Of a stretch of 64,000 bases of DNA, positions 1 through 64,000 are shown in pieces. Position numbers and translations under genes: made by a program. Source of the DNA: a virus; the IMG/VR virus record IMGVR_UViG_3300009502_000046, positions 1 to 64,000 of that record; one strand, written 5' to 3'. The notes beneath the pieces were generated by a model. It did no database searches. It was not told where the DNA came from and saw only the letters and a list, made by a program, of their open reading frames with translations. Position 1 is the first letter of the stretch; every line of letters starts with the position of its first letter.

Positions 1-294
1 ACCCCATGTAAGATTATACCCACCTTCTGTCCAATGAGAATGGTTTACAATAATTTTCATGGTTTCCATGACACCTAAAACTAAGGCATCATCACATTCA
101 TATAATATTTCCCATTTGAAATTACCAAGACCATACTTTTTAATAGCACGATGAAAATATGTATTGCTTTTACTTTCAACACTATCTTTATGCCCTTGTC
201 TTCTTTTATGTAATGATTGTGTTGTTTTGCCAACATAACATTTACCGTTGATTAAATTTGTTGATTTATAAATAATACACAATTGTTCTGACAT
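1..294 (-). CDS. GIY-YIG homing endonuclease, N-terminal part (runs off window)
   Basis: The start is an ATG at 294 with a GAGG ribosome site just upstream; the other end is cut by the window edge. The visible 98 residues have the GIY-YIG layout: an IIYKSTNLINGKCYVGK segment stands for the two GIY/YVG strands, followed by RR and YFHRAIKKYG. It nicks or cuts DNA to spread its own gene. The central part (NFKWEILYECDD, IIVNHSH) closely matches the remnant at 17.4-17.9 kb, so the two were once full paralogues. Confidence 0.85.
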   Translation of the reverse strand, partial: MSEQLCIIYKSTNLINGKCYVGKTTQSLHKRRQGHKDSVESKSNTYFHRAIKKYGLGNFKWEILYECDDALVLGVMETMKIIVNHSHWTEGGYNLTWG

Positions 295-318
295 AAGATA
301 TACCTCACTATAAATAAG

Positions 319-388
319 ATGTGGAAGGGACAGCAGCAAACCTCACGCTGTTTTCGGTGTGTTGACGCACCCGAATTACCTTCTACAT
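319..388 (-). ncRNA. Possible three-way-junction RNA element
   Basis: The 104 bp between the ligase stop and the next endonuclease start can fold. A 10-bp outer stem (319-328 with 379-388, one wobble pair) closes two inner hairpins, one with a CAGC/GCTG stem and one with a TTCGG/CCGAA stem. It would lie in the leader of the endonuclease mRNA. No known riboswitch or ribozyme core was recognised. Compensatory changes in relatives would be needed to confirm it. Confidence 0.35.
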
Positions 389-399
389 GTATTTAGAGA

Positions 400-2175
400 T
401 TACCTCAACATTTCTATAAGATCTTGAAAACTTATTATAGTAATATTCATGGTTTGCGCCTTTTTGTTTTTGATACTGCCGCTATCGGAATCATCCGTCA
501 CCAAATAATCGGTGGATTTAGAAATACCTTTTACATATCCACCCTTGCTTGTTATCAATTGTGTAACTGCATCACGTTTCATGGGCATTTTGCCAGTCAA
601 TGTGAATGTCAGTCCACTTATACTCGTTTTCTCTTTCATAATAAATTTCAATCCTTTCTCTTTCATAAAATTGTAAAGTTCGGCAAACTTATTTATATTT
701 TCTACAAGGTTGTTAGAAAGAATATCTCCAACACCTTCTATACCATAGATGCCGTCTACGTTGAATAAATCATCAAAATTATATTTTTCTAAAATTGGTG
801 TCGCCAATGTTTTACCAATACCACTTATACCAAAGGCTGCCAATAACTTATCAGGTGTAACCGATAGTGTTTTCTGGATTTCATAATAGACCTGTTCGGC
901 CTTTTTGATACCAAATCCCCCAAGGGCAGACATTTCCAATTCATCCAATTCATACATTTCTTCAATAGAATTGACACCAAGATTTCTGACCGTTGTTTCG
1001 GTAATGTATTCAGACCCTAATGTTTTGAAAAAATGGGCAATCTGTCTTACCTTAGAATCATAACAATCCTCATTTTTACATACAAGGTCAACACCGATAT
1101 GTTGTACACTACCACCACATGAAGGACAAACCTCCGGTGCGAAAATATCGAGAACTCGCTCGAAGACCTCTGTGATGTAGGGTATCACACCACCACTACG
1201 GACAATACCAATTACGGCGCCCGTTCCAATTCCATTATCAAAAATGAAATCATAATTAAATCCGGTTGCTTTAGAGATTGTAACACCATCTAATTCAATC
1301 GGTTCAATATAAACCAAAGGTGTAATTTTGCCTGTACGTCCCAAATTCCATTCGACCTTATCAACAACTACTTTGACTGCTTCTGTATTAACCTTGTATG
1401 CCACCTTATTTTCCGGTAACATAACATCTTCCCGTTCAGAATCATTATTCGTTAGAACAAGGCCATCAACATCATAAGGCATGTATTTTGCGTTCATCAA
1501 AATCGTATTTAAGGTATCCACAATATCACTATCTTTTGAGTATTTTAATGTAGTGAACGGCGGAACTTGAAGACCAAGATTGACCATTGTGGACAATCGA
1601 CTAATTTCGGTTGTAGGGATGCCCGTTTCACATTCCAATATTTCATAAAACATTGGATGTAACATTTCAACATGATGAGCAAGTGCACCATTGACGCCGT
1701 TTCTACGATTTTTATAACCTAATTTGATATGGTCATCATTAAACAATAACAATTCACCCCTCAAAGAGATTCGACTATCAATAACAAATTTGGGCATAAT
1801 CTTTTTGATTTTATCCGTAATGTCCTGCCCTTCTTGACCATCGCCCCTTGTGGACGCAAATACAACTTCACCATTTTCAACAGTAACCATGAAGGATACA
1901 CCATCAAGTTTATGGCTGACAACGATTTCCTTACCTTTTACAAACTTTTCAACTGTATCGGATTTTACCTTATCTAAGGAACCCAACACAAAGGGTAATT
2001 TGACCTTTTCGCCATCAACACTGGCACCGACTGTTTTGAAATATTGGTCATTAGGAAATTCGGACTTGGCCTGTTCCTTCAATAAATCATATTCAGTGTC
2101 AGTCAATGTCGTGACATCTTCATTGTAATATTCCTTATCATATTGTTTTAATTGTTCTAATATATTTTTTGTCAT
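400..2175 (-). CDS. ligA: NAD-dependent DNA ligase LigA
   Basis: This seals nicks in phage DNA using NAD+ as cofactor. The 591 residues follow the LigA order: a short Ia-like N-terminus, an adenylation domain with the KLDG lysine motif at about residue 89, an OB-fold, a four-cysteine zinc site (CPSCGG...CKNEDC, about 350-370), helix-hairpin-helix repeats and a C-terminal BRCT domain. It is shorter than typical bacterial LigA (about 670). The ATG at 2175 has an AAGGAT site and its own promoter at 2203-2231. T4 uses an ATP ligase instead, so this is a lineage difference. Confidence 0.97.
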   Translation of the reverse strand: MTKNILEQLKQYDKEYYNEDVTTLTDTEYDLLKEQAKSEFPNDQYFKTVGASVDGEKVKLPFVLGSLDKVKSDTVEKFVKGKEIVVSHKLDGVSFMVTVENGEVVFASTRGDGQEGQDITDKIKKIMPKFVIDSRISLRGELLLFNDDHIKLGYKNRRNGVNGALAHHVEMLHPMFYEILECETGIPTTEISRLSTMVNLGLQVPPFTTLKYSKDSDIVDTLNTILMNAKYMPYDVDGLVLTNNDSEREDVMLPENKVAYKVNTEAVKVVVDKVEWNLGRTGKITPLVYIEPIELDGVTISKATGFNYDFIFDNGIGTGAVIGIVRSGGVIPYITEVFERVLDIFAPEVCPSCGGSVQHIGVDLVCKNEDCYDSKVRQIAHFFKTLGSEYITETTVRNLGVNSIEEMYELDELEMSALGGFGIKKAEQVYYEIQKTLSVTPDKLLAAFGISGIGKTLATPILEKYNFDDLFNVDGIYGIEGVGDILSNNLVENINKFAELYNFMKEKGLKFIMKEKTSISGLTFTLTGKMPMKRDAVTQLITSKGGYVKGISKSTDYLVTDDSDSGSIKNKKAQTMNITIISFQDLIEMLR

Positions 2176-2202
2176 CTTTATATATCCTTAGTTTTTTCTC
2201 TT

Positions 2203-2231
2203 ATTATAACACAAAAAGGGAATAATGTCAA
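2203..2231 (-). promoter_or_regulatory. Early promoter for ligA, inside an inverted repeat
   Basis: TTGACA and TATAAT are separated by 17 bp on the minus strand. The -35 hexamer overlaps the loop and inner edge of a perfect 13-bp inverted repeat (2214-2226 with 2234-2246, AAAAGGGAATAAT arms). That could end upstream transcription or bind a regulator. Confidence 0.85.
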
Positions 2232-2253
2232 CCATTATTCCCTTTTGTAAGTA

Positions 2254-2341
2254 TTGTAAATAGATAGCTTTTTTTAGGTTGCCGCCCGTCATAATACGGA
2301 TGCGCTGGCACTATCTTCTGATTCCTGCTCGATATTTACAA
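2254..2341 (-). ncRNA. Structured non-coding segment between ligA and the next gene
   Basis: No gene is seen from 2247 to 2495. A perfect 9-bp stem (2254-2262 with 2333-2341) encloses a GATAG/CTATC helix and a CCGT/ACGG hairpin in nested order, as in a small folded RNA. The rest of the gap (2342-2495) has short GTCAG/CTGAC pairing but no convincing signal. The strand is inferred from its neighbours. Confidence 0.3.
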
Positions 2342-2495
2342 TTTTATTTATTTTTCTGATAGGATTCCCCACCCTATTCCATATTCCCACATTTGGTTAC
2401 TACAAGGTTCAACTGTCAGGCAGCCTTTTCATGCCATATGCTTTGGAATATTTTATCACTACGACAACCTAGTGCTGACACACTACAGAAAAATT

Positions 2496-2720
2496 TTAAT
2501 AAAACAACTTTACTTCATTTTCGTCCATAAACTGATAAAACTTATCATATACTGTTTCATAAATTTTACTTTGTTCAGGTGTAAGTGTAACATTGTATTT
2601 TATTTGACCCCTTAACCATCCATGAAAATCATCTAAGACATGATGAAATTTAGGCCCATTCACGGTCAAGTTATAATCATATTCATCTTCTGGTAAATTA
2701 AATTCTAATACGTTTTTCAT
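2496..2720 (-). CDS. Small acidic phage protein, unknown function
   Basis: 74 residues, starting MKNVLEFNLPEDEYDYNL, with conserved-looking FNLPEDE and VLDDFHGWLR segments of a type seen in other large phages. The predicted fold is helical, with no membrane segment or catalytic motif. The start has an AGGAG-like site (TAGGAGATAAAA). The leader upstream carries the GC-rich hairpin at 2739-2775. No function is assigned. Confidence 0.8.
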   Translation of the reverse strand: MKNVLEFNLPEDEYDYNLTVNGPKFHHVLDDFHGWLRGQIKYNVTLTPEQSKIYETVYDKFYQFMDENEVKLFY

Positions 2721-2738
2721 TTTTATCTCCTAATAACA

Positions 2739-2775
2739 CGGAACCCGCCGGCACGCCATATCCGGCTTGGTTCCG
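2739..2775 (-). repeat. GC-rich hairpin repeat, copy 1
   Basis: On the minus strand GGAACC, two unpaired A, GCCGG, a 10-base loop, CCGGC, one G, then GGTTCC form an 11-bp interrupted hairpin. A near-identical copy lies at 28589-28621. It sits in the leader of the 2496-2720 gene and contains the 13-mer TGCCGGCGGGTTC found five times in the window. Confidence 0.7.
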
Positions 2776-2838
2776 TTCATATTTTACTTTGCTTGAAAAT
2801 TAGCACAATCCTTCCCCGATTTCCGAGGAACGAATACA

Positions 2839-2901
2839 TTATTGATAACACACAACCGGATTAATCCGGTTTGCACAATCTTTACATTTCTGTTCGTTCA
2901 T
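2839..2901 (-). CDS. Tiny cysteine-containing peptide
   Basis: A 20-codon frame starting MNEQKCKDCANR with a strong AAGGAAA site before the ATG and a TAA stop. It has a CxxC pair and a third cysteine near the end, so it may bind zinc. The second half is encoded by an AACCGGATTAATCCGGTT palindrome. It is too short for family assignment; the ribosome site is the main support. Confidence 0.4.
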   Translation of the reverse strand: MNEQKCKDCANRINPVVCYQ

Positions 2902-2919
2902 TGTATTTTCCTTTCTTTT

Positions 2920-3060
2920 TTATTTCCTTTTTAATTGTTTTGCTCTTGTTCTATCATCTTCTTTTTCGGCATCGCGTAACATTTCTTTGTCTAAATCCTT
3001 TTTAGAAAATTTGGCCAATACTGGCGGCCAAGCCGGTTTACTTCCTTTTTGTTTTTTCAT
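2920..3060 (-). CDS. Small basic protein
   Basis: 46 residues, starting MKKQKGSKPAWPPVLAKF, very rich in Lys, Asp and Glu. The ATG at 3060 is preceded by GAGG at good spacing and the frame ends TAA. It is highly charged and probably helical, with no recognised domain. It lies between the tRNA-like element and the tiny cysteine peptide on the same strand. Confidence 0.6.
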   Translation of the reverse strand: MKKQKGSKPAWPPVLAKFSKKDLDKEMLRDAEKEDDRTRAKQLKRK

Positions 3061-3084
3061 AATATATACCTCAATCTATAAATC

Positions 3085-3183
3085 AGGTGTAGTAGGATTT
3101 CATACCTACATGAAAACTTTAATTATCCTCTGAATATTATGTTTTCACCAGAGTCCCGCGTCTTTGTGTTCCGCCATACACCT
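3085..3183 (-). tRNA. Leu-like tRNA with an oversized anticodon loop, possibly degenerate
   Basis: A perfect 7-bp acceptor stem (AGGTGTA/TACACCT), a D-arm resembling class II leucine tRNAs (GCGGAAC...GACGC) and a GTAGG/CCTAC T-stem are present. The anticodon stem CTCTG/CAGAG, however, encloses 16 bases and the T-loop has 8. The total is 99 nt with no CCA. It may be interrupted or decaying. Confidence 0.4.
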
Positions 3184-3191
3184 TTTTAATT

Positions 3192-3749
3192 TTAATCCAT
3201 TCTGGATCCGGTGTAAACCGTAATTCCATTATCACTCAACACCTGAGCAAAAGCACTTGCGAATGCGATTTTCCGTTCCATACTCTGGCCACCTTGACCA
3301 ACCCAATAAGAATATCCACCTTGATAGGATTTGCCCCAATCAGAACCCTTTTCGCCAACCATACCGGCTTTTTTCAAACCAGCAAGGAATTTACGATTAG
3401 GTGTAGTGTTGGCTTTGAATTGAACCCAAGCGAACCCACAGACCCCACCATCAACAACCCACGATTTAGCCACGGGCGAATTATCATCAATCATATTTGT
3501 GTGTTGTTCAACAATCATTGGAGTCGGTTTGGCCGTATTGAGCGCCTTTATACCTGCTTCCAGAGCTAATGCCATAATCTTTACGGCGCCATTTTCTTTT
3601 ACAACAATCGTTTTTTTCGTATAGTTAGGATCACCAAGCGTTTTAATCATATCAGATGCCTGGTCATATGTCAAATTTTCGTTTCGATAATCTTTTTTGG
3701 TGATGCAAAATAAAGCCCAACCTTGTCGTTTCGTCATAAGTTTAGTCAT
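3192..3749 (-). CDS. Conserved phage protein, unknown function
   Basis: 185 residues with an N-terminal MTKRQGWALFCITKKDYR segment like the helical domains that start many phage proteins with a TxRQ motif. The middle and C-terminal part is alpha/beta with many Gly and aromatic residues (WGKSYQGGYSYWVGQGG). No catalytic motif was recognised. The true start may be the second Met (MTKRQGW). It has its own promoter at 3785-3813. Confidence 0.8.
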   Translation of the reverse strand: MTKLMTKRQGWALFCITKKDYRNENLTYDQASDMIKTLGDPNYTKKTIVVKENGAVKIMALALEAGIKALNTAKPTPMIVEQHTNMIDDNSPVAKSWVVDGGVCGFAWVQFKANTTPNRKFLAGLKKAGMVGEKGSDWGKSYQGGYSYWVGQGGQSMERKIAFASAFAQVLSDNGITVYTGSRMD

Positions 3750-3784
3750 CGTTTTACCACCTTTCTTTCACTGTTTTTTCTCTT

Positions 3785-3813
3785 ATTATAACATAAAATG
3801 TTGGCCAAGGCAA
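3785..3813 (-). promoter_or_regulatory. Early promoter
   Basis: TTGCCT and TATAAT with a 17-bp spacer and an extended TGT before the -10. It drives the 3192-3749 gene leftward. Confidence 0.75.
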
Positions 3814-3816
3814 GTC

Positions 3817-4254
3817 TTATTTTTGTTCAATATCAATAGTGTCTTTGTTCAACATATACCAATCGGGGTTATTCAATGTATCCATCGTAAAGTTTAACGT
3901 GGCTGCATTCCACACCATTAGGCTGGCAATGTTCTTTGTTTTATCATAATTGTGAATAACATAGATATGTTTAAAAATACCATAGGCAAAACCAATCTCC
4001 CAAATCGTTCCAGAGTCATCATTCATACCATCTGTAACAACAGCAACTACGGCATTACAATTCTGAATGGCGGTTATGTCTTCAAGAAAAACATTCTTTC
4101 CCCATTCTTTGTTAGTCAAATCCCAAGCGTTTGGAATGTCGTGTTCCATAGGAACATAGACCTCATGACCCTGTTTGCGAAGTTTATCGGCAAGGAACGA
4201 AATCGTTGCCCTGTCCTTTGTATTAAAAAATGCTCCTGCTAAATATATTTTCAT
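3817..4254 (-). CDS. Nucleoside 2-deoxyribosyltransferase
   Basis: 145 residues of the nucleoside 2-deoxyribosyltransferase (NDT) fold. MKIYLAGAFF is the first strand and loop; the late DSGTIWEIGFAYG segment supplies the Asp and the catalytic Glu. The family exchanges bases on deoxyribonucleosides, so a salvage role in dNTP supply fits beside ribonucleotide reductase and DNA ligase. The ATG has its own promoter at 4279-4307. The motif match is strong; the substrate is not known. Confidence 0.88.
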   Translation of the reverse strand: MKIYLAGAFFNTKDRATISFLADKLRKQGHEVYVPMEHDIPNAWDLTNKEWGKNVFLEDITAIQNCNAVVAVVTDGMNDDSGTIWEIGFAYGIFKHIYVIHNYDKTKNIASLMVWNAATLNFTMDTLNNPDWYMLNKDTIDIEQK

Positions 4255-4278
4255 AGTGTTATCTCACTTTTTTCTCTT

Positions 4279-4307
4279 ATAATAACATAAAATCCTTTGT
4301 TTGTCAA
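4279..4307 (-). promoter_or_regulatory. Early promoter
   Basis: TTGACA and TATTAT, 17-bp spacer, extended -10, reading leftward into the deoxyribosyltransferase gene. Confidence 0.8.
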
Positions 4308-4315
4308 GGCCTATG

Positions 4316-4516
4316 TTAGAACATTTTTCCGTCAAAATTCAATATGTTACGAATGGGTGCCAGTCTATTGAAGATATCTTGAACATTTACCATCTTATCG
4401 TTATGAAATTTTTCCAATTGTAAATACTTATATAATTCAACAATGACTTCATCTGCTTCCGTCATTTGTGTTTGTAAATTTTTTATATCTAATTCTAATT
4501 TATTGATATATCTCAT
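4316..4516 (-). CDS. Small coiled-coil protein
   Basis: 66 residues, with a first half of heptad-like leucines and charges (MRYINKLELDIKNLQTQ) suggesting a short coiled coil. A GAAAGGAAG site precedes the ATG. It is the last gene of a three-gene unit started by the promoter at 4777-4805. No known domain. Confidence 0.7.
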   Translation of the reverse strand: MRYINKLELDIKNLQTQMTEADEVIVELYKYLQLEKFHNDKMVNVQDIFNRLAPIRNILNFDGKMF

Positions 4517-4530
4517 ATACTTCCTTTCTT

Positions 4531-4605
4531 TTATGTCAATTCTATATCATTTTTAACGAACATAATGTCAGCCGTTTGATACATGTTTTCCCCAAAGATA
4601 TTCAT
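4531..4605 (-). CDS. Tiny coupled frame
   Basis: 24 residues beginning MNIFGENMYQTADIM. Its ATG overlaps the TAA of the preceding gene (TAATG), a usual sign of translational coupling, and it sits in the same early transcript. Its small size makes the call uncertain. Confidence 0.4.
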   Translation of the reverse strand: MNIFGENMYQTADIMFVKNDIELT

Positions 4606-4751
4606 TATTTGCACAACTGAATTTCAAGAACATCAGTATTATGATCGAAATGATATCTCATGGCGTTTAGGTCATTTTTCGCTAATACATCAACACCCTT
4701 TTTGGTCAATGTAACCCTTACTATATCGTTAATGTTTATTATGTTTTTCAT
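4605..4751 (-). CDS. Small hypothetical protein
   Basis: 48 residues, starting MKNIININD. Nothing in it points to a family. It is the first gene after the promoter at 4777-4805 and its stop overlaps the start of the 24-residue frame. A possible regulatory or host-takeover peptide, by position only. Confidence 0.6.
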   Translation of the reverse strand: MKNIININDIVRVTLTKKGVDVLAKNDLNAMRYHFDHNTDVLEIQLCK

Positions 4752-4776
4752 ATTTTTATCTCACTTTTTTCCTTTT

Positions 4777-4805
4777 ATTATAACACAAAATTCTTTGTTT
4801 GTCAA
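4777..4805 (-). promoter_or_regulatory. Early promoter
   Basis: TTGACA and TATAAT with 17 bp between them; the spacer reads AACAAAGAATTTTGTGT, close to the spacer at 4279-4307. Confidence 0.85.
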
Positions 4806-4808
4806 TAT

Positions 4809-4839
4809 AAAAAAAGGATGGTCAAAACCATCCTTTTTA
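4809..4839 (-). terminator. Intrinsic terminator
   Basis: AAAAGGATGG and CCATCCTTTT pair around a short loop and run into a T tract on the minus strand, just after the zinc-ribbon gene stop. Confidence 0.85.
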
Positions 4840-4977
4840 TTATTTCTTACCTTTTTTTCCTTTTGGTGCACGGATACCTTTGTTCAAACAGGATTTACAC
4901 ATTTTCTTAGTCACCATTTCGGAAGCGCGTTTTGGGGAATTACAAGCCCCACATACTACCATTCCTTTTGCTGCCAT
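4840..4977 (-). CDS. Small zinc-ribbon protein
   Basis: 45 residues with two CxxC pairs (CGAC and CKSC) about 20 residues apart, then a lysine-rich tail ending KGKKGKK. This is the shape of a minimal zinc ribbon with a nucleic-acid-binding tail. A GGGGG site precedes the ATG and a terminator follows the stop, so it is a one-gene unit. Confidence 0.75.
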   Translation of the reverse strand: MAAKGMVVCGACNSPKRASEMVTKKMCKSCLNKGIRAPKGKKGKK

Positions 4978-5190
4978 AATCGTATCCCCCTTTCATTTTA
5001 TTTGATGTTGGATCCCTGTATGTAGTAGTGGGTGCAGTTACACTCTGTTTTAAACAGATATGCCACATTAGGACTAATACAGAATTCACTTCCCAAGAGC
5101 CATATAGTCGATTGTCACCAATCAAACATCACTCTTGCCTCCAACTAAAGTGCCCTCCAAGGCACACTCTTTGTTTCATTTATTAAAGAG
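4978..5190 (-). other. Leader region without a confident gene
   Basis: About 200 nt of 5' leader between the promoter at 5191-5219 and the zinc-ribbon start. It holds a GTGCC/GGCAC hairpin, a TCTGTTTAAAACAGA palindrome and a five-codon MFDW-like mini frame. A long frame in part of it would need a TTG start and overlaps the zinc-ribbon gene, so it is not called. Confidence 0.4.
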
Positions 5191-5219
5191 AGTATAACAG
5201 ATTTTTCTTTATTTGGCAA
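5191..5219 (-). promoter_or_regulatory. Early promoter
   Basis: TTGCCA and TATACT, 17-bp spacer with TGT before the -10, reading leftward into the zinc-ribbon leader. Confidence 0.75.
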
Positions 5220-5222
5220 GGA

Positions 5223-5597
5223 TTATTTACTTTTTAAAACGCTCAAAATCTCATGTAATGCCCAGTATTCTGGATTTACAAATGCTGTAACAGCACCGAA
5301 TAAACCAATTATGGCAACCACAACCATCACACCAATGAATGTTGTTGGCAAAAACATTGCTGGCCCTAAATACTCTAATTTTTCATACCAATTACAACAA
5401 GCGCTGTTTGGATGTTTACCAGAGAATTTTTTGTGCAATTTATACAACACTGCAACACAAATTGATGTCAAAACAGCAAACATAATACTCAATATGCCAT
5501 CAATAAATGCTTGCTTGACCAACACATCCCACAAATAACCAGATGTTACACCCAATTTTTCCGCTAATTTTTCTAACACTGGAACCAATTCTTTCAT
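5223..5597 (-). CDS. Membrane protein, unknown function
   Basis: 124 residues with two clear hydrophobic spans (about 32-52 and 82-105) separated by a charged KLHKKFSGKH loop with two adjacent cysteines. An inner-membrane hairpin is likely. The start has a TAGGAG site. It follows the RNA ligase gene by 9 bp, so they are probably co-transcribed. Confidence 0.75.
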   Translation of the reverse strand: MKELVPVLEKLAEKLGVTSGYLWDVLVKQAFIDGILSIMFAVLTSICVAVLYKLHKKFSGKHPNSACCNWYEKLEYLGPAMFLPTTFIGVMVVVAIIGLFGAVTAFVNPEYWALHEILSVLKSK

Positions 5598-5606
5598 TTT
5601 ATTCTC

Positions 5607-6614
5607 CTATTCTTTGTTCTTCAATAAAAAATCATTGTTGAGGCATTTAATACTCATTCTGCCATTCATTGCCCGTGAAACCATTTCTACGACTGGACGA
5701 ATAACAATTCCTTCACGGAAATTATTAGTATCTTCATACACACCCTTTGCCATTTCTAACAATTCATCAACTGAATTATTGAAATACCATATATCAATAA
5801 TAGGCACCATTTCAAGTTGCAAATCTCGACAAACTTGTTTTAGTTCTTCAAAGTTTGCATATCGTTGTTCATCAATAAACCATACATTGAATACAAACAA
5901 TTTATGTCCTTTCAATTTCAGATGGTTCTTTTGTATTCCTTCGCCACACAACTCTGCCTGTATAGCAATATTCTTACCATATTTCAAAAGTTTGTCTTGT
6001 AAGTCATACTTATACATCATTTTGATATAGATGTTGTCATCATTACCTTCTAATTTCAAGGCATTGTTGCGAGAACAAACATTGATTTCATCGTTCAAAC
6101 ATCCAATCGTCCAACTTGTGCCATCACACTTTACGGTACTATAGACCTTCACGCCCCGTAACTCATTGATTACATCAGGGTAGTTTTGTATCCTATCTTC
6201 ATCTGTCTTAGGAATATAAGGCGGAAAATTACCTTTGATTAGCCCACGCATTTCAGGTGGTATTGGTTTTTCATAATGAGTAACACCCAAAACATTAGAA
6301 ATATCCAAATCTTCTTCAATAAGAAACGGAAATGGATAATCGGCCAAAATTGTAATTGGAAATACAATGCCTTGGGACAAAGCGCCACGTAATCTTTTGG
6401 TTTTGATACGGAATTTTTCTTTTCGTAAAAATTCAAAAATCATTGATTCACGTACAATAGAATCAAGGGCAATATAAACACATAAATCACCAACTCTAAA
6501 GTCGCCACGCTTAGTCACAACCTGCCAACCCAAGACTTTTACTACATCTAAAAAGTCTGAATTTTCAACAGGCTGAACATCAATTATTCTTTGGATGGTT
6601 GCTTCTCTGGACAT
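5607..6614 (-). CDS. RNA ligase, DRB0094 (Rnl5-like) family
   Basis: This joins RNA ends, probably repairing nicked tRNAs or other RNAs. The 335 residues have the layout of the Deinococcus DRB0094 ligase: an N-terminal OB-like module (about 1-110), then a nucleotidyltransferase domain with the KCDG lysine motif at residue 162 and later motifs LCGEGIQ, FNVWF, EGIVIRP and SIK. The ATG has a weak site. The neighbouring tRNA array and the cyclic-phosphate receiver at 11.8 kb support an RNA-repair role, which is inference. Confidence 0.9.
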   Translation of the reverse strand: MSREATIQRIIDVQPVENSDFLDVVKVLGWQVVTKRGDFRVGDLCVYIALDSIVRESMIFEFLRKEKFRIKTKRLRGALSQGIVFPITILADYPFPFLIEEDLDISNVLGVTHYEKPIPPEMRGLIKGNFPPYIPKTDEDRIQNYPDVINELRGVKVYSTVKCDGTSWTIGCLNDEINVCSRNNALKLEGNDDNIYIKMMYKYDLQDKLLKYGKNIAIQAELCGEGIQKNHLKLKGHKLFVFNVWFIDEQRYANFEELKQVCRDLQLEMVPIIDIWYFNNSVDELLEMAKGVYEDTNNFREGIVIRPVVEMVSRAMNGRMSIKCLNNDFLLKNKE

Positions 6615-6617
6615 TAC

Positions 6618-6785
6618 TTATTTCCTTTCCCTTTTAATTTTTAATTTTTCTAATTTTGCTCGTAAATCATCAATAGTTATAATATCACTACCTCTTGATA
6701 ATTTTTTTATATCTTCCCACATAAAGGGGCTACCTTCTGTTTTCCAGAATGCCAATAATTCTTTTCTATTAGTAATGTTGTTCAT
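6618..6785 (-). CDS. Small helical protein
   Basis: 55 residues from the ATG at 6785 (MNNITNRKELLAFWKTEG), preferred over an upstream ATG that lies before the promoter -10. A GGGG-rich site lies at the right distance. The C-terminus is basic. Only 3 bp separate it from the RNA ligase, so it heads that operon. Confidence 0.7.
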   Translation of the reverse strand: MNNITNRKELLAFWKTEGSPFMWEDIKKLSRGSDIITIDDLRAKLEKLKIKRERK

Positions 6786-6814
6786 AATAAAAACCCCTTT
6801 CATAGTATGTAAGT

Positions 6815-6843
6815 ATAATACCATAAAAGGGGTGATTTGTCAA
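6815..6843 (-). promoter_or_regulatory. Early promoter
   Basis: TTGACA and TATTAT with a 17-bp spacer and TGG before the -10; it starts the 6785-to-5223 operon. Confidence 0.85.
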
Positions 6844-6861
6844 GGAAAATATATCCCTTAT

Positions 6862-7191
6862 TTAATCGTATTCATAATCGTGTCCGTGTCTGCCTTTCCA
6901 GTTTTGTATCAACAAGTCTTTTGCTTTATCATTCAGATTATCCAAAGCACCAAAATCCGCATCCTCCTCACCAGACACGCCTCGAGCATGTTGCCGTTCA
7001 TGTTGTAAGATAATATCCTTTTCATTTTTAGTCAAAGACGGATCGTTACAGATAACAATAATAGTTTTAGATTTTGATGTTATAGTCAATGCGTATTGTT
7101 CGGTCGAATCAAAATCATCATTCACAGATAACAATGTTTTCTTGAACGTGTCGAAATCTGATTTAGATAAGTATCGTATTATAGTTTTCAT
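6862..7191 (-). CDS. Small HExxH-type zincin-like protein
   Basis: 109 residues. The LQHERQHARG segment (about 66-75) is an HExxH metallopeptidase signature, followed by GEEDADFGAL, which could give the third zinc ligand. It resembles the minimal zincins found in phages. Its start overlaps the end of the cpYpsA-like gene by 4 bp. Protease activity is inferred only from the motif. Confidence 0.7.
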   Translation of the reverse strand: MKTIIRYLSKSDFDTFKKTLLSVNDDFDSTEQYALTITSKSKTIIVICNDPSLTKNEKDIILQHERQHARGVSGEEDADFGALDNLNDKAKDLLIQNWKGRHGHDYEYD

Positions 7192-7658
7192 TCTTTCCTC
7201 AAATAATCTATCAATTTACACATAGCATCGTAAACAGGTGTAAATACATCCAATTTGCTTTGTGCATTACCAGCAATATTTATGATTTTGAAATCGTTTT
7301 CAATAATCCAATCGCCTACTTCTTTTATCATTGTGTATGTAATTGGATAACCAAGGTCTATATCTGTATGAGGTTTATCATATTCTTTGATGGCATTGAA
7401 TGTGCATTTTTCGCCGGCGGAATTGAAGTTGAAGGCAAATCGTAATGTGCAATCAGAATTTTGAACATTCATATATGTTCGTTTTTTGTAACCACCTTGA
7501 ACTTCAACAAGGCCAAATTTATCACGGAGGGAAAAATCACTTCCATCTAATGTCATAAACTTAGAAGGAGCAAACCCACCTGTTTCTATGCCTTTATAAA
7601 ATGCTGCATAGAGTCCGGCTTGATCTGCCCCTGTTTGTCCGCCCGATATAATTTTCAT
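7188..7658 (-). CDS. Circularly permuted YpsA / SLOG-family protein
   Basis: 156 residues opening with SGGQTGADQAGL, the nucleotide-binding signature of the cpYpsA family (also annotated as putative molybdenum carrier). SLOG proteins bind nucleotides or ADP-ribose-like ligands and occur in conflict systems. It overlaps both neighbours by 4 bp in a tight operon (8091 to 6862). Ligand and role are not known. Confidence 0.85.
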   Translation of the reverse strand: MKIISGGQTGADQAGLYAAFYKGIETGGFAPSKFMTLDGSDFSLRDKFGLVEVQGGYKKRTYMNVQNSDCTLRFAFNFNSAGEKCTFNAIKEYDKPHTDIDLGYPITYTMIKEVGDWIIENDFKIINIAGNAQSKLDVFTPVYDAMCKLIDYLRKE

Positions 7659-7849
7659 AATTCAAACAATTCATCAGGTATTGTAATTTCATATACTGGA
7701 ACACACATCGTATTACGGTTGGCCGCGCCACATGCTCCTAAATTACAATAGGTTGATAGGTCATGTTTAAATTGATGTTCACAATCAGGTGTTGTCTTAA
7801 ATTCATATCCACATATTTTATCTCTTATCAATTCACAAATTACATGCAT
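7655..7849 (-). CDS. Small cysteine-rich protein
   Basis: 64 residues with five or more cysteines (ELIRDKICGYE, TPDCEHQF, TYCNLGACG, NTMC) and two histidines, probably one zinc site. Starts and stops overlap those of its neighbours. No family recognised. Confidence 0.7.
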   Translation of the reverse strand: MHVICELIRDKICGYEFKTTPDCEHQFKHDLSTYCNLGACGAANRNTMCVPVYEITIPDELFEL

Positions 7850-8091
7850 TATGTCAACAATCTTTCTTTTATTTCACGAACCTTTTCAACTGTTACATTT
7901 TGTATAGTCCATGAAATATTTCGTCCTGTAATAAACCATGCTCCGACTCTATAGGCATAAAACAACATATCATCAATTATTCGTACATCGCCTTGTTTTA
8001 CGCCACGTTCATAACTTCTTATGATTGACCCTAGACCACCCATCCATTCATATTTTCTACCGTCAATTGTTACAACGATTTTATCTGACAT
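7849..8091 (-). CDS. Hypothetical protein
   Basis: 80 residues, mixed alpha/beta, starting MSDKIVVTIDGRKYEWMGG. There is no clear motif. It is the first gene of the four-gene overlapping unit ending with the zincin-like gene; its ATG has an AAAGGAAAAT site. Confidence 0.7.
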   Translation of the reverse strand: MSDKIVVTIDGRKYEWMGGLGSIIRSYERGVKQGDVRIIDDMLFYAYRVGAWFITGRNISWTIQNVTVEKVREIKERLLT

Positions 8092-8121
8092 TTTATTTTC
8101 CTTTCTAACAGATTTTTAAAT

Positions 8122-8198
8122 TGGCAGGCCTTGTAGGTTATGCTCCCACTACTTTTGTTTTGGAGACAAATGTGATAATCTGATTTCACCAAAGACCC
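8122..8198 (-). tRNA. tRNA-Trp (CCA)
   Basis: Acceptor GGGTCTT/AAGGCCT, D-arm GTGA...TCAC, anticodon arm TTTGT-CTCCAAA-ACAAA with anticodon CCA, encoded CCA end. The T-loop is AGCATAA instead of the usual TTCxAxT, and the D-loop lacks the GG pair. Confidence 0.85.
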
Positions 8199-8207
8199 AT
8201 ATTTTAT

Positions 8208-8280
8208 TGGAGCCCCTATTCGGATACGAGCCGAATCCTTCCATTTTACGAGAATGGTGCTCTCACTAAGCTATAGAGGC
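8208..8280 (-). tRNA. tRNA-Thr (CGT)
   Basis: Acceptor GCCTCTA/TAGGGGC, anticodon arm CCATT-CTCGTAA-AATGG, T-arm TTCGG-CTCGTAT-CCGAA, encoded CCA. The T-loop lacks TTC. Anticodon CGT reads ACG. Confidence 0.87.
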
Positions 8281-8290
8281 AGTATATTTT

Positions 8291-8364
8291 TGGATCTTGT
8301 GGGTAACGATCCCACCGATTTCACATTGCAAGTGTGATGACCGCCCCGTGCAGTCCCAAGACCC
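8291..8364 (-). tRNA. tRNA-Ala (TGC)
   Basis: Acceptor GGGTCTT/AAGATCC, D-arm with GG, anticodon arm TCACA-CTTGCAA-TGTGA, T-arm GTGGG-ATCGTTA-CCCAC. No CCA is encoded; the discriminator is A. Confidence 0.87.
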
Positions 8365-8367
8365 TTA

Positions 8368-8559
8368 TTATTTTACTATTTTTCTTATAAATCGTTCTGT
8401 TATTCTGTATGCAAAAGAACAAATAGCAACACCAACACATATCAAAACTATGATAACTGCAAAAATTCCTGTTAAACAACCGATTAACAGGAATATACTT
8501 AGTAATACTATGTATATGAATGGATGTTCTAATAGTTTTATTTTATATTCCTTTTTCAT
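8368..8559 (-). CDS. Small two-span membrane protein
   Basis: 63 residues with two adjacent hydrophobic spans (about 14-33 and 34-52) between basic ends (MKKEYKIK, RFIRKIVK). Its start overlaps the end of the GIY-YIG gene by 4 bp. Unknown function. Confidence 0.7.
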   Translation of the reverse strand: MKKEYKIKLLEHPFIYIVLLSIFLLIGCLTGIFAVIIVLICVGVAICSFAYRITERFIRKIVK

Positions 8560-9269
8560 ACAATTTCCTTATACATATTTTTTTTACTATTTTTTTTACT
8601 ATTTTTTCTGCCTTTGAACCACCCTTGTTTCAAATAATAATCAAGGTCGCTTTTTATGATTTTTTTATTTTCAATGATGTTATATATCCAACATGTTCCG
8701 AATTGTGAATTTTTTTGCCCTTCATGTAATCCTGTATGTTTTTCACTCATTTTTCTCTTAGTTTCTTCTGAATGACGTTTGCCTTTAAAAACATTCCCTG
8801 CGATTTCACTTCTTTTTTGTTTTATATCAGGAGAACCATTATGCGCCCATGATTCTAATCGTTTGTCTATTCCCAACATACTAATTATTGATTTATAATT
8901 TTCACCATATTTTTCTTTCAATTTTATATCAGCGGTTATTCTTCCTTTTTTACATCGTTCAATATGATCTTTTGAACCATCGTTTAAATAATCCCAACCA
9001 CCTTCGTCACCTCGTTTGAGATTATACGTATTACCGGACTTCAAATATTCGTCTGTAACCAATTCTGATTCTTTGTCATCCATGTCCTTTTTGTTATCAA
9101 ACACATGAAGAACCGTTTTCTCAAAACAATCTTTGCCATACTTGTTTATGGCACGTTTCAAATATTTTCCTGAACCTAAGTAATTATCATAGATATTGTC
9201 TGTTTGATGTTTACCTATATATATTTTACCGTTCGCCTTGTTTCTAACTTCATATACGATATAGTTCAT
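8556..9269 (-). CDS. GIY-YIG homing endonuclease, Seg-like
   Basis: 237 residues. YIVYEVRNKANGKIYIGKHQ at the N-terminus holds the GIY-YIG strands; YLGSGKYLKRAINKYG and a conserved Glu follow; the C-terminus has NUMOD3-like KRHSEETKRKMSEKHTG repeats for DNA contact. It is a clear paralogue of the 23217-23885 gene. A late-promoter octamer lies at 9289-9296. It sits between tRNA genes, a usual place for such free-standing mobile genes. Confidence 0.92.
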   Translation of the reverse strand: MNYIVYEVRNKANGKIYIGKHQTDNIYDNYLGSGKYLKRAINKYGKDCFEKTVLHVFDNKKDMDDKESELVTDEYLKSGNTYNLKRGDEGGWDYLNDGSKDHIERCKKGRITADIKLKEKYGENYKSIISMLGIDKRLESWAHNGSPDIKQKRSEIAGNVFKGKRHSEETKRKMSEKHTGLHEGQKNSQFGTCWIYNIIENKKIIKSDLDYYLKQGWFKGRKNSKKNSKKNMYKEIV

Positions 9270-9288
9270 AATTTTTATCTCCTATATC

Positions 9289-9296
9289 TATTTATA
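9289..9296 (-). promoter_or_regulatory. T4-type late promoter octamer
   Basis: TATAAATA on the minus strand 20 bp upstream of the GIY-YIG ATG, matching the T4 late consensus and the gp55-like sigma encoded at 58 kb. Confidence 0.65.
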
Positions 9297-9323
9297 TAAA
9301 ATTAAAAATTTGTAAATGAAATG

Positions 9324-9394
9324 AGCGGAAAATAGGATTTGAACCTATACAAACTGCCGGGTAGGCAGTCATGCTACTTTTACATCATTTCCGC
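9324..9394 (-). tRNA. tRNA-Gly (ACC)
   Basis: Acceptor GCGGAAA/TTTCCGC, anticodon arm ACTGC-CTACCCG-GCAGT, T-arm ATAGG-TTCAAAT-CCTAT, discriminator T as in glycine tRNAs, no CCA encoded. An A at position 34 is unusual for glycine. Confidence 0.8.
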
Positions 9395-9406
9395 TTATGT
9401 TTAGCG

Positions 9407-9478
9407 AGCGGGATAGGGGAATTGCACCCCTGATTTCCACGTTGGCGACGTAGTTCCATGCTACTTGGATAATCCCGC
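9407..9478 (-). tRNA. tRNA-Gly (GCC)
   Basis: Perfect acceptor GCGGGAT/ATCCCGC, anticodon arm CTACG-TCGCCAA-CGTGG, T-arm AGGGG-TGCAATT-CCCCT, discriminator T. Position 33 is C instead of the near-universal U. No CCA encoded. Confidence 0.85.
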
Positions 9479-9486
9479 ATATGTTC

Positions 9487-9562
9487 TGGCAATAACGAGC
9501 AGATTTGAACTGCCATAATCTTGATTGACAATCAAGTGCACTTGCCATTGTGCTACGTTACC
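9487..9562 (-). tRNA. tRNA-Asp (GTC)
   Basis: Acceptor GGTAACG/CGTTATT, anticodon arm CTTGA-TTGTCAA-TCAAG, T-arm with TTCAAAT, discriminator G (Asp identity), encoded CCA. Confidence 0.92.
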
Positions 9563-9568
9563 ATGTTT

Positions 9569-9694
9569 TGGCGGCGTGTTCGCTCTATCAGTAAGAGATC
9601 GATCGATTTTTTCACTCCATCATGTATTGTAAGTCTATCTTTATAAGCGCTATTTTGATTCCTCTGCTTTACACAACTTCCCTGAAAACACACC
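9569..9694 (-). tRNA. tRNA-like element, 126 nt, isotype unclear
   Basis: A 7-bp acceptor pairing (GGTGTGT with ACACGCC), discriminator G and encoded CCA are clear and the spacing between tRNA-Asp and tRNA-Thr fits a tRNA. The body is about 50 nt too long, with no canonical T-arm or anticodon arm. It may hold an insertion or be a decayed tRNA. Confidence 0.35.
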
Positions 9695-9706
9695 ATATTA
9701 TATTTT

Positions 9707-9781
9707 TGGAGCCCAATACCCGATTTGAACGGGTGTCTCAACTTTACAAGAGTCATATTCTGCCAACTAAACTAATCGGGC
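9707..9781 (-). tRNA. tRNA-Thr (TGT)
   Basis: Acceptor GCCCGAT/ATTGGGC, anticodon arm TGACT-CTTGTAA-AGTTG, T-arm ACCCG-TTCAAAT-CGGGT, discriminator T, encoded CCA. Confidence 0.92.
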
Positions 9782-9808
9782 GTATAATTATTCCTTACTT
9801 CTGTTCTT

Positions 9809-9837
9809 ATACTACACTATTTATAATAGTTTGTCAA
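9809..9837 (-). promoter_or_regulatory. Combined early and late promoter for tRNA block
   Basis: TTGACA and TAGTAT with a 17-bp spacer; the spacer itself contains a TATAAATA octamer (9818-9825), so early sigma-70 and late gp55-type signals overlap. It reads leftward into the Thr/Asp/Gly tRNAs. Confidence 0.75.
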
Positions 9838-9840
9838 GTA

Positions 9841-10155
9841 TTATTTTTTTGTTGTTGCTTTGGCTGCCTTTCTTGCCTTAGCTGCTTTCTTAGACGCCTT
9901 CAAAGGATTCAGTTTCTTTTCATCCTTCTGAACAATAACGATCTTGACGGTACATAATGGGCATCGACCATCAATCCATTTTGCTTCCGGTTTCATATAT
10001 GCCCTGCAATATGTAATGTTATCATAAACATCAACATTTTTACATCCTTCGCATTTATCAATAACCGGACTACAAAAACCGTCTGGAAAATTACATTTTC
10101 CATTTTGCATAAACGGACAACGAACGCCCTTTCTGATTGTATCACATTTTTTCAT
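9841..10155 (-). CDS. PxxKW-family cysteine-rich protein
   Basis: 104 residues whose layout matches a small bacterial family named for its PxxKW motif: CDTIRKG, a FM...C segment, a cysteine-rich core (CEGCKN, YCRAYM), PEAKWIDGRCP, then the tail KLNPLKASKK. About nine cysteines suggest metal binding. I know this family mainly from anaerobic deltaproteobacterial genomes, so the gene may have come from such a host. Function unknown. The start has an AGGAG site. Confidence 0.75.
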   Translation of the reverse strand: MKKCDTIRKGVRCPFMQNGKCNFPDGFCSPVIDKCEGCKNVDVYDNITYCRAYMKPEAKWIDGRCPLCTVKIVIVQKDEKKLNPLKASKKAAKARKAAKATTKK

Positions 10156-10184
10156 TTCATATTTCTCCTAATGAAACAGATGAC

Positions 10185-10637
10185 TTATTTATCAATTTTT
10201 TTATATAATTCATCTAAACCCTTACAAAAATCATCGTTCATTCTTGTAATATCTCTGTCTAATGTGTCATATGAATCATCCATTTTATCGTTCAAATTAT
10301 TCTCAACTAATTCAAGTTGACGATGTATTGCATCAGCATTATCATTGATTTGACGATTTAATATATCAACATTATCATTGATTTTACGATTTAATATATC
10401 AATATCATCATTGATTTTACGATAAACTTTTTCATCATTCGACTCAATTTGAGTATACATGTCATAAATTCGTCTGCCAATATCGGTATTATCATTAGCA
10501 ATATCAGTGCGCATTTGCTGTATCTGTTCTTTCAATTTGGTTATTTTATTGAATAGTTTATAGATACCAAGTATCGCAAACACAATAAACACCAACACAA
10601 CCATTACAAAACCTAAACCTAACATAAATTCATACAT
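10185..10637 (-). CDS. Membrane-anchored coiled-coil protein with internal repeats
   Basis: 150 residues from the ATG at 10637 (AGGAGG eight bases upstream; an upstream frame start would be TTG). One membrane span (about 5-27) precedes a long coiled coil. Within it an 11-residue unit of the form NDNVDILNRKI is repeated about four times. It probably forms a rod on the inner face of the membrane. No known family; the repeats suggest length change by slippage. Confidence 0.75.
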   Translation of the reverse strand: MYEFMLGLGFVMVVLVFIVFAILGIYKLFNKITKLKEQIQQMRTDIANDNTDIGRRIYDMYTQIESNDEKVYRKINDDIDILNRKINDNVDILNRQINDNADAIHRQLELVENNLNDKMDDSYDTLDRDITRMNDDFCKGLDELYKKIDK

Positions 10638-10666
10638 TTTCAAATCCTCCTATACATTTTATTTTT

Positions 10667-10740
10667 TGGAGCAGATAGCCGGACTCGCACCGGCCTCTTT
10701 GGCTTGGAAGGCCAAGGCACAACTTCTATACCATACCTGC
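10667..10740 (-). tRNA. tRNA-Gly (TCC)
   Basis: Acceptor GCAGGTA/TATCTGC, anticodon arm TTGGC-CTTCCAA-GCCAA, T-arm GCCGG-TGCGAGT-CCGGC (G in place of the second T of the loop), discriminator T, encoded CCA. Confidence 0.9.
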
Positions 10741-10747
10741 ATATTTC

Positions 10748-10822
10748 TGGTAGGACGTAGTGGAATCGAACCACTTCGTTATAGGGTGTAAACCTATCGC
10801 TTTCCCATTGAGCTAACATCCC
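10748..10822 (-). tRNA. tRNA-Val (TAC)
   Basis: Acceptor GGGATGT/ACGTCCT, D-arm GCTCAATGGGAAAGC, anticodon arm ATAGG-TTTACAC-CCTAT, T-arm AGTGG-TTCGATT-CCACT, encoded CCA. Confidence 0.93.
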
Positions 10823-10831
10823 ATATATTTT

Positions 10832-10911
10832 TGGTACGCCTGGAGGGAGTTGAACTCTCATGTTTCCAGTTAACCTTTCAATTCGTTCGTAGCGAAAGGG
10901 TATACAGGCGC
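10832..10911 (-). tRNA. Arg(ACG)-like tRNA without a normal D-arm
   Basis: Acceptor GCGCCTG/CAGGCGT, encoded CCA and a T-arm with TTCAACT are clear. The only good anticodon arm is TTCG-CTACGAA-CGAA, matching the arginine ACG loop, but it starts where the D-arm should be and leaves a 21-nt variable region. Isotype is tentative. Confidence 0.5.
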
Positions 10912-11028
10912 ATATTTATTATTTTAACCACATCCACCATTTGTTCATTTGATCTCGGTTCTCACTCAATCGAAACCATAACAATAATTGTATTTTATAT
11001 CAATCTACCACTGAAATATGGCGGAATA

Positions 11029-11256
11029 TTATTCGTCTTCATCCTCTGGATAACCGTCTTTCATAACTGATAATTCATCAATTCGATCTGTAACCATATC
11101 AAGTAATTGTTCAATATATTCAATTATTTCTGGTGTAATAATTTCTGTGTCAATATCTTTGAGAAATTTATCAACATCCTTTTCTGAATATAGGTCATAC
11201 AAATTTTCTAAGATTGTATCCTCAACAACCCCTCTCACATTTTCAACAAAATCCAT
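11029..11256 (-). CDS. Small acidic protein
   Basis: 75 residues, strongly acidic and helical, ending DGYPEDEDE. A GGAGGG site precedes the ATG. Such acidic phage proteins sometimes mimic DNA, but nothing here shows it. About 115 bp of AT-rich sequence follows, with a decayed-looking tRNA half (a D-arm-like TTTCAGTGGTAGA segment). Confidence 0.7.
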   Translation of the reverse strand: MDFVENVRGVVEDTILENLYDLYSEKDVDKFLKDIDTEIITPEIIEYIEQLLDMVTDRIDELSVMKDGYPEDEDE

Positions 11257-11285
11257 TATTATCCCTCCAACATTATTTTATATTT

Positions 11286-11360
11286 TGGCAGCCGTGTTTT
11301 GAATCGAACAAAATTCTCTTGGGTCAAAGCCAAGCATAATAGCCATTATACGACACAGCC
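11286..11360 (-). tRNA. tRNA-Gln (TTG)
   Basis: Acceptor GGCTGTG/CACGGCT, anticodon arm CTTGG-CTTTGAC-CCAAG, T-arm TTTTG-TTCGATT-CAAAA, discriminator G as in glutamine tRNAs, encoded CCA. Confidence 0.92.
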
Positions 11361-11366
11361 TTATTT

Positions 11367-11442
11367 TGGTGCTGCTTCAGGGAGTTGCACCCCATTCTCA
11401 TGTTCTTCAAACATACGCTATCACTGGACTAGCTCAAGCAGC
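11367..11442 (-). tRNA. tRNA-Phe (GAA)
   Basis: Perfect acceptor GCTGCTT/AAGCAGC, D-arm GCTAGTCCAGTGATAGC, anticodon arm TATGT-TTGAAGA-ACATG, T-loop TGCAACT, encoded CCA. Confidence 0.92.
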
Positions 11443-11451
11443 ATATATTTT

Positions 11452-11527
11452 TGGCACCCCTAGTAGGACTCGAACCTACATATGAACTGTTTAGAAGACA
11501 GTTGCCTATCCATTAGGCTATAGGGGC
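11452..11527 (-). tRNA. tRNA-Arg (TCT)
   Basis: Acceptor GCCCCTA/TAGGGGT, D-arm GCCTAATGGATAGGC, anticodon arm ACTGT-CTTCTAA-ACAGT, T-arm GTAGG-TTCGAGT-CCTAC, encoded CCA. Confidence 0.95.
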
Positions 11528-11533
11528 ATATTT

Positions 11534-11767
11534 TTAAAATATAGAATCATCCAATTCAATTATGAAAACAGGCGACACTGTAAACCCATATGCTCGTAAC
11601 TGACTGACTTGTAACAATTCTAAATCTATTTTGACACTTTTATCTGATCGCATATTATCACATATATCTTTTGTTTCTCTAAGACCCCATCCTGTAACGG
11701 CCCGCATGTCTTTTATGGATTGAATAAAGATATGGTCAATATCATTTTTTGATATATTATATAACAT
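11534..11767 (-). CDS. L7/L12 C-terminal-domain-like small protein
   Basis: 77 residues from the ATG at 11767, one base past the preceding stop with a GGGAAAG site. An earlier ATG would overlap the neighbour by 44 bp. MRAVTGWGLRETKDICDNM resembles the VREITGLGLKEAKDLVE helix pair of the ribosomal L7/L12 C-terminal domain, which recruits translation GTPases. A similar fold occurs in several phage proteins. Role unknown. Confidence 0.7.
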   Translation of the reverse strand: MLYNISKNDIDHIFIQSIKDMRAVTGWGLRETKDICDNMRSDKSVKIDLELLQVSQLRAYGFTVSPVFIIELDDSIF

Positions 11768-11768
11768 A

Positions 11769-12092
11769 TTACTTTCCCATATATTTAGTTGATGTCCAAA
11801 ATCTTTTAGCACTTTTCATTGCTTGTTCTATGTTTCTGCGACCAACCGGATTTGATGAATGAACATCCCAAGTCATCGGTTCAATATCACCATCATGCGC
11901 CCATTTTTCAATGACACGAGCAATGTCATATCCTGTGTCCATACCATTGTTACTTTCAGAACCTAAATCATGGTCAAATGAAATATGGGTAATTTTTTCA
12001 GTGTTCAAAATAGTAATTGCATCATCATATGATTTAGCCCAAACATCATAATCATGAGGCATTTTCCTTATGTCATCAATCCAAAGTTTCAC
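11769..12092 (-). CDS. Cyclic-phosphate processing receiver-domain protein
   Basis: 107 residues. MKLWIDDIRKMP and ISFDHDLGSESNNGMDTGYD match the cREC family (receiver-like domain linked to cyclic-phosphate RNA or nucleotide processing). The paired acidic residues DD and DHD would bind metal. It may process RNA ends produced by host nucleases, which would suit the RNA ligase at 5.6 kb. The ATG follows the promoter at 12111-12139. Confidence 0.8.
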   Translation of the reverse strand: MKLWIDDIRKMPHDYDVWAKSYDDAITILNTEKITHISFDHDLGSESNNGMDTGYDIARVIEKWAHDGDIEPMTWDVHSSNPVGRRNIEQAMKSAKRFWTSTKYMGK

Positions 12093-12110
12093 TTTTATCC
12101 TTTTTTATTT

Positions 12111-12139
12111 ATACTATCATATTTTTAAGGAATAGTCAA
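12111..12139 (-). promoter_or_regulatory. Early promoter inside the upstream gene's end
   Basis: TTGACT and TAGTAT with a 17-bp spacer. The -35 lies in the last codons of the glycosyltransferase gene. Confidence 0.7.
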
Positions 12140-13240
12140 TACGTCTTTTATTTTATTTATAACCATTTCAGGTGTTATGTTCAATGAACATTCTGGAACA
12201 TCAATCCAATTTGGCGCCCAATCAACTCTATGTTTTTTATCACAAGAACCACTTTCTTGTTTTTTCCAAGTGTAACAACCGAAACACGTTCCTTCCGTGT
12301 GATTATATACAAAATGTAATGGAAAATCTGTATCCATCCATGTATTAGTTGAAATACATATTGTAGGTGTGTTTGTTGCTGTACCTACACATATTGCTGC
12401 CGTTGCGGCGCCGACCATACAATCGGCATATTTGATGTATCTAGCCATTTCAGAAATAGATAATCCGGTTCTATCAATAATACCATCACCGACAAGATTT
12501 GTCGGTTCATTGGAAATAGGTATAACCTTATACCCATTTTCCATAAGGAAATTGGCAACCGTTTGCCATCCCATTGGATACAACCAATTCTTTTCAAAAT
12601 TTGACAAACCATATTCAGTCAGACAAACATATTTACCATCAACATCTGGCCGTGTATCATCATAATCAATTCTCAATTGTTGTGGTTGATATTTCAATCC
12701 AAGACATTGCAACACTGCTTGTTGTGGTGTTGTATATCGTGGATATTTACCATCCCAAAATACAGAATCATATATTTGTAATGAAGGTTCATAAACAGCA
12801 TACACACCTTCATTTATAAGTTTTGCATATTCCGTTGTAAAAAATATGTTAGGATATGATTTACACACTGCATTTATATATTCTATCCGTGAACACTGAA
12901 CAATCAATCGACAGTTATGTTTTACTCTAAACATTTCAAAAACTGGCATCCAACATAGAAAATCGCCAAGTGTTGTATATGGATACGCAATAATAACACG
13001 TTGACCTGATAGGTCTAACGTATGTTGCCATAAAATAGAATTATCTAAAGTTGTTATCTTGATATACCATTTTATAAACTGTTTTTGATCGGCAGAAGCC
13101 CATGTACTAGGAGTAAGAGTTGTTTCATATCGAACACCATTTGTATCCAAATCAATAAACTGAACCTTTACAGGTGGATCATCTTTAGTACCAATATATT
13201 CTAAACACGCTCCTAAATGAAAATTATACCTGAATTTCAC
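12125..13240 (-). CDS. TibC/Aah-like (GT9-type) glycosyltransferase
   Basis: 371 residues. The N-terminal strands, WYIKITTLDNSILWQHTLDL, VIIAYPYTTLGDFLCWMP, an NCRLIVQCSRIEYINAV segment and YPNIFF follow the order of bacterial autotransporter heptosyltransferases (TibC/Aah). DRTGLSISEMARYIKYADC and CFGC late in the chain fit the acceptor and iron-site region. It is likely a GT-B enzyme that adds a sugar to a protein or surface structure. Target (virion or host protein) unknown. The family call is from motif order. Confidence 0.75.
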   Translation of the reverse strand: MKFRYNFHLGACLEYIGTKDDPPVKVQFIDLDTNGVRYETTLTPSTWASADQKQFIKWYIKITTLDNSILWQHTLDLSGQRVIIAYPYTTLGDFLCWMPVFEMFRVKHNCRLIVQCSRIEYINAVCKSYPNIFFTTEYAKLINEGVYAVYEPSLQIYDSVFWDGKYPRYTTPQQAVLQCLGLKYQPQQLRIDYDDTRPDVDGKYVCLTEYGLSNFEKNWLYPMGWQTVANFLMENGYKVIPISNEPTNLVGDGIIDRTGLSISEMARYIKYADCMVGAATAAICVGTATNTPTICISTNTWMDTDFPLHFVYNHTEGTCFGCYTWKKQESGSCDKKHRVDWAPNWIDVPECSLNITPEMVINKIKDVLTIP

Positions 13241-13250
13241 TACTTCACCG

Positions 13251-13433
13251 TTATTCGATACCCAAATATTTTAATAATTGTTTTCCTAAAAATTTTCTTC
13301 GTGCTAATGTAACACGGTCATTGGTATGCCGTAATGCTTTATGTGATTCGACAAGCAATTCCAATAAAATTTCATCGGGATATTTGTCATCACCGATACC
13401 TAACGACCTAATATATTTTCTAACCAATAACAT
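13251..13433 (-). CDS. Small helical protein
   Basis: 60 residues from the ATG at 13433 (MLLVRKYIRSLGIGDDKY), chosen because GGAAGG lies nine bases upstream and the longer frame overlaps the next gene more deeply. It overlaps the 13420-13770 gene by 14 bp. Mostly helical with many basic residues. Unknown. Confidence 0.6.
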   Translation of the reverse strand: MLLVRKYIRSLGIGDDKYPDEILLELLVESHKALRHTNDRVTLARRKFLGKQLLKYLGIE

Positions 13434-13770
13434 TTTCATCATCCTTCCAATCATCGTTTTCATTACACATTTTACACATATCCCACAATAACGACATTTC
13501 AAATCCAATTTCATCAGCTGTCATAGGAACATCATAATCAGGATGGTCTTTTGGATGCGTAAGAATATATGTATCTTCGTGATTTATTTCAATATCACCC
13601 TTACCTAGATACAAACAATAACCATAATTCTGATCATTGACTTCTTTATCATCAATTTCTTTTCTGTTTTTCCAATATGGGCATTTACCAATTACTTCAA
13701 GGCGCCCGTTATCTTTCATTTTTAGTGATTCATAACAATACATTCCTTTTGGTATTAACGATTTATCCAT
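13420..13770 (-). CDS. Hypothetical cysteine-containing protein
   Basis: 116 residues from the ATG at 13770 (MDKSLIPKGMYCYESL), with AAAGGA upstream. Cysteine pairs (MYCYESL, GKCPYW, YGYCLYL and late CKMCNE) suggest a zinc site. It reads like the phage proteins that begin with a fixed K-G-x-Y-C pattern. No known function. Confidence 0.7.
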   Translation of the reverse strand: MDKSLIPKGMYCYESLKMKDNGRLEVIGKCPYWKNRKEIDDKEVNDQNYGYCLYLGKGDIEINHEDTYILTHPKDHPDYDVPMTADEIGFEMSLLWDMCKMCNENDDWKDDENVIG

Positions 13771-13789
13771 ACTGTTCCTTTCTATCAAT

Positions 13790-14488
13790 TTAAAATAATT
13801 TAACTATACGACAAATAGTTGATTTTGCCACATTTAGTTGTTTTCTTATTTCATGTTGTTTCATACCATTGTCTATCATTTGTTTTACGAGATTGATATC
13901 AACAGGTTTTGATGTTTTTCGTATTTCTTTAGTGTAAATCATATCCTTATTTTTTTCAAACTTTTCAATATCTACATGTTGTAATTGATGACAATTTGAA
14001 CATAGAACCGAACATTTATTTAATTCATTTTTTATACTTTTTTCAATATCATCAATGGTATCCCATCGTTTTATATTAGTTACATCGCCAATGTTAAATA
14101 ATTTATCATCTTTATGATGAAATTCCAACGCCTTGTTGCATTTATTATATCCGCATATTTCGCATTTAAAAATATCTTTAAATATCAGACAGATTATTTT
14201 ATTTGTTCTGTCACGATTTTGTATTTCATAATTATAATGTTCTTCTATATGACAGTTTCCACATAATAATATACATTTTTTGGCTTCTTTTTTTATGTTA
14301 GATAAACTCAAAGAAAATCTAATTCCGTGTGTGCCCATTTTGGTATCTTTGTCATTTTTATTGACATGATGAAATTCTAATAGGTGAATATTTGTTTCAC
14401 CACAAACGGTGCATTTTCCACCAAGTTCGTTAATTACTTCAATCCTTTTTACCCATCTATTAATATATTCATTTTCACGTTTTGTCAT
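13790..14488 (-). CDS. Double HNH homing endonuclease with C-terminal HTH
   Basis: 232 residues with two zinc-HNH units in tandem: CTVCGE...LEFHHVN...CGNCHIEEH (about 26-85) and CEICGYN...LEFHHKDD...CSNCHQLQH (about 107-170). They are followed by a helix-turn-helix (about 200-230, QHEIRKQLNVAKSTICRIVK). An 8-bp inverted repeat (AAGTTCAA/TTGAACTT) lies between the ribosome site and ATG and could hide the start, as T4 endonuclease genes do in early mRNA. Free-standing mobile gene. Confidence 0.87.
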   Translation of the reverse strand: MTKRENEYINRWVKRIEVINELGGKCTVCGETNIHLLEFHHVNKNDKDTKMGTHGIRFSLSLSNIKKEAKKCILLCGNCHIEEHYNYEIQNRDRTNKIICLIFKDIFKCEICGYNKCNKALEFHHKDDKLFNIGDVTNIKRWDTIDDIEKSIKNELNKCSVLCSNCHQLQHVDIEKFEKNKDMIYTKEIRKTSKPVDINLVKQMIDNGMKQHEIRKQLNVAKSTICRIVKLF

Positions 14489-14567
14489 AAGTTCAAATCC
14501 TCTAATAATATTATTTATTAAAATGCTTGAACTTTGTATTCATTAGTTATGATAATATTATAAAATG

Positions 14568-14655
14568 CGGAAGAACGGGGAATCGAACCCCGACTGCTGT
14601 TTAGACAGTTTTGTTTAGCAAACAAACGTAACAAACCAATATTTACCTTTCTTCC
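14568..14655 (-). tRNA. tRNA-Ser (GCT)
   Basis: Class II: acceptor GGAAGAA/TTCTTCC, anticodon arm TTTGT-TTGCTAA-ACAAA, variable arm with ACTGT/ACAG pairing, T-arm CGGGG-TTCGATT-CCCCG, discriminator G, no encoded CCA. Confidence 0.92.
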
Positions 14656-14661
14656 ATATTT

Positions 14662-14750
14662 TGGCGGCAGGAACAGGTTTCGCACCTGCATCCGTGATTA
14701 GCGGCGACACTTTTCAAGAGTGCTTGGCCCTCTATACTGCCCATCCTGCC
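14662..14750 (-). tRNA. tRNA-Ser (TGA)
   Basis: Class II: acceptor GGCAGGA/TCCTGCC, anticodon arm GCACT-CTTGAAA-AGTGT, long variable arm, T-arm GCAGG-TGCGAAA-CCTGT, encoded CCA. Confidence 0.92.
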
Positions 14751-14757
14751 ATATATT

Positions 14758-14996
14758 TTATACTTCACGATAATTGAAAACTAATCCTTCCCCTCTAAGG
14801 AATTTGCTATATTGCCTTGCGGGGCCCAAATCAATGTGTGAAGTCGTTTTCTTTCCATGTTTGCTCTGTATCTTGTTAGGCAAACCGATTTTTGTATATT
14901 TGTCCATAAATTCAGCATTTCCTAATGCTCTCTCTCTTTCAACGTTACAACTTTTGCCTTAACTGCCTTAGCAGGTGCTTGGATAATTCTTTCCAT
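14758..14996 (-). pseudogene. Small protein gene with a frameshift in a GA repeat
   Basis: The ATG at 14996 has a strong GAAAGGAA site and reads MERIIQAPAKAVKAKVVTLK, then stops after a (GA)n run (14929-14939). The -1 frame carries on without interruption from that run as RERALGNAEFMDKYTKIGL... to VFNYREV and a TAA at 14758. Together they make a basic protein of about 79 residues. One GA unit too many, or a missing base, would explain the break. Phase variation, assembly error and decay are all possible. Confidence 0.6.
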
Positions 14997-15015
14997 TATT
15001 TATATTTCCTTTCAA

Positions 15016-15210
15016 TTATTCTGTCATGTGTTCAACAACTTTTGTGATAATACCCACAACCAATGCCACTGGAAGATAAATCCAGAACAAAAACATCATC
15101 AATTCAGTAGCTTGTACCCTAACTAAAATTTGATAAAGTAAATAAAACCAAATAGGCATAGTTACTAAAAATCCTAAGATAGAGCTAACCACTTTCAATT
15201 TATTTTTCAT
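15016..15210 (-). CDS. Small two-span membrane protein
   Basis: 64 residues with two hydrophobic spans (about 9-28 and 37-57) and basic N-terminus MKNKLK. A GAAAGGAAG site precedes the ATG, with an early promoter 23 bp further upstream. Unknown function; likely an inner-membrane early protein. Confidence 0.75.
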   Translation of the reverse strand: MKNKLKVVSSILGFLVTMPIWFYLLYQILVRVQATELMMFLFWIYLPVALVVGIITKVVEHMTE

Positions 15211-15232
15211 ACGCTTCCTTTCATCTTTTTAT

Positions 15233-15261
15233 AATATACCAGACTTTTCATATTTTGTCAA
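15233..15261 (-). promoter_or_regulatory. Early promoter
   Basis: TTGACA and TATATT, 17-bp spacer, TGG before the -10, reading leftward past the serine tRNAs. Confidence 0.75.
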
Positions 15262-15270
15262 ATAAAATAT

Positions 15271-15345
15271 TGGTAGGGATGGCCGGACTTGCACCGGCAC
15301 TGTACACGGTTTAAGCGTGTTGACTCTGCATTGGCCTACATCCCC
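15271..15345 (-). tRNA. tRNA with Leu anticodon TAA but a short variable loop
   Basis: Acceptor GGGGATG/CATCCCT, anticodon arm ACACG-CTTAAAC-CGTGT, T-arm GCCGG-TGCAAGT-CCGGC, encoded CCA. Anticodon TAA is leucine, yet the variable region is only five bases, not the long arm normal for bacterial leucine tRNAs. Confidence 0.85.
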
Positions 15346-15353
15346 ATTTATTT

Positions 15354-15431
15354 TGGTAGCCGAAGAAGGATTTGCACCTTCAAAAATCTTAATTTTGAGT
15401 TAAGAATGTCTGCTAGTTGCATCATTCGGCC
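15354..15431 (-). tRNA. tRNA with Leu anticodon CAA but a short variable loop
   Basis: Acceptor GGCCGAA/TTCGGCT, anticodon arm CTTAA-CTCAAAA-TTAAG, T-arm GAAGG-TGCAAAT-CCTTC, encoded CCA. As with its neighbour, the variable region is about six bases. The end of the 15422-15580 gene overlaps its 5' end. Confidence 0.85.
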
Positions 15432-15580
15432 TTATATTCAATCAATTTCGGTTGTTCATTATACTCAGCATTACAAACCATTGATATTCTTTGTAATAAT
15501 TTGTAATAATCGTCCGGTTTCAATTGTTTTTTCAACTCATGTATATGTAGTATAATTTTCTTAATTTGTAAATCAATCAT
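15422..15580 (-). CDS. Small protein whose end overlaps a tRNA
   Basis: 52 residues, starting MIDLQIKKIILHIHELKK. Its ATG shares one base with the TAA of the preceding gene (TAATG), a sign of coupling. Its TGA stop lies inside the acceptor region of the CAA tRNA, so tRNA processing would cut the mRNA near its end. Helical; no family. Confidence 0.65.
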   Translation of the reverse strand: MIDLQIKKIILHIHELKKQLKPDDYYKLLQRISMVCNAEYNEQPKLIEYKAE

Positions 15581-16311
15581 TATACCTCGGAACCCGCCGG
15601 CAACGCTTTGTCAAACAGGGTATCTAAATCCAATTCAACCAATTCTGCCGTTCCATCCTCAATAGATTTCATTTGTTCGTTCATTTCGTTCATTTCTCTA
15701 TCACGATCTTCTGGTGTGCCAACAAAGGAAAGTTCCCAAATAATACTACGAATAAAATCATATAAATTCAAATAGCCCTGTTCCATACCATTGTAAGTTT
15801 TTTCGTCAATAATTTTATATTTGTCAAATGTTGTAATTCTAGTCACATCTGGCTCAATGATTAGTGGAACATCAAGTAATTTGCCCAATGGTGTAAATTC
15901 AATAGCATACCGAACAACCCCTTTTTCATCAGAACCAACACCATCAAATTCAATGTAATTATCGTATTCAGTTACTTTTCCGTTTGTATCTAATTCAATG
16001 TTATTTATTCGTCCTACACAAAGATGTGTCAGTCCACAAATACATTCATCTGTTTTTGTTTGATAATATTCATCAATAAAAAATGGGAAAAAGTTATCAA
16101 GACGGATAAAGTCAGGATTATTTATAATCATAAGAAAATAATCTCTCAATTTATATCCAACTTCTAATTCAATAATATTATACTGTAATGCGTGAAAAAT
16201 ATTATTGGTAACAATAGGGGCAATAACAATCACACCACTATCAGTTTTGTCATCATATACCCATTTTCTAGTATATATTTTACCACCTTTTTTTAAAATT
16301 AATCCATCCAT
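15580..16311 (-). CDS. Hypothetical protein, operon member
   Basis: 243 residues, mixed alpha/beta and acidic, with a helical C-terminal tail (MNEMNEQMKSIEDG). The last codons (LPAGSEV) are encoded by a copy of the 13-mer TGCCGGCGGGTTC. It forms an overlapping or closely packed leftward unit with the 16322-17409 genes. No domain recognised. Confidence 0.7.
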   Translation of the reverse strand: MDGLILKKGGKIYTRKWVYDDKTDSGVIVIAPIVTNNIFHALQYNIIELEVGYKLRDYFLMIINNPDFIRLDNFFPFFIDEYYQTKTDECICGLTHLCVGRINNIELDTNGKVTEYDNYIEFDGVGSDEKGVVRYAIEFTPLGKLLDVPLIIEPDVTRITTFDKYKIIDEKTYNGMEQGYLNLYDFIRSIIWELSFVGTPEDRDREMNEMNEQMKSIEDGTAELVELDLDTLFDKALPAGSEV

Positions 16312-16321
16312 ATTTTACCCC

Positions 16322-16705
16322 TTATTTTAGTATAATTCCTTTGTCTAATATCAAATTACATTCTTCCATAGCAGTCATAGAGTTCATATCCCATACGGCG
16401 ACAGCACGATAGTAATCAAATCCTGATAGTCTATTTTTCAACCATACAAAACCACCTACACATGAATATAATTCTATATCTTCTCTGGTGCTGACGACCC
16501 AATAAAGATCATCTTCATATTGGTCTGTCCATCCTAAAAGTTTTACAACTTTAAAGGGCGAATCATACACCAATTCGTTTCGATGTTTATTTACATCACG
16601 TTGAATTGTCTTGTCGTTATCCCATCCAAGGGCTTTATTTATATAGTGTTCCATTCTTCTCTTTGGCTGTTCAATACACTTCCAATAAAAATCTAATTTA
16701 TCCAT
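16322..16705 (-). CDS. Hypothetical protein, operon member
   Basis: 127 residues, rich in Trp and Tyr (MDKLDFYWKCIEQPKRR, KLLGWTDQYEDDLYWVVS). It overlaps the upstream gene by one base. No catalytic motif; probably alpha/beta. Unknown. Confidence 0.7.
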   Translation of the reverse strand: MDKLDFYWKCIEQPKRRMEHYINKALGWDNDKTIQRDVNKHRNELVYDSPFKVVKLLGWTDQYEDDLYWVVSTREDIELYSCVGGFVWLKNRLSGFDYYRAVAVWDMNSMTAMEECNLILDKGIILK

Positions 16706-17409
16706 TATACTTTACCTCTGAAAGATGTTTTCAAATCAAAGCCATGCCCCATGATTTTATACTTATCGTCAATCTTTATTTCAGGCATCATATCAGGTGA
16801 TTCCTTCATTACATTACCCACGAAATAAGACAAGTGTTGATACATTTCATTTGCTGATATAAATGAAGCAACCCCGATTTCACCAAGTTTTGGTGTCATA
16901 TCGTGTATTATGATACTGTTTCTATATGTATTGAACATGAATACAGGGGATCCAACTATTCGGCATAAAGCTATAAGTGTTTCATCTTTATGATTTATAT
17001 AATCAGAATATTGTGGCCCTTTTCCCCACCAACTATATTTTGGTTCTTTGATGTCAGATTTTTTGACAAGTCTATATGGTTCATCTGATTTCATTTTTAT
17101 TTGTGTGAAAAAAATATCACCAACAACTATACCTCTTACTTCTGGATTATAATCATTACGACCATCAAAATATGAACCATAGAGGTCATAAGCATTTCCA
17201 ACACTGTCACATCTTGTTTTCCATTGATCATCTAAAGTTGTATAGTATCGGTGTCCTTGTTGAGCATAACGTATAAATTCACGTCTAATATCAATTTGGT
17301 CAGCGATATTTTGTTTATAAGGTCTTACATAAACAATTTTTGGATCACCGCCACCGTATATATGGGCAATGTGGTCGTAATAATCGCGAAAGTTGCTTTT
17401 AATTATCAT
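16705..17409 (-). CDS. Hypothetical protein, operon member
   Basis: 234 residues, starting MIIKSNFRDYYDHIAHIYGG. Soluble, mixed fold, no clear motif. Its start overlaps the endonuclease remnant by 4 bp. Together with the next two genes it may form a phage-specific module. Confidence 0.7.
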   Translation of the reverse strand: MIIKSNFRDYYDHIAHIYGGGDPKIVYVRPYKQNIADQIDIRREFIRYAQQGHRYYTTLDDQWKTRCDSVGNAYDLYGSYFDGRNDYNPEVRGIVVGDIFFTQIKMKSDEPYRLVKKSDIKEPKYSWWGKGPQYSDYINHKDETLIALCRIVGSPVFMFNTYRNSIIIHDMTPKLGEIGVASFISANEMYQHLSYFVGNVMKESPDMMPEIKIDDKYKIMGHGFDLKTSFRGKV

Positions 17410-17948
17410 GTTTGTTTCCCTTCTAAATATCGTTTTTTAGCATCACGCATTTTTTGTTTGGCTTCTTCTGTATGTTTTTTTCCTGTCATACCAACACGAT
17501 TTTTACACATATTTTCTATATGTTTTTTTGATAAATGTCTGCCTTCTAAGCTTTTGCTTATATTATTTTTTTGCGCTGGTGTTCTTTTTTTCCCTGTTAT
17601 TGCTTTTACTCTTTTTTCTACCCAACTATCGGTTTGTTTTTTGCCAATTTGTCTAATACTTTTCTTTTTATTTTGTTCATCAGAAAATTTATACCCATAT
17701 GTTCCGTCACCACCCCATGTCAAGTTATACCCATTGCCTTCACTAACATGGCTATGATTTACAATAATTTTGAATGTTTCCATCACATTCAAAACTAAAA
17801 TATCATCACATTCATAAATAATTTCCCATTTAAAATTGTCGTGGCCATATTTGTTTAGAGCATTATAAAAATAGATCGATATGCCCTCTTTATGTGTACA
17901 ACATAGGTGTTGATTTTTTCTTTTCTTTAATGTTCCTGTAGTTAGTTT
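17406..17948 (-). pseudogene. GIY-YIG endonuclease remnant lacking its catalytic N-terminus
   Basis: From 17792 down an open frame gives MNVMETFKIIVNHSH... with NUMOD-type repeats (KNNISKSLEGRHLSKKHIEN). The same frame stays homologous upstream to a TAA at 17949, with YFYNALNKYGHDNFKWEI matching residues of the 1-294 endonuclease. The first 25 or so residues with the GIY and YIG strands are gone. It is therefore a decaying endonuclease, although the C-terminal part could still be made. Confidence 0.75.
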
Positions 17949-18193
17949 TTATAATCATTTACATCATCGCTTTCTTGTTCGCTATTCCCGAATACCGAAT
18001 ATCTAATCGTTTTACGGTTTTTGTTTTTATATTTGTCCGGTTTTGGATGTTTACTAGCATTGTCCATGCCACCATGCCATGGACAACGTGTACATTTACC
18101 TGTTTCATTACATACTTTTTCTTTGTAAATTCGTCTGAATGCTTTTGAATTTACACATTCATCATCAAAACAAAACCATAAACCATTGAGTGA
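17942..18193 (-). pseudogene. C-terminal fragment of a phage zinc-site protein
   Basis: An open frame without a start codon reads NGLWFCFDDECVNSKAF, then TGKCTRCPWHGGMDN and a basic PDKYKNKNRKT tail. Such KCxRCPxHGG-plus-basic-tail patterns occur in intact phage proteins. It begins right inside the DUF3307-like fragment in another frame, as if a deletion joined the two. Confidence 0.6.
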
Positions 18194-18297
18194 TCAACCA
18201 ATGCACACCAATCTTTACTCTTATTGATTGCCATTTTATCTGTTTGACATAGAAAATCAGCAACCCAATGTATAAACAAAATCCAATACATCAACAT
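18151..18297 (-). pseudogene. DUF3307-like protein, N-terminal fragment
   Basis: 48 residues from the ATG at 18297 (AAAGG site): LFIHWVADFLCQTDKMA then KSKDWCALVDHSMVYG, the opening of the DUF3307 membrane-protein family (normally over 100 residues). It ends abruptly at a TAA inside the next fragment. The likely cause is a deletion that fused two genes out of frame. Confidence 0.6.
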
Positions 18298-18316
18298 GAT
18301 ATACTACCTTTCTATT

Positions 18317-18697
18317 TTAATTCATGTTCCGTTCAATCAAACCGAACAGGACTTTTTCAAATACCGTCAAGTCAGGCATATATTCAGATTTATAATCAAC
18401 GTTGATTAATGCTTTATCACGAACATTTAGTTCATCAATAACAAGAACATCAAAACAAACCGTATTGATTGCCAAATCATTAACTTTGTTAAAAATGGCC
18501 TTTAACGCCCGACCACGAGCGATATCCCTTCCCGTTTTCTTTACAGGCATGTCCTCATATGAACAAATCGAAATACCACGAGCATATTCATCCCCTTTTC
18601 TAACAACACAAATCGTAACATACGGTACATTTTCACGATTCCTCAAATGATAGTAATAAATCTGGTCAACATTATAGTTATTCGCTTTCTTCAACAT
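18317..18697 (-). CDS. Hypothetical protein
   Basis: 126 residues of alpha/beta type (HLRNRENVPYVTICVVRKGD, ...FDVLVIDELNVRDKALI). The pattern of alternating strands and a helical end suggests a nuclease-like or receiver-like fold, but no motif proves it. Own promoter at 18724-18752; AAAGGAAAT site. Confidence 0.7.
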   Translation of the reverse strand: MLKKANNYNVDQIYYYHLRNRENVPYVTICVVRKGDEYARGISICSYEDMPVKKTGRDIARGRALKAIFNKVNDLAINTVCFDVLVIDELNVRDKALINVDYKSEYMPDLTVFEKVLFGLIERNMN

Positions 18698-18723
18698 TTT
18701 AATTTCCTTTCTTTTTTCTCTTT

Positions 18724-18752
18724 ATTGTATCCTAAAATTGTGTAATTGTCAA
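18724..18752 (-). promoter_or_regulatory. Early promoter
   Basis: TTGACA and TACAAT, 17-bp spacer. Confidence 0.8.
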
Positions 18753-18771
18753 CATATATTTTGAATAAAGG

Positions 18772-18803
18772 AATGCCCTAGTTCAGACCAACTAGGGCAT
18801 TCA
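18772..18803 (-). terminator. Intrinsic terminator
   Basis: A perfect 13-bp stem (GAATGCCCTAGTT arms) with a 6-base loop, followed by a T-rich stretch, after the 18807-19109 gene. Confidence 0.85.
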
Positions 18804-18806
18804 ATT

Positions 18807-19109
18807 TTATTTTTTAATGAAAAACATTTTATTCAGTCTTCGTTTGAACATTTTTCTAATAGACTTTGTTGTAGTCAAATATGTTCCAACACCACAACCA
18901 ACCACATAACAAGCAAATCCAATATAGTCTTCATTCTTAATAATAAGCCAAGTTGAAGCCATACTAACCGTAGTCAACAGAATTGTATATACAGTTGCTT
19001 GTACATTTTTGAAAGCGTTTGTGGCCTGTATTTGTAAGCATAAAAGAATATCTATTACAAATCCAAATCCGAATAAACCCAAACACATCAATATTGTATT
19101 CTTTACCAT
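18807..19109 (-). CDS. Multi-span membrane protein
   Basis: 100 residues with three hydrophobic spans (about 5-25, 38-57, 63-83) and a basic end (KMFKRRLNKMFFIKK). It resembles small four-helix phage membrane proteins. The GAGAGGGG site is strong. Bounded by its own promoter and terminator, so an independent early unit. Confidence 0.75.
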   Translation of the reverse strand: MVKNTILMCLGLFGFGFVIDILLCLQIQATNAFKNVQATVYTILLTTVSMASTWLIIKNEDYIGFACYVVGCGVGTYLTTTKSIRKMFKRRLNKMFFIKK

Positions 19110-19233
19110 AAAAATTCCCCTCTCTATATATTACCCACACATTATCCTCACTGTGAGGTTACTTGTGGCTACATAGTTGGATTGGTGTATGCCTCCATTG
19201 ACATATCTGCCGTTATCCTTGACTTTTTCTCTT

Positions 19234-19262
19234 ATTATACAACACTTTTTGGAAAAAGTCAA
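19234..19262 (-). promoter_or_regulatory. Early promoter flanked by a perfect inverted repeat
   Basis: TTGACT and TATAAT with a 17-bp spacer. A perfect 13-bp repeat (CCTTGACTTTTTC arms at 19217-19229 and 19252-19264) brackets the core, one arm holding the -35. This looks like an operator. Confidence 0.8.
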
Positions 19263-19277
19263 GGATTATTATTTACT

Positions 19278-19343
19278 TGGAACCCTTGTCGGGACTCGAA
19301 CCCGCCGGCAAGACAGGCCCTCATTACTTCTTTTTCCAAGACC
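19278..19343 (-). tRNA. Truncated tRNA-like element
   Basis: The 3' half is convincing: T-arm CGGG-TTCGAGT-CCCG, CAAGGGT, discriminator T and CCA. A 5' partner (GGTCTTG) pairs with one mismatch, but only 66 nt lie between and no D-arm forms. It contains one copy of the 13-mer TGCCGGCGGGTTC. Probably a tRNA relic. Confidence 0.4.
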
Positions 19344-19351
19344 GTTCCTCT

Positions 19352-19585
19352 TTAACTCCGTTTTATTTCATATTTTTCACAAGCATCAATTGCCTCTTGT
19401 AGAGTATCAAAACCACTATACACAATTGAACCATTAATTCTTTTACCGTCATGATATGCCCAGTAACCATCTTTTTGTGTTTTTTCCCAGCCACCGCCAT
19501 AAGTATAATGGAATAGATGGATACTATACAAACCGCTTTTCCATACCATGTAACAGGAATCACTATCAACTTTTTGAAATTTCAT
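19352..19585 (-). CDS. Small protein rich in aromatic residues
   Basis: 77 residues: strands with many Tyr/Trp (HLFHYTYGGGWEKTQ, GYWAYHDGKR), then a helical end (TLQEAIDACEKYE). It overlaps the upstream gene by 20 bp. The layout resembles small DUF-type host-modifying phage proteins; no name given. Confidence 0.7.
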   Translation of the reverse strand: MKFQKVDSDSCYMVWKSGLYSIHLFHYTYGGGWEKTQKDGYWAYHDGKRINGSIVYSGFDTLQEAIDACEKYEIKRS

Positions 19586-19754
19586 TATTTTTTTCCTTTA
19601 GTAATTTATTCATACAGATTAAAGCATCCATATCTTGCTTCATACCACGCAATAATAATTCGGATACAAAATCAACGCCTTCAAAACGTCCGAAAAACAA
19701 TTGTTCACGGAACCGTTTTAACAACATTTTGTTATTCAATTCTTTTAAATCCAT
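19566..19754 (-). CDS. Small helical protein
   Basis: 62 residues, mainly helix (MDLKELNNKMLLKRFREQ), first gene after the promoter at 19779-19807. No recognised domain. Confidence 0.65.
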   Translation of the reverse strand: MDLKELNNKMLLKRFREQLFFGRFEGVDFVSELLLRGMKQDMDALICMNKLLKEKNNEISKS

Positions 19755-19778
19755 ATCACTATCTCACTTTTTCCTTTG

Positions 19779-19807
19779 ATTATAACACAAATCCTTGGAT
19801 TTGTCAA
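19779..19807 (-). promoter_or_regulatory. Early promoter with palindromic spacer
   Basis: TTGACA and TATAAT, 17 bp apart; the spacer includes CAAATCC-AA-GGATTTG, a 7-bp palindrome that could be an operator. A related one is at 21570-21598. Confidence 0.85.
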
Positions 19808-19830
19808 GTGAAATTATTTACCTGTATGCT

Positions 19831-20979
19831 CTATTTTTTTATCAATCTAAATTTTGAATCCTTACCAAATGCTGTAGCATTTGATATAAATTCTTCTTCT
19901 GTTTGGCCAATCCATCGAAATATATTATGTGTTTTTGTTGTTGGCAAAAATCCGTGCATAAAGGTATACATCCTTGTTACACCTTTCACCAATTCATCCG
20001 TCCACTTATCACCGATATAAGAATTTCTTTTTAATGCAGTCAATGGTTCATATCTTTGTGGAAACAAAAAAATTGTTCTCCCAACATCATCTGTCATTTG
20101 TTGTGCTTTGATAATTCTTTTCCAAAAATCACTAGGACTATCCTTCCAATTAAATAACATATAACAAAAGAAACCTGCTTTTACTTTATATTTTTCGACA
20201 TATTCTAACGCACGTCTGATATGCTTTTCGTATCCAATGAAATCAAAACTAAACCTCAAATATGCTGTTCCTTTTTCCTTTTGCGCCCCCCATTTCAATT
20301 CGCTAAATCTTTTTGCTTGATGTTCAGTAAATGACGATACATGAAGGCCATGTATGTCAACAGGTAAACCAAATTCAATCAGTTCATCTACTATATTATC
20401 AAAATATTCGTGTTCAGTGAAGTTATTATCATATAGAACAACACTTGTAGCATCAGGAATTTCCAATATGCCTTTTTGTAAAATGTTCTTTATAGATTTA
20501 AATGATTTCATACATCCTTCTAATGTAGGAACGGCACAATAACCACATTTATTTACACATCCTCTTGATGCATATAAAACAATTTTTTTCGAGTCTGGAC
20601 ATACTGAATATTTTGGTGTCAAATTTTCTATTTCTTCACACATCCCACTAACAACCGTCACTTTACCTCTTGATAAAAATGGATTGGATGGAAATGTAGT
20701 ATTGAACCACTCTGGATTTAAAGTAGGAAACGAACCACCTACAATTATTTCCGCCTGTGGATATTTTGTTCTATAAAAATTAATTGTATCCTTATATATT
20801 TCTGAATAAAACGAAAAAATGCACGAAATAAGTATCTTATCAGGTATAAACATTTCAGGGCTTTTACCGATAACATACTTATATTCATGTTTATTTTGTT
20901 CGCACCATTCTGCCCATTTCATCAAGGCTATATTAGGTGCTATTGATTTAACCGATGGTTCAACTATAAGATATTTCAT
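19831..20979 (-). CDS. Radical SAM protein with B12-binding-like N-terminal domain
   Basis: 382 residues. An N-terminal Rossmann-like part (about 1-120, IIVGGSFPTLNPEWF) resembles cobalamin-binding domains. The iron-sulfur motif is SRGCVNKCGYCAVP (Cys 141, 145, 148), followed by a TIM-barrel segment with RFSFDFIG and a C-terminal helical part. Such B12-radical SAM enzymes make methyl or C-C changes on varied substrates; the phage target is unknown. It ends just before the PD-(D/E)xK gene. Confidence 0.87.
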   Translation of the reverse strand: MKYLIVEPSVKSIAPNIALMKWAEWCEQNKHEYKYVIGKSPEMFIPDKILISCIFSFYSEIYKDTINFYRTKYPQAEIIVGGSFPTLNPEWFNTTFPSNPFLSRGKVTVVSGMCEEIENLTPKYSVCPDSKKIVLYASRGCVNKCGYCAVPTLEGCMKSFKSIKNILQKGILEIPDATSVVLYDNNFTEHEYFDNIVDELIEFGLPVDIHGLHVSSFTEHQAKRFSELKWGAQKEKGTAYLRFSFDFIGYEKHIRRALEYVEKYKVKAGFFCYMLFNWKDSPSDFWKRIIKAQQMTDDVGRTIFLFPQRYEPLTALKRNSYIGDKWTDELVKGVTRMYTFMHGFLPTTKTHNIFRWIGQTEEEFISNATAFGKDSKFRLIKK

Positions 20980-20980
20980 A

Positions 20981-21547
20981 TTATATCAATCTCTCCGTTC
21001 CCTCTGGCCATTCGCCATCATTTGTTTTTTTCCAATGAAAAAGGTCATTATGAATCATCCATTGTTCAGGCTTTGAACCATATAATTGTTGTAATTTCTC
21101 TCTTTTTGTTTTTCCACCAGCAATAATAACTTCATCCATATGGTTTATAATATACTTTGTAAAATCTTCTTTTGAAATGATAAAAACTTGTATATCATTT
21201 GGTTCTACCGTTAAAAAAGACAGATAATCATATTTTTGTTCTTGCCTAATTTGAAAGAATGTATATGTATTTGCTTTTAAACTAAGGCACGATCCTTTTA
21301 ATTCAACTTTTGAACCATTAGTTAGGTTGTCTATGCGATAATCATAGTCGCTTTCTTTTTTATTTCTAATTTGAAGTTTCCATCCAGCATCAATAAGAAG
21401 CAACTTGACAAATTCTTCCATATCTGCTCCCTTTGTTTTTGGTGATTGTCTGAATATCCATTCGTTTCTGGAATCAATCCATGCACCAACCTTTTTCAAT
21501 CTTTTTTCTTTTACTTTATCAACTATTGCCCATTGTCGTTTATTCAT
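20981..21547 (-). CDS. PD-(D/E)xK nuclease-like protein
   Basis: 188 residues from the ATG at 21547 (MNKRQWAIVDKV); a longer frame would read through the promoter. YDYRIDN followed by KVELKGSCLS fits the D...ExK core of restriction-enzyme-like nucleases, with helices and YTFFQIR strands around it. Possibly host-DNA degradation or modification of termini. Catalytic role inferred from the motif only. Confidence 0.65.
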   Translation of the reverse strand: MNKRQWAIVDKVKEKRLKKVGAWIDSRNEWIFRQSPKTKGADMEEFVKLLLIDAGWKLQIRNKKESDYDYRIDNLTNGSKVELKGSCLSLKANTYTFFQIRQEQKYDYLSFLTVEPNDIQVFIISKEDFTKYIINHMDEVIIAGGKTKREKLQQLYGSKPEQWMIHNDLFHWKKTNDGEWPEGTERLI

Positions 21548-21569
21548 ATATATCTCACTTTTTCCTTTG

Positions 21570-21598
21570 ATTATAACATAAATCCAAGGATTTGTCAA
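21570..21598 (-). promoter_or_regulatory. Early promoter with palindromic spacer
   Basis: TTGACA and TATAAT, 17-bp spacer containing AAATCC-TT-GGATTT. Confidence 0.85.
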
Positions 21599-21608
21599 CA
21601 TAAAATAA

Positions 21609-21630
21609 AACCCCATGATATCATGGGGTT
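21609..21630 (-). terminator. Terminator after the Pro/Ile/Lys tRNAs
   Basis: A 22-base perfect palindrome (AACCCCATGAT arms) followed on the minus strand by a T-rich stretch, ending the tRNA transcript begun at 21988-22016. Confidence 0.8.
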
Positions 21631-21639
21631 TCCTTATTT

Positions 21640-21713
21640 TGGTGCAACCGGCGGGAGTCGAACCCGCCTTTACTGGTTAAAGCCAGTTACTAAACCAGAT
21701 CAGTTACGGCTGC
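21640..21713 (-). tRNA. Lys-like tRNA with a 6-base anticodon loop
   Basis: Acceptor GCAGCCG/CGGTTGC, D-arm ACTGATCTGGTTTAGT, T-arm GCGGG-TTCGACT-CCCGC, encoded CCA. The anticodon arm ACTGG/CCAGT encloses only CTTTAA: the usual lysine loop CTTTTAA minus one T. It could also be read as anticodon TTA (UAA codon). Confidence 0.75.
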
Positions 21714-21718
21714 ATGTT

Positions 21719-21847
21719 TGGTAGGGTGTGCTTGGAATTGAACCAAGCGGCCACGTCATTATCAGTGAAGTAACTCTTATCTACACCACCGAATGGGGAA
21801 CAAACGACAAAAGAAATTATCGTGCTCTAACACTGAGCTAACACCCT
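21719..21847 (-). tRNA. Composite or interrupted tRNA, Ile(GAT)-like, 129 nt
   Basis: A perfect acceptor (AGGGTGT/ACACCCT), D-arm GCTCAGTGTTAGAGC, T-arm CTTGG-TTCAATT-CCAAG and encoded CCA frame 129 nt. A plausible anticodon arm CTTCA-CTGATAA-TGACG (GAT) lies just before the T-arm. About 50 nt sit between the D-arm and it. This is an insertion, an intron, or two overlapping tRNA halves. Confidence 0.6.
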
Positions 21848-21856
21848 ATATTGTTT

Positions 21857-21930
21857 TGGTCTGCGATCAAGGAGTTGAACCTTGTACATACGGGCCCAGG
21901 CCGTAGATGTCACCCATACACCAATCGCAG
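21857..21930 (-). tRNA. tRNA-Pro (TGG)
   Basis: Acceptor CTGCGAT/ATCGCAG, anticodon arm TACGG-CCTGGGC-CCGTA (C at position 33), T-arm CAAGG-TTCAACT-CCTTG, encoded CCA. Confidence 0.92.
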
Positions 21931-21987
21931 ATTATTTGAAATTTTTTCTAAATTTTTAATTACGTTTTTTGCTTTTATTCTATAAAC

Positions 21988-22016
21988 ACTATACCATACT
22001 TTTCTTTGCCTGTCAA
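21988..22016 (-). promoter_or_regulatory. Early promoter for the Pro/Ile/Lys tRNAs
   Basis: TTGACA and TATAGT with a 17-bp spacer and TGG before the -10. Confidence 0.85.
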
Positions 22017-22029
22017 GGAATTTTCTAAT

Positions 22030-22175
22030 AAAAATGGGTTATAGAACACAAGTTTTAAATATCCTTATTTCCATTCTTTATCAGTAAACCACTGGATATT
22101 ACTTATGATTTACTAACAAGGCGTTCTCTATAAGATTTCGTATAACTGGATGCCGAAGCATCATAACCCATTTTT
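22030..22175 (-). ncRNA. Structured non-coding RNA with UUCG hairpin and pseudoknot
   Basis: A perfect 13-bp stem joins 22030-22042 and 22163-22175. Next to it on the minus strand is GATGC-TTCG-GCATC, a C(UUCG)G tetraloop hairpin that makes sense only on this strand. Inside, AGAAC/GTTCT (22043-22047 with 22123-22127), AGTAAA/TTTACT (22083-22088 with 22109-22114) and ATATCC/GGATAT (22059-22064 with 22094-22099) pair; the last two interleave as a pseudoknot. It lies between a terminator and a tRNA promoter. No protein frame fits. Confidence 0.65.
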
Positions 22176-22181
22176 GACAAT

Positions 22182-22220
22182 AAAAAACGCCCAAACTTTT
22201 TAGGAGCATGGGCGGTTTTT
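22182..22220 (-). terminator. Terminator upstream of the structured RNA
   Basis: AAAAACCGCCC and GGGCGTTTTTT pair around a 17-base loop; T tracts on both strands. It closes the transcript of the 27-residue frame. Confidence 0.75.
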
Positions 22221-22242
22221 GTGTACCTGTGTTGGAACTCGG

Positions 22243-22326
22243 CTAAAACACAAACCTCCACGCTTCCCTATAATAATTTTTAGGTTCTTCTATGAGTATC
22301 GGTTTTGGCCCTAGTTCATTAAACAT
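22243..22326 (-). CDS. 27-residue peptide
   Basis: Starts MFNELGPKPILIEEPKNYY with a strong GGAAAG site and ends TAG. It sits between a 10-bp leader hairpin (22358-22406) and a terminator, the layout of a leader peptide or tiny regulator. Confidence 0.4.
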   Translation of the reverse strand: MFNELGPKPILIEEPKNYYREAWRFVF

Positions 22327-22357
22327 TTTTCTTCTTTCCTTTTCAATTAAAATTGCA

Positions 22358-22406
22358 TAGAGGACTCATTTAATATAATTTCTATGATTTGAGGCGGAGT
22401 CCTCTA
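22358..22406 (-). other. Leader hairpin
   Basis: A perfect 10-bp stem (TAGAGGACTC/GAGTCCTCTA) with a 29-base loop, upstream of the 27-residue frame. It would be the first structure in a late transcript from 22451-22458. Confidence 0.5.
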
Positions 22407-22450
22407 GGTATGAATAATATTCTACCCTATTAATTTGCCTCACTGATTAT

Positions 22451-22458
22451 TATTTATA
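22451..22458 (-). promoter_or_regulatory. T4-type late promoter octamer
   Basis: TATAAATA overlapping the stop codon of the acetyltransferase gene, reading leftward into the peptide and structured-RNA region. Confidence 0.5.
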
Positions 22459-23047
22459 ACATATTATTTTTCTTTGTCAACACTTTATTTTCTTTTATTC
22501 TATAATGTTTATTTATGAATGTTGTAATATTATTTGACCATAAAAGAGGCGCTTCCCCTTTGATTTTATTAGTATCCTGTGGCCAATCCCACCAAGCAAT
22601 ATCTAATAATTTTTCAATAATATCCAGTTCAAATCTATACTTTACAACTCTTGCTGGATTACCAACTACTATAGAATACGCAGGAATGTCTTTTGTGACC
22701 ACAGAACCCGCCCCAACGACAGCCCCACTATGGATTGTGACGCCTGATAAAATTATAGATTTTGCTCCTATCCAAACATCATTTTCAATTTGAATATTTC
22801 CTTTACATGCTGGATGACCTATATCCATATGCATTTTAGCAATTTCTGGTGTAACAGGCCCCCATAATTGAGAGGACGTTGTAATCCAATCTGGCCTATG
22901 GTCTGCATGTAAAAAAAATGATGTTCCTCTACCTATGGAACAATATTTTCCAACTAATATTTTATATTGGTCAGACCAACTTATGATTTCAATTTCTCTA
23001 TCATAATATGACCCGATATTCATATGTAATAAATGTTCGTTTTCCAT
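22454..23047 (-). CDS. CatB/XAT-type hexapeptide acetyltransferase
   Basis: 197 residues of left-handed beta-helix: [26 protein letters not shown] is the catalytic-His region of xenobiotic acetyltransferases, and [35 protein letters not shown] are the coils. The WDWP segment near the end is typical of the CatB group. It moves an acetyl group from acetyl-CoA to a sugar, antibiotic or glycan. A role in surface glycan change would fit the glycosyltransferases here but is inference. Confidence 0.9.
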
Positions 23048-23062
23048 ATTTCCTTATGCACA

Positions 23063-23118
23063 ATAAAAAAATGACATGTCCTGACGGGCGTGCCAGGTTC
23101 TATCGGTGTGTCATGTCA
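23063..23118 (-). terminator. Large terminator-like hairpin
   Basis: TGACATG and CATGTCA pair across about 40 bases (with inner pairing) and are followed by seven T on the minus strand. The rest of the gap to 23216 holds CCGAA/TTCGG and CTTCTG/CAGGAG hairpins and no gene. Confidence 0.6.
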
Positions 23119-23216
23119 CCGAGCAAATTTGTTTCCGAAGACCAATTCGGTTCCATATCGTCAGAGTTTGCTTAGCTCCTGATTAGCCAGAAGTCAACCG
23201 GCGTGTATCAAATATT

Positions 23217-23885
23217 CTATATTTTAATTTTTCGTCCTTTATGCCACCCTTTTTGTAAATATTCATCAATGTTGTTTTTATCAACTCTAGTACATTCCAC
23301 ATCATTATAAATCCAACATTTGCCGTACATAGGATTTTTAATACCAGACCTATTGATGTTTTTTTGCGTTTGTTTCATTTTTTCTTTTGTTTCATTTGTG
23401 TGGTGTTTGCCTTTAAATGTTTTACCGGAATTTTCTGATCTTCGTTTTTTAATTTCAGGATCATTACTTTTTACATATGTCAAAAGTGTTTTTTCATAAG
23501 ATTTTTTTCCATTTTCACTTCTTTCATTTTTTGTAAGAAGGGCAAGACCATTATCATATCCTTTTTTACCAACCTCTGTGGCTATTTTTGGATTTTTATA
23601 TATATGATCCCAACCACCTTCACCGCCTCGTTTCAGATTATAAATCATTTTGTTTTTTACTTCATCATCTGTAACCAATTCGGCTTCTTTGTCATCCATG
23701 TCTTTTTTGTTATCAAAGACATGAAGGACAATTTTCTCAAAACAATCTTTGCCATACTTGTTTATGGCATGTTTTAAAATCCTACCAGAACCAAGATATT
23801 CATCATAGATATTATCCGTTTGATGTTTACCTATATATGTTTTGCCATTCACCTTGTTTCTAACTTCATATATTGTGTAGTACAT
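23217..23885 (-). CDS. GIY-YIG homing endonuclease, Seg-like
   Basis: 222 residues from the ATG at 23885 (GAGG site), preferred over a longer frame that reads back through the histidine tRNA. The GIY-YIG strands (YTIYEVRNKVNGKTYIGKHQ), the YLGSGRILKHAINKYG helix and C-terminal NUMOD3-like repeats are present. It is a close paralogue of the gene at 8556-9269. A late octamer lies at 23906-23913. Mobile gene beside tRNA-His. Confidence 0.92.
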   Translation of the reverse strand: MYYTIYEVRNKVNGKTYIGKHQTDNIYDEYLGSGRILKHAINKYGKDCFEKIVLHVFDNKKDMDDKEAELVTDDEVKNKMIYNLKRGGEGGWDHIYKNPKIATEVGKKGYDNGLALLTKNERSENGKKSYEKTLLTYVKSNDPEIKKRRSENSGKTFKGKHHTNETKEKMKQTQKNINRSGIKNPMYGKCWIYNDVECTRVDKNNIDEYLQKGWHKGRKIKI

Positions 23886-23905
23886 AATTTTTTTACCTCT
23901 ACACC

Positions 23906-23913
23906 TATTTATA
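23906..23913 (-). promoter_or_regulatory. T4-type late promoter octamer
   Basis: TATAAATA followed by GG, 21 bp upstream of the endonuclease ATG, placed as at 9289-9296. Confidence 0.65.
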
Positions 23914-23948
23914 AAAAGTTCGATACTTAGTAAACAAATAATTAAATG

Positions 23949-24019
23949 GGTGATCGGAGGAAATCGAATCCTCGTACTTGGGGCCACGACCCAAGGTTCT
24001 TCCATTGAACTACGACCAC
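23949..24019 (-). tRNA. tRNA-His (GTG)
   Basis: Acceptor GTGGTCG/CGATCAC, anticodon arm TTGGG-TCGTGGC-CCCAA (C at 33), discriminator C as histidine requires. The base before position 1 is T, so the usual encoded G-1 is absent. No proper CCA. Confidence 0.87.
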
Positions 24020-24069
24020 ATCATGATTATTTGGAACACCCAAAGGCTCAACAAATAATGCTGTTCGTT

Positions 24070-24137
24070 GGGGGAACATATCATTGAGTATCTTTCTGGC
24101 ACAAAAGTTAAGTCAATGAGTGCCATATGTAACCCCC
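24070..24137 (-). ncRNA. Small pseudoknotted RNA between tRNAs
   Basis: An outer stem (GGGGG..ACAT with ATGT.CCCCC: 24127-24137 with 24070-24079) encloses GGCAC/GTGCC (24120-24124 with 24098-24102). The TCATTGA in its loop (24113-24119) pairs with TCAATGA outside it (24081-24087), an H-type pseudoknot. The 50 bp down to 24020 form a weaker hairpin. Spacing matches a tRNA slot but no cloverleaf forms. Confidence 0.5.
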
Positions 24138-24142
24138 GATTT

Positions 24143-24215
24143 TGGTAGCCCATATGGTATCGATCCATAGTCGAACGGTTATCATCCGTTTGCTCTTCCA
24201 TTGAGCTACAGGGCC
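24143..24215 (-). tRNA. tRNA-Ile (GAT)
   Basis: D-arm GCTCAATGGAAGAGC, anticodon arm AACGG-ATGATAA-CCGTT, encoded ACCA end. The acceptor pairs only five of seven bases and the T-loop is ATCGATA, so it is somewhat degenerate. Confidence 0.82.
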
Positions 24216-24220
24216 ATGTT

Positions 24221-24295
24221 TGGCTGTGGGTAAAGGAATCGAACCTTCATTTTACACGTTAACAGCGTGCTGCATTGCCGTTATGCTAACCCACA
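24221..24295 (-). tRNA. tRNA-Asn (GTT)
   Basis: Acceptor TGTGGGT/ACCCACA, anticodon arm GCACG-CTGTTAA-CGTGT, T-arm with TTCGATT, discriminator G, encoded CCA. Confidence 0.94.
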
Positions 24296-24303
24296 ATATT
24301 TTT

Positions 24304-24367
24304 TGGTTGCGGACGGTAGTACCACCCTACCCGCTTTCCGGCGAGACACTTTTTCTCCATTTCCGCG
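24304..24367 (-). tRNA. Shortened tRNA-like element
   Basis: Acceptor core GCGGA/TCCGC, D-arm GAGA...TCTC identical to that of the Met tRNA at 24458, T-arm GGTAG-GGTGGTA-CTACC and encoded CCA. Only 11 nt remain for the anticodon arm (CGC-CGGAAA-GCG). Likely a deletion derivative of a neighbour. Confidence 0.45.
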
Positions 24368-24379
24368 ATATTTGTTTTT

Positions 24380-24451
24380 TGGTAGCTAGTCAGGGTGTTG
24401 ATCCCTATTGAAGAAGGATATGAGCCCTCTTTGATTACCGAATCCCTAGCC
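24380..24451 (-). tRNA. tRNA with CAT anticodon (Met type)
   Basis: Acceptor GGCTAGG/ACTAGCT (one mismatch), anticodon arm GAGGG-CTCATAT-CCTTC, T-arm TAGGG-ATCAACA-CCCTG, encoded CCA. Elongator Met, initiator and Ile2 cannot be told apart here. Confidence 0.85.
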
Positions 24452-24457
24452 ATATTT

Positions 24458-24534
24458 TGGTAGCGGGCGCCATTACTGCCATGGCTGATTTTCACCTTAT
24501 GAGAGTGGTGAGACACTTTTTCTCCATGCCCGCA
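24458..24534 (-). tRNA. Second tRNA with CAT anticodon
   Basis: Acceptor GCGGGC/GCCCGC, D-arm GAGA...TCTC, anticodon arm CACT-CTCATAA-GGTG, T-arm GCCAT-GGCAGTA-ATGGC, encoded CCA. The T-loop is non-canonical. Confidence 0.78.
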
Positions 24535-24544
24535 TAATTTCCTT

Positions 24545-24585
24545 TATTTATAAAACATTGTAACATAAAATTGTCATTTTGTCAA
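24545..24585 (-). promoter_or_regulatory. Tandem late and early promoters for the His-to-Met tRNA block
   Basis: TTGACA and TACAAT (24557-24585, 17-bp spacer) lie just upstream of a TATAAATA octamer (24545-24552). The tRNA block could be read both early and late. Confidence 0.7.
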
Positions 24586-24594
24586 GTAATATTT

Positions 24595-24668
24595 TGGAGA
24601 GCCTATACGGAGTTGAACCGTAGTCTAATAGGTTGCAGCTATTCGTAATTCCGTTATACCATAGACTC
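24595..24668 (-). tRNA. tRNA-Cys (GCA)
   Basis: Acceptor GAGTCTA/TAGGCTC, anticodon arm AATAG-CTGCAAC-CTATT, T-arm TACGG-TTCAACT-CCGTA, discriminator T as cysteine requires, encoded CCA. Confidence 0.94.
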
Positions 24669-24674
24669 AATATA

Positions 24675-24703
24675 TATTTACCATACTTTTATCAATTTGT
24701 CAA
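24675..24703 (-). promoter_or_regulatory. Probable early promoter for tRNA-Cys
   Basis: TTGACA and TAAATA, 17 bp apart, with TGG before the weak -10. Confidence 0.5.
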
Positions 24704-25062
24704 TCATCAATTCCTAATTCTTTTAGTGTAACATAACTTCCATCAGGATTAATCATCCCTGTTTCGCCTACACCGGGCCTTGGTTTACTGTTCATGCAAT
24801 AATCATCAAATTCATATTGGTCATATAACAGTTCACAAAGTTCTAAGACATGTTCTTGTCCTTTATTTATAGTTCTAATAACGAATATCAATATTGCTGT
24901 AATTTCATCCAATGCCATTTCATCTGACATTTTCAATAATGTTACCAATTCTTTTAGAAGTTTGCCTACGGATTTTGTTGCTCCGCCCTGTACCGATCCG
25001 GCAGTTTCCCATTCAGCCACATGCTCTTCAATCGCTTTATACGTGCTAGTATCAAGTATCAT
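24700..25062 (-). CDS. Hypothetical helical protein
   Basis: 120 residues, nearly all helix (KSVGKLLKELVTLLKMSDEM, HVLELCELLYDQYEF), with a proline-rich end and a final short helix. No motif. First 20 residues acidic. Leftward, downstream of the 25072 gene by 9 bp. Confidence 0.7.
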   Translation of the reverse strand: MILDTSTYKAIEEHVAEWETAGSVQGGATKSVGKLLKELVTLLKMSDEMALDEITAILIFVIRTINKGQEHVLELCELLYDQYEFDDYCMNSKPRPGVGETGMINPDGSYVTLKELGIDD

Positions 25063-25071
25063 ATCACCATC

Positions 25072-25257
25072 CTATATTTGAATGTAATGTATTTTTTTAC
25101 CTTTATCTATTGTAGTTGAAACATATTGAAATGTTCGTATAGAACCGTCTTTCATTTTTGCTGTTCCACTGTCTTTATTTTTTGCTATCAATTCTTCCAT
25201 GAAATTAAAGAATTTTGAATTTTCTTCAACTGTTAGTATTTTTTTTGTATTTTCCAT
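25072..25257 (-). CDS. Small alpha/beta protein
   Basis: 61 residues from the ATG at 25257 (MENTKKILTVEENSKFFNF), preferred because GAGGG lies upstream. One helix followed by three strands. Unknown. Confidence 0.65.
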   Translation of the reverse strand: MENTKKILTVEENSKFFNFMEELIAKNKDSGTAKMKDGSIRTFQYVSTTIDKGKKIHYIQI

Positions 25258-25314
25258 ATAACGGCCCTCACTTTCCATAAATTAAATTTTATTAGGGCTG
25301 TTTTTTATATCTTA

Positions 25315-25488
25315 TTAGCTATTTATATCAACCAACATCGAATTAAATAGTAACATTAAAGGAAATCCTACCATAGTGAATGCCAGCCCTTGCCCCATCA
25401 CTATTCCTAAACCAATTGCTAAAAAACCTCCGACTTGAATTACCCACGACATCAATACCATGAAAATAAACTCTAATAGTTCTTTCAT
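25315..25488 (-). CDS. Small membrane protein
   Basis: 57 residues from the ATG at 25488 (MKELLEFIFMVLMSWV), with an AAAAAGG site; the longer frame overlaps the next gene. Two membrane spans separated by a Gly-rich turn. Confidence 0.65.
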   Translation of the reverse strand: MKELLEFIFMVLMSWVIQVGGFLAIGLGIVMGQGLAFTMVGFPLMLLFNSMLVDINS

Positions 25489-25516
25489 ATAATACCTTTT
25501 TCCTTGTTTTATTTTA

Positions 25517-25750
25517 TTAACCCCTTCGTTCTTGCCATTCAGGGCACGTTCCATATGGATGAACATCAATAACATCATCAAATAATTTACATTCTAGGTC
25601 GCCTAAACCCTTACCTTTGCCTGCAAATCCTTCTCTACTATTGATACACGATTGACATATTTTTGGTTGTATGATTTTGAACCCTTTGATGCCTTCGCCA
25701 TACCCTTTATTGTTGCTTGTTTCGCTCAAATATTTTTCTTCAATTTCCAT
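25517..25750 (-). CDS. Small zinc-site protein, MEIEEKYL family
   Basis: 77 residues from the ATG at 25750 (AGGAGG site). ICQSCINS, DLECKLF and GTCPEW supply four cysteines in the spacing of a treble-clef finger. The opening MEIEEKYLSE matches MNVEEKYLNE of the 53177-53467 gene, which has the same cysteine layout, so the two are distant paralogues. Confidence 0.75.
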   Translation of the reverse strand: MEIEEKYLSETSNNKGYGEGIKGFKIIQPKICQSCINSREGFAGKGKGLGDLECKLFDDVIDVHPYGTCPEWQERRG

Positions 25751-25762
25751 AATACCTCCTGT

Positions 25763-25799
25763 ATACAACTTTCAAAATTGAAAACCGCTAAAGTTGTAT
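25763..25799 (-). other. Intergenic hairpin
   Basis: A perfect 10-bp inverted repeat (ATACAACTTT/AAAGTTGTAT, 17-base loop) fills the gap between a stop codon and the AGGAGG of the next gene. It could act as an attenuator or protect mRNA. Confidence 0.55.
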
Positions 25800-25800
25800 T

Positions 25801-26250
25801 TTATTCATCGTCTTCGTCATCTTCATAATATCCATTAGGATCTTCTTCCATAAGATCCTCTTTATTTTCAATGGTATCATTATTTATATATTCTTCCAAC
25901 TTAACGATGTTAGAATACGGAAAAATATCATCAATTAAATATGGTTCAAACAATCGTCTTAATCCATTGAGGTATTTCTTTGTCAGATAAACATTTGTGC
26001 TTTTTGCTGATTTAGAAACACCACTAAATTTCATATCAATCATAGTTGACAATGGTTCGTTTTGTTTGACTCGTTTCTTAACCTTCTTGACGCCTTTGCC
26101 GGCAGATACAGCAACAGAAGTCGTGGACATACCTGAAAACACTAGCCATTTGAACCCCTGTTTGTTTGCCGTGGATTTTGAAAAACTTATTATATTTTTA
26201 CTATCCAATTCTATATATGGAATGCCTGTTTCTGAATATTTTAATTCCAT
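25801..26250 (-). CDS. Hypothetical protein with acidic tail
   Basis: 149 residues from the ATG at 26250 (MELKYSETGIPYIELDSKN), with GGAAAGGGA upstream. A basic middle (GKGVKKVKKRVKQ) and very acidic end (YYEDDEDDE). It may bind nucleic acid; no family recognised. Confidence 0.7.
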   Translation of the reverse strand: MELKYSETGIPYIELDSKNIISFSKSTANKQGFKWLVFSGMSTTSVAVSAGKGVKKVKKRVKQNEPLSTMIDMKFSGVSKSAKSTNVYLTKKYLNGLRRLFEPYLIDDIFPYSNIVKLEEYINNDTIENKEDLMEEDPNGYYEDDEDDE

Positions 26251-26267
26251 CAAAATTCCCTTTCCTT

Positions 26268-26384
26268 TTACTGTGTTAGAGCGATCAATGCAATGGTCGT
26301 CAGGTACATTGTAATAACCATCAAGGCCGTCTTGCAAAACTTATCAAATTCATAATCAAAAACTGTTTTTTTCATCTTTTTCAT
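26268..26384 (-). CDS. Tiny membrane protein
   Basis: 38 residues with one membrane span (TALMVITMYLTTIALIAL) and basic N-terminus. AAGGAACTAAT site; first gene after the promoter at 26413-26441. Confidence 0.55.
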   Translation of the reverse strand: MKKMKKTVFDYEFDKFCKTALMVITMYLTTIALIALTQ

Positions 26385-26412
26385 ATTAGTTCCTTTCTTT
26401 ACTTGATACTGG

Positions 26413-26441
26413 ATTATAACAGATAATCGCTAAAATGTCAA
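26413..26441 (-). promoter_or_regulatory. Early promoter
   Basis: TTGACA and TATAAT with a 17-bp spacer. Confidence 0.85.
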
Positions 26442-26488
26442 GGAATCATCCGACCCTTACTACCATTGGGCCGCCCGCGGGTTACAGA

Positions 26489-26549
26489 AAAGGGTTCTTT
26501 TTCTGTGTCCAGTTGAAACATTACTGATAGGAGAGAAAAAGAACCCTTT
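26489..26549 (-). terminator. Terminator-like 16-bp inverted repeat
   Basis: AAAGGGTTCTTTTTCT and its exact complement are 29 bases apart, right after the 26555-26881 gene stop. The long A/T part gives T tracts on both strands. The loop is longer than usual for a terminator. Confidence 0.65.
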
Positions 26550-26554
26550 ATTTA

Positions 26555-26881
26555 TTATACAATCTTAACAAGGGACATGGGAACATTCCAAGTCATGTCG
26601 TATCCAAAGCCATCCGAAACTTTAACCTGAACGCGTGTGCGATTGACTTTGACAATCGTGCCCTTTTGATACCCTTTACGTCCGTTCCATTCGACAATCA
26701 TGCCAGCACTCAATACTCTTTTGAGGTCGTTTGCCTTTACGTTCCGAACCCATTTTAAACGGGCGATAATCCATTTGTTTAGCTCCAATAAATCCTGTTC
26801 ATTAGCTCCATTGTTCAAAATCCCTGTTACCTGTTCAAAAACCTTTGTGTCCATCACGCCATAAGTAGTTTTTTTAATCAT
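26555..26881 (-). CDS. Hypothetical protein with SH3-like C-terminal part
   Basis: 108 residues: an N-terminal helical part (about 1-50) and a C-terminal all-beta part (GMIVEWNGRKGYQKGTIVKVNRTRVQVKV...) with the strand pattern of a KOW/SH3-type barrel. That may bind RNA or protein. Own promoter at 26917-26945. Confidence 0.7.
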   Translation of the reverse strand: MIKKTTYGVMDTKVFEQVTGILNNGANEQDLLELNKWIIARLKWVRNVKANDLKRVLSAGMIVEWNGRKGYQKGTIVKVNRTRVQVKVSDGFGYDMTWNVPMSLVKIV

Positions 26882-26916
26882 ATTCTTACCACCTTTCTTT
26901 CAGTGTTTTTTCTCTT

Positions 26917-26945
26917 ATTATACAACACTTTTCAGGTTTTGTCAA
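26917..26945 (-). promoter_or_regulatory. Early promoter
   Basis: TTGACA and TATAAT, 17-bp spacer. Confidence 0.85.
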
Positions 26946-26994
26946 GCATTTCCTTCATTGTAACCTATTGGTTTTATTGATGATATAAATAGAA

Positions 26995-27025
26995 AAAGAG
27001 TCAATGATAGTATCATCAACTCTTT
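26995..27025 (-). terminator. Intrinsic terminator
   Basis: AAAGAGT.GATGAT/ATCAT.ACTCTTT hairpin followed by TTTTTC on the minus strand. It lies about 140 bp past the 27166-27336 gene. Confidence 0.75.
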
Positions 27026-27130
27026 ATAAACTTGTTACCCAGCACCACCGTCCCATCTTTTATCGCCCCATCTATCTTTTGCTGGTAATTCTTCCCTAGG
27101 CGTATCCGAAACAGATATTGTCTTGTTTAA

Positions 27131-27157
27131 AGTGAGGGCCGGATGAAGGCCCTCACT
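27131..27157 (-). terminator. GC-rich terminator-like hairpin
   Basis: AGTGAGGGCC/GGCCCTCACT, perfect 10-bp stem with a 7-base loop, eight bases past the gene stop; the T tract after it is short. Confidence 0.7.
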
Positions 27158-27165
27158 CGTTCATC

Positions 27166-27336
27166 TTACAGGATCTCTTTGATGTCCTTGTAGGGCACAT
27201 CCAGCACATCCTTGTCATCATTGGCCAGCTCAACCGTGGCATTATACACGTTCTTCTCAATAAGAACACCCTCGAACAACTCACCGGCCTTGACAAACTC
27301 CACGTTCTGACCATTTTCCAATAGATTTTTCTTCAT
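27166..27336 (-). CDS. Small protein of higher GC than its neighbours
   Basis: 56 residues, starting MKKNLLENGQNVEFVKAGEL, with a GGGAG site. Beta-rich and acidic. Its codons use more G and C (GTG, CTG, GCC) than any nearby gene, which suggests recent transfer or selection on expression. Flanked by its own promoter and two terminators. Confidence 0.75.
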   Translation of the reverse strand: MKKNLLENGQNVEFVKAGELFEGVLIEKNVYNATVELANDDKDVLDVPYKDIKEIL

Positions 27337-27398
27337 TTTTTTTCTCCCTTTTTAATTTAATTGTTATTTGTTTGTGTTTCCCTCACTCTTTATAAAAC

Positions 27399-27427
27399 AT
27401 ACTACCTTATTTCTTTTGAAAAGTCAA
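27399..27427 (-). promoter_or_regulatory. Early promoter
   Basis: TTGACT and TAGTAT, 17-bp spacer. Confidence 0.7.
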
Positions 27428-27436
27428 GAAGTATTT

Positions 27437-27762
27437 TTAAATATGTTTACCGTCTTTAAGGGCTTGCCATACTTCACTTGCCTTCATTGGCGTGAAAAAC
27501 TTATCTCGTTCAATACCAATCATAAACGGGCCTTTGTATGCCTTCAATTCAGACAGACTAAAACTTCCAATTTTCGTTTCGTTTCCTTTTACAATACCCC
27601 ACAAATAGTCGGTATCCTTTGGGTCTTGGTTCATTAAATACCAAGTCCAACTTCCACAAGGGTCAAAAAATTTGGCAACAATCATTTGTTCCATATCAGA
27701 ACCCATTGGATATTGTTTCTGGGCCTTTTTTCGATAACCTTAGTCATTAATTTTAATTTCAT
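27437..27762 (-). pseudogene. DUF2958-like gene with a frameshift in an A6 run
   Basis: The main open frame (from 27706) reads AKFFDPCGSWTWYLMNQDP..., then LWGIVKG, IGSFSLSEL and GIERDKFFTP, the DUF2958 pattern, but it lacks a ribosome site at its first ATG. The expected N-terminus (MKLKLMTKVIEK) starts at 27762 in the neighbouring frame and meets it at a run of six A (plus strand T 27726-27731) by a -1 shift. Mutation, assembly error or programmed slippage are possible. Confidence 0.65.
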
Positions 27763-27781
27763 TGTCTTTACCCACTTTCTA

Positions 27782-28090
27782 TTATATCTTTTTGTTAGCA
27801 ATCTTTGCCAATTGTCCGGCATACTTAACGATGCGTTTTTTAGCAATAACCATTTGTTTTACAGATAAATGTCGGTCATTGCTCTTCAATAATTGTTTGG
27901 CAAAACTTGTCAAAATTTTAGCATCCGCTCCAGTGAAACCAACACCATTGTTTTGTGTGGTAGCTTCAACATTCTGTTCCATAGATGTTTGTTTATTGAA
28001 TATAGCGATAACAGACCGTTCAATCCATGTTCTATCACCACTAAGTAATTTGTCCTTTATTTCGTCTTTTTTCCAAGTATATGTAGTCAT
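27782..28090 (-). CDS. Conserved phage protein, unknown function
   Basis: 102 residues in a pattern seen in many unrelated phages: DRTWIERSVIAIFNKQT, then NNGVGFTGADAKILTSFAKQ, then SVKQMVIAKKRIVKYAGQLAKIAN. Helical. Function unknown despite wide spread. Own promoter at 28124-28152. Confidence 0.8.
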   Translation of the reverse strand: MTTYTWKKDEIKDKLLSGDRTWIERSVIAIFNKQTSMEQNVEATTQNNGVGFTGADAKILTSFAKQLLKSNDRHLSVKQMVIAKKRIVKYAGQLAKIANKKI

Positions 28091-28123
28091 GTTGTTTACG
28101 TCCTTTCTTATCGTTTATAAGAC

Positions 28124-28152
28124 ATAATACCACACTTCCTCGGTTTTGTCAA
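28124..28152 (-). promoter_or_regulatory. Early promoter
   Basis: TTGACA and TATTAT, 17-bp spacer with TGG before the -10. Confidence 0.85.
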
Positions 28153-28155
28153 GGA

Positions 28156-28374
28156 TTATTCTTTGATACCAAACAGACGTTCTAATAGGATCTGATCCAT
28201 CTTTTTATCTGGTTCCAATTTTAAACTAATGGATTTACCATATATATTAACCTTACCATCAACGATTTCTACAAAACCGGCAGATGTTGGATGACCAATT
28301 TTAACCATATCAGCATGCACCAATGCTTCACTAAACACAACTGGATGATAGTTTCTAATAATTACGTATTTCAT
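28156..28374 (-). CDS. Hypothetical protein
   Basis: 72 residues from the ATG at 28374 (MKYVIIRNYHPVVFSEAL), one base past the preceding stop. It has short strands with TSAGFVEIVDGKVNIYGKS, resembling small phage proteins that sense or copy metabolites. No name given. Confidence 0.65.
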   Translation of the reverse strand: MKYVIIRNYHPVVFSEALVHADMVKIGHPTSAGFVEIVDGKVNIYGKSISLKLEPDKKMDQILLERLFGIKE

Positions 28375-28375
28375 A

Positions 28376-28558
28376 TTATTTGATATCCTCAATACTTTCA
28401 ATATATACATCAAATTTAGATGCGATATCAGTCATATGTATCAACATTTGAATATCACATTCATCCATCTGACATTTGATTTTCAATTGACCAAGATCAC
28501 CAACTATTTCACTCTGATATACTTCAAGACCTCTAACACTCAATGTTACACTTTTCAT
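28376..28558 (-). CDS. Small hypothetical protein
   Basis: 60 residues starting MKSVTLSVRGLEVYQSEIV, beta strand then helix. GGAGGG site. The leader contains hairpin repeat copy 2. Confidence 0.65.
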   Translation of the reverse strand: MKSVTLSVRGLEVYQSEIVGDLGQLKIKCQMDECDIQMLIHMTDIASKFDVYIESIEDIK

Positions 28559-28588
28559 TTTTTACCCTCCTGATTTTCAACTAAACCG

Positions 28589-28621
28589 GAACCCGCCGGC
28601 ACGACCTGCCCGGCTTGGTTC
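28589..28621 (-). repeat. GC-rich hairpin repeat, copy 2
   Basis: Same design as at 2739-2775: GAACC, AA, GCCGG, 10-base loop, CCGGC, G, GGTTC. It directly follows the stop codon of the 28622-29821 gene and precedes the next start. Confidence 0.7.
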
Positions 28622-29821
28622 TTATTCAACCTCAACTAAATTACAACGATTTATAACCGTTTGTTTCAACCCTTTGTATTCAGTATGTTTTGTTACTGTG
28701 GCTTTTCCAGTATAATGTCCGTCCACTTCTAAATTTACACTTTTAGTAAACCAAACAGCCACATTATCATTAATTGTTTTAAACATATAACAATTGGATG
28801 TTCCATATTGACTATCAAAAACTCGTTTGCTAATCAAAACCATATCAACATCAATACGTTCACCGATGTTTCCAAAATGATTAGAAATAGTTTTATCTTC
28901 GACTTTCTTCTTATTCAAATTCATAAAATAAACACCTACAATAGAGGCCGCCGTTGTTGCTGTTTTATATGTGATATACTCACGAGCAATAAGGCCTTTG
29001 ATGTTTCTGATATAATCGGAAGTATTTTCTAATCCATTGACCCATTCAATAACGTGTTTATACGTTTTATCAACACCATCACTTGCGGCTGTGTTTAATT
29101 CATCTTGCCAATACTTTTTATTATATTCAATGCCCCATACAATATCACCAGTTGCTGATAAATAATTATGGTCAACATTCTCTCTGTTTTCTTCGGCATC
29201 TTTTCTTACCATTTTAGCAGAAATATATCCGTGTTTCTGAACACAGGCAATGGTTCGTTTCAAAAACATTTCAATGTTTTGAACTTCAACGCCTCGTTTA
29301 TACATTTTTCCATGTTCTTTATCCATCATATCATTCAATGTGTTGAATAATGTAGCATGGGACAATAACAGACTGGCATCAAATCCAAGATATGCCGTCA
29401 AACAAGTGCTTCCCACCTGATGGATTTCTTTTGTATCTGCTCTATAAACCAAATATGTATATTTACGATACCTGTCTGTATTGCAATGTTCGCAATAGGT
29501 GTCACTGTTCCAATACTGTTCAGGTATTTCAACATCATATATTTTTTTCATTATAATATTACCGTTTTTTGAATGTTCGGTAATCGCTAAGAAAGACCAT
29601 CCATTCAAGGATACAACCGGATTGATAACATCAATATCATTGACTTCAACCATTTTATGAACATCAACATCATCGTCATTTTTGAAAATAATATCCTTCT
29701 GATATGACGGTGAAATCATGTAATCAATACGAATACCATCCATGCCGAGAATACGATTGTTCAATTCCTCTAGCTTTTTGGTAATTGTCTTTAATTTATA
29801 AGTCGGTATTGTATATTTCAT
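28622..29821 (-). CDS. Conserved phage protein with zinc finger and C-terminal OB-like part
   Basis: 399 residues. CEHCNTDRYRKYTYLVYRAD followed by IHQVGSTCLTAYLG is a zinc-finger pattern found in many phage proteins of unknown role. The C-terminal NVAVWFTKSVNLEVDGHYTG and KGLKQTVINRCNLVEVE resemble an OB-type end. It is probably nucleic-acid binding. Own promoter at 29856-29884. Confidence 0.8.
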   Translation of the reverse strand: MKYTIPTYKLKTITKKLEELNNRILGMDGIRIDYMISPSYQKDIIFKNDDDVDVHKMVEVNDIDVINPVVSLNGWSFLAITEHSKNGNIIMKKIYDVEIPEQYWNSDTYCEHCNTDRYRKYTYLVYRADTKEIHQVGSTCLTAYLGFDASLLLSHATLFNTLNDMMDKEHGKMYKRGVEVQNIEMFLKRTIACVQKHGYISAKMVRKDAEENRENVDHNYLSATGDIVWGIEYNKKYWQDELNTAASDGVDKTYKHVIEWVNGLENTSDYIRNIKGLIAREYITYKTATTAASIVGVYFMNLNKKKVEDKTISNHFGNIGERIDVDMVLISKRVFDSQYGTSNCYMFKTINDNVAVWFTKSVNLEVDGHYTGKATVTKHTEYKGLKQTVINRCNLVEVE

Positions 29822-29855
29822 AATTTTATTGCCTTTCTTATTCTTTATATAACCG

Positions 29856-29884
29856 ATTATACACTAATATAAAGGAAAAGTCAA
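29856..29884 (-). promoter_or_regulatory. Early promoter
   Basis: TTGACT and TATAAT, 17-bp spacer, TGn before the -10. Confidence 0.85.
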
Positions 29885-29949
29885 GGTATTTTTGTATGTC
29901 AGTGGTGGCAGGGGATTGCCGGCGGGTTCCAGAGGATTGAATTTTACGC

Positions 29950-30890
29950 AAGAAAAAGGTTCAAGAAGTCTTATTACCATCATTCTATTTATCAACACTC
30001 TGGTTGCCCAATCTGTTGGGAAATAGTTTTAGGGTTTATCGCTTTTGAACCTTATCTTGTTACAATCTAATTAAGTATCATCCTATAATTTATCTAATAT
30101 AATTTACTTCTAGTCACTTCATTTCATCACCTGTTCCTTTACGTCTAAAGTTAAAAGTTTAAAACAAAAAATGGTTCAATATGGTAAACCGAACAGGATA
30201 AGAGTCATGGCCAATGAACGAGATATCCTTTTGATGTTGGAATTATAACCATTTGAACCGCGTCAGCCCTGATAGGAATTATGACCTGTTTGACAGGAAT
30301 TATAACCGTGGCCAACATTTTTTTTGATTGATATATTATGGAATGAAAGAACATGTGGTATATGGTATCATTCCAAATATCAACCAATCATATCGTTGAT
30401 TGAAGTCGGTTCTTTGTACCACCAAAAAACGTCCCTTATCAACAGATAAGTAAAGTAGGACTTACACCCAGCTGCCAATGGACTTATGCGGAATTACTGC
30501 CTGGTAGGACTTACCACCCTACGCCAATGGTCTTATTGAAGTCTGATCGCTAAACGTTGAATGGTATTTTCCCCGTTCAGGCTTATTGCCTCACGCCTTG
30601 GACTTACAAAGGATTTATAGCCTCATAGGACTTATAACCCACCGCCATCAAGGACTTACGTGGGAGTTTATCGCCTAAGTTGGAAACCAATAAAGTTGTG
30701 GTTCATTGGAAGGATCATTTAGCCTACCAACCGTTCCGCGGATTTCATAGTTAGTATCAATTACATATTTTTTCCTGTAATTGTAGGGTATTCAGCTTAT
30801 TTCCCCTAGAAGGAATTGACCTTCACTATATGTCCACATACTTTTTGTTTCCGAGATAGGATAACATGGGCAGTTACGCCCAATAACACC
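29950..30890 (-). ncRNA. Large ornate non-coding RNA candidate
   Basis: About 940 bp without a credible gene, dense in paired segments. The last 9-bp stem (30045-30053 with 29956-29964, AAGGTTCAA arms) ends in TTTTTCTT like a terminator. Strong helices include 30326-30345 with 30369-30385, CTTATC-TGTT-GATAAG, CCTGT-CAA-ACAGG and AGGC-AATAA-GCCT. A short motif, minus-strand TAAGTCC or TAATTCC, recurs a dozen times, and an approximately 30-nt unit around it repeats four times at 30.46-30.66 kb. A promoter at 31147-31175 can drive it. Size, ornateness and tRNA neighbours recall the ROOL and GOLLD RNA classes. Confidence 0.65.
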
Positions 30891-30899
30891 TATCGTTTT

Positions 30900-30971
30900 G
30901 ATTGATAATGGGAATCGAACCCATATAAACGATGTAGTATCGTTTGTTTGACCATATTAAACTACATCAAT
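30900..30971 (-). tRNA. tRNA-like gene with anticodon CTA (amber-reading)
   Basis: Acceptor ATTGATG/TATCAAT, T8-A9, D-arm GTTT...AAAC, anticodon arm AACGA-TACTACA-TCGTT, T-arm ATGGG-TTCGATT-CCCAT. Anticodon CTA would read UAG. Position 33 is A, not T, and no CCA is encoded, so function is uncertain. Confidence 0.65.
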
Positions 30972-30976
30972 CAGTT

Positions 30977-31037
30977 TACTGATACTTGGGTGTTGCACCC
31001 GCAACGTATATCTACGCGTCACTGCGACTTATCAGTA
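30977..31037 (-). tRNA. Short tRNA-like element
   Basis: An 8-bp end stem (TACTGATA/TATCAGTA), a D-arm-like GTC/GAC hairpin and a T-arm-like GCGGG/CCC hairpin, but a cramped CGTA-GATA-TACG in place of the anticodon arm. 61 nt in all. Probably not a working tRNA. Confidence 0.35.
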
Positions 31038-31043
31038 TTGTAT

Positions 31044-31140
31044 GGTTGGGGTGCTGGATGTTTGCGATCCAGATCCTGACTGTTTTTTTGAGAGGAATTG
31101 CGCCTCTATTGTAGGATAACTATTAATTTTTCCCAACTCA
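31044..31140 (-). other. Structured start of the non-coding transcript
   Basis: The first about 95 nt after the promoter form GTTGGG/CCCAAC, AGAGG-CGCAATT-CCTCT and TGGAT-CGCAAAC-ATCCA. This resembles a class II tRNA with altered arms. Isotype cannot be assigned. Confidence 0.35.
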
Positions 31141-31146
31141 TAATTC

Positions 31147-31175
31147 AGTATAACAAACTTTGATATGTTTGTCAA
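31147..31175 (-). promoter_or_regulatory. Promoter of the non-coding unit
   Basis: TTGACA and TATACT, 17-bp spacer. Downstream for about 1.2 kb on this strand there are only tRNA-like and structured RNA elements. Confidence 0.85.
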
Positions 31176-31179
31176 CTAT

Positions 31180-31363
31180 TTTAATTTTTTAAATCTAATT
31201 TTTATTTGTGGTAGGGATCAACCCATTTTCGTGAATATTACCAAAATAATTGTTAGACTCAATTCCCTGAGGCTTTTGGAGAACCAATCTTTATAGGTAA
31301 CTGACGTATCGTGTTGACTATCGTAACTGACCGTCTGATGTGGTTCCCTCACTCATTAAATAC
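31180..31363 (-). other. Short non-coding unit with direct repeats
   Basis: No gene is seen. On the minus strand GTCAGTTAC occurs twice (31323-31331 and 31297-31305). GGGAACC and GGTTCTC pair across the repeats like an acceptor stem. A second CCA-like end is near 31210. It may be a decayed tRNA or a small RNA. Confidence 0.35.
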
Positions 31364-31392
31364 ATTATAACACACTAAAATCAATATGTCAA
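31364..31392 (-). promoter_or_regulatory. Early promoter
   Basis: TTGACA and TATAAT, 17-bp spacer, reading leftward into the short non-coding unit. Confidence 0.8.
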
Positions 31393-31403
31393 TGATTATT
31401 TTT

Positions 31404-31610
31404 TTAATATTTTAAACTCTTGGATATATCATCGGGATTTTCTTTTCCTATGATATCCAATACATTTTTATATGCTTCAATACTTCTCACGGCATGAAAT
31501 ATAATAGCGGATACTTTAGCCCCGTCTTTACATGCCTGATAGAACAACGCACCTTCCCTTGTTGCTTCTCCGTATTTTCTTTTTATCTCCATTTTCTTGA
31601 TTGTTTCCAT
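31404..31610 (-). CDS. Small helical protein
   Basis: 68 residues, helical and basic at the start (METIKKMEIKRKYGEATREG). Its ATG overlaps the region of the preceding stop (TAAATGG). Third gene of the unit begun at 32342-32370. Confidence 0.65.
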   Translation of the reverse strand: METIKKMEIKRKYGEATREGALFYQACKDGAKVSAIIFHAVRSIEAYKNVLDIIGKENPDDISKSLKY

Positions 31611-31859
31611 TTAAATATCTCCATTGTTATCAATAAACAAATTAACTAATTCAAAGGCCGGTTTATGGTCACGATAAAATGCTTCACCATAAACATTGGC
31701 GACTGTTACATTAACAATCTTTTTATCAGGTAAAATAAAACTGATAAAGGTCACAGTCCTATCACTAAAAGGGGATCGTATTTCTTGTATCTTACACCCA
31801 TACCCAATAGCCTTCAATGATTTTCGTAAACTTAATTTTTGCTTGTTTGTATATTTCAT
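31611..31859 (-). CDS. Hypothetical beta-rich protein
   Basis: 82 residues with five or six predicted strands (GCKIQEIRSPFSDRTVTFIS, KKIVNVTVANVYGEAF). Separated by one base from the upstream gene. Unknown. Confidence 0.65.
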   Translation of the reverse strand: MKYTNKQKLSLRKSLKAIGYGCKIQEIRSPFSDRTVTFISFILPDKKIVNVTVANVYGEAFYRDHKPAFELVNLFIDNNGDI

Positions 31860-31860
31860 T

Positions 31861-32310
31861 TTATTTAATCCTCTTTATAATATTTCTCAATTGAACTCTT
31901 TTTTCAATTGTGCCATATCTGATTATAACACACTTCAATGTGGTTCGTAATACCTCATGCGTGCTAACACGGCTACCAACTTTGATGCGAACATAGTAAC
32001 CACGGCCAACATAGTTTTGGTTGGCCATAAATCCCATTTCCCACAATGATTTAGGAAATAATTTTTCCCATCTATTAATGGTTGGTCTTGTAGTATTCTG
32101 CCACGAAAAAGTAGTGGATTGTGCCGTTCTATCAGTAGGTGTTGCCTTGATAAAACCCCAAGAAATCCCCAAACGTCTCAACGCATCTGGATTGCTTTTA
32201 CAAGCATTCACTTGTTGCGCCTTGACCAAAGCATCCTTCATTTCAGGATGAATGTCTGGATGAACCAATCTAATTAAATCTCTGTATATTGTAGTAGGTG
32301 TAAAAGTCAT
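31861..32310 (-). CDS. J-domain-like (DnaJ-type) phage protein
   Basis: 149 residues. YRDLIRLVHPDIHPEMKDAL at the N-terminus has the HPD tripeptide at the proper helix junction of a J-domain, which activates Hsp70 (DnaK). The remainder (about 60-149) has basic beta-rich segments unlike DnaJ. Phages use such proteins to recruit host chaperones, but only the short core supports the call. Own promoter at 32342-32370. Confidence 0.65.
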   Translation of the reverse strand: MTFTPTTIYRDLIRLVHPDIHPEMKDALVKAQQVNACKSNPDALRRLGISWGFIKATPTDRTAQSTTFSWQNTTRPTINRWEKLFPKSLWEMGFMANQNYVGRGYYVRIKVGSRVSTHEVLRTTLKCVIIRYGTIEKRVQLRNIIKRIK

Positions 32311-32341
32311 TGTTTTAACCCTTTCTTTACTTTTTCCTTTG

Positions 32342-32370
32342 ATTATAACATAAATTGTTCATCATGTCAA
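32342..32370 (-). promoter_or_regulatory. Early promoter
   Basis: TTGACA and TATAAT, 17-bp spacer. Confidence 0.85.
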
Positions 32371-32396
32371 GGATTATTAAACCCTTAACATTCATA

Positions 32397-32786
32397 TTAT
32401 TCCTTATTGTTTTCCACCGGAATATCACGTTCTGATTCTAACTTGAATGTATAATGTGTCAAAAAAGATGCGATAGGTTTTGACCGTTGAATGTATAATA
32501 CATTGTCTTTTGCGTTATAATATTTGGCAGCCGTTGATGAAATAAGAGATTCGCCAGTATCATAAACAACATATGTGCCGGCCCTAGCGATTTTTGACGG
32601 ATCAACTTTGATATAATCATATTTCAATGTAACAGAAACACACAATAGAACACATAACCATACCCAAAAAAAAGCAAACATGCCCCCTACAAGGCCATCA
32701 TCACTAATCATTGCCCATGCAATCAATATAGCAAAAACAACGACTAATACAATTGCTGTTACAATTCCACTAATTTCTACAAACAT
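32397..32786 (-). CDS. Membrane protein with soluble C-terminal part
   Basis: 129 residues: two membrane spans (about 9-30 and 32-53), then a beta-rich soluble part (ARAGTYVVYDTGESLISSTA). It starts one base past the KTSC gene stop. Unknown. Confidence 0.7.
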   Translation of the reverse strand: MFVEISGIVTAIVLVVVFAILIAWAMISDDGLVGGMFAFFWVWLCVLLCVSVTLKYDYIKVDPSKIARAGTYVVYDTGESLISSTAAKYYNAKDNVLYIQRSKPIASFLTHYTFKLESERDIPVENNKE

Positions 32787-32787
32787 T

Positions 32788-33045
32788 TTATTCCCCCTTT
32801 TCTTCTGGTATCAATTCTTTATATAGGGCGTCATCATCCCATACTCGTTCACACACGAATTTCTTTTTCTTGACTTCTGTGTTCAAATATTTCCCGATAG
32901 ACTCTGCCAATAACAATTCATCATATACGGTTTCCGGTATATCAATATACTTATACAGTCCGCCGTTTTTAAATAATACTATCAAAGTGTTATTCTCATA
33001 TCCAACACTTTTTACATTTGAACTTTCAACATTTATTAATTTCAT
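32788..33045 (-). CDS. KTSC-domain protein
   Basis: 85 residues. SSNVKSVGYENNTLIVLFKN, GLYKYIDIPETVYDELLLA and SIGKYLNTEVKKKKF match the KTSC fold in order (strands, then VYDxLxxAxSxGxYxN). KTSC domains occur near lysyl-tRNA synthetase or alone in phages; role unknown. Own promoter at 33080-33108. Confidence 0.87.
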   Translation of the reverse strand: MKLINVESSNVKSVGYENNTLIVLFKNGGLYKYIDIPETVYDELLLAESIGKYLNTEVKKKKFVCERVWDDDALYKELIPEEKGE

Positions 33046-33079
33046 TTTGTTCTCCTATAATTTAATATTTTATTATTTT

Positions 33080-33108
33080 ATTTTACCACAAAAAATTAAA
33101 TTTGTCAA
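33080..33108 (-). promoter_or_regulatory. Early promoter
   Basis: TTGACA and TAAAAT, 17-bp spacer, TGG before the -10. Confidence 0.7.
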
Positions 33109-33110
33109 TT

Positions 33111-33368
33111 TTAATATACGTCTTCACTGTAAAGTAGCCCACCACGATACCCACCAGAATATGATGGAATACCAGCATCAATTTGAAGTTTATATCCATC
33201 TGCCCTATTGACAAATCTGTTACAAGATGTCATAAACCCCTGATCGCTATTTTTGAAACATCTGTTTCGTTGATAAATTAAAAATATGCAATCCGAATGT
33301 CGGTGGCCACGCCAAATATATCCGGTGTCATCCTTAACGGCAGCACATATACAAATTTCTTTATTCAT
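33111..33368 (-). CDS. Conserved phage protein, unknown function
   Basis: 85 residues from the ATG at 33368, overlapping the TGA of the gene before it. ICAAVKDDTGYIWRGHRHSD, DQGFMTSCNRFVNRADGYKL and GGYRGGLLYSEDVY form a pattern shared by proteins of many phages. Function not known. Confidence 0.8.
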   Translation of the reverse strand: MNKEICICAAVKDDTGYIWRGHRHSDCIFLIYQRNRCFKNSDQGFMTSCNRFVNRADGYKLQIDAGIPSYSGGYRGGLLYSEDVY

Positions 33369-33565
33369 TTTGTTGTCCTCTGTTTCTTTATCCATCCATC
33401 AAACAAGTCTTTAACTTCACGTTCATTCATTCCCATTATTTCAAAGAAAGCCTTACGTTCAGCATCATTTTTATTAAACCCACGAATCATTAATTCATCT
33501 GTTCGTTCTGTCAAATACGTGTATGCGTATCGTAAAAACCAATCTGTTTTTCTTATCGCTTTCAT
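33365..33565 (-). CDS. Small helical protein
   Basis: 66 residues, all helix (MKAIRKTDWFLRYAYTYLTE...GMNEREVKDLFDGWIKK). Stop overlaps the next start by 4 bp. Unknown. Confidence 0.7.
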   Translation of the reverse strand: MKAIRKTDWFLRYAYTYLTERTDELMIRGFNKNDAERKAFFEIMGMNEREVKDLFDGWIKKQRTTK

Positions 33566-33574
33566 AGTCGCCTC

Positions 33575-34054
33575 CTATATCGTATATCGTAAATCCGACC
33601 AATCAATCAAATATTCACATTCAAATTCTTTCATTTTGTTTTTTAGTGCCACAACGTCCTGACGAATTTTCATATATTCATCGAACCATTCATCGGTATG
33701 TTCCACGGCGTTACGATATTTCACATAGGTATCCAGTTGGGTGTAATATCGTTCATTTTGTTTCCTGACATAATCCATATTAAGTGTTTGCCTTTTTTGG
33801 CCATCACTCAATCGAAGCGTCAATGTTTTATTGCCCTTTGCCATAGTAAGCTCAAGACCATTCCATCCCTTCCTGATGTATAAATTAAAATCACCTGAAA
33901 TTGTCAATCGAAGACGGTCAATTAATCGTTTGGTAATTAATTTGCCATTCCAAGACGCCAATGCTGGGTCAAGGATGTTGATCATATATGTCGTTGCTTC
34001 AATGTTATCCATATATTCTTTTAATTTGGTTTTCAATTCTTCTCTTTTAGTCAT
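33575..34054 (-). CDS. Hypothetical helical protein
   Basis: 159 residues from the ATG at 34054 (GAGGAAA site); an earlier ATG would lie before the promoter -10. Coiled-coil like ends (MTKREELKTKLKEYMDNIE; DVVALKNKMKEFECEY) flank a beta-rich middle. First gene of the left arm. Confidence 0.7.
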   Translation of the reverse strand: MTKREELKTKLKEYMDNIEATTYMINILDPALASWNGKLITKRLIDRLRLTISGDFNLYIRKGWNGLELTMAKGNKTLTLRLSDGQKRQTLNMDYVRKQNERYYTQLDTYVKYRNAVEHTDEWFDEYMKIRQDVVALKNKMKEFECEYLIDWSDLRYTI

Positions 34055-34078
34055 ATATATTTCCTCGTTTTTATTTGT

Positions 34079-34107
34079 ATTATACACGAAAACATAGTGT
34101 TTGTCAA
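34079..34107 (-). promoter_or_regulatory. Outermost leftward early promoter
   Basis: TTGACA and TATAAT, 17-bp spacer. With 34190-34218 it forms the divergent pair that splits the window into two arms. Confidence 0.85.
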
Positions 34108-34189
34108 GGAAATTCTTCAACTGTTGGCTGTGCCGTTGGAACTCGCCACAAATTCAGACAGGCAATGGGTTTCCGAGGGTATAAAATAC

Positions 34190-34218
34190 TTGACAAAAGG
34201 GCTCTTATAGTGTATGAT
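34190..34218 (+). promoter_or_regulatory. First rightward early promoter
   Basis: TTGACA and TATGAT, 17-bp spacer, TGn before the -10. Confidence 0.8.
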
Positions 34219-34251
34219 GTTCATATAAAATAAAGAAAAGAGGATATAAAA

Positions 34252-34404
34252 ATGGATTGGTTAAATTATACTGACTATGTGCCTAATACATTTCCAGATA
34301 TTTTTAAATTGTTAGATTCGAGAGATTATCGTTCCCATAATTTTTATGAACGATATACAGGCAAAAGTAAGAAATTCAAGAAGAACAAACGAAAAGGTAA
34401 ATAA
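34252..34404 (+). CDS. Small protein with basic tail
   Basis: 50 residues: MDWLNYTDYVPNTFPDIFKL, then a lysine-rich end (GKSKKFKKNKRKGK). GAGGATAT site. First rightward gene; may bind nucleic acid. Unknown. Confidence 0.65.
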   Translation: MDWLNYTDYVPNTFPDIFKLLDSRDYRSHNFYERYTGKSKKFKKNKRKGK

Positions 34405-34407
34405 TCC

Positions 34408-34436
34408 TTGACTTATAAGGATTGTTGTGTTATTAT
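34408..34436 (+). promoter_or_regulatory. Early promoter
   Basis: TTGACT and TATTAT, 17-bp spacer. Confidence 0.75.
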
Positions 34437-34460
34437 GTAAAAAGAAATGAGGAAAAGACT

Positions 34461-34820
34461 ATGGCAAATTTTGAAGGTGTAACAGCAAGTAATTCTCCGG
34501 CAATTAAACCGGATAAAATAGATAAAATTAAGGAAATCGTTGATAGGTATTGTTTGAATGAATTGGCATGTGGTGTTCGTGATGGGTGCCTTGAATTATA
34601 TGGATACGATTTTTTCTATGTATCTGCCAATGAACCGAATGATATGGATGATGAATACGACAAAACTGATAATTTCTTGAAAGAAATTGCTCCACTATTA
34701 CTTGAAAAATTGGTTATTCAAAGTGTTGGGTCGGAGAAATGTCGGTTTCCACTGGCGGCACAGGAAATTGTAGTGTTGCCTAATGGTGATATTACATATA
34801 ATGGATTTAAGGGAGAATAA
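34461..34820 (+). CDS. Hypothetical acidic protein
   Basis: 119 residues from the ATG at 34461 (GAGG site); an upstream in-frame ATG overlaps the promoter. Acidic middle (SANEPNDMDDEYDKTDNFL). No motif recognised. Confidence 0.7.
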   Translation: MANFEGVTASNSPAIKPDKIDKIKEIVDRYCLNELACGVRDGCLELYGYDFFYVSANEPNDMDDEYDKTDNFLKEIAPLLLEKLVIQSVGSEKCRFPLAAQEIVVLPNGDITYNGFKGE

Positions 34821-34823
34821 GAT

Positions 34824-35036
34824 ATGACAGCAATACAGGATATAGAAAACACAAAGAAACGGTTGATTGCCCGAGCGGCTAAAAGGGGTATATGGGAGAA
34901 TTTTGGGCAAAAAGAACGCCGGAAATTACAAGATAAATATACACCAGAAATGTGTAAAAATGATGATTTTCATGATGTTCATCGGGCAATTATGGAATTT
35001 GAACTATGGTGCATGAATTATGATGGAGGCAAATAA
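34824..35036 (+). CDS. Small helical protein
   Basis: 70 residues starting MTAIQDIENTKKRLIARAAK, with basic helices and a short acidic end. Ends beside the start of the next gene (GGAGG inside it). Unknown. Confidence 0.65.
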   Translation: MTAIQDIENTKKRLIARAAKRGIWENFGQKERRKLQDKYTPEMCKNDDFHDVHRAIMEFELWCMNYDGGK

Positions 35037-35037
35037 C

Positions 35038-35409
35038 ATGAGAAATTCAATTAAATTATCGGAAAAACATGGTGTAAATCCAATGATACCAACATGTTTT
35101 TATTGTAATAAAGAGAAAAACGAAATAATACTATTTGGTAAATTACCTTATGATGAAAAGGCACCAATGACGGGTGTTATCAACATGGAACCTTGTGATG
35201 AATGTAAAGGATATATGGAAATGGGTATTATCCTTGTATCTGTAAGGAACGGCGAACCCCACGATAATCCATATCGCACTGGTGGTTGGGTGGTTATGAA
35301 AGAGGAAGCAGCAAAACAAATTTTCAATACTCTTGGAAAAAATCGTTTTGTTTTTGTTGAGGACGAAGCATGGGATCAGTTGCAGTTGCCAAGGTCTTTA
35401 GATATTTAA
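35038..35409 (+). CDS. Conserved phage zinc-site protein
   Basis: 123 residues from the ATG at 35038 (GGAGG site). PTCFYCNKEKNEIILFGK, MEPCDECKGYMEMGIILVSV and RTGGWVVMKEEAAKQIF follow a pattern widespread in phages: two CxxC pairs holding a zinc. Function unknown. Confidence 0.8.
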   Translation: MRNSIKLSEKHGVNPMIPTCFYCNKEKNEIILFGKLPYDEKAPMTGVINMEPCDECKGYMEMGIILVSVRNGEPHDNPYRTGGWVVMKEEAAKQIFNTLGKNRFVFVEDEAWDQLQLPRSLDI

Positions 35410-35440
35410 TAAAAAAGATGGTTTTTATTGAAAAAAATGG

Positions 35441-35469
35441 TTGACAAAACAAATTCTATGGTGTAAGAT
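35441..35469 (+). promoter_or_regulatory. Early promoter
   Basis: TTGACA and TAAGAT, 17-bp spacer, TGn before the -10. Confidence 0.7.
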
Positions 35470-35504
35470 AAAACTATAAAAAAAATAAATGGAGGATGTT
35501 AATT

Positions 35505-35849
35505 ATGAACAAAGCTACTTTGATTGATTTTGTGGCCGCAGAAACAAGCATGACAAAGAAAGACGCACGCAGTGCGATTGAGGCCGTTATTGAGGGTATC
35601 GTTGAAGGATTGTCGTCTGACAATAAGGTTGCCCTTGTTGGTTTCGGCACGTTCCTGTTAGTGGATAAGAAAGCCCGAACAGCTCGCAATCCGAAAACAG
35701 GTGAGGCCGTTGAAGTACCGGCAAAGGTTGTTCCGAAATTCCGCCCATCGGCTACTCTTAAAGAGTATTTTGAAGGGTATGATCTCGGTGAAGACAACGA
35801 TGTAGAGGAACTGGAAGATGTCGCCTCTGCTGATGAAGTCATTGCCTAA
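35505..35849 (+). CDS. HU/IHF-family DNA-binding protein
   Basis: 114 residues from the ATG at 35505 (GGAGG nine bases before). MNKATLIDFVAAETSMTKKD and helix 2 lead to VALVGFGTFLLVDKKARTAR and NPKTGEAVEVPAKVVPKFRP, the DNA-gripping beta-ribbon with its proline. The C-terminus has an extra acidic tail (GEDNDVEELEDVASADEVIA) absent from host HU. It bends DNA and may organise the phage genome. Own promoter and terminator. Confidence 0.95.
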   Translation: MNKATLIDFVAAETSMTKKDARSAIEAVIEGIVEGLSSDNKVALVGFGTFLLVDKKARTARNPKTGEAVEVPAKVVPKFRPSATLKEYFEGYDLGEDNDVEELEDVASADEVIA

Positions 35850-35862
35850 TCAGTAAAAGAAT

Positions 35863-35896
35863 AAAAAGAGGGCGGGATTTCTCGCCCTCTTTTTTA
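35863..35896 (+). terminator. Intrinsic terminator
   Basis: AAAAGAGGGCG/CGCCCTCTTTT hairpin with a T tract, after the HU gene. Confidence 0.9.
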
Positions 35897-35945
35897 TTTA
35901 CAATTTTATAAAATTAGGGTATAATTGATTAGAAAGGTAGAAAAT

Positions 35946-36074
35946 ATGAAGTGGCGGTATATTTTAATAGCGATATGTCTTACATTGTTTTCAATGGCAT
36001 TAAATAATGTCAATGAAATGACGTTGTGTATATTACTTGTTATGTGGCTACATCAGAAGGATGTGATGAAATGA
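35946..36074 (+). CDS. Tiny membrane protein
   Basis: 42 residues with one or two membrane spans (YILIAICLTLFSMAL, TLCILLVMW). AAAGG site. Its TGA overlaps the clamp-loader ATG. Confidence 0.55.
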   Translation: MKWRYILIAICLTLFSMALNNVNEMTLCILLVMWLHQKDVMK

Positions 36075-36970
36075 TAAATGATAAACAGGCAATTTGGGTG
36101 TTCAAACATGAACCTACTGAATTTGAAGATATGGTTCTCAATGAGGATGTTCGTGGTAAATTAGGAAAGGCATTAGTTGAAATTCCAAATCTAATGTTAG
36201 TTGGCCCTGCTGGTGTTGGTAAAGGAACCTTTACACATATATTTTTGAAAAAAACAGGTCTTGATAGTCTTTGGGTAAATTGTTCTGATGAAACATCTAT
36301 TGATAATATCAGAACAAAAGTGAAATCGTTCGCAACATCTTTGGGTATTACACCTTTGAAGGTTGTTGTATTGAACGAATGTGATTTTCTATCGGTGCCC
36401 GGCCAAGCCATGCTTAGAGATTTGATTGAACAAGTCCAAAAAATTACACGGTTTATTATCATGTGTAATTATGGTCATAAGATAATTCCCGAATTACAAT
36501 CTCGATGTCAGATTGTTGAATTAGGCAACCCACCTTTGAAGGATGTTGCTAAATTTGTTATGGGAATACTCAAAAAAGAAAAAGTGGTCATTGATAAAAT
36601 AGAAACAGTGGTTGATACAGTAAAAAAATTATATCCAGATATTAGGTCAACCATCAATACACTACAATTGAATACAGTCAATGGCTGTATTACAAATGTC
36701 AAACTGGAAAATACAACTGGCGTTTATGATAAAATATTGAACCTAGCAATGTCTTCTGACTTAGACGGTATAAGGAAAGCATTGAGGTCGAATACAATAA
36801 ATTATACCGATTTATATCAATACTTTTTTGATAATGTCGGTGGGTTTAAGTCGCCGGGGGATGCCATCATTGAAATCGCCGAAGCAATGTATCGTGATAG
36901 TATTATCGCAATCAAAGAAATCAATTTCATTTCATGTGTTTTGAAATTGATTAAAAAGGGTTGTATATGA
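36071..36970 (+). CDS. 44: Clamp-loader large subunit, T4 gp44-like
   Basis: 299 residues from the ATG at 36071 overlapping the preceding stop. An AAA+ ATPase: Walker A GPAGVGKG (about 45-52), Walker B VVVLNECD, sensor 1 FIIMCNYG, and the LQSRC arginine-finger region. C-terminal helices form the collar. With the gp62-like protein it loads the gp45-like clamp (37.9 kb). Gene order (44, small gene, 62, small gene, 45) is a rearranged T4 core. Confidence 0.93.
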   Translation: MINDKQAIWVFKHEPTEFEDMVLNEDVRGKLGKALVEIPNLMLVGPAGVGKGTFTHIFLKKTGLDSLWVNCSDETSIDNIRTKVKSFATSLGITPLKVVVLNECDFLSVPGQAMLRDLIEQVQKITRFIIMCNYGHKIIPELQSRCQIVELGNPPLKDVAKFVMGILKKEKVVIDKIETVVDTVKKLYPDIRSTINTLQLNTVNGCITNVKLENTTGVYDKILNLAMSSDLDGIRKALRSNTINYTDLYQYFFDNVGGFKSPGDAIIEIAEAMYRDSIIAIKEINFISCVLKLIKKGCI

Positions 36971-37209
36971 AATGCGATGGGCACATAAACATCAATTCCG
37001 GTGGCGCTCTTTGGAGGGCAACGTGTGACCTTGAAGAAGGACATGAAGGTTCTCATGTGTTTTATGGTGATAATTATAAACTGACATGGCTTACACAGGC
37101 AAAGATGATTGAGAATTATAATCATGAAGTAGGTTTGTTATCGGACGAAGTAAAAGAAAATTGTAAAAGAAAACTAATGGTAGAAAATCTTGTAGAGAGT
37201 ATATTTTAA
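36967..37209 (+). CDS. Small protein with His/Cys pattern
   Basis: 80 residues from the ATG at 36967 (overlaps the stop before it). MKCDGHININ, WRATCDLEEGHEGSHVFYG resembles the short HxC motifs of phage proteins of the RATCDLxxGHEGxH type. Unknown role. Confidence 0.75.
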   Translation: MKCDGHININSGGALWRATCDLEEGHEGSHVFYGDNYKLTWLTQAKMIENYNHEVGLLSDEVKENCKRKLMVENLVESIF

Positions 37210-37610
37210 TGGCTGAGAAAACCATATTCGATTATTTGAATAATATTTATTTGAAGGGCGATTTGAAGTACGATAAGAAATTAGCACCTGTTTATCTTAT
37301 TTCATTATGGTTGTCCCATGATAAACAACTACTTGATATTGTTGACAAAATCAACGAGTTCCAGTTCTTTCTTCCAGACAATTTAATTTATGAATATTAT
37401 TATCATAAGGTGCCTAAAGGAAAACGATATATAAAGTGGGTTAAAAAAGAAGAAGTTGATAAAAAGGAAAAGGAAAAATTTGATTCTATCCGCAAGGATA
37501 TGATGTTATCAAAAAAGGAAATGTCTTATTTTCAATCGTTTACAAATCTATTGGAAAGTAATAAGATAAGTAAGAAAACAACAAAAAATGCATCATCAAT
37601 ATTTTTATAG
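37209..37610 (+). CDS. 62: Clamp-loader small subunit, T4 gp62-like
   Basis: 133 residues. YYYHKVPKGKRYIKWVKK matches the VPRGKRYGKWAK signature of T4 gp62, with helical flanks. Shorter than T4 gp62 (187). Position just after gp44-like and near gp45-like supports the call. Confidence 0.87.
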   Translation: MAEKTIFDYLNNIYLKGDLKYDKKLAPVYLISLWLSHDKQLLDIVDKINEFQFFLPDNLIYEYYYHKVPKGKRYIKWVKKEEVDKKEKEKFDSIRKDMMLSKKEMSYFQSFTNLLESNKISKKTTKNASSIFL

Positions 37611-37622
37611 AAGGAGCAAAAA

Positions 37623-37880
37623 ATGATTATTAAACAGGATGTTAATGGAAATGTTTTGGAAATCCAATGTGATATTTGCAAAGCACGGTTCGATGTTAAG
37701 GAAGAAATGGATGAATTTATCTGTTTCGATTATGTTATGGGTGAAGGCGCCCAGTATCCAGATAAACAAATTCAAGCGGATATTTGTCAGGATTGTTTTA
37801 TTGAAGCATTCCCCACATTGTTTGAGGATGAAGAAGCAGAACCAGAAATGCCTATCACATTTAGCAATGAAGGATATTAA
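37623..37880 (+). CDS. Small zinc-binding protein
   Basis: 85 residues. IQCDICKARF and ADICQDCF supply two CxxC pairs about 42 residues apart; the end is acidic. GGAG site. Between clamp loader and clamp. Confidence 0.75.
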   Translation: MIIKQDVNGNVLEIQCDICKARFDVKEEMDEFICFDYVMGEGAQYPDKQIQADICQDCFIEAFPTLFEDEEAEPEMPITFSNEGY

Positions 37881-37898
37881 TAAGGAAATGGTGGAATA

Positions 37899-38648
37899 AT
37901 GTTAATCAACACAAGTGAATTAAAAACGTTTTTAAAAAAGGCCACGATCAACTACTGTATTGATAGTGTTCAGATAAATTTGACAAAAGCCCTCGTAACA
38001 TCAAAGATGATTTCGGCGGCCTCTGATGTAATTTCATTACTCAAATTACCTAATGAAATACTACCTAGCATGAAGGCCACGGATACATTGGTTCTGAATT
38101 TTGCTGAACCAAATACAAACATCGTTCCATACCTCAATCTTATTGATGATGATGTAGAAACAACGATAGCTATTAAGGATGAAAAAATTACATTGATTCA
38201 GGGGAAACAAAAATCCAATATGTTTTTTTGCTCGCCCCAAATGGTAAATGTTTTTGAGGCGGATAGTCCACGAGCTGATATTGATTACTTCAAAGTGATG
38301 GATATTGATGATGATTTTATTGAATCCTTCAATAAAATTAAAAAGATTGGGTCAAAATTTAATAAGATTTATTTTGGTGTTTTGGATAATGTGTTATATA
38401 TAGAAGCATCGGATAAACAAAATAGATTTTCAAATGGATTGAGAATTGATTTATGTGACGTGACATATGATAATATGTCCATGTGTTTTGATTTCAAAAA
38501 TGTGGTCAATGTAATGTCGGTATTAGACATGGTTGATTTTACATGTCATTTTGCCTATGTTCCAGAACAAGAATTAGGTATGATATATATCGGAAATGAA
38601 AATGAAAGTGAAAAATACTATTTAATGAGTAAAAACGATGGTGTATAA
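37899..38648 (+). CDS. 45: Sliding clamp, T4 gp45-like
   Basis: 249 residues with the alternating strand-helix-strand layout of gp45 (two similar halves, about 1-115 and 130-249). It holds the polymerase on DNA and, in T4, also activates late transcription together with gp55. Both partners are present here. The call rests on position, length and fold pattern. Confidence 0.85.
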   Translation: MLINTSELKTFLKKATINYCIDSVQINLTKALVTSKMISAASDVISLLKLPNEILPSMKATDTLVLNFAEPNTNIVPYLNLIDDDVETTIAIKDEKITLIQGKQKSNMFFCSPQMVNVFEADSPRADIDYFKVMDIDDDFIESFNKIKKIGSKFNKIYFGVLDNVLYIEASDKQNRFSNGLRIDLCDVTYDNMSMCFDFKNVVNVMSVLDMVDFTCHFAYVPEQELGMIYIGNENESEKYYLMSKNDGV

Positions 38649-38653
38649 TTTCC

Positions 38654-38682
38654 TTGACAATTCAATAAAAATGGTGTATAAT
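38654..38682 (+). promoter_or_regulatory. Early promoter
   Basis: TTGACA and TATAAT, 17-bp spacer. Confidence 0.85.
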
Positions 38683-38716
38683 AGGTTTATAATTGAATAA
38701 GAAAGGAAATGGAAAA

Positions 38717-39160
38717 ATGACGGATAACATTTTTAATGTGTTATTTCTTGATTTTGACGGTGTTCTCAATAGGTATGGTCATTTAAAGAGTTGTGGGCTT
38801 TTATCGAAAAATTGTATTTCAAAATTAAATACGATTGTGGAGCAAACAGAAAAGTTAAGGATTGTAATTTCAAGTTGTTGGAGGATGGGTCGTTCAGTTG
38901 AAGTGTTACGACATATCTTGAAAAATGGTGGATTTAAGTATTCAAATTTTATTATTGATACTACGTTGTTTGGTGTTGAACTGAGCACAAGGGGTGATGA
39001 AATTAAGGAATGGCTTAGTCGAAATAATCGTGTAAATAAATTTGTTATTATTGATGATAATTCTGATATGGCACCTTATATGGATCGATTGGTTCAAACC
39101 AATGGTAAAATGGGAATTACAGATAATGATGTAAATGAAGTTGTAAATTTGTTCAAATAG
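38717..39160 (+). CDS. HAD-family phosphatase, RNA-repair type
   Basis: 147 residues from the ATG at 38717 (an upstream start would be TTG). NVLFLDFDGVLNRYGHL is HAD motif I, SSCWR motif II, FVIIDDNSDM motif IV. This minimal HAD matches those linked to RNA-repair proteins (Swiss Army Knife group). It might remove a 3' or 2'-phosphate before ligation by the RNA ligase; that link is inference. Confidence 0.85.
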   Translation: MTDNIFNVLFLDFDGVLNRYGHLKSCGLLSKNCISKLNTIVEQTEKLRIVISSCWRMGRSVEVLRHILKNGGFKYSNFIIDTTLFGVELSTRGDEIKEWLSRNNRVNKFVIIDDNSDMAPYMDRLVQTNGKMGITDNDVNEVVNLFK

Positions 39161-39172
39161 AAAGGATGACGT

Positions 39173-39345
39173 ATGTGTAAAGGAAAGTTTTTTCATACTT
39201 GGGTAAATGGAGTGAGGCAAAAGCCGAACAATGGGTAAGAACGAATTATTTTCATGCCAGTGAACAATTTTTTTATAAAATGTTCCAAAATAGGTATTGT
39301 GAACGATGTGGCAAATATACGAAAAGATATATTTTAGAAGATTAA
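39173..39345 (+). pseudogene. Small zinc-site gene with a frameshift in a T6 run
   Basis: ATG at 39173 (AAAGGATG site) reads MCKGKFF then leaves frame at six T (39188-39193). The -1 frame goes on as SYLGKWSEAKAEQWVRTNYF... with YCERCGKYTKRYILED at its end. Joined by a -1 shift this is a 57-residue protein with a CxxC pair. Mutation, base-call error or programmed slippage are all possible. Confidence 0.55.
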
Positions 39346-39354
39346 AAAAATAAG

Positions 39355-39383
39355 TTGACAAACATGAATAAATAAGGTATAGT
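39355..39383 (+). promoter_or_regulatory. Early promoter of the ubiquitin-like gene
   Basis: TTGACA and TATAGT, 17-bp spacer. Confidence 0.8.
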
Positions 39384-39414
39384 GTAGTTACAAAATTAAA
39401 CAGGAGGTTATGTT

Positions 39415-39693
39415 ATGGAAAGAGAAGTTTGGGGTGGTGAAAATTTTCAGTATAATGAAGGCGCAATCCAAACTGGCATTATGGTAAACGGAACGACAAT
39501 TCCGGTTGAACCAGGCGCTAGTTTTAGGGATACAATCAAAAACGTGTCGCTTGATGCGGGTTTTGGTAAGTATCGTGTGTTTCTGAACGGTGCTGAAATT
39601 CGTCCGTCTGAAGCGCCCGCTCTGTTCAACGCAGGCGATAAAGCCGAAGTGCGCGCATATGACGATGCCGGAGCTATAATCCTTTGCCAGTAA
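39415..39693 (+). CDS. Ubiquitin-like (beta-grasp) small protein candidate
   Basis: 92 residues (AGGAGG site). After a 20-residue lead, GIMVNGTTIPVEPGASFRDT forms a strand-turn-strand and helix, then KYRVFLNGAEIRPSEAP and GDKAEVRAYDDAG give the remaining strands: the beta-grasp order of MoaD/ThiS/ubiquitin. The chain ends AGAIILCQ rather than a bare diglycine, so tail trimming after DDAG may be needed. Next genes are an E2-like candidate, an E1 and a JAMM protease. Own promoter and terminator. Confidence 0.7.
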   Translation: MEREVWGGENFQYNEGAIQTGIMVNGTTIPVEPGASFRDTIKNVSLDAGFGKYRVFLNGAEIRPSEAPALFNAGDKAEVRAYDDAGAIILCQ

Positions 39694-39733
39694 GGATTTG
39701 GACGTTTAATTCATGGGTTTCGCGAAATCAGTG

Positions 39734-39769
39734 AAAAAAGGTTGTATATATTATGTATACAACCTTTTT
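39734..39769 (+). terminator. Intrinsic terminator
   Basis: AAAAAAGGTTGTATA and TATACAACCTTTTT hairpin with T tract, after the ubiquitin-like gene. Confidence 0.9.
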
Positions 39770-39824
39770 ACGTTGTATCCAATGGTATGCTGAACGATAC
39801 GATATTGGTGGATAAAAATAAATG

Positions 39825-39853
39825 TTGACAAATGGAACAAAACGTGGTATTAT
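39825..39853 (+). promoter_or_regulatory. Early promoter of the E2-like candidate gene
   Basis: TTGACA and TATTAT, 17-bp spacer, TGG before the -10. Confidence 0.85.
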
Positions 39854-39883
39854 AAGAGAAAAAAATGAAGAGAGGATATAACA

Positions 39884-40750
39884 ATGGCTGATACCAGCAA
39901 CATTAAAGATAAGCTTAAAGCATATCATGACAGTATGATTCAAACACTTGAAACGTTGAAAATTGACGATCTCAAAACAACGACTGTTACGATACGTCTA
40001 GGCAATAAAATATATGATTTGGTTGCTTCAAAAGAATCCGTGATTGTTGATGAAGATCAGATCAGGAAAGAATTTGAAGATAAACTAACAGAAAAACGTT
40101 TGAATATCAGGGATACAATTAAGGCTAAAATGTCCGAAGTTTCGGCATTAGTGTCGTCTATTCAAAGTGAATATGAACGAAAAGAAAAAATCCTAAAGGA
40201 TACAATGTCGAAAGCGGCACCTATGCCAGAAGTAACATGGTCACATGCACAACGTGGGTTGTCCATTGTTAAGGGTGGTTCGCGTGGTGAAATTATTTGG
40301 ATTGTCAAAAGAACGTATAATCCTAAATTCATGGATCATAAGAGTATTGAACCGTTATATGTCAAGAAATTAATGACCCATATTTATATCAGAATTACAA
40401 CTAGGGATAACGCTGTTATGGGTGTGTCTTCACACTATATGAATAATATGGATTATTTTGACCACTATCATCAAGCCCGTCCTGATTGTTGGGGAAATTG
40501 GAAATACCCTAAATCGTGGAATACCGCGGATGATATTATCAAAATCGCTGATGATGCCACATCTGTAATGGAAAACATTAACACAATGTCCGTTGCACAC
40601 AGGACGCCATCGTTGATGCCACGGTTGGAAACTTTACGCCGTCATTTAGCCAAAGATCCGATCGCTCCACCTGTTGTTAAGGTTGGTGTGTCTGATATGA
40701 GAGAAGGACTTGGTATGAACGCTCCAAATAGCGATATTTGGGGAAACTAA
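39884..40750 (+). CDS. E2-like candidate of the ubiquitin-like cassette
   Basis: 288 residues (GAGGATATA site). An N-terminal coiled-coil part (about 10-110) is followed by a domain with strands (IIWIVKRTYNP, THIYIRITTRD) and a HYHQARPDCWGNWKYPKSW segment. It then has a helix pair (TADDIIKIADDATSVMENI). The sole cysteine (202) lies in PDCWG, where E2-type proteins hold their active cysteine before the last helices. The fold is inferred from this layout and from its position between ubiquitin-like and E1 genes; no direct E2 motif is proven. Confidence 0.5.
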   Translation: MADTSNIKDKLKAYHDSMIQTLETLKIDDLKTTTVTIRLGNKIYDLVASKESVIVDEDQIRKEFEDKLTEKRLNIRDTIKAKMSEVSALVSSIQSEYERKEKILKDTMSKAAPMPEVTWSHAQRGLSIVKGGSRGEIIWIVKRTYNPKFMDHKSIEPLYVKKLMTHIYIRITTRDNAVMGVSSHYMNNMDYFDHYHQARPDCWGNWKYPKSWNTADDIIKIADDATSVMENINTMSVAHRTPSLMPRLETLRRHLAKDPIAPPVVKVGVSDMREGLGMNAPNSDIWGN

Positions 40751-40756
40751 CAGGAT

Positions 40757-40783
40757 GAACCGGAGGAAATTTTCCTCCGGTTC
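40757..40783 (+). terminator. Intrinsic terminator
   Basis: GAACCGGAGGAAA and TTTCCTCCGGTTC pair across one base; weak T tract. Confidence 0.8.
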
Positions 40784-40792
40784 ATTATTATG

Positions 40793-40821
40793 TTGACATA
40801 ACAGGGGTTTTGTGTTATAAT
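40793..40821 (+). promoter_or_regulatory. Early promoter of the E1-JAMM operon
   Basis: TTGACA and TATAAT, 17-bp spacer, TGT before the -10. Confidence 0.87.
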
Positions 40822-40852
40822 CAATTTATAATAAAGAAAGGAAATAAAAACT

Positions 40853-41434
40853 ATGAGCCGTTTATATGAACGACAAGAAAGTTTAAAATTGAATAAGGAT
40901 ATTAGCATCACCGTGATTGGTTGTGGTGGTGTTGGTTATTGGACGGCAAAATTTGCTGCAATGTCTGGAATTGAAAAGATTTATTTGTTTGATTTCGATG
41001 TTATTGAGGAACATAATTTGAATCGGTTGGATTTACCGATAAGTGCAATTGGTCAGAACAAAGCGGCCGTTACGAAATCGGTTATCAATTTTTTACGTCC
41101 TGAAACGACCGTGTTTGCACTGCCTTTCAAATTTAAAGAAGGTCTTTTCAAAATGACAGATTGGATTATTGATTGCACAGATCGTTCCAATGTTCAAGAG
41201 GAAAATCAAGCTATCGCAAAAGCCAATGGTGCAAAATATTTGAAGGTTGGGTATAACGGTGAACATATCACTTTATCAAATGTTGTTGCCGAGTGGGGTG
41301 AGTCTACCGATGGGTACACGGTTATTCCATCGTGGGTTGTTCCTGCCACCGTTGTGGCCGCACTTGCCGTTGGAAAAATCATGAAATATTATGATAAAGA
41401 GATTTCTACCAATTTAAAAGATTTGTATAATTAA
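40853..41434 (+). CDS. E1/ThiF-family adenylating enzyme
   Basis: 193 residues. SITVIGCGGVGYWTAKFAA is the nucleotide loop (GxGGxG at 23-28), YLFDFDVIEEHNLNR supplies the Asp and Arg for ATP, and DWIIDCTDRSNVQEENQAIA the following motif. The family adenylates the C-terminus of ubiquitin-like proteins. It is short and has only two cysteines, both in the core, so a separate thioester cysteine domain is missing. It may only adenylate, or pass the protein straight to the one-cysteine neighbour. First gene of a two-gene operon with the JAMM protease. Confidence 0.92.
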   Translation: MSRLYERQESLKLNKDISITVIGCGGVGYWTAKFAAMSGIEKIYLFDFDVIEEHNLNRLDLPISAIGQNKAAVTKSVINFLRPETTVFALPFKFKEGLFKMTDWIIDCTDRSNVQEENQAIAKANGAKYLKVGYNGEHITLSNVVAEWGESTDGYTVIPSWVVPATVVAALAVGKIMKYYDKEISTNLKDLYN

Positions 41435-41471
41435 GATTATGGGAAAAAAGAAAAATAGGAGAAAAAAGAAA

Positions 41472-42254
41472 ATGAATAAAATATATAGAGCATATAATTT
41501 TCAATCAGTTGAAAATCAATTGGATGCACTTGAACCGATTGCGGCCGATGATGGGTGGGGTAACACCGCTGATGATTTGAAGGTAGTTTCCACTTGTGGA
41601 CGTAAACCAGAAGGAGCATTGACAATTTTATTCAGTCGGATTGCCAAAGCAAAGGTTGATATTCTAATGAAGAAATATCAAAATCTGGAATGGTTAGCAT
41701 ATCTAATTGGCGATGCTAGTAACCGATTTGTACGAGATATTGTTTTACCTGAGCAAGAAGTAACGTCTGGAGCGGTTACTGTGACTGGCCCTCAGCCGAG
41801 TTCTGATGTAATGGGTGTCATTCATTCCCATCACAGCATGGGAGCGTTCTTTTCGGGGACAGATGATGCTTATATCAATCAAAATTATGATATTTCGGTT
41901 GTCGTTGCCCACAATGGAATTAAAGCACAGGTACGATGGGTAACGCCTTGTGGATATAAGGTTGTGTCGGATGGTCAGGTTATTGTTGAAAGCGAAAATC
42001 TGTTTGATGAAAACGATTTTATCAGCCAAGTGGATACGGTGGTTACACCTAAAACCTTCAACCTGATTAAATCCGTATGTGGAACAGGAACAAAAATTCC
42101 TGTAAAACATCGAAAAGGTATAAGAGGATTGTCAGGATTGTCAGGATCGTATATGCCAAAAGTTGATATTGATGAAGAAACATCACCTGAACATCCAGAT
42201 GAAGGTGAAAATTTGGCGGATATGCTCACACGGGATTTCTGTAACAGGTCATAA
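41472..42254 (+). CDS. JAMM (JAB/MPN) metalloprotease
   Basis: 260 residues from the ATG at 41472 (AGGAG upstream; an earlier ATG lacks a site). The JAMM zinc motif is complete: Glu 73 in NLEWLAYLIG, then HSHHSMGAFFSGTD with His 118, His 120, Ser 128 and Asp 131. A C-terminal extension of about 100 residues is acidic. The family cuts ubiquitin-like tails and removes conjugates; here it would mature the 39415 protein or undo its linkage. Terminator follows. Confidence 0.92.
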   Translation: MNKIYRAYNFQSVENQLDALEPIAADDGWGNTADDLKVVSTCGRKPEGALTILFSRIAKAKVDILMKKYQNLEWLAYLIGDASNRFVRDIVLPEQEVTSGAVTVTGPQPSSDVMGVIHSHHSMGAFFSGTDDAYINQNYDISVVVAHNGIKAQVRWVTPCGYKVVSDGQVIVESENLFDENDFISQVDTVVTPKTFNLIKSVCGTGTKIPVKHRKGIRGLSGLSGSYMPKVDIDEETSPEHPDEGENLADMLTRDFCNRS

Positions 42255-42275
42255 TTTAAATTTAAAATAATAATT

Positions 42276-42314
42276 AAAAAACCCATAGGATATTTTTTAC
42301 CTTATGGGTTTTTT
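42276..42314 (+). terminator. Intrinsic terminator
   Basis: AAAAAACCCATAGG and CCTTATGGGTTTTTT hairpin with T tract, ending the cassette. Confidence 0.88.
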
Positions 42315-42316
42315 AT

Positions 42317-42324
42317 TATAAATA
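42317..42324 (+). promoter_or_regulatory. T4-type late promoter octamer
   Basis: TATAAATA directly after the terminator, 160 bp before the 42487 gene. The gap holds no gene. Confidence 0.6.
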
Positions 42325-42486
42325 GTGTTGTAATAAAAATATGTATTATCGGAAATGTTTAGTATTCTTGAATTGTTTATGATTGAATATCAAATAACAA
42401 CATTCAAACAAATATATCCGGCTGCCCTGTTGCTAATGCATATTTTACCACATAAAAAATACAATGTAAATAGAAGGTAAGAATAA

Positions 42487-42846
42487 ATGCGACTAACACT
42501 GACGACAACACAGTTTTGCCAATTAGTAATGTGTATGTTGTACGATTCCCTCGTCCGGCCGGACGAGATTGTTCCTATTTTGAATAATCAAGACTATAAT
42601 GATCTTATGACGCTTTTGAAACAACGTGGATGTCGTACAATTTTTCAACAATACTACATGAGATTAGACCCTCAAATGAGAATTAGGTATAGAATGATTG
42701 ATGATGTGTTCAGGGATAACAATAAGAATATGGATATTTTTCTGGACATAAGGAAAGAACGTGTACCCGTTGAAAAGAAAGGCCTGATAAGACGCACAGG
42801 CGAGTTCTTGGCAAAGGTTGTAACACTAGGATTATATAAAAAATAG
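42487..42846 (+). CDS. Hypothetical helical protein
   Basis: 119 residues, helical with basic end (GEFLAKVVTLGLYKK). AAGGTAAG site. First gene of the late-promoter unit; may be a virion or packaging accessory, by position only. Confidence 0.7.
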   Translation: MRLTLTTTQFCQLVMCMLYDSLVRPDEIVPILNNQDYNDLMTLLKQRGCRTIFQQYYMRLDPQMRIRYRMIDDVFRDNNKNMDIFLDIRKERVPVEKKGLIRRTGEFLAKVVTLGLYKK

Positions 42847-42859
42847 GAGGAAGTAAAAA

Positions 42860-43177
42860 ATGGGTGGTGAATTTTTTGGAAGTGGTTTGACACACGATCA
42901 AACAAATCTTGCAGCGGAAACGAGTCCTGATACAGTTGACCCAGGCAAGATTGAAACAGATGTAAGTGGTGTATTTGCTGATGGGAAAAAAGATAGTTTT
43001 CCGATCTTCACGGTTAATAAGGAAGATTTTTATAATAACATGAAGGCTGACCGAAAACGAATGAGATTTTCAACTGAACCGGCGGCAAATTATCTAAGAG
43101 GAACACGATATAATAGACCGTTTTATATTCAATATAAAGGGGAACAGGGAGAGAATTTTTTGAGGAAGGTAAAGTAA
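42860..43177 (+). CDS. Hypothetical protein
   Basis: 105 residues (GGAGG site), low-complexity acidic start (MGGEFFGSGLTHDQTN) and basic end (YIQYKGEQGENFLRKVK). Unknown. Confidence 0.7.
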   Translation: MGGEFFGSGLTHDQTNLAAETSPDTVDPGKIETDVSGVFADGKKDSFPIFTVNKEDFYNNMKADRKRMRFSTEPAANYLRGTRYNRPFYIQYKGEQGENFLRKVK

Positions 43178-43178
43178 A

Positions 43179-43388
43179 ATGATATTCAAACATTATATCA
43201 AGAATTACAAGAAGTTAAATGAAGGTGTATCTTTAGATGAAGGTGCTGTAGCATGGGATGATTTGACTGCTTTTTATAAAAAAGCTGATAAAACAGAAAT
43301 TGCTAAAATGGAACGTCTTGTTAAAAATGAAGATTGGGATGCATTTAAAACCCTTATTTATAAAGTTATTGGCGTAATGGTAAAATGA
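43179..43388 (+). CDS. Small helical protein
   Basis: 69 residues, starting MIFKHYIKNYKKLNEGVSLD. Separated by one base from the upstream gene; overlaps the next by 4 bp. Unknown. Confidence 0.65.
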   Translation: MIFKHYIKNYKKLNEGVSLDEGAVAWDDLTAFYKKADKTEIAKMERLVKNEDWDAFKTLIYKVIGVMVK

Positions 43389-43645
43389 CAGAACAAGAAT
43401 ATGATTTTATCCGAACATTAGAAAATAATAATCTGAATATTATGCGCCGAATGTCGAATATAGAAACATTAAACAATCAAAATGATATTATAAAATTACA
43501 TGATGATATAACCAAAACCCTTGATATTATTTACAATTTACTTATGGCAAGAAATATAACTACTAAAGAAGGTGTATATACCTTAGAACAAATGAAGATA
43601 GGATTTATTGAAATGCTAGCGTTACTGGACGAATTATTATCTTGA
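43385..43645 (+). CDS. Small coiled-coil protein
   Basis: 86 residues, coiled coil in the first two thirds (LENNNLNIMRRMSNIETLNN). The stop overlaps the -35 of the next promoter. Unknown. Confidence 0.65.
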   Translation: MTEQEYDFIRTLENNNLNIMRRMSNIETLNNQNDIIKLHDDITKTLDIIYNLLMARNITTKEGVYTLEQMKIGFIEMLALLDELLS

Positions 43646-43670
43646 CAAACCAATAATTTTGTGGTATTAT
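43642..43670 (+). promoter_or_regulatory. Early promoter of the RNase H gene
   Basis: TTGACA and TATTAT, 17-bp spacer. Confidence 0.85.
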
Positions 43671-43700
43671 ATACTTAAATTAAGAAGGAAAATGTGAAGA

Positions 43701-44570
43701 ATGACAACCAGCCTGATAGACCTTAACAACCTCGCCGTTAGACATTATTGCTCAAAAGAAGTGGGTTATGATACAGATGAACCCAACATATCATTATGGA
43801 AACATAATGTAATTGACTCAATATATCAATCGTTATATAAAGAACCGTCCCTAAATGAGATTGTTCTTGCTGTTGATGATAGGAAATCATGGCGAAAATT
43901 ATATTGGGCTAGATACAAAGAATCACGAAAAGGAAAACGAGATAAATCCAAAATTAACTGGAATATTTTTCATACAGAATATAGAAAATTTTGTGATGAA
44001 ATTCAAGACAACCTACCATTCAAAGTATTACTTGTTGAAAATGCCGAAGCTGATGATATCATTGGCGTTCTTGCTTTAAAAGATAATAGGGAATATATTG
44101 TTATTTCTAATGATGAAGATTATTTACAATTAGTGTCAGATAGGGTAAAATTGTATAATCCTCAAAAAATGATGTTTATGGATTGTCCTGATACAGAGAA
44201 ATTTATCGTAATGAAATGTCTTACTGGGCAAGCAAAGGATGATATATTCAATATTAAAACACCGTTAGATTGGCCGGCAGGCAAAAGAAAGCCGGGTTTT
44301 GGTGAAGTTTCGGCAAACGCTGTTCTTAGTTCTGGATACAAGGACTGGCTTATTAAAAATAACTTAGAAAAACGATTTGATGTAAATCGTATTTTGATTG
44401 ATTTTCATAGAATACCAACTACGATAAAGTCAAGAATAATAAATGCTTACAAGAATTATATATTAGCTCCACCAGATAGAATGTATGGATTTTTTGCTGG
44501 AAATAAGTTTGGCGGTTTTATTGAAGATTTCAGTAGGGTTGAGAGCAAACTTTTACAATTATACAATTAA
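43701..44570 (+). CDS. T4 RNase H-like 5'-3' exonuclease (FEN family)
   Basis: 289 residues. TTSLIDLNNLAVRHYC (metal Asp), VLAVDDRKSWRKLYWARYKE (Asp and basic helix), ENAEADDIIGVLALKD (paired Asp), VISNDEDYLQL (Asp) match the PIN/FEN core. The C-terminal region (PGFGEVSANAVL) is the helix-hairpin-helix part. It removes RNA primers from Okazaki fragments, next to clamp and ligase functions. Own early promoter. Confidence 0.92.
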   Translation: MTTSLIDLNNLAVRHYCSKEVGYDTDEPNISLWKHNVIDSIYQSLYKEPSLNEIVLAVDDRKSWRKLYWARYKESRKGKRDKSKINWNIFHTEYRKFCDEIQDNLPFKVLLVENAEADDIIGVLALKDNREYIVISNDEDYLQLVSDRVKLYNPQKMMFMDCPDTEKFIVMKCLTGQAKDDIFNIKTPLDWPAGKRKPGFGEVSANAVLSSGYKDWLIKNNLEKRFDVNRILIDFHRIPTTIKSRIINAYKNYILAPPDRMYGFFAGNKFGGFIEDFSRVESKLLQLYN

Positions 44571-44585
44571 ACGAAAGGAACATCA

Positions 44586-44843
44586 ATGAAAACGTATTTT
44601 GTTGTCAATGAAAAAGAAAAAGACGAGTTTGAAAAGAAATATCAGGCACCATATGGTCTGCATACATGCCCTAATTTTGATTTTGAAGAATCAGCCGTTG
44701 GTTTTGTAGAAACATCTCCATATAAAGGACGAAACGATCTTATCGTAGAACGATGGGAAAATGGTGAGTGTACAGTTGTATATCGTGGTATTTGGTATAC
44801 GACAGAATTGGACATGATGGATGAAAATAGAATTTTAAACTAA
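44586..44843 (+). CDS. Hypothetical protein
   Basis: 85 residues, beta-rich and acidic (MKTYFVVNEKEKDEFEKKY, TSPYKGRNDLIVERWENGE). AAAGGAAC site; terminator follows. Unknown. Confidence 0.7.
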   Translation: MKTYFVVNEKEKDEFEKKYQAPYGLHTCPNFDFEESAVGFVETSPYKGRNDLIVERWENGECTVVYRGIWYTTELDMMDENRILN

Positions 44844-44857
44844 TTAAGGAAAACGAG

Positions 44858-44889
44858 AGGTGTGGCATTTGTTTGCCACACCTTTTTCT
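44858..44889 (+). terminator. Intrinsic terminator
   Basis: AGGTGTGGCA and TGCCACACCT hairpin with five T. Confidence 0.9.
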
Positions 44890-44905
44890 GTTTTAGGTAA
44901 GACAT

Positions 44906-45196
44906 ATGGTAACATATCTTAAAAAAGAAGAAATATATCCATTTTTTGGATTAGCAAAAAATGGTCAAGTGTTTGTTCAAGAAGGATTACCAAAGAAGGT
45001 AAACGAATTTGTTATAGAACATGAACAATATCATATCACTGATATGATAGCAAAATGGTGGGTATGGCGTGAGATTAAGGCTAATTGTTATGCTGGTATA
45101 AGGCATCCGGTTGGGTTCTTTCATACATTATACTTAACATTGAGTAGTTGGGATAGAATAAAATTATACATAAAAAGATCACAAGACGGAATATAG
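44906..45196 (+). CDS. HExxH-type zincin-like protein
   Basis: 96 residues. FVIEHEQYHITDMI is an HExxH motif and EIKANCYAGI could give the third ligand, as in phage minigluzincins. A short hydrophobic C-terminal stretch may touch the membrane. Protease role inferred from the motif. Confidence 0.7.
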   Translation: MVTYLKKEEIYPFFGLAKNGQVFVQEGLPKKVNEFVIEHEQYHITDMIAKWWVWREIKANCYAGIRHPVGFFHTLYLTLSSWDRIKLYIKRSQDGI

Positions 45197-45230
45197 AAAT
45201 AGGACGTTTTCGGAATTTGGAGGAAAATAG

Positions 45231-48200
45231 ATGAATAAAGGAATAGAAAATTCACAATTGAGTGAAATGGCAAAAAGAATATTTTTGGATTTGTATAGTT
45301 TCAGTGATGAAACTATTGACGATACATTCAAACGGGTTTCAAAAGAATTTGGTAACGATGATGATGCTAAATTAGCATATGACTTAATGAAGAAAAATAT
45401 ATGGCGTCCATCAACACCGATATTTTTTAATTCGGGGTCAACGAAAAAGATTTTTTCGGCATGTTGGGTGGTAAACCTTGATGATAGTATGGATAGTATA
45501 TATGATGTAGCAAATGTTGCAAGAAAAATCTTTCAGAGCGGTGCTGGCATTGGTATTCCTATTGGCAAGTTGCGTGAAAAGGAAGCTAATATATATGAAG
45601 GTCAGGAGAAAACTGATAATGTTCCCAGCGGACGTTCAAGCGGCCCAATATCATTTATGACATTATTTGATGCTGTTGGGGCAACAACAAAATCTGGTGG
45701 TAGAGCAAGACGAGCAGCTATTATGTGTGCTATGCCCATAAACCATCCTGATATTATGGAATTTATCGAATGTAAAAGTGTTGATGGTGTGTTGTCAAAT
45801 ATGAATATATCTGTATCTGTTACAGATGACTTTATGCAAGCATTCAAAGATAATATACCATATTCTTTGATATCACCCGCCAATGGCCCTGTAAAGGAAA
45901 TAAATGCTAGAGTTATTTGGGATAAGATTGTTGATATGGCACACAAGACTGCCGACCCTGGCGTTTTGTTTATTGATACTATCAACAAATTCAATCCTCT
46001 GAAAAAAATATTGAAAATTGATTGCACAAATCCTTCGTTGAGGGCAGGAACAAAGGTTATTACTGATGGTGGTATATATCCGATAGAACAATTAGAAAAC
46101 AAAAAATTTCTTGTTATAAATCAAAAGGGTGAATATTCACCAGCAAAATGCTTTTTATCAGGAAAAGAGAAAGAATTGTTTGAAATAACATTAATGGGAG
46201 GTAAAAAGTATTATTCAACTGCCGAACATAAATGGCCAGTGTTGAATAACAACATATATGAAAAAAGACAGACAACCGACCTCAAATCAGGCGATTACCT
46301 ACCTATTGTAAGAATGAATTCTCTTGGATATGGTGTGAAGGGCAATTATGATGATGGTTTCGTTATTGGATGGAATCTAGGAGATGGATGGATAACAGAT
46401 AGAAAGGATAATGGTAAACGTCAGTATGGGTTTATATTTAGTAATGAAGATATTGAAAATGGAATATATGATAGGGTGATGAAAAAAATAACATCAATAA
46501 CAAATAAAGTATATAATCCTTCAAAGATAGATGGTTGCATTGAATTTAATACAACAAATAATGATTTAGATACTTTCTTTAGGTCGTATGGTGTTGATAA
46601 AAAATCAACTGGGATGCCTTCTAGTGTATGGACAACAGCATCAGAGGAATTTAGAAAAGGGTTGATTGACGGTTTATTTTCATCAGATGGTTATGTCGAT
46701 AAATCTGGAAGCCGATGTGTTTTTTGCAGTAGTAATTATAAATTAGCATCAGATGTTTCAGAAATATTAGGATTTTATGGAATCAAAACAAGATTAACAG
46801 AGTCAACATCATCTAATATATCGTTTCCAAATGGAAAATTATATGGCAGAGCTTATACTAGATATTTCGTACAATTGTTCACATCATCATTGATGCATTT
46901 TAGAGACATATTTACTCTTTCAAATAATAGGAAAAATGAGTTGATGTGGATGAAAAAATCATTAAATAAAGGTGGAATGGTATATGATAATATTAAAATA
47001 AAGAGTATAACCAAAACAGATATAAAAGAAGATGTGTGGGATATTAGTGTTTTTGATGATACACATACTTTTAAACTTTCTCATGTGATCACAGGAAATT
47101 GCGGCGAACAGCCTTTGATTCCATATACATCTTGTAATTTGAGTTCAATCAATTTACATAGATTTTGTAGTAATGATGGATATAATTTTGATGGACTATA
47201 TAAAACAGCATACAATGTTACAAGATTGATGGATAATCTTATTGATAATATGGAATTTCCAGATGAACGGTTCAAAATTAATGTATTGAAGTATCGTCCA
47301 ATAGGTGTTGGTATTATGGGGTTGGCGGACACTTTATATGAAATGGGTTTGCCATATGATGATAAAGAAGGACAGATATTTGCTGAAAAATGTATGAAGA
47401 TTGTTACTACAGCCAGCTTAGAGGCTAGTTCTGATATAGCAAAGGAAAAAGGAACATTTACTGATTATAAACTTGTAGAAGATGATGTTTTAGAAATTGT
47501 ATCTTCTTTTATTGATGACCCATCAGTATTAGAAAAAATTAAAAAATATGGTTTGAGAAATTGTCAACACACAACGGTGGCGCCAACCGGAAGTATTGCT
47601 TTATCATGTGATTGTTCATATGGTATGGAACCGAGTTTTGGTTTAGTATTTCAAAAAAGATTGGTTGAATCTGGTGATACATATATTTTAGTCAATCCAA
47701 TATTCAAAAAGAAGTATGAAAACGAATCATGGTATACACCTGAAATGATTGAGAAAATCGTTCAAAACGGAGGGTCATTGAAGGGTATTAGAGGAATACC
47801 AAAAGAAGTACGTGAAGTATTTGTTGTTGCTCATGATATTAAAGCTAAGGATAGAATTGATATGCAGTCTGTATTACAAAAACACGTATCGACTGCCATT
47901 AGTAGCACGACAAATTTACCATCCACAACAACAAGGGATGAAATATCTGAAATATATAGATATGCTTATCAAAAAGGACTGAAAGGTGTTACAATTTATA
48001 GGGATGGTTCTAAAAAATTGCAACCCATTTCTTTTTCAAATAAAGAGAAAGTAGAGGTTGTTCCTAATTTTAAACGACCTACAAAATTATTAGCAGTTAG
48101 ACATGAAGTTGAAACCGGCAATGGTAAAATGTATATCATCGTATCAACACATGATGGCAAACCTGTAGAAGTTTTTCTTTCAATGGGTAAATCTGGACAA

Positions 48201-48533
48201 TTATTCAATAGTTTTTGTGAGGGTCTTGGAAGAACCGTATCCATTGCGTTACAACACGGAACGCCGGTAGCGGCAATCATCAAAACCCTTGAAGGAATAA
48301 ATTCAGACCGTCCTAATTGGTTCAGGTTTGAGGAAACAGATAAAAAGCCAACACAAATATTGTCGATTCCAGATGCTATAGCAAAATTATTGGAACGATA
48401 TTACCTGAATGATAATAAAATCATCAATGTTGAATCAGAAGGTGAATTATGTCTAAAATGTGGTAGATATGCTGTTATACCTTTTGAAGGATGCCATATA
48501 TGCACATCATGTAATGATAGTCGGTGCGGATAA
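45231..48533 (+). CDS. nrdJ: Class II (B12-dependent) ribonucleotide reductase NrdJ with intein
   Basis: 1100 codons (GGAGG site). The extein of about 745 residues has ATP-cone-less NrdJ features: WRPSTPIFFNSG, GAGIGIPIGKLR, DCTNP joined to CGEQPLIPYTSCNLSSINL, CQHTTVAPTGSIAL and a C-terminal TSCPD part ending in four cysteines (CLKCGRY...CTSCNDSRC). It makes dNTPs from NTPs using adenosylcobalamin without oxygen. A 355-residue intein interrupts it in front of the active-site cysteine. No small subunit gene is needed. Confidence 0.95.
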   Translation: MNKGIENSQLSEMAKRIFLDLYSFSDETIDDTFKRVSKEFGNDDDAKLAYDLMKKNIWRPSTPIFFNSGSTKKIFSACWVVNLDDSMDSIYDVANVARKIFQSGAGIGIPIGKLREKEANIYEGQEKTDNVPSGRSSGPISFMTLFDAVGATTKSGGRARRAAIMCAMPINHPDIMEFIECKSVDGVLSNMNISVSVTDDFMQAFKDNIPYSLISPANGPVKEINARVIWDKIVDMAHKTADPGVLFIDTINKFNPLKKILKIDCTNPSLRAGTKVITDGGIYPIEQLENKKFLVINQKGEYSPAKCFLSGKEKELFEITLMGGKKYYSTAEHKWPVLNNNIYEKRQTTDLKSGDYLPIVRMNSLGYGVKGNYDDGFVIGWNLGDGWITDRKDNGKRQYGFIFSNEDIENGIYDRVMKKITSITNKVYNPSKIDGCIEFNTTNNDLDTFFRSYGVDKKSTGMPSSVWTTASEEFRKGLIDGLFSSDGYVDKSGSRCVFCSSNYKLASDVSEILGFYGIKTRLTESTSSNISFPNGKLYGRAYTRYFVQLFTSSLMHFRDIFTLSNNRKNELMWMKKSLNKGGMVYDNIKIKSITKTDIKEDVWDISVFDDTHTFKLSHVITGNCGEQPLIPYTSCNLSSINLHRFCSNDGYNFDGLYKTAYNVTRLMDNLIDNMEFPDERFKINVLKYRPIGVGIMGLADTLYEMGLPYDDKEGQIFAEKCMKIVTTASLEASSDIAKEKGTFTDYKLVEDDVLEIVSSFIDDPSVLEKIKKYGLRNCQHTTVAPTGSIALSCDCSYGMEPSFGLVFQKRLVESGDTYILVNPIFKKKYENESWYTPEMIEKIVQNGGSLKGIRGIPKEVREVFVVAHDIKAKDRIDMQSVLQKHVSTAISSTTNLPSTTTRDEISEIYRYAYQKGLKGVTIYRDGSKKLQPISFSNKEKVEVVPNFKRPTKLLAVRHEVETGNGKMYIIVSTHDGKPVEVFLSMGKSGQLFNSFCEGLGRTVSIALQHGTPVAAIIKTLEGINSDRPNWFRFEETDKKPTQILSIPDAIAKLLERYYLNDNKIINVESEGELCLKCGRYAVIPFEGCHICTSCNDSRCG
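46035..47099 (+). mobile_element. Intein with LAGLIDADG endonuclease in NrdJ
   Basis: Residues 269-623 of the NrdJ frame. The first residue is Ser (SLRAGTKVITDGG), block B is STAEHKWPV, and the two dodecapeptides are VIGWNLGDGWITD and LIDGLFSSDGYVD. The end is HTFKLSHVITGN followed by Cys+1. The penultimate residue is Gly where His is usual. Splicing restores NP-CGEQP in the catalytic site. Confidence 0.92.
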
Positions 48534-48552
48534 ATTAAGTGAGGTATTTGAT

Positions 48553-48819
48553 ATGTTTGATGATATTTTAGATGATAAAAAAGATGATAAAAAGATGTGG
48601 GTTTTTTATGTTAAGAGTGTAAGTAAGGACAGTAATGGCATGCCACTTGTCAATATTAGCATTGACTCTGTAAGTTCAAAACTTGATAACGGATATGTAT
48701 TAGAAGATGGTAGATTTATCAACAAAGAACAAGTGATAAATGAAATAACACCAACAAATAAAGAAAGTATAAATGATGTAAACAATGCTGCAATATTTGT
48801 TGAGAATTTAAAAACTTGA
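48553..48819 (+). CDS. Small acidic protein
   Basis: 88 residues from the ATG at 48553 (GAGGT site); an upstream frame overlaps nrdJ. Acidic-basic start (MFDDILDDKKDDKKMW). Unknown. Confidence 0.65.
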   Translation: MFDDILDDKKDDKKMWVFYVKSVSKDSNGMPLVNISIDSVSSKLDNGYVLEDGRFINKEQVINEITPTNKESINDVNNAAIFVENLKT

Positions 48820-48844
48820 CTTTAGTATAAAAAAATGTTAGGAT
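48816..48844 (+). promoter_or_regulatory. Early promoter
   Basis: TTGACT and TAGGAT, 17-bp spacer, TGn before the -10. Confidence 0.6.
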
Positions 48845-48867
48845 AAAATAAAAAAGAGGAAAATGTT

Positions 48868-49140
48868 ATGTGGAATAAAATTGTGGCATGGATTGTTATT
48901 GTTGTTATGTGTTTATCAATGGTTGCCTGTGGTAGTTCAAAGGTGATTGATGGTGTTACATATGAAACATATGGCTTATTCAACAAAAATGAAGAAAAAG
49001 ACGATAATATCAAATATAAAACCATTATCGGCAATGTTGTATGGGGCATCATTTTGTTTGAAACCATTGTAGCTCCAGTGTATTTTTTCGGATTTTCACT
49101 TTATGAACCAATTGAAAAGAAAACAAAAACAGCCAAATAA
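48868..49140 (+). CDS. Lipoprotein with second membrane span
   Basis: 90 residues. A signal sequence with lipobox (IVVMCLSMVACGSSK, Cys at about 18) and a second hydrophobic stretch (VVWGIILFETIVAPVYFFGF). Such small phage lipoproteins often block superinfection; here that is only a guess. GAGG site. Confidence 0.75.
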   Translation: MWNKIVAWIVIVVMCLSMVACGSSKVIDGVTYETYGLFNKNEEKDDNIKYKTIIGNVVWGIILFETIVAPVYFFGFSLYEPIEKKTKTAK

Positions 49141-49163
49141 AATTGAAAGGTAGTTTATACTAC

Positions 49164-49241
49164 ATGAGTATAATGTTAAATGAGAACAGCGGCAGTAGAG
49201 TATGGTTTTCATCGGATTATCATTTTGATCATATTTTTTGA
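49164..49241 (+). pseudogene. Duplicated 5' end of the phosphoesterase gene
   Basis: 25 codons reading MSIMLNENSGSRVWFSSDYH and FDHIF then stop. It repeats, with several silent changes, the start of the gene at 49896. The HNH gene lies between the two copies. It keeps the intact DYHFDH metal motif that the second copy has lost. Confidence 0.75.
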
Positions 49242-49249
49242 AATATTTT

Positions 49250-49257
49250 TATAAATA
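49250..49257 (+). promoter_or_regulatory. T4-type late promoter octamer
   Basis: TATAAATA 31 bp before the HNH endonuclease ATG, like the octamers at the GIY-YIG genes. Confidence 0.65.
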
Positions 49258-49287
49258 GTGTATATCAAATTAAAAGGGGAAATATAC

Positions 49288-49875
49288 ATGAATAATAAAA
49301 AATTCTTTGGAAAAGATAATTCAAATTATAAACACGGAAAAACGGTAAAAGGGTATAAAGATTTGTGTGTCTGTGGAAGAGAAAAAGATGTAAGAGCCAA
49401 ACAATGTTCGTTATGCGCACATAGAGGGTATCCGAAAGAAAAAGAAAAATTTAGAGAAGAACAATTGAAATTGATAATTGAAAATATTCAACACCACAAC
49501 TCTTTTCTTGAATTATCTAAAGTAATCGGAGTTCCTAGAAAAACAATTAAAATCATAACCGACACATATAATATAGAAATAGGGCATTTCAAACCATGTG
49601 CTCAACGGCCAACATCATTTGAAGATATTTTTAAAAATGACGGCGGAGTTAGAAGCGGCAAAGTAAAAAATTATATAATCAAACATAATATATTAGAATA
49701 TAAATGTGATATATGTGGATTGAATGGCGAGAGGATGGGCAATAAATTGACATTACATTTAGATCATAAAGACGGTGTATGCGGTAATAATACAATTGAA
49801 AATTTAAGATTTTTATGCCCAAATTGTCATGAACAAACAGATACAAATAAAGGCAAAAACAAGAAATATCATTAA
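49288..49875 (+). CDS. HNH homing endonuclease
   Basis: 195 residues from the ATG at 49288 (AAAGGGG site). An N-terminal cysteine-rich part (CVCGREK...QCSLCAHRGY) and an HTH (VIGVPRKTIKIIT) precede the HNH core: CDICGLN, LHLDHKDGVCGNNTIENLRF and CPNCHEQTDT. It is inserted between a duplicated gene start and the damaged phosphoesterase gene, so it is a mobile element that has altered its target. Confidence 0.92.
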   Translation: MNNKKFFGKDNSNYKHGKTVKGYKDLCVCGREKDVRAKQCSLCAHRGYPKEKEKFREEQLKLIIENIQHHNSFLELSKVIGVPRKTIKIITDTYNIEIGHFKPCAQRPTSFEDIFKNDGGVRSGKVKNYIIKHNILEYKCDICGLNGERMGNKLTLHLDHKDGVCGNNTIENLRFLCPNCHEQTDTNKGKNKKYH

Positions 49876-49895
49876 ATTTAACGAAAGGACGCATA

Positions 49896-50401
49896 ATGAG
49901 TATTATGTTGAATGAGAATAGTGGTAGTCGGGTATGGTTTTCATCCGACTATCACTGACCGATTTTGACCATTTTAATATTATTAGATATTGTGATAGAC
50001 CTTTTGTAACGGTTGAAGAAATGAATGCAGAAATTATACGAAGACACAATGAGGTCGTAAAGAAAACGGATATTGTGTTTTGTTTAGGCGACATATCATT
50101 CAATCATTCTCTTGACCATCTTCATAAAATGAATGGAACGTTTATTACAGTTCGTGGTAATCACGATGATAGGCATGTGAAGAAAATATCACCAGCAGAC
50201 CTTGTTGTTGAATACTATAAGATACGTCTTTTATGCCTACATAAGCCCGACAATATATATGGTAATTTTAATTTGAATGTATGTGGCCATGTTCATCAAC
50301 ATTGGATTTATCGAAAAGATATAAATGCTTTGAATGTTGGTGTTGATGTTCATGATTTTTATCCGGTGTCATTAGACCAAGTATTAAAGTATTGTAAATA
50401 A
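49896..50401 (+). pseudogene. Metallophosphoesterase gene disrupted by an 8-bp insertion
   Basis: The ATG at 49896 (GAAAGGA site) reads MSIMLNENSGSRVWFSSDYH and hits a stop. Dropping 8 bp (49956-49963) restores FDHFNIIRYCDRPFVTVEEM and a 165-residue calcineurin-like phosphoesterase. Its further motifs are VFCLGDISFNH, FITVRGNHDD and CGHVHQHW. Without that repair the first metal motif (DxH) is lost; an out-of-frame ATG at 49934 could still give a 155-residue product. Confidence 0.8.
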
Positions 50402-50409
50402 AGGAAATT

Positions 50410-50745
50410 ATGAGAAAAGAATTAGGAAAAATAGAAAAGATAGAATTTGGGGTAGGCGGATATCAAGACGCTTGTATTGGATTACATATTACTTTATCCG
50501 GTGAAGGATGGGGGGTAGGTGCATCAAAAGAAGCATGGGATGCAAATATGATTGTGTGGTCAGAATATTGTAAATGGACGGAAGAAGATAGGTCAAAACA
50601 GTATGATGAAATTGTTCGATATATTTCAGACCTTCTTCATGAAGCAAAAGTATCAAATATAACACAATTGAAGGGTAAACCAGTCGAAGCTACATTTGAT
50701 GGTCTTATGTTGGTATCTTGGCGTATATTGACGGAGGTTTTATAA
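50410..50745 (+). CDS. Conserved phage protein, unknown function
   Basis: 111 residues with the widespread pattern GGYQDACIGLHITLSGEGWG, WTEEDRSKQYDEIVRYISDL, LKGKPVEATFDGLML and SWRILTEVL. Seen in many phages without known role. AAGGAAAT site. Confidence 0.82.
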   Translation: MRKELGKIEKIEFGVGGYQDACIGLHITLSGEGWGVGASKEAWDANMIVWSEYCKWTEEDRSKQYDEIVRYISDLLHEAKVSNITQLKGKPVEATFDGLMLVSWRILTEVL

Positions 50746-50748
50746 AAT

Positions 50749-51021
50749 ATGAAAATATTTGGATTGAAATTTTTTGAAAAAGATGATATAAAGAGTTGTG
50801 GATGTGGATGTGGTTGTTCTATTGATGGCGGCCCAAATATTGGCGAAATATGGAATTATGTATCAGCGGATCCATTTTTTGCGCCAGCAGAAGTTGTGAT
50901 AGTTGATAAAATTGCCGGATATGTTAGATATAATCTATTGACAGGCACCACACCAATGAGTATGAGCATCAAATCGTTTATAACAGTGTATAAAAAGGGG
51001 AGATTGAATGGAAATGGTTAG
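50749..51021 (+). CDS. Small protein with cysteine cluster
   Basis: 90 residues; CGCGCGCS near the start (about 18-25) could bind metal, then a beta-rich part like SH3 barrels (GEIWNYVSADPFFAPAEVVI). Overlaps the next gene by 14 bp. Confidence 0.65.
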   Translation: MKIFGLKFFEKDDIKSCGCGCGCSIDGGPNIGEIWNYVSADPFFAPAEVVIVDKIAGYVRYNLLTGTTPMSMSIKSFITVYKKGRLNGNG

Positions 51022-51313
51022 ACAACTGAATGGGTCGGAAATTGCAGATGAATTGGGTATTACACGACAGGCCGTATCAAATATTTTAAAACGAGCAATG
51101 AGGAAATTTTATATACAAGCAAGGAAGTTGGATGCCGAGTGGGGGCCGTTTGAATGTTCATGTGCTATGATGCGAATGTTAAAAGTTGATAATAATGCAG
51201 AGGAAATTAAAAAGTTTTATATGTTGTTTCCACCTGATATTAGGGATGAAATTGAACAGGATGCTTTAGACAATCATGTATCAAAAAAAACAAGAGAGGA
51301 ATATTCACAATGA
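51008..51313 (+). CDS. Sigma-70 region 4-like HTH protein
   Basis: 101 residues. NGSEIADELGITRQAVSNIL and KRAMRKFY match the HTH of sigma region 4. The rest is helical. T4 uses a separate region-4-like partner (gp33) for late promoters; this could play such a role but no direct evidence is seen. Confidence 0.75.
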   Translation: MEMVRQLNGSEIADELGITRQAVSNILKRAMRKFYIQARKLDAEWGPFECSCAMMRMLKVDNNAEEIKKFYMLFPPDIRDEIEQDALDNHVSKKTREEYSQ

Positions 51314-51498
51314 ATCCCTGTCTAACACGTTGTATTGATTGTGCTTTTTCAGAAGAAATACCAAAAAGATTAAAATGTAATCATGGATTTTTCAATGTAA
51401 AAATTACCGATGGTATTTTATTAGTTCCAATGGATTCAGATTGTGTTTTATATGAACCTAAAAATATAACATCGGAGAAAAAATATGAAAAAGAATAA
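51310..51498 (+). CDS. Small cysteine-containing protein
   Basis: 62 residues: MNPCLTRCIDCAFSEEI, RLKCNHGFF and DSDCVLYEP, four to five cysteines. It resembles the small zinc proteins at 25517 and 53177. Overlaps both neighbours. Confidence 0.7.
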   Translation: MNPCLTRCIDCAFSEEIPKRLKCNHGFFNVKITDGILLVPMDSDCVLYEPKNITSEKKYEKE

Positions 51499-51625
51499 AG
51501 AGAAAAAAATTGAAAAAGAAGTAAAAAAAGAAGTAAAAAACATTCCACTAACAACCAGCCTTCTATCACCAGAAAAAGCACAAGAAATCATTATAAAAAT
51601 ATTAAATCGTTGGGAAATAAAATGA
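51485..51625 (+). CDS. Small charged protein
   Basis: 46 residues: very basic coil (MKKNKEKKIEKEVKKEVKN), then helix. Starts inside the upstream gene (GGAG site) and its TGA overlaps the primase ATG. Confidence 0.55.
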   Translation: MKKNKEKKIEKEVKKEVKNIPLTTSLLSPEKAQEIIIKILNRWEIK

Positions 51626-52602
51626 TATTACACCAAACAATTACAGATTTTCTTTCACAATATGGCACGATATATGTGAAAGGAAATTCTATTGGATCTC
51701 GTTGTCCTCTTTGTGGTGATAGTAAGAAATCAAAACTCAAACGAAGATTTAGTGTAACATATGATAATGGTTGTGCATTTTATAACTGTTTCAATTGCGG
51801 TCGAACAGGAACCTTTGCTGAGCTAGTATCAGAATTAAAAGGCATTCCCATAGGTGAGGCAATACGTGAAGTCGAAACAATTGAATTTGATGATATAAAA
51901 AAAACATTGACCAAAGCCGTTTCCGCCGTAAAAGTAATACCGGAAGAACAAAATCTTACTTCTATTTTAGATGATTGTATATCAGTAGATTCCAATGTTT
52001 CTAGTTATTTTGATAAACAATATCAAAAAATTTTAGTATCATTTTTGGATTCCAGAAAAATCCCATTAGACTATAAAATTTTTATTGCCAATAAAGGGGA
52101 ATACAAAGGACGATATATAATTCCTGTATATCATGGTAATGAAATTGTATATTTTCAAGGTCGGGCAATGGATGATACAGTTGAACCAAGATTTAAAAAT
52201 CCGTTGATTGAAAAAACCGGCATTATAATGAATATTGATTATTTCAAACGAGATAAATTTATTATTGTTACAGAAGGTGTTATAGATGCTATGATGGTTG
52301 AAGATCATCAAGGAACATGTGTATTAGGCGGCAGTATATCAGATGATTTTCTTATAGAACTATACAAATACACAGACAAAGGTATCATTATTGCTGTTGA
52401 TACTGATGAACGTGGCGAAAAGGAAAGAAATAAACTTATTGAGTCAAGTAAATATGGCAAATTACTCAAATATTTTATTCCACCAGATGAAATTAAGGAT
52501 TTGAATGAGTTCAAGAAAAAACGGAATATACCAAACATGTATGATTATGTAACTAATAAATGTATAGATTACTGGACATTATCAGTTCATAAGTCAATAT
52601 AA
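51622..52602 (+). CDS. DnaG/gp61-like primase
   Basis: 326 residues from the ATG at 51622. A zinc finger (SRCPLCGDS...FYNCFNCGRTG, about 25-60) and a TOPRIM core with IIVTEGVIDAMMV, CVLGGSISD and IIIAVDTDERGEKE. It lays RNA primers for lagging-strand synthesis. No helicase gene is in this window. Terminator follows. Confidence 0.9.
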   Translation: MILHQTITDFLSQYGTIYVKGNSIGSRCPLCGDSKKSKLKRRFSVTYDNGCAFYNCFNCGRTGTFAELVSELKGIPIGEAIREVETIEFDDIKKTLTKAVSAVKVIPEEQNLTSILDDCISVDSNVSSYFDKQYQKILVSFLDSRKIPLDYKIFIANKGEYKGRYIIPVYHGNEIVYFQGRAMDDTVEPRFKNPLIEKTGIIMNIDYFKRDKFIIVTEGVIDAMMVEDHQGTCVLGGSISDDFLIELYKYTDKGIIIAVDTDERGEKERNKLIESSKYGKLLKYFIPPDEIKDLNEFKKKRNIPNMYDYVTNKCIDYWTLSVHKSI

Positions 52603-52613
52603 AGATTCGATGA

Positions 52614-52642
52614 CCATCAGTTTAATTGCTGATGGTTTTTTT
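52614..52642 (+). terminator. Intrinsic terminator
   Basis: CCATCAG and CTGATGG hairpin followed by seven T. Confidence 0.88.
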
Positions 52643-52672
52643 GCATATATTGAAAAAATTCTTTACAAAGTG

Positions 52673-52680
52673 TATAAATA
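52673..52680 (+). promoter_or_regulatory. T4-type late promoter octamer
   Basis: TATAAATA 33 bp before the 52713 gene, right after the primase terminator. Confidence 0.7.
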
Positions 52681-52712
52681 ACCATATGAAAACTATGTTG
52701 GAGGAATCTCAT

Positions 52713-53180
52713 ATGAAATTGACACTTATAGGCGATGATTTTGTTGTTATAAATGAACAAAATATAGAAGAATTATCTAAAAAATTAGATAGAAAAATAC
52801 ATCTTATCAAACTTAATTTTACGGAACCTACCAGAGATAGGATACTTTTTGTTATAAATACCTTTGTAAAAACAAACAGATATGTTATTTCTAATAATAT
52901 ACGATTTTATAATGATGTATTGAAGACAACAGGAAAAAAATATTATATTGAGAATGAAGTCGGGGCAAATCTTATATCATACCTTAGAAAAAATAACAAA
53001 ATTTTAGTGAATTTCAATAATTTGAGAAAAAACGAATCGGATGTGATGTTAGATGAAAAAATATTATTAGATTTATTGCGAAATGTCGAAGTGATACAGA
53101 TTTCAAAAGAAGTGTATTGTAAATATGTAAATATATTCAATACATGGGATGGAAACATAGTAATGGAGAAAACAACATGA
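52713..53180 (+). CDS. Hypothetical protein
   Basis: 155 residues from the ATG at 52713 (GGAGG site), starting MKLTLIGDDFVVINEQNIEE. Alpha/beta with many Asn and Lys. First gene of a late unit. Unknown. Confidence 0.7.
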   Translation: MKLTLIGDDFVVINEQNIEELSKKLDRKIHLIKLNFTEPTRDRILFVINTFVKTNRYVISNNIRFYNDVLKTTGKKYYIENEVGANLISYLRKNNKILVNFNNLRKNESDVMLDEKILLDLLRNVEVIQISKEVYCKYVNIFNTWDGNIVMEKTT

Positions 53181-53467
53181 ATGTAGAAGAAAAATATTTG
53201 AATGAGGATTTTTATAGAAAAAGACCTACTGATAGTCGAAAAACAGATGATGTAATCAAAAGCAGAGAAGTTATAATGCAGGATTCCACTGAAAGTAAAA
53301 AAATTGGTTATGAATATAGTAAATTCTGTGGCAATTGTAAACATTCAAAACAAAGCGGCCCAGATGTTATTTGTAAAAATCGTGTTGTTATGGATTTGAT
53401 ATTTCCACAGCAAGAAGATATTTGGGTAGAAAAATTATGCGTTTGTAAATATCATAAAAGGTATTAA
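53177..53467 (+). CDS. Small zinc-site protein, MNVEEKYL family
   Basis: 96 residues from the ATG at 53177, overlapping the previous stop. FCGNCKHSKQ, ICKNRV and KLCVCKYH supply five cysteines and a histidine in treble-clef spacing. The opening MNVEEKYLNE matches the 25517-25750 gene. Confidence 0.75.
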   Translation: MNVEEKYLNEDFYRKRPTDSRKTDDVIKSREVIMQDSTESKKIGYEYSKFCGNCKHSKQSGPDVICKNRVVMDLIFPQQEDIWVEKLCVCKYHKRY

Positions 53468-53470
53468 AAA

Positions 53471-53806
53471 ATGAAACTAAACGAACATTTCAAATTTCAT
53501 GATATGGTAAAAGAACTTAGTGAAAAGGTCGGTCTTTTTGATTCTGATATTGATTATATTATAAAAGACGATAAATTGAAAAATAGTTACGTAGTTACCT
53601 CATGGACGACAGGTAAGGCACCCAAAAACGTTTATACTGTAAGTAAAGCCGGTAATAAATGGTCATGTAATTGCCCGACAAAAACATCGTATTGCAAACA
53701 TATTGATATGGTAAAAGAATGGATAAAAGATGGTAAACCAAATCCATTGATTGATAAAGATACAGATAATGACTTTGCAAAATTGTTGAAGAAAATAAGA
53801 AGCTAA
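53471..53806 (+). CDS. SWIM zinc-finger protein
   Basis: 111 residues. KWSCNCPTKTSYCKHIDMV is the CxC...CxH SWIM finger, after strands that lead into it (YVVTSWTTGKAPKNVYTVSK). SWIM domains bind DNA or protein. Unknown partner. Confidence 0.87.
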   Translation: MKLNEHFKFHDMVKELSEKVGLFDSDIDYIIKDDKLKNSYVVTSWTTGKAPKNVYTVSKAGNKWSCNCPTKTSYCKHIDMVKEWIKDGKPNPLIDKDTDNDFAKLLKKIRS

Positions 53807-53829
53807 TGTTTGATAGGAAAATGTGATAT

Positions 53830-54621
53830 ATGAAAATAAATAATGTTCTTATAGGGCCATTTCTTGGCGATTTTAGATCCGAAATCATAGATTTCCGTCC
53901 TTATACCCGATGGGTTTATGAGGTATTGAAACCAGCAAAAATGTTTGTAGCGACCCATTCAAATAGAAGTTTTCTATATGATTGGGCTACAGTGTTGCCG
54001 GTGTTTGAAGATTTTTCAAGGGATGAACTAAATCAAAACGGGTTCATGCATAATTTCGTATCACAAAAGGATTTGAACATTGTTATCAAAAAGATAAAAT
54101 CGGATATGGTAAAACAAACATTACCTGAAAAGGATTTTGTTCATTTGACTACCTTATATTCTAAAAATGTTCATTGGTTTCCATTATATAAAAAAATCTA
54201 TTCACAAGTTGATATGGGCAAAAAGAAAAACAATACAATATTGTTCATACCAAATATTGGTGAAAAATATGCTGTAGTAAAGGATATATACGATTTTTTA
54301 TGTGAAAAATATGGTGATACTGTTGTTGTTGCTGGTGATATGAAAATACATTTACATGAAAATAATATTATGCTCAAAAATCCTACCTATTTTACTGATG
54401 TTTATTATGATGTAATCAAATTGATATCAGAATCAAAAGTTGTAATAACACCAAATTCACATTGGACTGTGTTAGCCTTAGTACAAAAAACGCCGGTATT
54501 TTCTTGGGGTTTGATGGCGAAGTATTTTAGTAATGATACTAATCATATGTTGTTACATGAAAATGTTCCAACGGATTATTTGAAAAAAATGATGGAAGTT
54601 TTTATAAATAATATAAAGTAA
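53830..54621 (+). CDS. GT-B-type glycosyltransferase-like protein
   Basis: 263 residues. NTILFIPNIGEKYAVVKDIY, VVVAGDMKIHLHENNI and LISESKVVITPNSHWTVLAL with QKTPVFSWG are the second-half Rossmann features of glycosyltransferase family 9-like enzymes. It lies beside structural genes, so virion glycosylation is possible. Donor unknown. Confidence 0.65.
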   Translation: MKINNVLIGPFLGDFRSEIIDFRPYTRWVYEVLKPAKMFVATHSNRSFLYDWATVLPVFEDFSRDELNQNGFMHNFVSQKDLNIVIKKIKSDMVKQTLPEKDFVHLTTLYSKNVHWFPLYKKIYSQVDMGKKKNNTILFIPNIGEKYAVVKDIYDFLCEKYGDTVVVAGDMKIHLHENNIMLKNPTYFTDVYYDVIKLISESKVVITPNSHWTVLALVQKTPVFSWGLMAKYFSNDTNHMLLHENVPTDYLKKMMEVFINNIK

Positions 54622-54639
54622 TCTTCCAAGAGGATAATA

Positions 54640-56991
54640 ATGACAAGTAGTGTATCTAAAATCAGTGGTAATTCAGGTGTATCCGTACAAGGGGCGTATG
54701 GTATTGAACTATATATAAAAGGCGGCACGGATTATTACCGTCTAATGTGTGTATATAAACCAAAAGACTCTGATTATGATGTAACAAGGATATATTCATC
54801 AGATTTCGTTGAAAATCAAAATCTATTCATATTTACCCTGACACCAAAAGCCGGTGAAATAGGGGCAACATACATCCCATCCGAATTATCATTTGATGAT
54901 CTTTTTACAAACGACCCTGTAACAGATTTTTCTGGATCAGAAATTTACATAAAAAACAACTCACCTATTCATAGATACATCAACAATAACGGACATTCAT
55001 CTTATATAAACACTAGAAAACCATATCTATATTTTGGAAAACTTTATCCTAAAGATCCAGAAACGAATACAATTAGTGTCGAAACATATTTTATGAAAGA
55101 CTATGCCTTGGATTCTTTGCCTGAACATCAGAGAACGGATAATTTACGAGAATTTTTTGGTGTTGCGTTTGATGAACTATATTCACAGGTATATTATAAA
55201 ATAAGAAACATTCTATCTTTGTCCGATCCATATGAAACAAGTGACGAATATTTGCAATATCTATTAGAAACATATGGCACATCAACTATTGTTCCAGCAT
55301 CATTGAACACCAGACAGTTAGATAGATTTTTTATAAACAATCTACCTGCATTGTTGAAAAGAAAAGGAACGTATAATGTTCTTTATGGTATTTTTAGGTT
55401 TTTGACGAATACGGCAAACAGACTGAATATATATGAACAGTGGCATGAACTATTGCCTTCTGGTGCTCCTTATCCATATTCTGATATTGAAACATATTGT
55501 GTTAGTGCCGGATATAGATGGGAAGAACATTTGTATTCTGAATACTATGCTGATTATGGCATACCATCAAATGGCGCGGGTACAAGATATTATACAAACG
55601 AACATTCGTATCCTGTTATCAATGGGCCGTTAAAATTATCCCCTCATTATAGGGTAGAATTTGATTTATCCACGGCTCCAGTAAAATCCAATAAAATTAT
55701 TGATGAAGAAACATATGATATTATCTATGAAAAATTTGAAGAACTGCGTCCTGTTGCTAGAGTATCCGAATATAGCACAGTAATTGCATTGCCTACTGAT
55801 TTTACAGGCAAAAAATTAGATACATATAATAGTAATTATCAAGCATTTGCAAGAACGCATTGTTTAAGACCTATATACAGTCCATTGTCAGGCGATTACA
55901 TATTTTCTAATAGATCGCTTACAGCTACTACAATCAATATACATCATGACCTTGAAACGAGAGATGTTTTGGTTCAATTATATAAAAATGAAAATATCAA
56001 TTCTGTTGTTCCATATACTAGATTTATACCAAAAAATATAATAGTAATTGATGAAAATAATATTATGATTGAGTTATCTGTTCCACAACAATTCTATGCC
56101 TTTATAACATCAATTCTTAGTGCTCCGGCACCAAGAACTATTATTGAGGTTACTAATTTTCCAGAAGATGTTTTGACGGAATCAACAGACAATTCATCCG
56201 TTATAACAATATGGAATGAAAAAACAAATTCAAATTATAGATATGAGATATACCCAACATCACACAGAATACAACCATCTACATTTGAACATGCTGTTGA
56301 TATACCAGCACCAAGCGGATCCAATGATAAATATTATGAAGTTTCATTATCTGAAACATGGTATACACCAACACCTGTAACTGGGCAAACAACGTATACA
56401 TTTACACATTTATTAAGAACGCCTGGCGTAGTGGTAGAATTATTTGAAATGGATTTGAGTGACCTTCATTTAGAAAAAGTTATGGCGGCTGATGTTACAA
56501 TAACTAATAGAAATGTTGTTACAGTTAAGGTCGCTGATTCATCTAAAACATATGTTGGCATAGTAAGAAAATTGACTACTTGGCCATTTCTCAAAACATC
56601 AGGAGATCTTATTGATGAATGTGACCATATTTTATTAGGAACAGGCGATTCTATTAGTATATATAATCCAGCATCAACAACGAATGGTTTATTAAAAACA
56701 CCTATTGTAAATGATGGATATACAGGCACCGACTATAAAAACAACCATTCTGAAAGATATGAACAAAAAAGTTTTGTTGTTTATGATATTGGTGTTGATG
56801 GTTTTGATACATATAATATAAAGGTTGTAATAGATGTCAAAGAAAATATAAATATAACAGAAGTCGGTATTTTTGATCCTAATGAAAAAATGATCTTTTA
56901 TACGGCTTGTTCTGAAATATTTGCAAAAGAAAACACAAAAGTTATCTTGTATTTTTCGATAAATAGAGATACAATTCCATCAAGGGAGTAA
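54640..56991 (+). CDS. Large tail/baseplate structural protein
   Basis: 783 residues. The N-terminal part is beta-rich; at about 165-260 REFFGVAFDELYSQVYYKIR and FFINNLPALLKRKGTYNVLY match the core of phage tail (gpI-like) baseplate proteins. The rest is a string of beta-sandwich segments. It probably connects baseplate and fibre. Followed by another beta protein. Confidence 0.75.
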   Translation: MTSSVSKISGNSGVSVQGAYGIELYIKGGTDYYRLMCVYKPKDSDYDVTRIYSSDFVENQNLFIFTLTPKAGEIGATYIPSELSFDDLFTNDPVTDFSGSEIYIKNNSPIHRYINNNGHSSYINTRKPYLYFGKLYPKDPETNTISVETYFMKDYALDSLPEHQRTDNLREFFGVAFDELYSQVYYKIRNILSLSDPYETSDEYLQYLLETYGTSTIVPASLNTRQLDRFFINNLPALLKRKGTYNVLYGIFRFLTNTANRLNIYEQWHELLPSGAPYPYSDIETYCVSAGYRWEEHLYSEYYADYGIPSNGAGTRYYTNEHSYPVINGPLKLSPHYRVEFDLSTAPVKSNKIIDEETYDIIYEKFEELRPVARVSEYSTVIALPTDFTGKKLDTYNSNYQAFARTHCLRPIYSPLSGDYIFSNRSLTATTINIHHDLETRDVLVQLYKNENINSVVPYTRFIPKNIIVIDENNIMIELSVPQQFYAFITSILSAPAPRTIIEVTNFPEDVLTESTDNSSVITIWNEKTNSNYRYEIYPTSHRIQPSTFEHAVDIPAPSGSNDKYYEVSLSETWYTPTPVTGQTTYTFTHLLRTPGVVVELFEMDLSDLHLEKVMAADVTITNRNVVTVKVADSSKTYVGIVRKLTTWPFLKTSGDLIDECDHILLGTGDSISIYNPASTTNGLLKTPIVNDGYTGTDYKNNHSERYEQKSFVVYDIGVDGFDTYNIKVVIDVKENINITEVGIFDPNEKMIFYTACSEIFAKENTKVILYFSINRDTIPSRE

Positions 56992-56998
56992 TAATATT

Positions 56999-57541
56999 AT
57001 GTCATTATCACATTATTGGCAATATGTTTTAAATAGTGAAGGCCAACCAGTATCAGGCGCACATGTTCATTTAGAAACGGAACCGGATGGCGATATTGTT
57101 TCATTATATACAAAACAAGGAACTATAACAACATATACAACATCAGATCCGTATGGATTTTTTGAATTTTGGCTTGGTGATACTGATGAAGTATATGGGT
57201 ATCATACCAACGCAACATACACATTAGTTATATCGGGCGGATCACTAGAACCGCGAGTGATTGAGGGGATTCAATTTCTATTCAAACCACCTAGACTATT
57301 TGAAATTGCAATGGATTTTGATTTGGTAGAAGATCCGTTAGGAACATATACCAGAACAATAAATCATAAATTGAATACATATTATCCAATTGTACAAGCA
57401 TATAATACAAATACAAAGCAAAGCATCATTGTTACATGTGAATGTGTTGATGAAAATTATGCTAAGGTTACTGTAAGTGGATTTGACATTGATCAATCAT
57501 CGGTTCCAGTAAGAATTATATTACTTGGTAAGGACAGTTAA
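56999..57541 (+). CDS. Structural protein with regulatory-like beta-sandwich domain
   Basis: 180 residues. LNSEGQPVSGAHVHLETEPD and TTSDPYGFFEFWLGD resemble the carboxypeptidase-regulatory-like fold; RTINHKLNTYYPIVQAYNT and VRIILLGK form a second beta domain like those in fibre proteins. Likely tail tip or fibre. Confidence 0.7.
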   Translation: MSLSHYWQYVLNSEGQPVSGAHVHLETEPDGDIVSLYTKQGTITTYTTSDPYGFFEFWLGDTDEVYGYHTNATYTLVISGGSLEPRVIEGIQFLFKPPRLFEIAMDFDLVEDPLGTYTRTINHKLNTYYPIVQAYNTNTKQSIIVTCECVDENYAKVTVSGFDIDQSSVPVRIILLGKDS

Positions 57542-57895
57542 ATGCGACTTTTAAAATATATATCATATTCTACGATAGATGAAGATGTAAATAAATTTAG
57601 GGCTATGACCATATCTTTGACTAAGGCCAACGATGAACCTACTAGAATAATTAATGAAATAAATAAAAAATATAACATAAACAATATTGAATTAATTTTA
57701 GATAATCTCAATAAAGAATTGAGGAAGGTCTATACTGGCAAATATGAATATGGTTTATGTTATGAATCGTCAAAAAAGATAAATGATATTATAACTAATA
57801 AACGAAAAATCGAAGCGCTGACCTTATCTTTATTTGAAGCCAATGATGCGTTATCTAAGATCAAGAGTTCTCTTGAAACAATCCTAAAAAAATAG
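57542..57895 (+). CDS. Hypothetical helical protein
   Basis: 117 residues, helical throughout (MRLLKYISYSTIDEDVNKF; ALSKIKSSLETILKK). Starts one base after the previous stop. Unknown; possibly structural by position. Confidence 0.7.
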   Translation: MRLLKYISYSTIDEDVNKFRAMTISLTKANDEPTRIINEINKKYNINNIELILDNLNKELRKVYTGKYEYGLCYESSKKINDIITNKRKIEALTLSLFEANDALSKIKSSLETILKK

Positions 57896-57961
57896 TTTAC
57901 ATAATCCTCAAAACAATGTAACATAAGTTATATTGAACCTATTATAGTGCGTAATGAGGGG

Positions 57962-58465
57962 GTGATTAATACGAAGAAAAAAGGGGAACATTATGTTACA
58001 AACAGTGATCTTCTGGCAGAAGTAATCAAGTTCAAAGCTGATGGAAAAATGTCAGAAGCACTAGGGAAAATGCTCTTAACCATATCAAGTCATTATTCAT
58101 CTAGGAGCAACTTCTCCGGCTACACTTGGAAACAAGACATGATTTCAGAATCAGTATTCACATGTGTCAAATACCTAAAAAATTTTAATCCTGAAAAATC
58201 AACCAATGCTTTTGCTTACGTAACCCAAATTATAAAAAATTCCTTTAAATTATATATAACCGAACAGAAAAAACATAGTAAAATAAAAGATGTTTGTTAT
58301 CGAGGCTATGAACTCTATCAAACAGAAAACAGAGATGTAATCCATTATACCCAAAAATCATTAGATTATGAAAATATACTATCCTTTGTGGATGAAATAC
58401 TAATACCAACAGAAATAGAAGCAGTATCAATTGAGATACCAATAATAGAAGAAGTGAAGGAGTAA
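57962..58465 (+). CDS. 55: Late sigma factor, T4 gp55-like
   Basis: 167 residues from a GTG at 57962; an upstream GTG at 57947 is the alternative. NSDLLAEVIKFKADGKMSEA and RSNFSGYTWKQDMISESVFT match gp55 regions that bind core RNA polymerase and the late -10. NFNPEKSTNAFAYVTQIIKN then follows as region 2. It directs polymerase to TATAAATA promoters, of which several occur here. The C-terminus should contact the clamp. Start uncertain. Confidence 0.9.
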   Translation: MINTKKKGEHYVTNSDLLAEVIKFKADGKMSEALGKMLLTISSHYSSRSNFSGYTWKQDMISESVFTCVKYLKNFNPEKSTNAFAYVTQIIKNSFKLYITEQKKHSKIKDVCYRGYELYQTENRDVIHYTQKSLDYENILSFVDEILIPTEIEAVSIEIPIIEEVKE

Positions 58466-58469
58466 TAAA

Positions 58470-58670
58470 ATGTTTAAAATAGGCGATGTTGTGATGTTGA
58501 AAAGTGGCGGCCCTAAAATGACCGTTGAATATGCTTTTTATAAAACGTATATAGGTGGTTATTATACTTGTATATGGTTTAGTTCGTGTGACGTTCTACG
58601 TGGAGATTTTCCAAAAGATGCGTTGGTGCCATATGTTGATGAAAAGGTAAAATGTGATGATGAATTATGA
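58470..58670 (+). CDS. DUF2158 (YodC-like) protein
   Basis: 66 residues. KIGDVVMLKSGGPKMTVEY, CIWFSSCDVLRGDFPKDALV is the DUF2158 pattern: a small SH3-like barrel. Role unknown. Overlaps the gp47-like gene by 4 bp. Confidence 0.87.
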   Translation: MFKIGDVVMLKSGGPKMTVEYAFYKTYIGGYYTCIWFSSCDVLRGDFPKDALVPYVDEKVKCDDEL

Positions 58671-59659
58671 AATGTTTGATAACAAATGATGTACATCTAG
58701 GGATTGCACGTAATGATGATATATGGTTGGAACAGTCGGTAAAACTGTTCCAATGTATAATTGATGAATGTCATAGGCGAAATGTATATACGTTATGTAT
58801 CTTAGGAGATTTTTTCCATGATAGGAAAAATCTCTACATGAAAACTCTTGACACAGCAATTCGGATTGCCGATATGTTGAAAAAAGAGGGTATATATACC
58901 ATATACGTTATAGGCAATCATGATGTATTTCATAAAACAGAAAATACAATTAGCCCATTGAGTATGTTCAATGAATATGATAATATACGAATTATAAAAG
59001 AACCTACAATGCTTGAAGGTGTTGGGTTTGCATCATGGGGAAATGTTCTTGATGATAATACATTAAATTCAAAATATTTGTTTGGTCATTTTGAAATCAA
59101 CGGATTTCCAGTAACAAACAAAATGATTTTCGATAAGTCCCAGTATAACGCTTCAGATTTTTCAAAGTATGATAGTGTTATAACTGGGCATTTTCATATC
59201 CCCTCCAACCGGCAAAACATAACATATCTTGGTTCGCCATATCACCTAAATTTCAATGATGTTGATAGTCTTAGAGGATTTTATTTCTTTGATGATGGCA
59301 AATTAGAATTTATTGAATTTGATGGTATCAAATTTGTTTATGTTTCATCAGAAGAAATACCAAATCCTAAAAAAATAAAAGGTAATGTTGTTCGTCTATT
59401 ATTTGAAAAAGATTATGGCACAGAAGAAAATAATAAAAAAATTGAACAAATTCAACAGCATAGCCCATTGAGATTTTTTAGTGATTTTTCACAAATTACA
59501 AACGAAGTAAAGGTTGATGATGATAAGGAACATCAAACACAAACTATCAAATCTAATAAAGAAATTTTATTTGATTTTATTGATGTTGGTGAACATCCCG
59601 AATATATCAACACGAAAAAAATGAAAACAATAATAAACACATTATTGGAGGAAATATAA
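58667..59659 (+). CDS. 47: Recombination nuclease subunit, T4 gp47/SbcD-like
   Basis: 330 residues. ITNDVHLGI, CILGDFFHDRKN, YVIGNHDVF and GHFHIPS are the phosphoesterase motifs of Mre11/SbcD. With gp46 (61842) it trims DNA ends for recombination-dependent replication. Six small genes lie between the two, unlike T4 where only one or two do. Confidence 0.93.
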   Translation: MKCLITNDVHLGIARNDDIWLEQSVKLFQCIIDECHRRNVYTLCILGDFFHDRKNLYMKTLDTAIRIADMLKKEGIYTIYVIGNHDVFHKTENTISPLSMFNEYDNIRIIKEPTMLEGVGFASWGNVLDDNTLNSKYLFGHFEINGFPVTNKMIFDKSQYNASDFSKYDSVITGHFHIPSNRQNITYLGSPYHLNFNDVDSLRGFYFFDDGKLEFIEFDGIKFVYVSSEEIPNPKKIKGNVVRLLFEKDYGTEENNKKIEQIQQHSPLRFFSDFSQITNEVKVDDDKEHQTQTIKSNKEILFDFIDVGEHPEYINTKKMKTIINTLLEEI

Positions 59660-59660
59660 T

Positions 59661-60158
59661 ATGGCCAGACATAATGATTTGAATGGAACATTTGAGATTG
59701 ATTTGAATAGGTTTGTCGGATCGGCCGGAACGGCTGGCATGTCTGGAACAACGGGATGGCGAAATATAGAAAATGATGGGCATGCCTGGTCAATTGGGCC
59801 CACCACAATAACATACAGCCCATCTAGTAGTGTTGTAACATCAGGGGCAATAACAGGAACAACGGTATTTACGGACGGTGTGACACAAGTATATGATGGG
59901 TATAACTGGAATCAGATACTGAATGATGGTTTATATTCTTTTATAACACAAAATCAATTTCAGGAATTGATGTCTTTGATATTGAAATGTATGGAACAAG
60001 GCATACCAATGAAAATAATTGCAGATATTTGTGAAGAAATGAAAAAAAATTACGATACGGATTCAATTATAAAACAATTGAAAGATTTTTTGAATGAACG
60101 TGAGTATAGTTTAGATGATTTTGTGGATGATTTACAAACATGCAAATTTGAGATATAA
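59661..60158 (+). CDS. Hypothetical protein with Gly-rich start
   Basis: 165 residues: a low-complexity GTAGMSGTTG region and beta-rich middle (about 20-95), then helices. Possibly structural or a fibre-like fragment. Unknown. Confidence 0.65.
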   Translation: MARHNDLNGTFEIDLNRFVGSAGTAGMSGTTGWRNIENDGHAWSIGPTTITYSPSSSVVTSGAITGTTVFTDGVTQVYDGYNWNQILNDGLYSFITQNQFQELMSLILKCMEQGIPMKIIADICEEMKKNYDTDSIIKQLKDFLNEREYSLDDFVDDLQTCKFEI

Positions 60159-60166
60159 TAACAAAT

Positions 60167-60301
60167 ATGAACGAAACAGAAGAAAAATTATTACAAGAAA
60201 TAAAAGATTTGAAAGCGGAAAGAGAAAAACTCAAAGAGGAAATTGTCGATCTTAATGATGAAATTTCTGGTCTTTGGGAAAAATTAGATGATTTATACTA
60301 A
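60167..60301 (+). CDS. Tiny coiled-coil protein
   Basis: 44 residues: MNETEEKLLQEIKDLKAERE continues as one heptad helix. No strong ribosome site; the AAAGGAG after it serves the next gene. Confidence 0.5.
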   Translation: MNETEEKLLQEIKDLKAEREKLKEEIVDLNDEISGLWEKLDDLY

Positions 60302-60313
60302 AAGGAGATTAAA

Positions 60314-60793
60314 ATGATAAGATTTGAAGATGTAATTTCAGAGGTAACTGATTTGGCACGTGAGGTTCAGGCGGAATTTTTTCCTGAATTGCGTAATGTT
60401 AAAATCAAATATTTGTTTGATTTGAAGAAACGTCAATCAAATGGTAAAATTGTTCTTGGTCGTTGTCAAAAAACAAATGATATTTTGAAACATTTCACCA
60501 TTGATGAATCTGGTGATGATGAAGGATTTGCTTTTATTATCTATTTGGATAAGTGTGCATGGGAAAATATAACAAGAACAGATAGGGTTCGCCTATTGCG
60601 GCATGAAATGAGGCATGTGTTTGTTGACCTTGATTCAGAAAGAAATCCCTATAAAATTGTTGACCATGATGTAACCGATTTTTATGAAGAAATTGAATTG
60701 AATACAGATGATTCAAGATGGGCAGAACGAGTGGCTAACTTAGCGGCTGAAATTTATAGTCAACGCAGAGATCAAGAAGGTGACGAGGAATAA
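60314..60793 (+). CDS. Putative phage metallopeptidase
   Basis: 159 residues. RVRLLRHEMRHVFVDLD is the HExRH zinc motif; NPYKIVDHDVTDFYEEIELN and WAERVANLAAEIY complete the pattern of the phage metallopeptidase family. AAAGGAG site. Possibly processing virion or host proteins. Confidence 0.87.
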   Translation: MIRFEDVISEVTDLAREVQAEFFPELRNVKIKYLFDLKKRQSNGKIVLGRCQKTNDILKHFTIDESGDDEGFAFIIYLDKCAWENITRTDRVRLLRHEMRHVFVDLDSERNPYKIVDHDVTDFYEEIELNTDDSRWAERVANLAAEIYSQRRDQEGDEE

Positions 60794-60797
60794 TACA

Positions 60798-61127
60798 ATG
60801 TTTATCAATGTTTTGAAATCAAAAATTCATAGAGCGATTGTAACTGATGCGAATATTGATTATGAAGGCAGTATTAAAATTGATAAAAACATCATGAAAC
60901 AAGCCGATATATGTGAATATGAACAGGTTCATATTTATAATGTAACAAATGGTAATAGATTTATTACATATGTTTTGACAGGCGAGGAAAATGACTTTTG
61001 TATCAATGGTGCTGCTGCAAGAAAAGCTGACATTGGCGACATAATTATTATTGCTGCTTATGGATCTATTGATGCAAGAGATAGATCCCAGATAAAACCT
61101 AAAGTAGTATATATGGAGAAAAAATAA
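60798..61127 (+). CDS. panD: Aspartate 1-decarboxylase PanD
   Basis: 109 residues from the ATG at 60798. The pyruvoyl enzyme that turns aspartate into beta-alanine for pantothenate and CoA. Numbering matches the bacterial enzyme exactly: Lys9 and His11 in LKSKIHRA, the self-cleavage pair Gly24-Ser25 in DYEGSIKID, Arg54, Thr57 and Tyr58 in NGNRFITYV, then CINGAAARKADIGD and PKVVYMEKK. No other pan gene is in the window. It sits between the metallopeptidase and gp46. Confidence 0.95.
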   Translation: MFINVLKSKIHRAIVTDANIDYEGSIKIDKNIMKQADICEYEQVHIYNVTNGNRFITYVLTGEENDFCINGAAARKADIGDIIIIAAYGSIDARDRSQIKPKVVYMEKK

Positions 61128-61450
61128 TGAACATATCTAATAGAGGAACTAGCGGGCCAGGCCCGCTACTTAGTTTTGAAGATATTGGCAGATCTATTGG
61201 TTTATTAGTTACAACCAAGAATAAAGTATATGGTGATAGTTTTTCCCAATCACATAGAATTATGGAAGTTTTATATCCTAATGGTATATCAGTTGAACAA
61301 TATAAAGATGCTTTGACTGTTATTAGAGTTATTGATAAATTATTTAGAATTGCTACTGATAAAGATGCTCTTGGCGAAACGCCTTGGAAAGACATTTGTG
61401 GATATTCAATACTAAGTATATGGCGAGATAACAATGAAAGTCAGATTTAA
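61127..61450 (+). CDS. Conserved phage protein, unknown function
   Basis: 107 residues with the pattern DIGRSIGLLVTTKNKVYGDS, then ILYPNG-like VLYPNGISVEQYKDAL and GETPWKDICGYSIL seen in many phages. Helical. Starts next to panD's stop. Confidence 0.8.
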   Translation: MNISNRGTSGPGPLLSFEDIGRSIGLLVTTKNKVYGDSFSQSHRIMEVLYPNGISVEQYKDALTVIRVIDKLFRIATDKDALGETPWKDICGYSILSIWRDNNESQI

Positions 61451-61634
61451 TTTGCCAGATAAATACCATGGCGTTTTGCGTCAATATACAGAGAAATATA
61501 ATGTAGATTCTGAAAGTGGGGATTTGTATAGAGTTTCCCTTGCTGATGGCGTTGAATCATATTTAGTTTATAAAAAATGGTGTGTCGAAGTGCCTGATTT
61601 TAAAATAGAATTACCAGAGGATTTGTTTGACTAA
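61434..61634 (+). CDS. Small protein, tandem duplicate A
   Basis: 66 residues starting MKVRFNLPDKYHGVLRQYTE and ending KIELPEDLFD. The last ten residues are identical to those of the next gene, so the two arose by tandem duplication. Overlaps the previous gene by 17 bp. Confidence 0.7.
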   Translation: MKVRFNLPDKYHGVLRQYTEKYNVDSESGDLYRVSLADGVESYLVYKKWCVEVPDFKIELPEDLFD

Positions 61635-61841
61635 ATGAAAGTAAAAGTTAAATTACCAGAAGGGTGTAAAGAACCATACTTTGGCGTATATAGTGACACA
61701 GTATACGATGTTGAAGATCAGGGATCTTCATATGAAACGGTAGATAAATTAATTGGAAGGTGTGGAACCATCCTAGTAAGAGCTTGGTGTACTCCGGTTC
61801 TTGAATATAAAATAGAATTGCCAGAGGATTTGTTTGACTAA
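61635..61841 (+). CDS. Small protein, tandem duplicate B
   Basis: 68 residues starting MKVKVKLPEGCKEPYFGVYS and ending KIELPEDLFD. The middle has diverged from duplicate A. It abuts its neighbours with no gap. Confidence 0.7.
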   Translation: MKVKVKLPEGCKEPYFGVYSDTVYDVEDQGSSYETVDKLIGRCGTILVRAWCTPVLEYKIELPEDLFD

Positions 61842-64000
61842 ATGAAACTAGAATTACAAAACATTGAAATGAAGAACTTCCTAAGTTATGGTAATGTGCC
61901 ACAACATCTTGATTTCATTGAAGGAATCAATCTCATATTAGGTAAAAATATTGAAAGTGGACGTTCTAATGGTGCTGGTAAATCTAGTTTGATAGAAACC
62001 ATACCATTCGCTTGGTTTGGTAAATTGAGCAGACCAATAAACAAGGCCGGCATAGTCAATTGGAAAAACGGAAAACAATGTGAAGTAAAAGTTACATTCA
62101 AGAAAGGGGATGTGACTTATACAGTTTTGCGTGCAATAAAACCAGATAAATTTGAAATATATGAAAATGGAACATTGTTGCCAATACCATCTGATGTTAG
62201 AATATACCAGAAACAATTTGAAAATGATGTAGTTGGTATGGATTACAACACATTTATGTATTTATTTCATACAAATTTGAATACTAACATTCCTTTATTG
62301 AAAATGACTACAGCGCAAAAACGTGGATTTTTAGAAAAAATGTTTGTATTGGATACATATACCAATTTGAATACGCTTTCTAATGAAAAGATAAAAGGGC
62401 TTGATGAAAAGGTATTCAAACAGACAGTTGGTATAGAACAGAACGAAAAAACTATAATTGAATTAGAAAATCAAAATAGTTCATTGAGATTGAAATTGAC
62501 AGATATTACACCATTTGAAACTGCATTGAATATTATGAAACTCAAATATGAACATGCTTTGACTGATAGTGTATTATGTGTTGATTCTAATATTGTAGAA
62601 GTAACAATAAAAAATATAGAAACAGATATTGAAAAAATCAAACATAAAATTAATAAACTATCTTCTGATATTGCTTTGTTAGAATCAGATAACATATCCA
62701 AACAAAAAACCATCAACGATATCAAAAAAAGAAAGACCGATCATGAAAGTAAATTGAAAGAAACAAAAAATCAATTGAAGCAAGAGGATATTGATAATCC
62801 TACGAGTCTAATACCACAATTAGAAGAACAGATGGATTTTTTGACCAATATAGTAAATGAAAACAGGAAAGAACGTAATGACCTATTGGTTGAAATTGCA
62901 ACAATAACTGAAAAGAAAAAAGGATTAGAAATAACATATAATACATTGAAAGACGGTGTATGCCCGACTTGTGAACGAAAAATAACGAGTAAAACCTTAG
63001 ATAAAGATTATTTAAAAAAAATCAATTTGTTACAAGATGAAATCGAAGAATTACGGAAAAAAGAAAAAGAAAAATTAGAGCTATTGGATACTTCTATAGA
63101 TGAATCAAATACTAAAGTAATAGAGATAAAAGTTGCAAAGGAAAAACAAAGAAACAGAGAGGCGTTGAATGTAACGCTTAGAGTATTGTTAGATGTAGAA
63201 ATACCAACATATGAAAGTGAAGAAAAAATAATATCTGATAATACAGAAAAGATAAAGGTATTCTCAACTGACAAGGATTCCTTGTCAGTTGAATTAGAAA
63301 AACAAAATAAAGATTTAAATAGTGAAAAAATTTATTTAGATAGAATACGAGAAACAAAAGAAAAGATTGATACAGTACAAAATGAGATACGGACATTAGA
63401 AGATGGGATAAAAATACGCCGGTCAAATAAAATTGAAATTGAAAAAATTATACAAGAAAATGATGAAAAGATAATACGTATAAAGCAAGAATCAAAAACA
63501 AACAAAAGTAATGTAACAAAATTGAAAGACCTTGTTGATTATTTGTCTTACTTAAAGATTTTATGTAAGGATGAAAATGTCAAACAATATGCTATTTCAT
63601 CGTATATATCGTATCTTACACAGCAAACAAATTTTTATTTGGCAAATTCTGGAAGTACCCATTATTTGAAATTTAATAAATGGTTGGAAGAAGAAATACA
63701 TGGGCCCGGCGTCTATGATGCTACATATGGCAATCTTAGTGGTGGCGAGGCCAGAAGTATCGACCTTGCCATTCAATTTGCTTTTCTTGATGTGGCTAAA
63801 TTAAAAACTGGGGTATTTCCAGATGTTCTTTTATTAGATGAAATATTGGATAGTAGTATTGATGGAGGCGGTCTTGCCAATATATTAAAAATTATAAAAA
63901 CTAAGCAACATGAAGACAAAAGTAAGGTACTTATTATCACGCATAGAACAGAAATTAGTGATGTAGATGTTGATAATACTTATGTTATATCAAAAAAGAA
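61842..64000 (+). CDS. 46: Recombination nuclease ATPase, T4 gp46/SbcC-like (runs off window)
   Basis: 719 codons visible, open to the window end. Walker A region GRSNGAGKSSLIETI (about 43-57), long coiled coils with the zinc-hook CPTC near residue 373, then LSGGEARSIDLAI signature and DVLLLDEILDSSIDGGG Walker B. Rad50/SbcC-type ATPase that works with gp47 on DNA ends. Only the last few codons are missing. Confidence 0.93.
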   Translation, partial: MKLELQNIEMKNFLSYGNVPQHLDFIEGINLILGKNIESGRSNGAGKSSLIETIPFAWFGKLSRPINKAGIVNWKNGKQCEVKVTFKKGDVTYTVLRAIKPDKFEIYENGTLLPIPSDVRIYQKQFENDVVGMDYNTFMYLFHTNLNTNIPLLKMTTAQKRGFLEKMFVLDTYTNLNTLSNEKIKGLDEKVFKQTVGIEQNEKTIIELENQNSSLRLKLTDITPFETALNIMKLKYEHALTDSVLCVDSNIVEVTIKNIETDIEKIKHKINKLSSDIALLESDNISKQKTINDIKKRKTDHESKLKETKNQLKQEDIDNPTSLIPQLEEQMDFLTNIVNENRKERNDLLVEIATITEKKKGLEITYNTLKDGVCPTCERKITSKTLDKDYLKKINLLQDEIEELRKKEKEKLELLDTSIDESNTKVIEIKVAKEKQRNREALNVTLRVLLDVEIPTYESEEKIISDNTEKIKVFSTDKDSLSVELEKQNKDLNSEKIYLDRIRETKEKIDTVQNEIRTLEDGIKIRRSNKIEIEKIIQENDEKIIRIKQESKTNKSNVTKLKDLVDYLSYLKILCKDENVKQYAISSYISYLTQQTNFYLANSGSTHYLKFNKWLEEEIHGPGVYDATYGNLSGGEARSIDLAIQFAFLDVAKLKTGVFPDVLLLDEILDSSIDGGGLANILKIIKTKQHEDKSKVLIITHRTEISDVDVDNTYVISKK

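Follow-up and report, generated by a model that had tools for sequence, protein, structure and literature searches.

A probable ubiquitin-like protein conjugation cassette beside the sliding clamp gene of uncultured T4-like phages

Bacterial ubiquitin-like systems came to light mainly as anti-phage defence. What, then, is such a set of genes doing in a phage? Here we present an analysis of 64,000 nucleotides of an IMG/VR phage contig (record IMGVR_UViG_3300009502_000046; hereafter the window), in which an initial annotation had proposed four adjacent genes for a ubiquitin-like protein (UBL), a one-cysteine E2 candidate, an E1 and a JAMM protease. Four consecutive plus-strand open reading frames within 39415-42254 were confirmed to encode a 92-aa UBL, a 288-aa protein, a 193-aa E1 and a JAMM; all features given below are on the plus strand. 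With the UBL as tag, the E1 as activator, the E2 candidate as carrier and the JAMM as remover, the cassette resembles a full ubiquitin system in miniature, and we consider it probable that it is a phage-encoded, reversible UBL conjugation system. No published description of a phage E1/E2/UBL/JAMM set was found in the literature, which does not prove that none exists.

The four proteins

The UBL (39415..39693; 35 homologues) was modelled by AlphaFold2 as one beta-grasp domain of order b-b-a-b-b-b (pLDDT 74), and nearly all of its top 50 Foldseek matches were ubiquitin-, SUMO-, ThiS- or MoaD-like folds (best E 5e-3, probability about 1). The two predictions agree with the beta-grasp fold proposed earlier and support a b-b-a-b-b(-b) ubiquitin-like architecture. 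Scans of Pfam, NCBIfam, PHROG and PADLOC gave nothing for the UBL, nor did PRTRC models B or C, and scans of each family member yielded one weak ThiS match (E 0.21). The UBL tail had been reported to run past DDAG, and it does so by six residues, AIILCQ (39673..39690), presumably trimmed to leave Ala85-Gly86 (39667..39672) as the mature C-terminus. Family-wide, the C-terminal motif is [YF][DE]xAG, followed by an extension of 0-6 residues (0-2 in most relatives); among 36 tails, ..AG is found in 30, another Gly in three and no Gly in three, two of these being near-identical UBLs that end AA and the third ending ASS. Since the family ends in ..AG, exactly so in 17/36, the window tail is best read as processable and not, as had been suspected, as a sign of unusual chemistry.

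The E1 (40853..41434; Pfam ThiF 1.5e-21) is a ThiF-type adenylating enzyme with the adenylation-domain features of its superfamily: GxGGxG, Arg finger, DxD, NxxR, Lys and DxxD. In the family alignment, the adenylation residues R7, GxGGxG, D47, D49, N55, R58, K70 and D110 are invariant. Its profile matched E1/MccB/MoeB proteins in the PDB to 2e-18, as well as Cap2 (5e-12) and BubCD (1e-8), and the protein also matched the PADLOC E1-E2 models. The absence of a separate thioester cysteine, remarked on from the window alone, extends to the whole family, in which no canonical thioester Cys was found and C108, the one Cys conserved in every member, belongs to the structural motif DCTD. Because full adenylation chemistry is thus combined with the lack of a conserved thioester Cys, direct transfer of the UBL from the E1 to Cys202 of the E2 candidate is the simplest reading.

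The E2 candidate (39884..40750; 35 homologues) is predicted to have a coiled-coil helix (residues 57-110) and a core (112-245). Its description as a one-cysteine protein is borne out by the family, where C202 is the sole conserved Cys column (35/35). The active-site candidate FDHYHQARPDCWG (40457..40495) contains this residue, and F192, H194, Y195, H196, C202, W203 and G204 are invariant in all 35 homologues (motif FxHYH...CWG), with H194 and H196 upstream of the putative catalytic Cys. In the AlphaFold2 model (pLDDT 81) a helix is followed by four long strands, a loop bearing the Cys and a further helix, a predicted order that fits UBC. Foldseek returned nothing significant from the PDB (best E 0.48; UFC1 at ranks 14, 26 and 45, probability <0.1) or from BFVD (best E 0.13); it is possible that the long coiled-coil helix hid the core from these searches. 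There was no match in Pfam, NCBIfam, PHROG or PADLOC scans, in per-member family scans or to PRTRC models B or C, and searching the PDB with profiles from the type A, type B and type C E2 alignments, or from the A+B core, likewise gave no E2. The assignment of the protein as an E2 candidate rests on context, motif, predicted strand order and homology to the type B E2 described below.

The JAMM/MPN+ metalloprotease (41439..42254) is 271 aa long, or 260 aa if translation starts at the in-frame ATG 41472, and its Prok-JAB score (4.7e-7) exceeds the model cut-off. Its catalytic residues (41688..41864) are Glu 41688, His 41823, His 41829, Ser 41853 and Asp 41862, all invariant in 33/33 homologues; the zinc motif given previously as E73/H118/H120/S128/D131 is correct when counted from 41472 and becomes E84/H129/H131/S139/D142 when counted from 41439. 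Given that 17 of the 36 UBLs already end in AG while the JAMM motif is still invariant, the protease seems to be needed beyond trimming.

A Trp motif is common to the UBL N-terminus, the E2 C-terminus and the JAMM N-terminus and is absent from the E1. In the E2 candidate it is Trp286 (40739..40741; DIWGN-stop), with a Trp near the C-terminus in 33/33, and in the JAMM it is an N-terminal Trp (41556..41558), also 33/33. We infer from this shared sequence that the motif may serve to dock UBL, E2 and JAMM.

Transcription, neighbourhood and inheritance

Three promoters and three terminators had been assigned to the cassette, and all were found. The promoters are near-consensus sigma-70 sequences, in front of the UBL gene (39355..39383; TTGACA-17-TATAGT, 11/12 matches), the E2-candidate gene (39825..39853; TTGACA-17-TATTAT, 11/12) and E1-JAMM (40793..40821; TTGACA-17-TATAAT, 12/12); the promoter scan of the cassette showed none for JAMM itself. 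Hairpin terminators follow the UBL (39735..39770; 16-bp stem, -16.8 kcal/mol, z -6.6), the E2 candidate (40754..40786; 15-bp stem, z -6.7) and the JAMM (42275..42316; z -4.7). The cassette had been called self-contained; it is, however, no isolated insert but a module with a constant position following the sliding clamp gene. The conserved order begins with the clamp loader large subunit (T4 gp44-like; 36026..36970; PHROG_168 2.6e-59), followed by the small subunit (T4 gp62-like; 37209..37610; PHROG_225 2.6e-15 and synteny) and a gene (37899..38648) that has no match of its own in the PHROG scan and is assigned as the gp45-like sliding clamp from its position, with synteny in all cassette-bearing relatives that have the region. 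These genes are conserved neighbours outside the cassette proper, and an inserted HAD gene accounts for most of the clamp-to-cassette gap in the window genome. Amber recoding, suggested by a CTA tRNA, was unsupported.

Profile scans revealed 31 other contigs that share the order clamp loader, clamp, UBL, E2 candidate, E1, JAMM at 30-60% identity, and those among them that bear capsid genes are T4-like; the cassette belongs to a clade of uncultured T4-like phages. The initial annotation had named E1 and JAMM beside unrelated partners as an outcome that would count against it, and the opposite was found, all 31 relatives keeping the four genes in the same order, which rules out a chance arrangement. 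JAMM and E1 are separate genes throughout. The cassette diverges in step with the replisome (Mantel r 0.48-0.69, against no more than 0.29 in the nulls). The E1 has changed less (median 53%) than has the clamp (38%). The cassette is missing at three places on the replisome-gene tree and, as some replisome relatives have no cassette at all, it is not essential. Judged by these sequence comparisons, it is a module of long standing that has been passed on largely by vertical descent and can be dispensed with. Apart from the replisome genes, no conserved partner enzyme was found beside it in the relatives, and no E3 or adaptor was recognised.

In type B cassettes (L044, L045, L046 and L065, uncharacterised viral contigs in IMG/VR), the order UBL-E2-E1-JAMM is the same and all four genes are homologous, the comparison of types A and B giving 95% for UBL, 76% for E2 (E 2e-5) and 99.7% for E1 and JAMM. 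The type B E2 motif, FHT..VCTG, has one H, the C and the G in common with the window E2 candidate, and the C-terminal Trp is kept. No clamp-loader gene was found in the three type B records searched.

Relation to known systems

UBL-like, E2-like, JAMM and ThiF genes also stand in a row in Crassvirales (Steigviridae, including gp79-gp76 of the cultured crAss001) and in Flavobacterium FpV phages; the naming of the crAss-like genes as UBL and E2 is our own reading, the database records saying hypothetical proteins. Profile comparison with the window cassette gave 98.4% for JAMM and 98.5% for E1 and detected no homology for UBL and E2, and hhalign runs on single sequences against crAss and Crinalium E2/UBL gave nothing. 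The crAss-like set (UBL-like ..KIKSG, E2-like MHSH..C[TL]G) adjoins primase and uracil-DNA glycosylase, and it differs from the window cassette in having JAMM before E1 and a UBL with a long C-terminal domain. Two top BFVD matches to the window E2 candidate are 420 residues long, the same length as the FpV4 E2-like protein.

Operon type 6d of Iyer et al. 2006, which we read as the PRTRC system, likewise has adjoining stand-alone UBL, JAB, E1-like and E2-like genes and a JAB N-terminal extension with a conserved Trp (PMC1779556). The window JAMM matches PRTRC_A (1.5e-6; 27.9 of 101.8 bits) and the E1 matches PRTRC_ThiF (2.5e-5; 23.8 of 144.75 bits), both far under the cut-offs. However, PRTRC comprises a ParB-related protein, A, B, C, E, F and ThiF, of which only A and ThiF match here; ParB, E and F were not found in the two genes neighbouring the cassette. 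The window set further differs in that no alpha-helical partner was found, in the position of the His upstream and not downstream of the E2 Cys, and in its residence in T4-like phages beside the clamp. A Prok-E2_D scan of 297 genomes of one phylum gave nothing, and hence no PRTRC set for profile comparison. The tail-assembly UBL-JAB of lambda (TAPI/TAPK) was rejected as a parallel, the neighbours here being clamp loader and clamp genes, E1 and E2 candidate, not tail genes.

Bil (BilABCD), Bub and type II CBASS Cap2/Cap3, to which the initial annotation had likened the cassette, are work-alikes with a UBL or target tail, E1, E2 and JAMM, but they have fused or multi-domain E1s, tandem UBL (BilA) and a defence or stress context. 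The likeness holds for the part list and for none of the three in detail. Cap2 of type II CBASS is an E2-E1 fusion beside a CD-NTase, whereas E2 and E1 are separate genes in the window and no CD-NTase was noticed in the cassette neighbourhoods examined. In Bub, JAMM and E1 appear, from the PDB chain name and length, to form one chain (BubCD), unlike the separate genes here. Bil has a two-domain UBL and an E1 with inactive and active domains and a Cys domain (PMC11354881), in contrast to the single beta-grasp domain in the 92-aa UBL of the window and its 193-aa, single-domain E1, which lacks that Cys.

Possible functions

A role in defence or superinfection exclusion, by tagging competing-phage proteins or an immune enzyme in the manner of Cap2/Cap3 or Bil, would account for the similar part list and for the E1 matches to Cap2, BubCD and the PADLOC models. 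We hold it quite unlikely, in view of the unfused E2 and E1, the single UBL domain, the lack of a BilD-type Cys domain, the absence of any effector or CD-NTase noticed beside the cassette, and vertical co-inheritance with the replisome as opposed to the sporadic spread of defence islands. Nothing shows the window cassette to be a defence system, as had been implied, and a defence-island reading was rejected by the gene neighbourhood.

An unlikely alternative is a sulfur carrier (ThiS/ThiF- or CysO/Mec+-like), in which the adenylated UBL would be converted to a thiocarboxylate from which a nucleotide, tRNA or small molecule obtains its sulfur, the JAMM freeing the product and the 288-aa protein acting as an accessory reactive-Cys enzyme. 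The ThiF/MoeB-like E1 without thioester Cys, the ThiS- and MoaD-type folds among the UBL matches, the weak ThiS hit and the JAMM-UBL-ThiF pairs of sulfur pathways (PMC1779556) fit this, whereas the AG instead of GG tail, the lack of a rhodanese or cysteine desulfurase among the genes checked, the absence of a conserved adjoining enzyme other than replisome genes, and the constant presence of a fourth protein with a single invariant Cys and an E2-like motif do not. Least probable in our view is conjugation by E1, UBL and JAMM, as in archaeal SAMP, with the 288-aa protein as substrate or scaffold. To our knowledge, SAMP tagging needs no dedicated E2, and we know of no SAMP counterpart of the 288-aa protein. 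Haloferax SAMP1/HvJAMM1 does provide a prokaryotic precedent for reversible tagging with a JAMM protease (PMC4443979), although in a cellular system, and searches of folds and profiles did not match the 288-aa protein to UBC; yet it is always present and collinear with its partners in two cassette types, its single invariant Cys has upstream His and CxG, and its predicted element order is compatible with UBC.

The reading of the cassette as a reversible conjugation system draws, from sequence and prediction, on the genes themselves, the intact E1 and JAMM sites, a Gly-ending beta-grasp UBL, an invariant E2 Cys and long co-inheritance. In such a pathway the JAMM would trim the UBL tail where present, the E1 would adenylate Gly86, and the UBL would pass from the E1-bound adenylate straight to Cys202 in the E2-like protein; the latter would attach it to a target, from which the JAMM would later remove it. 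The Trp motif may tether UBL, E2 and JAMM, most simply on the E1. Targets would probably be phage or host proteins met in infection, and gene position makes the replication/late-transcription machinery the leading guess. That T4-like phages tag their own or host replication or late-transcription machinery, possibly the neighbouring clamp, through a thioester-Cys-free E1 that loads a new E2 family directly, is a speculation to which we attach little probability; if true, it would be a viral counterpart of PCNA ubiquitination/SUMOylation.

The findings suggest that infection by phages of this clade may involve protein tagging. An entire lineage of phages has the cassette beside its sliding clamp and has retained it while identities fell to 30-40%, and with crAss001 a cultured phage carrying a distant counterpart is at hand for testing. 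The UBL and the E2 candidate represent two uncharacterised families without a Pfam entry which, together with the thioester-Cys-free E1, bear on the origin of ubiquitin cascades, and protein tagging would become a phage tool.

Components of the cassette

The window covers 64,000 of the 66,848 bases of an IMG/VR virus contig, and the four open reading frames of the initial annotation are present as described, all on the plus strand: the UBL (92 aa, 39415-39693), the E2 candidate (288 aa, 39884-40750), E1 (193 aa, 40853-41434) and JAMM (271 aa, 41439-42254; the JAMM residue numbers of that annotation take the ATG at position 41472 as their start). The three promoters and three terminators attributed to the cassette are also real patterns, from which the transcription units were read as the UBL alone, the E2 candidate alone, and E1 paired with JAMM. 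E1 matched Pfam ThiF (1.5e-21) and JAMM matched Pfam Prok-JAB (4.7e-7, exceeding the cut-off); no family match in Pfam, NCBIfam, PHROGs or PADLOC was found for the UBL or the 288-aa protein. A second metallopeptidase, PhageMetallopep (Pfam 1.7e-21), of a different family from JAMM, is encoded at 60314-60793.

The beta-grasp fold proposed for the 39415 protein is backed, as a prediction, by an AF2 model with the topology b-b-a-b-b-b (pLDDT 74), and nearly all of its 50 best PDB matches were ubiquitin, SUMO, ThiS or MoaD-type folds. The terminal AG is present in 30/36 UBLs; 17 of the 36 end exactly there, and the other AG-bearing ones carry 1-6 extra residues. In E1 the adenylation residues are all invariant and the sole conserved Cys is that of DCTD, which bears out the claim that it lacks a separate thioester cysteine.

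For the 288-aa protein, the E2-like assignment was partly sustained. The motif F-x-H-Y-H-x(2-8)-C-W-G and one conserved Cys were found in 35/35, and the AF2 model (pLDDT 81) runs from a long helix through a short one to four long strands, then the Cys loop and a further helix, the element order of the UBC core; however, fold and profile searches gave no confirmation of a UBC fold.

A Trp flanked by acidic and small residues recurs at the C-terminus of the E2 candidate and the N-terminus of JAMM (33/33 sets each), as well as in 22 UBL N-termini; three more UBLs have Phe, and short UBLs are missing the region. In the window these motifs read REVWGG, SDIWGN-stop (the C-terminus of the E2 candidate) and DDGWGN. 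The background frequency of Trp is 1.6%, and none was found at the E1 ends shown. For JAMM, the Trp picked by script is sometimes a second one, making the invariant-column alignment the better evidence. This motif may dock the parts on E1, or on the clamp.

Proposed action and known systems

In the simplest reading, the UBL-adenylate would pass the UBL straight to Cys202 of the E2 candidate, after which the UBL would be conjugated to a target and taken off by JAMM. The JAMM motif is invariant and stays complete even beside UBLs that require no trimming, so JAMM probably serves mainly to remove the tag. Also invariant in 33/33 homologues, outside the metal motif, are JAMM C42 and C160 (260-aa numbering). 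Because the cassette sits behind the clamp, our leading guess places the target in the replisome or late transcription, gene order alone being weak evidence.

The cassette would act like the prokaryotic UBL systems of the Iyer 2006 types (PMC1779556), and it resembles Bil and SAMP (PMC11354881, PMC4443979) and Bub (PMC13373217) in working; for Bub, a defence role is noted as not shown (PMC13373217). Tests for membership in PRTRC, Bil, Bub and CBASS were negative for all four.

Other cassette types

Type B cassettes (L044, L045, L046 and L065, on 19-52 kb viral contigs) have the same UBL-E2-E1-JAMM order, and a search of three of the type B records turned up no clamp loader. Profile comparison related them to the window's type at 95% for the UBL (E 1.7e-8), 99.7% for E1 and JAMM, and 76% for E2 (E 2e-5), the last aligned via His, Cys-x-Gly and Asn-x-x-Ser; unrelated pairs gave <1% and E >=0.09.

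Type C cassettes, carried by crAss-like phages of the Steigviridae and by FpV phages of Flavobacterium, have a similar gene set (UBL-like, E2-like with HSH..C-x-G, JAMM and ThiF), with homology to the window's type detectable for JAMM and E1 only. This row occurs in cultured crAss001 (L130, NC_049977.1, 2714-7124) and in L124, L126-L129 and L131-L134, adjoining primase and uracil-DNA glycosylase; its genes bear the annotations hypothetical, metalloprotease and thiamine biosynthesis. Many other viral contigs (L047-L086 except L065) carry JAMM then E1, a distinct layout with the order reversed. Two plasmid neighbourhoods were also noted: Moraxella osloensis pNP7-2 (L120, 4554-8905), with two ThiF genes and an ABC protein, and Crinalium pCRI9333.03 (L121, 4929-8406), which has ThiF, a pair of small UBL-like genes, a protein annotated as E2 and a Mov34 protease.

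Synteny and inheritance

IMG/VR was scanned with E1 and E2 alignments, the loci were surveyed by HMM, and clamp and clamp-loader scans were added. Rather than lying beside unrelated partners, E1 and JAMM follow gp44-like loader, gp62-like loader, clamp, UBL and E2 candidate, in constant order on a single strand, in 31 other distinct contigs. Insertions include a GIY-YIG-like ORF that separates E2 from E1 in one contig (L003) and, in the window, a HAD gene between clamp and UBL (38693-39160; HAD_SAK_2, RNA-repair type), for which there is a dedicated 12/12 promoter at 38654. In L010 (5276-6895) the E2 gene matches as two pieces, which may reflect a duplication, an intron or a frameshift. The E2 candidate had zero tblastn matches among 50,697 phage records, and the UBL no significant match among phage records.

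Larger relatives encode a T4-type Gp23 capsid (E 1e-76 to 1e-108) and terminase, which makes the clade T4-like; the window's contig lacks both because it is a fragment. Contigs L104 and L105 belong to a Thermoplasmata MAG and one contig to a Candidatus Izimaplasma MAG, which does not fix the host. Elsewhere the window encodes a ribonucleotide reductase large subunit split by an intein that carries a LAGLIDADG domain (45231-48533), a radical SAM domain protein (19831-20979; PHROG_9298, 1.2e-33) and, in the contig's tRNA-rich half, RNA ligase (5607-6614) and NAD-dependent DNA ligase (400-2175). Among 22 tRNA genes, ARAGORN reported a tRNA-Pyl with a CTA anticodon (30899-30972, minus strand); no sign of amber recoding was seen within the window.

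The cassette is absent from the whole contig, which may be a fragment, in five replisome relatives (L146, L150, L151, L155 and L161). These sit at three places on the midpoint-rooted clamp-loader/clamp tree, most simply explained by three losses. Cassette and replisome distances correlate (Mantel r 0.48-0.69; permutation maxima 0.16-0.29), the value for loader versus clamp being 0.73. From this scattered absence, and from distances that track the replisome, we conclude that the cassette is old, mostly vertically inherited and dispensable.
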